Assembly (NCBI GenBank): GCA_021812505.1
Contig: JAKANG010000042.1
Coordinates: 1 to 7,978, forward strand
Direction of reading: 5' to 3'
Length of the DNA: 7,978 nucleotides
DNA from: Pseudomonadota bacterium
GTDB taxonomy: Bacteria > Pseudomonadota > Alphaproteobacteria > Rhizobiales > Beijerinckiaceae
The translations under genes were made by a program, and so were the position numbers. Under the pieces are notes generated by a model that was given only the letters and a program-made list of their open reading frames with translations, did not search any database and was not told the origin of the DNA. This document shows positions 1 through 7,978 of the stretch, one piece after another. The stretch's first letter is position 1; the number at the start of each line of letters is the position of its first letter.

Positions 1-552
1 GGCGCCGAGATCGGCGGCGAGATAGCGCACGCTCGCCTCCAGCGCCGCCTTGGCCACGCCCATCACATTGTAATTGGGCATGACGCGGGTCGAGCCGCCG
101 TAAGTGAGTGTGAGCAGCGCGCCGCCGTTGGGCATGAGCTTTTGCGCGCGCTGGGCGATCTCGGTGAAGGAAAAGGCCGAGATGACCATGGTGCGCGAAA
201 AATTTTCGCGGGTGGTCGCGTCCACATAGCGGCCCTTGAGCTCGTTCTTGTCCGAGAAGCCGATGGCGTGGACGATGAAATCCAGGGCGCCCCAGTTCTG
301 TTCGAGCGCGGCGAAGACGGCGTCCACGCTCGCCAGATCCTCAACGTCGCAGCGGAGGGTGAGATGCGAGCCGAGGCTCTCGGCCAGAGGCTTGACGCGC
401 TTGCCGAGGGCCTCGCCCTGGTAGGTGAAGGCGAGGCCGGCGCCTTCCGCGGCCAGCGACTTGGCGATTCCCCAAGCGATCGAATGATCGTTGGCGACGC
501 CCATGATCAGGCCGCGCTTGCCGGCCATCAGCCCCTTGATGGAAAGATTCAT
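1..552 (-). CDS. fabI: Enoyl-[acyl-carrier-protein] reductase (NADH) FabI, 3' end beyond window
   Basis: Catalyses the last step of each fatty-acid elongation cycle, reducing trans-2-enoyl-ACP to acyl-ACP with NAD(P)H in the cytoplasm; this family is the triclosan target. The first 184 codons are visible and the C-terminus lies past base 1. The atypical SDR glycine-rich nucleotide motif is GVANDHSIAWGIA (residues 18-30). The FabI catalytic set is present: Tyr151 in LTYGG, then Tyr161 and Lys168 in PNYNVMGVAK, the Y-x6-K spacing; these match E. coli Tyr146, Tyr156 and Lys163. HAIGF (95-99) corresponds to the E. coli HSIGF triclosan-contact segment. The ATG lies 14 bases after the fabB stop, with only a weak GAGAG ribosome site, so it is probably translated as the last gene of fabA-fabB-fabI. 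Another FabI paralogue may exist elsewhere, as in some rhizobia, so the paralogue number is unknown. Confidence 0.95.
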   Translation of the reverse strand, partial: MNLSIKGLMAGKRGLIMGVANDHSIAWGIAKSLAAEGAGLAFTYQGEALGKRVKPLAESLGSHLTLRCDVEDLASVDAVFAALEQNWGALDFIVHAIGFSDKNELKGRYVDATTRENFSRTMVISAFSFTEIAQRAQKLMPNGGALLTLTYGGSTRVMPNYNVMGVAKAALEASVRYLAADLGA

Positions 553-566
553 CCGCGAACTCTCGG

Positions 567-1787
567 TCAGGCGTCGATGTTTTTGAAGATCAGCGTGGCG
601 TTGGTGCCCCCGAAACCGAAGGAATTGGACAAGACCGCGCCGAGCTGTTGATTGTCCCTGCGCTGACGCAGGATGTTCATGTCCGCGAAGGCGGGGTCGA
701 GATTGACGATGTTGGCGCTCTCGCAGATGAAGTCGTTCTGCTGCATGAGCAGGCAGTAAATCGCCTCCTGCACCCCCGCCGCGCCGAGCGAATGGCCGGT
801 CAGCGACTTGGTGGCCGAAATCGGCGGGCATTTGTCGGCGCCGAAGACTTTGCGGATCGCCTCGATTTCCTTGAGGTCGCCGACCGGGGTCGAGGTCGCG
901 TGCGGATTGATGTAGTCGATCGGAACCTTGCAGGTCTCGAGCGCCATGCGCATGCAGCGCTCGGCGCCTTCGCCCGAGGGCGCGACCATGTCATGGCCGT
1001 CGGAGGTCAGGCCATAGCCGGCGAGTTCGGCATAGATCTTCGCGCCGCGCGCCTTGGCCCGCTCATATTCCTCCAGCACAACGACGCCGGCGCCGCCGGC
1101 GATGACGAAGCCGTCGCGATCAACGTCATAGGCGCGCGAGGCGGTGGCGGGCGTGTCGTTATAGGAGGACGACATCGCGCCCATGGCGTCGAACAGCACG
1201 GAGAGCGTCCAGTCCAATTCCTCGCAGCCGCCGGCGAACATGACGTCCTGCTTGCCGTACTGGATCATTTCGGCGGCGTTGCCGATGCAATGCGCCGAGG
1301 TGGAGCAGGCCGAGGAGATCGAATAATTGACGCCCTTGATCTTGAACCAGGTGGCGAGCGTCGCCGAGGCCGTCGAGGACATGGCCTTGGGCACGGCGAA
1401 GGGGCCGACGCGCTTGGGGCCCTTGGTGCGGGTCGTGTCGGCGGATTCGACGATGGTGCGCGTCGAGGGGCCGCCGGAGCCCATGATGATCCCGGTGCGC
1501 GGATTGGAGACGTCGCCCGCCTCGAGGCCGGAATCGGCGATGGCCTGATCCATGGCGACATGGTTCCAGGCCGTGCCCATGGCGTGAAAGCGCATGGCGC
1601 GGCGATCGACGATCTTCTCGGGATCGAGCGTCGGGGCGCCATGGACCTGGCAGCGGAAGCCGAGTTCGGCATATTTGTCGGCGCGCACGATGCCCGACCG
1701 CGCGGCGCGCAGCGAGGCCGTGACCTCTTCGGCGTTGTTGCCGATCGAGGAGACAATGCCGATGCCGGTGACGACGACGCGTCTCAT
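567..1787 (-). CDS. fabB: Beta-ketoacyl-ACP synthase I FabB
   Basis: Condenses malonyl-ACP with acyl-ACP and is the elongating enzyme that accepts the cis-3-decenoyl-ACP made by FabA, so it is needed for unsaturated fatty acids. The 406-residue product has the usual length for the family. The thiolase-fold active site is complete: nucleophile Cys161 in [12 protein letters not shown], His296 in [11 protein letters not shown], Lys327 in ATKSLTGHS and His332 in the same segment, with the glycine-rich [10 protein letters not shown] near the C-terminus (388-397). The first active-site histidine is followed by Ala where E. coli FabB has Gly (HAT for HGT), a mild variation. The start is well supported: an AAGGAG ribosome site sits 7 bases before the ATG. 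It lies about 95 bases after the TGA that ends the full fabA frame and 14 bases before fab[12 protein letters not shown] and the pairing with fabA favour FabB over FabF. Confidence 0.96.
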
Positions 1788-1815
1788 GATTTCTCTCCTT
1801 GTGGCCGGCGGCGCG

Positions 1816-1860
1816 CAGGATTTTGGAAAAAGGGAGGCCGATTTTCCGCCAGAAATCCTG
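1816..1860 (-). repeat. Nested inverted repeat in the fabA-fabB spacer
   Basis: CAGGATTT (1816-1823) is the exact reverse complement of AAATCCTG (1853-1860). Inside it, GGAAAA (1825-1830) pairs with TTTTCC (1842-1847) around an 11-base loop. The transcript could form a two-part stem of 8 and 6 base pairs with a small asymmetric internal loop. No clean U-tract follows the stem in the direction of transcription, so it is not a typical intrinsic terminator. A role in mRNA processing, stability or attenuation between fabA and fabB is inference. Confidence 0.5.
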
Positions 1861-1882
1861 CAATACCAGAAATATGCGGCGC

Positions 1883-1924
1883 TCAGGCGCCAGCGGGCTG
1901 GAACAGGCCGACGCGCATGTCCTA
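1883..1924 (-). other. In-frame continuation of fabA past an amber codon
   Basis: The fabA frame reaches TAG at 1924-1922, then continues without interruption for 12 sense codons reading [12 protein letters not shown] and ends at TGA (1885-1883). E. coli FabA ends with a DLKVGLFQ segment at the same place after its IYTAS, so the residues past the stop are the family's conserved C-terminus, not random sequence. Read through, the protein would have 174 positions, close to the E. coli length of 172. The amber sits where E. coli has Ser and where, as I recall, relatives often have Lys. A single change from AAG or CAG would create it. Confidence 0.85.
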
Positions 1925-2407
1925 GACGTCATAGATGCGCTTGCCGTCGGCCTCGAGCCAGCCGTCGGCGATGCCGAGCTTGAGCTTGCCCCTCATCACG
2001 CGCCGGAAATCGACGCCATAGACGACCTTTTTCACCGTCGGCAACACCTGGTCGGCGAATTTGACCTCGCCGACGCCAAGCGCCCGGCCGCGTCCGGGCA
2101 GGCCGAGCCAGCCGAGGAAGAAGCCGGTGAGTTGCCAGAGGGCGTCGAGGCCGAGGCAGCCGGGCATGACGGGATCGCCCTGGAAATGGCAGCCGAAGAA
2201 CCAGAGGTCGGGCTTGATGTCGAATTCGGCGCGGACATGGCCCTTGCCATGGGCGCCGCCCTCCTCGGTGATTTCCACAATGCGGTCGAACATTAGCATC
2301 GGCGGCAGGGGCAATTGGGCGTTGCCGGGGCCGAAAAGTTCGCCGCGGCCGCATGCCAGAAGGTCTTCATAAGCGAAACTGGAGCGTCTCTCGCCCATCT
2401 GGGACAT
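1922..2407 (-). CDS. fabA: 3-hydroxydecanoyl-ACP dehydratase/isomerase FabA, ending at an early amber codon
   Basis: FabA dehydrates 3-hydroxydecanoyl-ACP and isomerises trans-2- to cis-3-decenoyl-ACP, the committing step of anaerobic unsaturated fatty acid synthesis; it acts in the cytoplasm with FabB. The 161 residues carry the single hot-dog domain with catalytic His74 ([14 protein letters not shown]) and Asp88 (CLGLDALWQ), matching E. coli His70 and Asp84. [19 protein letters not shown] and QVLPTVKKV are close to the E. coli enzyme. The frame stops about 12 residues short at TAG, although the missing C-terminal motif is encoded directly downstream in frame. Activity of the short form is uncertain. 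The ribosome site AGGGG (2414-2410) is only 2 bases from the first ATG but 11 from the ATG of codon 4 (2398), so either could be the true start. It is the first gene of fabA-fabB-fabI and divergent from irr. Confidence 0.93.
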
Positions 2408-2409
2408 TT

Positions 2410-2434
2410 CCCCTGTTCGGCCCTTCGAGGGGCC
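2410..2434 (-). promoter_or_regulatory. fabA leader with possible ribosome-site occlusion
   Basis: In the fabA mRNA, GGCCC (2434-2430) can pair with GGGCC (2423-2419) across a 6-base loop, just upstream of the AGGGG ribosome site (2414-2410). Alternatively CCCCU (2432-2428) can pair with that AGGGG itself. The two foldings share bases and exclude each other. Both stems are only 5 base pairs, so a regulatory role is speculative. Confidence 0.25.
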
Positions 2435-2602
2435 CCTGTTGCAATGACGCGTTCAAAATGCGTCGCGTTTGATAACCGCGCCTTCTAACATAGCCCTCGC
2501 CGGGCCGGAAGCCGCCCCAAAAGACTCATTCGCTTTTGCCGTCCAGCGTGGCATTCTTGCGTCGTTGCGACCCCTCGCCGGAGAGGCGCAAGGCGGTCGA
2601 TA

Positions 2603-2631
2603 TTGCCGGCCCAAGCGCGAAAGTCTATATC
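2603..2631 (+). promoter_or_regulatory. Candidate sigma-70 type promoter of irr
   Basis: TTGCCG (2603-2608) and TATATC (2626-2631) are separated by exactly 17 bases and each matches 4 of 6 consensus positions (TTGACA, TATAAT). The expected transcription start is near 2638, giving an irr leader of roughly 90-110 bases. It is the best-spaced pair I found in the divergent region, but GC-rich alphaproteobacterial promoters are often weak matches. Confidence 0.4.
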
Positions 2632-2633
2632 TC

Positions 2634-2646
2634 GGTCGTCACGACC
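2634..2646. promoter_or_regulatory. Perfect 13-bp palindrome, candidate operator at the irr start site
   Basis: GGTCGT and ACGACC are exact reverse complements around a single central C. The palindrome starts three bases after the predicted -10 hexamer, so it would cover the transcription start and is well placed for a repressor. It does not resemble an AT-rich Fur or Irr box, so the binding protein is unknown. Confidence 0.4.
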
Positions 2647-2708
2647 CGATGCGGGGGAGAGCGCTTTTTCTGATCCGCCGGTTGCGATCAAGCCGTTGTG
2701 CTGAGGCC

Positions 2709-2748
2709 GGAGAGGCGTCTTCATATGGAAAAGAGGGAAATTCATATG
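2709..2748 (+). promoter_or_regulatory. Two ribosome site/ATG pairs at the start of irr
   Basis: AGAGG (2711-2715) lies 9 bases before the ATG at 2725. AAGAGGG (2731-2737) lies 8 bases before the in-frame ATG at 2746. Both are usable, the second slightly better. The second pair arises from a tandem duplication (2720-2761). The choice decides between a 181- and a 174-residue Irr. Confidence 0.55.
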
Positions 2749-2761
2749 GAGAAGAGGGGAA
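2720..2761 (+). repeat. 21-bp imperfect tandem duplication at the irr start
   Basis: Unit 1 (2720-2740) and unit 2 (2741-2761) agree at 19 of 21 positions. Each begins TTCATATGGA and contains an AAGAGGG run. The unit length is a multiple of three, so the frame is kept and the protein begins with two MEKR copies seven residues apart. Confidence 0.9.
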
Positions 2762-3270
2762 GCGTTTCCCGGTCGCGCCGGACGTCGGAACGCGCGACCA
2801 AAAGCCGCAACACGGTCTTCGCGCCGACTCCTTCGGGATCGGATCTCAGCGGTTGCCCGTTGCACGACCTGCGGCACAAATTGAGCGAGGCCGGCCTGCG
2901 ACCGACGCGGCAGCGCCTGCGGCTCGGATGGCTCCTGTTCGGCGGCGGCGACCGCCATGTCACGGCCGAACGGCTTTATGAGGAAGCCCTCGCCGCGCGC
3001 GCGCCGATCTCTCTCGCGACCGTCTACAACACCCTGAACCAGTTCACTTTGGCGGGCCTCCTGAAAGAGGTCACGGTCGATGGCGCCAAGACCTATTTCG
3101 ACACCAATCTTGCCGACCACCAGCATTTCGTCAGCGACGACGAGACGCACATGCTGACCGACTTGCCCAAGGAGCTGATCGACTTCAGCCGCCTGCCCGA
3201 GCCGCCCGAGGGCATGGAGATCGCGCGGGTCGACGTGGTGATCCGCCTGCGCCGCAAGAAGGCGTCCTGA
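2725..3270 (+). CDS. irr: Iron response regulator Irr (Fur family), haem-responsive
   Basis: Irr is the main iron regulator of many Rhizobiales. When haem is scarce it binds DNA to repress haem synthesis and iron-use genes and to activate uptake; haem delivered by ferrochelatase inactivates or destabilises it. This 181-residue form (from the ATG at 2725) has a basic N-terminal tail (1-35), then a haem-regulatory Cys-Pro in SGCPLHD (Cys44-Pro45). The winged helix follows, with GLRPTRQR, GWLLFGGGDRHVTAE (His78) and recognition segment ISLATVYNTLNQF. The dimerisation region has GAKTYFDTN and His132-Gln-His134, where B. japonicum Irr has three consecutive histidines, and ends EIARVDVVIRLRRKK. It lacks the CxxC zinc pairs of classical Fur, which supports Irr over Fur, Zur or PerR. 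The start could also be 2746 (174 residues); the upstream in-frame GTG at 2698 has no ribosome site. It is divergent from fabA. Confidence 0.93.
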   Translation: MEKREIHMEKRGSVSRSRRTSERATKSRNTVFAPTPSGSDLSGCPLHDLRHKLSEAGLRPTRQRLRLGWLLFGGGDRHVTAERLYEEALAARAPISLATVYNTLNQFTLAGLLKEVTVDGAKTYFDTNLADHQHFVSDDETHMLTDLPKELIDFSRLPEPPEGMEIARVDVVIRLRRKKAS

Positions 3271-3274
3271 GGCG

Positions 3275-3305
3275 AAAAATCCGCCCGCCGGGGGCGGCGG
3301 GCGGA
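3275..3305 (-). terminator. Intrinsic terminator of the DUF2076-type gene
   Basis: TCCGCCCGCC (3280-3289) and GGCGGGCGGA (3296-3305) form a perfect 10-bp GC-rich stem with a 6-base loop. In the leftward transcript the stem is followed directly by a U-run, read from the A-run at 3275-3279. The rightward irr transcript would form the same stem but has no U-tract after it, so termination there may be weaker. It lies between the two convergent stop codons. Confidence 0.8.
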
Positions 3306-3329
3306 CCGAAGCGTCGTTTGCGGGAGGCT

Positions 3330-4052
3330 TCAGACGTCGGAGCTGAAGTCGTCGCCGCCGGAAAAATCATCATCCTGGTAATCGGCGTCGGAATAGCCCA
3401 TGCCATTGTCGCTCGAGGCGTCGGGCAGCGACCGGTCGCCGCCGGACTGGGGCGAATCATAGAAATTGTTCACGACCGTCTCGCCGCCGCCGAGACCCGT
3501 TCCGCCGCCGAACAGGCCGGCGTTATGGCCGCCGCCGAACATGCCGCGAAGCGAATCAGCGAGCAGCACGCCGCCGGCGACGCCCGCCGCGGCGCCAAGC
3601 GCGTTGCGCAGGAAGCCGCCGCCCTGGGGCTGTTGCGGCGCGCCCCAAGGCGAGGGCGCCGCGGAGGGAGCGGGCGGGGGCGCATAGGACGGCTGGGGCG
3701 CAGAGGCCTGCTGTTGGGGCGGCGCGCCCCACGGGCCGGGCTGGGGCGCGGGCCGCGCCGCGCCGCCGCCGAACAGGCCGCCGAGGAAGCTCCCGCCGCC
3801 CTGGGGCGCGGCGGACTGGGCCTGCGCGTGAAGCTGGTCGAGTTCGGCCTGCAGGGCCTGGATCTTCTGATCCGCCCCCCGCAGCGCCTGTTCCTGAACG
3901 ATCACCGCCTGGGCCAGGAGATAGGGGGCATAGGGCTGCGCGCGCACGGCCTCGGCGATGAAGGCCTCGGCCTCGGCGTCGCGTGGTCCGGCCGCCTGGC
4001 TGCGGACGCGGTCGAACAGTTCGGTGAGCAACTGGCGTTCCTGGGGCGACAT
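3330..4052 (-). CDS. DUF2076-type protein of unknown function
   Basis: The 240-residue product resembles the DUF2076 family of proteobacterial proteins, whose function I do not know. The N-terminus MSPQERQLLTELFDRV is the typical family opening and is followed by a helical part (20-80) with PRDAEAEAFI and a likely short coiled coil (VIVQEQAL to LDQLHAQ). After that come low-complexity Gly/Pro/Gln-rich stretches (85-145) containing two PWGAP copies, a small-residue hydrophobic helix (GFLRNALGAAAGVAGGVLLADSL, about 146-168) that could be membrane-active, and an acidic Asp/Ser/Gly tail (216-240). No signal peptide is apparent. The ATG at 4052 is chosen because an AGAGGAG ribosome site sits about 7 bases upstream and the protein then starts at the conserved MSPQ; an ATG 21 bases further upstream would add 7 residues. 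It has its own terminator and is divergent from the transpeptidase gene. Confidence 0.8.
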   Translation of the reverse strand: MSPQERQLLTELFDRVRSQAAGPRDAEAEAFIAEAVRAQPYAPYLLAQAVIVQEQALRGADQKIQALQAELDQLHAQAQSAAPQGGGSFLGGLFGGGAARPAPQPGPWGAPPQQQASAPQPSYAPPPAPSAAPSPWGAPQQPQGGGFLRNALGAAAGVAGGVLLADSLRGMFGGGHNAGLFGGGTGLGGGETVVNNFYDSPQSGGDRSLPDASSDNGMGYSDADYQDDDFSGGDDFSSDV

Positions 4053-4155
4053 CGCGCGACTCCTCTGGCGCATTTCCGGTTTTGCGGCCGGCGCGTCTGC
4101 GGACGGCCGGGCGCCCGGAATATGGGTGGCGCGGGCCGCCGAGGGAAGACTGTCG

Positions 4156-4177
4156 AAGATGAAATTTCCGTCATCTT
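4156..4177. promoter_or_regulatory. Palindrome between the divergent DUF2076 and transpeptidase genes
   Basis: AAGATGA (4156-4162) is the exact reverse complement of TCATCTT (4171-4177) across 8 bases; inside it GAAATTTC (4161-4168) is itself a palindrome. The centre is about 114 and 118 bases from the two divergent start codons. It is an AT-rich island in GC-rich sequence, as expected of a protein-binding site, but no regulator is identified. The rest of the spacer (4053-4284) shows no confident -35/-10 pair and no gene. Confidence 0.45.
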
Positions 4178-4284
4178 GGGCCGATCGTGAACGCGCCGCA
4201 AAAAGGACACAGAACGGGAGAATTTGCGCGCCAAGCCCCTAAAACCTTGGCAAAAGCGATCGTATCGTTCTTAAAGGGTAGACG

Positions 4285-5817
4285 ATGGCCACAGGAAATT
4301 CCGGCATGAGGCGCGCGACAAAGGCCCTGCTTCTTCTCTCGGCGGCGGCGCTCGCCGCCGCGCCTTTCGCGGCGCGCGCGCAAAATCCGCTTTCGCGCGA
4401 GCCGATGTCGACCCAGCCTTCGTCCGAGGCGCCGGCCGCTCCCAAACCCGCGGCGGCGCCCTCCACCCAGCCCGCTTCGCCCGGCGCCATCGAAGCCGCG
4501 CCGCTTGCGCCGCCAGCCGCCCAGACCCAGGCCCCACCGCCAGCTTCCGCGCCCGCCGCGCCGGCGTCTGCGCCAATGACGCCCGCCCCCGTTCCAGCCT
4601 CGCGCGCTCCGACGACGGTCCAGGCCGAGCCCGCAAAACCGAAGCCCAAGCCGAAGCCGCCGGCTCCGCCACGGGAAATGGCGCTCTCGGACGATCCGAC
4701 GCCGGTTCTGCAGCCGGAGACCTTCTTCACCACCGCCAAGGCGTCCGAGCGTTACGCGGCCATTGTCGACGCCGGGGGCTGGCCGGCCGTTCCCTCGGAA
4801 CTCAAGCCGGGCGCCAAGGGGCCCGCCGTCGCCATCCTGCGCCGGCGTCTCGCGGTCGAAGGCGACATTGTCGGCGCCGAGGCCAATGGGATGAACTGGA
4901 CGCCGGCCCTGACCGCCGCCGTCAAGCGCTTCCAGTTCCGCAACGGCCTCAAGCAGACGGGGATCGTCGCCGGCGCCACCCTGCGCGCGATGAACATTCC
5001 CGCCAATGTCCGTTTCAAGCAGCTCGCGTCCAGCGCGCAGAGGCTGGCGGGGCTGAACTTTCCCTTCGGCGACAAATATGTCGCGGTGAACATCCCCTCG
5101 ACCGCCGTGGACGCGGTGGAAAACGGCCGCGTCGCCCATCGCTACGCGGCCATCGTCGGCGGGCCGGAGCATCAATCGCCGCAGCTGACCGCGAAAATCG
5201 TCGCGATCAATCTCAACCCGACCTGGACGGTGCCGGTCTCGATCATCAAGAACGAGATCATCCCGAAGATGCGGACGCAGCCGAACTATCTGGCGCGCGC
5301 CCATATCCGCATCCTCAACGGGCGCGGCGAGGAGATCAACCCGAAGGCGATCGATTGGAATTCGGAACGGGCGACCAATTACATCCTTCGCCAGGATTCC
5401 GGCAAAGGCAATTCGCTCGGCCTGATCCGCATCCAGATGCCCAATCCCGACGCGGTCTACATGCATGACACGCCGACGCGGAATCTCTTCGCCAATGACT
5501 ATCGCTTCCTCTCGCACGGTTGCGTGCGCGTGCAGGGCGTCTATGACCTCGCGGCCTGGCTGCTGCAGGGCGTTCCCGTGACGCCGGCGCCGACATCCGA
5601 ACAGGCGTCGGCCGCGCTCGCGCCGGCGATCTCTTCGGACCTCGGCGTCTGGACCGCCGCGCTGATCCAGCAGCGCATCGCAAGCGGGGCGCGCGAGGAC
5701 GTCAAGCTGCCCAAGCCCGTGCCGGTGGTCTGGGTCTATCTGACCGGCTGGGCCTCCGCCGACGGCATGGTCCATTTCCGCGACGACGTCTACAACGTCG
5801 ATACGGTCGGGGGCTGA
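4285..5817 (+). CDS. Secreted L,D-transpeptidase, YcbB/LdtD-like (YkuD domain, PG-binding domain)
   Basis: Periplasmic enzyme expected to form 3-3 (mDAP-mDAP) cross-links in peptidoglycan with a cysteine nucleophile; this class is beta-lactam tolerant apart from carbapenems. The 510 residues begin with a signal peptide (basic MRR at 8-10, hydrophobic 14-28, likely cleavage after ARA at residue 32). A Pro/Ala-rich linker follows (about 35-130, ending in a KPK-rich run). The peptidoglycan-binding domain spans about 172-238 (LKPGAKGPAVAILRRRL, AVKRFQFRNGL, TLRAMNIP). The YkuD catalytic domain spans about 264-430, with His394 (YMHDTP) and SHGCVRV (410-416) carrying His411, Cys413 and Arg415. The C-terminal YLTGWASADGMVHFRDD is typical of the YcbB-type subgroup, as is the large domain. 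The start is supported by AGGG six bases before the ATG; the ATG at 4306 would leave a shorter signal peptide. Monocistronic, as both neighbours are on the other strand. Confidence 0.92.
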   Translation: MATGNSGMRRATKALLLLSAAALAAAPFAARAQNPLSREPMSTQPSSEAPAAPKPAAAPSTQPASPGAIEAAPLAPPAAQTQAPPPASAPAAPASAPMTPAPVPASRAPTTVQAEPAKPKPKPKPPAPPREMALSDDPTPVLQPETFFTTAKASERYAAIVDAGGWPAVPSELKPGAKGPAVAILRRRLAVEGDIVGAEANGMNWTPALTAAVKRFQFRNGLKQTGIVAGATLRAMNIPANVRFKQLASSAQRLAGLNFPFGDKYVAVNIPSTAVDAVENGRVAHRYAAIVGGPEHQSPQLTAKIVAINLNPTWTVPVSIIKNEIIPKMRTQPNYLARAHIRILNGRGEEINPKAIDWNSERATNYILRQDSGKGNSLGLIRIQMPNPDAVYMHDTPTRNLFANDYRFLSHGCVRVQGVYDLAAWLLQGVPVTPAPTSEQASAALAPAISSDLGVWTAALIQQRIASGAREDVKLPKPVPVVWVYLTGWASADGMVHFRDDVYNVDTVGG

Positions 5818-5843
5818 CGGCGAAGTCGGATAGCGCCGCTCTG

Positions 5844-5901
5844 GCTCACGCCAACCGCTCCTGAACTTTTGGATCGGTCGCTTTCGCTCACGCGAACCGC
5901 T
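5844..5901. repeat. Short direct repeat in the convergent intergenic spacer
   Basis: GCTCACGCCAACCGCT (5844-5859) recurs at 5886-5901 with one mismatch (15 of 16), 42 bases apart. The second copy overlaps a hairpin (CGGTCGC at 5875-5881 with GCG-A-ACCG at 5892-5899, one bulged A). It lies in the 99-base gap between two convergent genes, where dispersed repeats and weak terminators are common. No U-rich tract marks either strand as a clear intrinsic terminator. Confidence 0.55.
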
Positions 5902-5916
5902 TCCGCAGAACTGGCC

Positions 5917-7978
5917 TCATCCCGCCTCGGGATTCGGCCGCGCCTCGGCTTCAGTCGGCGGTTGGGTGAGATCGAGCACAACCTTCTTCACGCCATGTTC
6001 GGCGGGGTCGTCCTCGACGTGGAAGCCGAGCGCGCGGTTCATCGACAGCATCGGCTCGTTTTCGCTCAGCACCTGGCCCTCGACCATTTTCACGCCCTCG
6101 GCGCGGGCGAATTCGATCATATATTTCATGAGCTTCCAGCCGAGGCCCTGGCCCTTGAGGTCGGAGCGCAGCAGGATGGCGTATTCGCCAAGCTCGTGGT
6201 CGGCGTCGAGCATGAGGCGGACCACGCCGAGCATCAGCCCGGTGTTTTCGTCCACCGCGACGGAGACGAAGGAGCGGGCGTAATCGATCTGGATGAGGCG
6301 CGCGATGAAGGCGTGGGAGAATTCCTTGACCGGCGCGAAGAAGCGCAGGCGAATGTCTTCCGGCGACACATGGGCGAAGAAGACCTTGTACATTTCTTCG
6401 TCTTCCGGACGCACGGGGCGCAGCTGCACCGGCGTTCCGTTCTTGAGCGTCGTGCGCCGCTCCTGCGGCTTGGGATAGGGCGCGACGGCGAAGCGTGGAT
6501 TGACCCCCGAGAAGGCGCGTCCCTCGCAGGGCGCGACGGAAGCGCGGGCGTCGACCACCACGACGCCGTCGGCGTCGGCGAGCACCGGATTGAACTCGAG
6601 TTCACGGATCTCGGGAAGGTCGGCGGAAAGCTGCGACAGCTTGACCAGGAGCAGCGCCACCGCGTCGATGTCGGCGGCCGGAATGTCGCGATAGTCGCGC
6701 AGGGCGCGCACCACGCGGGTCCGCTCGATCAGGCCGCGCGCCAGCGACAGGTCGAGCGGCGGCAAAGCGAGGGCCTTGTCGTTGATGACCTCGACCGCCT
6801 TGCCGCCGCGCCCAAAAACGATGACCGGGCCGAAGGTCGGATCGTCGGTGACGCCCATCACCAGTTCGCGGGCGTTCGGGCGGCGCACCATCGGATGGAT
6901 GGTGACGCCGTCCACCCGCGCATGCGGCGCTTCGGACGCGACGCGATCCAGCATTTTTTGCGTGGCGTCGACGACCTGCTCGACCGTGCGCAGGTCGAGC
7001 GCCACGCCGCCGAGGTCGGATTTGTGGACGATGTCGCGCGACATGATCTTGACCACGCAGCCGCCGTAGCGCCCAAGCACCAGGCGGGCGACCTCCGCCG
7101 CCTCCTCTGGCGTGCGCGCCAGCCGCGCCGGGGCGATCGGGATGTCATAGGCTTCGAGCAGCGCGCTGATCTCGATCGGCGCCAGCCAGGAATTGCCGCG
7201 GGCGATCGCCTGCTGGACGACGGCGCGCGCCTTGGCGACATTGGGCGCGAAATCGACCGGCATCGAGGGCGGGGCCGCCATCAGGGCTTCGCGGGCCTGC
7301 CGCCATTTGACCATGTGCATGAAGCCGGCGACCGCGCCGCGCTCGTAATGGGGAATGCGCGCTTCCTCGAAAATGCGGTCGATCGCGTCGCCCGCCCCAT
7401 ACCAGACCGCGAAGACTGGCTTGGCGTTGATCGAGGCGCGACGATGCTTCTTCACGGCCTCGACCGTGGACTTGGCGATCTCCCCCGCGTCGGAGAGAAC
7501 GTTGGGCGCATGGAGGACGAGCACCGCGTCATTGGCCTTGTCCTGGAGCACCACGGACAGCGCCTGGCCGTAATCGTCGGCGCTGGCGTCGGCGGCGAGT
7601 TCGACGGGCGGCGCGCCGCTCCAGCTTTCCGGCAACAGGGGCCTGAGCGCGTCCCGGGTCGCTGGCGATATTTCGGCGAGCCTGCCGCCGGCGTCGAGCA
7701 GCTGGTCGATCGCCAGATAGCCGACGCCGCGGCCATTGGTGACGATGGCGAGGCGCTCGCCGTTGAATGGCTTGATGCGGCCGAGCGCCTCGGCCGCGTC
7801 GAACAGGGCGTCGATGGTCGGCACGCGCAGGAGGCCCGCGCGCCGGAAGGCGGCGTCATAGACGTCGTCGGTGGTCGCGAGATTGCCGGCGTGGGTGCCG
7901 GTGCGGCGCGACGCTTCGTGACGGCCGGAGCGCACGACGATCACCGGCTTCACGCGCGAGGCGGCGCTGGCCGCCGAC
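5917..7978 (-). CDS. NDP-forming acyl-CoA synthetase/GNAT fusion, Pat/PatZ-type protein acetyltransferase, N-terminus beyond window
   Basis: Enterobacterial Pat/PatZ (YfiQ) has this architecture and acetylates lysines, for example on acetyl-CoA synthetase, from acetyl-CoA; that role is inferred here. The reading frame is open to the window edge, so the GTG at 7953 is internal and the CoA-binding N-terminus is missing. In the 686 visible residues, a SucD-like ligase segment comes first (KPVIVVRSGRH to about 240, including YDAAFRRAGLLRV and FMHMVKWR). An ATP-grasp domain follows (about 263-480: VVKIMSRDIVHKSDLGGV, DPTFGPVIVFGRGGKAVEV, ELEFNPVLAD). The GNAT domain is C-terminal (about 518-660: LRPVRPEDEEM, Glu598 in GEYAILLRSDLKGQGLG, NRALGF). 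A histidine in TGTHAG (residue 29) sits where succinyl-CoA synthetase alpha has its phosphohistidine. The gene ends at TGA, convergent with the transpeptidase gene. A catalytically active acyl-CoA synthetase is the alternative. Confidence 0.9.
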   Translation of the reverse strand, partial: SAASAASRVKPVIVVRSGRHEASRRTGTHAGNLATTDDVYDAAFRRAGLLRVPTIDALFDAAEALGRIKPFNGERLAIVTNGRGVGYLAIDQLLDAGGRLAEISPATRDALRPLLPESWSGAPPVELAADASADDYGQALSVVLQDKANDAVLVLHAPNVLSDAGEIAKSTVEAVKKHRRASINAKPVFAVWYGAGDAIDRIFEEARIPHYERGAVAGFMHMVKWRQAREALMAAPPSMPVDFAPNVAKARAVVQQAIARGNSWLAPIEISALLEAYDIPIAPARLARTPEEAAEVARLVLGRYGGCVVKIMSRDIVHKSDLGGVALDLRTVEQVVDATQKMLDRVASEAPHARVDGVTIHPMVRRPNARELVMGVTDDPTFGPVIVFGRGGKAVEVINDKALALPPLDLSLARGLIERTRVVRALRDYRDIPAADIDAVALLLVKLSQLSADLPEIRELEFNPVLADADGVVVVDARASVAPCEGRAFSGVNPRFAVAPYPKPQERRTTLKNGTPVQLRPVRPEDEEMYKVFFAHVSPEDIRLRFFAPVKEFSHAFIARLIQIDYARSFVSVAVDENTGLMLGVVRLMLDADHELGEYAILLRSDLKGQGLGWKLMKYMIEFARAEGVKMVEGQVLSENEPMLSMNRALGFHVEDDPAEHGVKKVVLDLTQPPTEAEARPNPEAG

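Follow-up and report, generated by a model that had tools for sequence, protein, structure and literature searches.

FabA is the 3-hydroxydecanoyl-ACP dehydratase/isomerase described by the family models TIGR01749 and PRK05174. The catalytic residues named for the E. coli enzyme are His70 and Asp84, the equivalents of His74 and Asp88 in the protein considered here (PMC2698920), and P. aeruginosa without fabA is described as requiring the desaturase DesA for growth when no unsaturated fatty acids are added (PMC10634369). The relatives that we examined have a conserved C-terminal tail, whereas the FabA encoded in the window (the whole 7,978-nucleotide stretch analysed here) lacks its last 13 residues as read. 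Nonsense errors and private nonsense alleles form a general kind in draft or metagenome assemblies, and this locus resembles them in its one-base change, the sense codon of its sisters, the undamaged frame downstream and a chimera-like junction on the same contig. On balance, we favor the view that the stop is a sequencing, consensus or assembly error that does not exist in the organism itself. Judging by titles and abstract openings, the literature that we searched holds nothing on a truncated FabA with a premature stop.

The fabA reading frame and its tail

The fabA gene lies on the minus strand and, with the frame read from the sequence, runs from an ATG at 2405–2407 down to position 1922. 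It comprises 161 codons and a TAG (codon 162, 1922–1924), where the nearest genome, G001, carries a sense codon one base different. Past the TAG the same frame continues for 12 codons (1886–1921) that encode the conserved C-terminal tail, free of further damage, before reaching a TGA at 1883–1885, the stop used by fabA in G001. This is the arrangement that the earlier note had described, and alignment with 1mka bears out its statement that E. coli FabA has DLKVGLFQ at this place. The open reading frame and TIGR01749 mark the product as a 3-hydroxyacyl-ACP dehydratase/isomerase, with a score of 279.8 bits as read and 296.6 bits when read through, both above the family cut-off of 238.15 bits.

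The fabA genes of the window and G001 are 99.6% identical, differing at 2 of 525 bases, one of them silent and the other the base that creates the TAG. A lysine codon occupies the site in all 11 genus genomes (G001 and the 10 others searched), as would be expected of an error or a strain-specific change. More widely, the codon is a sense codon in 91/91 loci (G001, 80 from genome contigs and 10 from genus genomes, some possibly of the same species), with tails of 10–22 residues following residue 161; the shortest tail among the relatives read is thus 10 residues long. Beyond the stop the window shows no decay, its tail matching that of G001 exactly, and all 11 genus genomes share the first nine residues of this tail, DMRVGLFQP. 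On these two agreements, the tail is not a chance match.

The same picture holds at greater distance. All of the 120 FabA proteins listed, from 8000 scored, extend 10 residues or more beyond position 161, and lysine occupies position 162 in 72 of them. An order-wide search gave a fabA match in 294 of 297 genomes, with weak matches only in G196 and G257, and among the matches listed every one reaches query residue 169 or further. A stop falls inside the match in 11 of those listed: in ten it is the gene's own end after 10–11 tail residues, and in the eleventh (G089) it is a TAA just ahead of the start codon, the tail there running 13 residues to a TGA. Homologues ending naturally at IYDV, for which the earlier note had allowed, are absent from the 91 loci, from the 120 listed proteins (none of which ends at the TAG site) and from the 11 listed order-wide matches with an internal stop. 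A short FabA as the natural, normal form is therefore rejected, the tail being kept in all relatives read. Among these relatives, the comparison makes the TAG private to the window's contig.

G001 has a single fabA match, with no second, compensating copy. Short fabA-like fragments, covering query residues 2–34 with one TGA inside, occur at separate places in G006 and G003 (L101, L102), and none was seen in G001.

The missing piece corresponds to 8 of the 14 residues of the last beta strand predicted in a structural model. Two of the tail residues, V166 and L168, are invariant in an alignment of 39 sequences, made up of a selection from the 120 listed proteins together with the window's own. 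The catalytic pair, H74 and D88, is present in the window's protein and likewise invariant in the 39 sequences. Fold predictions hardly reveal a loss of stability.

A contig that follows two genomes

The first 915 bases of the window follow another species, G008, with which they agree at 914 of 915 positions, against about 87% identity to G001. At 120 informative sites between 10 and 915 the window shares its base with G008 alone, and at 67 further along (1002 to 1805) with G001 alone; position 259 is the single exception. The switch point lies between the two sets of sites, in 86 bases (916–1001) that are identical in the window, G001 and G008, and it falls within fabB. On its far side the window is about 100% identical to G001, compared with 99.9% to G008 before it, while G001 and G008 themselves differ by approximately 10–13% in this region. 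This site-by-site agreement shows a mosaic contig, with sequence from two species.

Short-read metagenome assembly can cross between two species in a shared stretch, and an abrupt switch between two genomes within a stretch identical to both, as expected of a chimeric contig, is what we find here. The mosaic probably reflects a chimera, formed when the assembly crossed between two related species, although natural recombination between them would give the same picture. Our literature search found no paper connecting premature stop codons with chimeric contigs from metagenome assembly. The TAG sits some 0.9 kb beyond the switch, on the G001-like side. A mosaic contig lowers the trust that can be placed in single bases, and makes an assembly origin of the TAG more likely.

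Outside the mosaic tract and an intergenic hotspot the window matches G001 at about 99.8% identity, with 16 differences (approximately 0.23%), of which 5 fall in 916–3325 and 11 in 3326–7978; the hotspot, a cluster at 5861–5907, is left out of these counts. We compared 15 coding differences from G001 outside the mosaic tract across the genus genomes, not all of which aligned at each site. The window's codon was found in no other aligned genus genome at 6 of the 15, four of these private codons being protein-changing relative to G001 (the TAG included) and two silent. At one of the protein-changing sites, 7108, three other genomes encode the window's residue through a different codon. G001 is in turn alone in its codon at 3 of the 15 (3048, 3691 and 5938), with the protein altered at two of these, and the window is thus not unusual in having private changes. 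These small numbers suggest, at most, a slight lean toward the window carrying errors or mutations of very recent origin.

The hotspot itself separates the transpeptidase gene from the CoA-ligase/GNAT gene and holds 15 clustered differences from G001, two of which are indels. In this region G001 carries two exact 21-base copies, a repeat that was not found in the window.

Origin of the amber codon

The earlier note had left three options for the TAG: an error, a recent nonsense mutation or amber readthrough. Our comparisons strengthen an error or a strain-specific change, through the lysine found in 11/11 genus genomes, and weaken readthrough. Since the TAG is unshared by the relatives examined and the contig is a two-species mosaic, the codon most likely reflects a sequencing or assembly error or a mutation confined to this contig rather than a new mechanism. 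In the model that we favor, a one-base sequencing or consensus error would have arisen in an otherwise intact fabA, on a contig in whose assembly two related species were probably joined. That the base is wrong is something we infer from the comparison of sequences.

The strongest competitor is a real, recent nonsense mutation private to the strain, which would shorten FabA to 161 residues and cost it the second half of the last beta strand. Such an enzyme would have reduced activity or none, and the allele would be tolerated through another route to unsaturated fatty acids, slight natural readthrough or residual activity. The approximately 0.23% difference between the window and G001 indicates that real strain-level polymorphism is present around the TAG, which leaves room for a true nonsense allele, and the catalytic His74 and Asp88 are retained. 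G001 also has two matches above cut-off to the FA_desaturase family (PF00487), making an oxygen-dependent route possible; taken together with the compensation by DesA in P. aeruginosa, these matches would make a null or weak fabA allele conceivable. Against this, no relative read ends FabA at this point, the lost part takes with it 8 of the 14 last-strand residues and two invariant residues, and 3 of the 11 genus genomes are without a PF00487 match (8 have one). PF00487 also includes enzymes other than acyl desaturases. Weighing these points, we regard a real private nonsense mutation as possible but less probable than an error. A more specific version, in which a living strain carries a real amber before the last half-strand of FabA and obtains enough working enzyme through natural readthrough or a shift to desaturases, strikes us as improbable.

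Readthrough as such, whether programmed or brought about by a suppressor tRNA, would yield full-length FabA and accords with a frame that is open and intact to the TGA 12 codons further on. However, TAG stands at this site in none of the 91 loci, including none of the 11 genus genomes, and 7 of 91 related fabA genes end in TAG. No CTA anticodon occurs among the 36 tRNA matches in G001, a set that is incomplete (the assembly is 93% complete, and the set lacks any tRNA named as Tyr, Gln or Ile) and that belongs to a genome other than the window's own. Release factor RF1 (TIGR00019) is above cut-off in all three genus genomes searched for it (G001, G005 and G008). Within the window, fabB, irr, the DUF2076-type gene, the transpeptidase gene and the synthetase/GNAT gene all end in TGA, as the earlier note had stated, and no other gene examined was seen to be interrupted. 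A stop-codon count in the long open reading frames of relatives was mechanical, may pick up antisense frames and was left out of the evidence. With the TAG not conserved, no suppressor tRNA seen in the incomplete G001 set and RF1 present in the genomes searched, we rejected amber readthrough as very unlikely.

There is next to no likelihood that the tail has become dispensable in this lineage and the TAG a new, functional end: the short form still exceeds the NCBIfam fabA cut-off (279.8 against 238.15), but every relative read has the tail, including the sister that is 99.6% identical over the gene.

Were the TAG a true allele, it would serve as a natural experiment on the amount of C-terminus that FabA needs. 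For the reading that we prefer, an error, the locus is chiefly a warning: before a single in-frame stop in a conserved gene is taken for recoding or loss of function, sister genomes should be compared and the contig examined for signs of chimerism.

Neighboring genes

In the window fabA lies upstream of fabB and of a fabI-like gene, and diverges from irr. The fabB gene, which contains the mosaic switch, encodes beta-ketoacyl-ACP synthase I (567–1787, minus strand; NF005935, 747.4 bits). The fabI-like gene is cut by the end of the window, and its best match (NF005078, 346.9 bits) is below the whole-protein cut-off of 446. The protein that the earlier note had labelled DUF2076-type has no match among the NCBIfam profiles. 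In the CoA-ligase/GNAT gene of G010 (L149), one inner TAA falls within the match. A long mechanical open reading frame of 425 amino acids (648–1925, plus strand) runs antisense to fabB, its end overlapping the TAG bases of fabA, and is probably a side effect of the high G+C content of the coding sequence.
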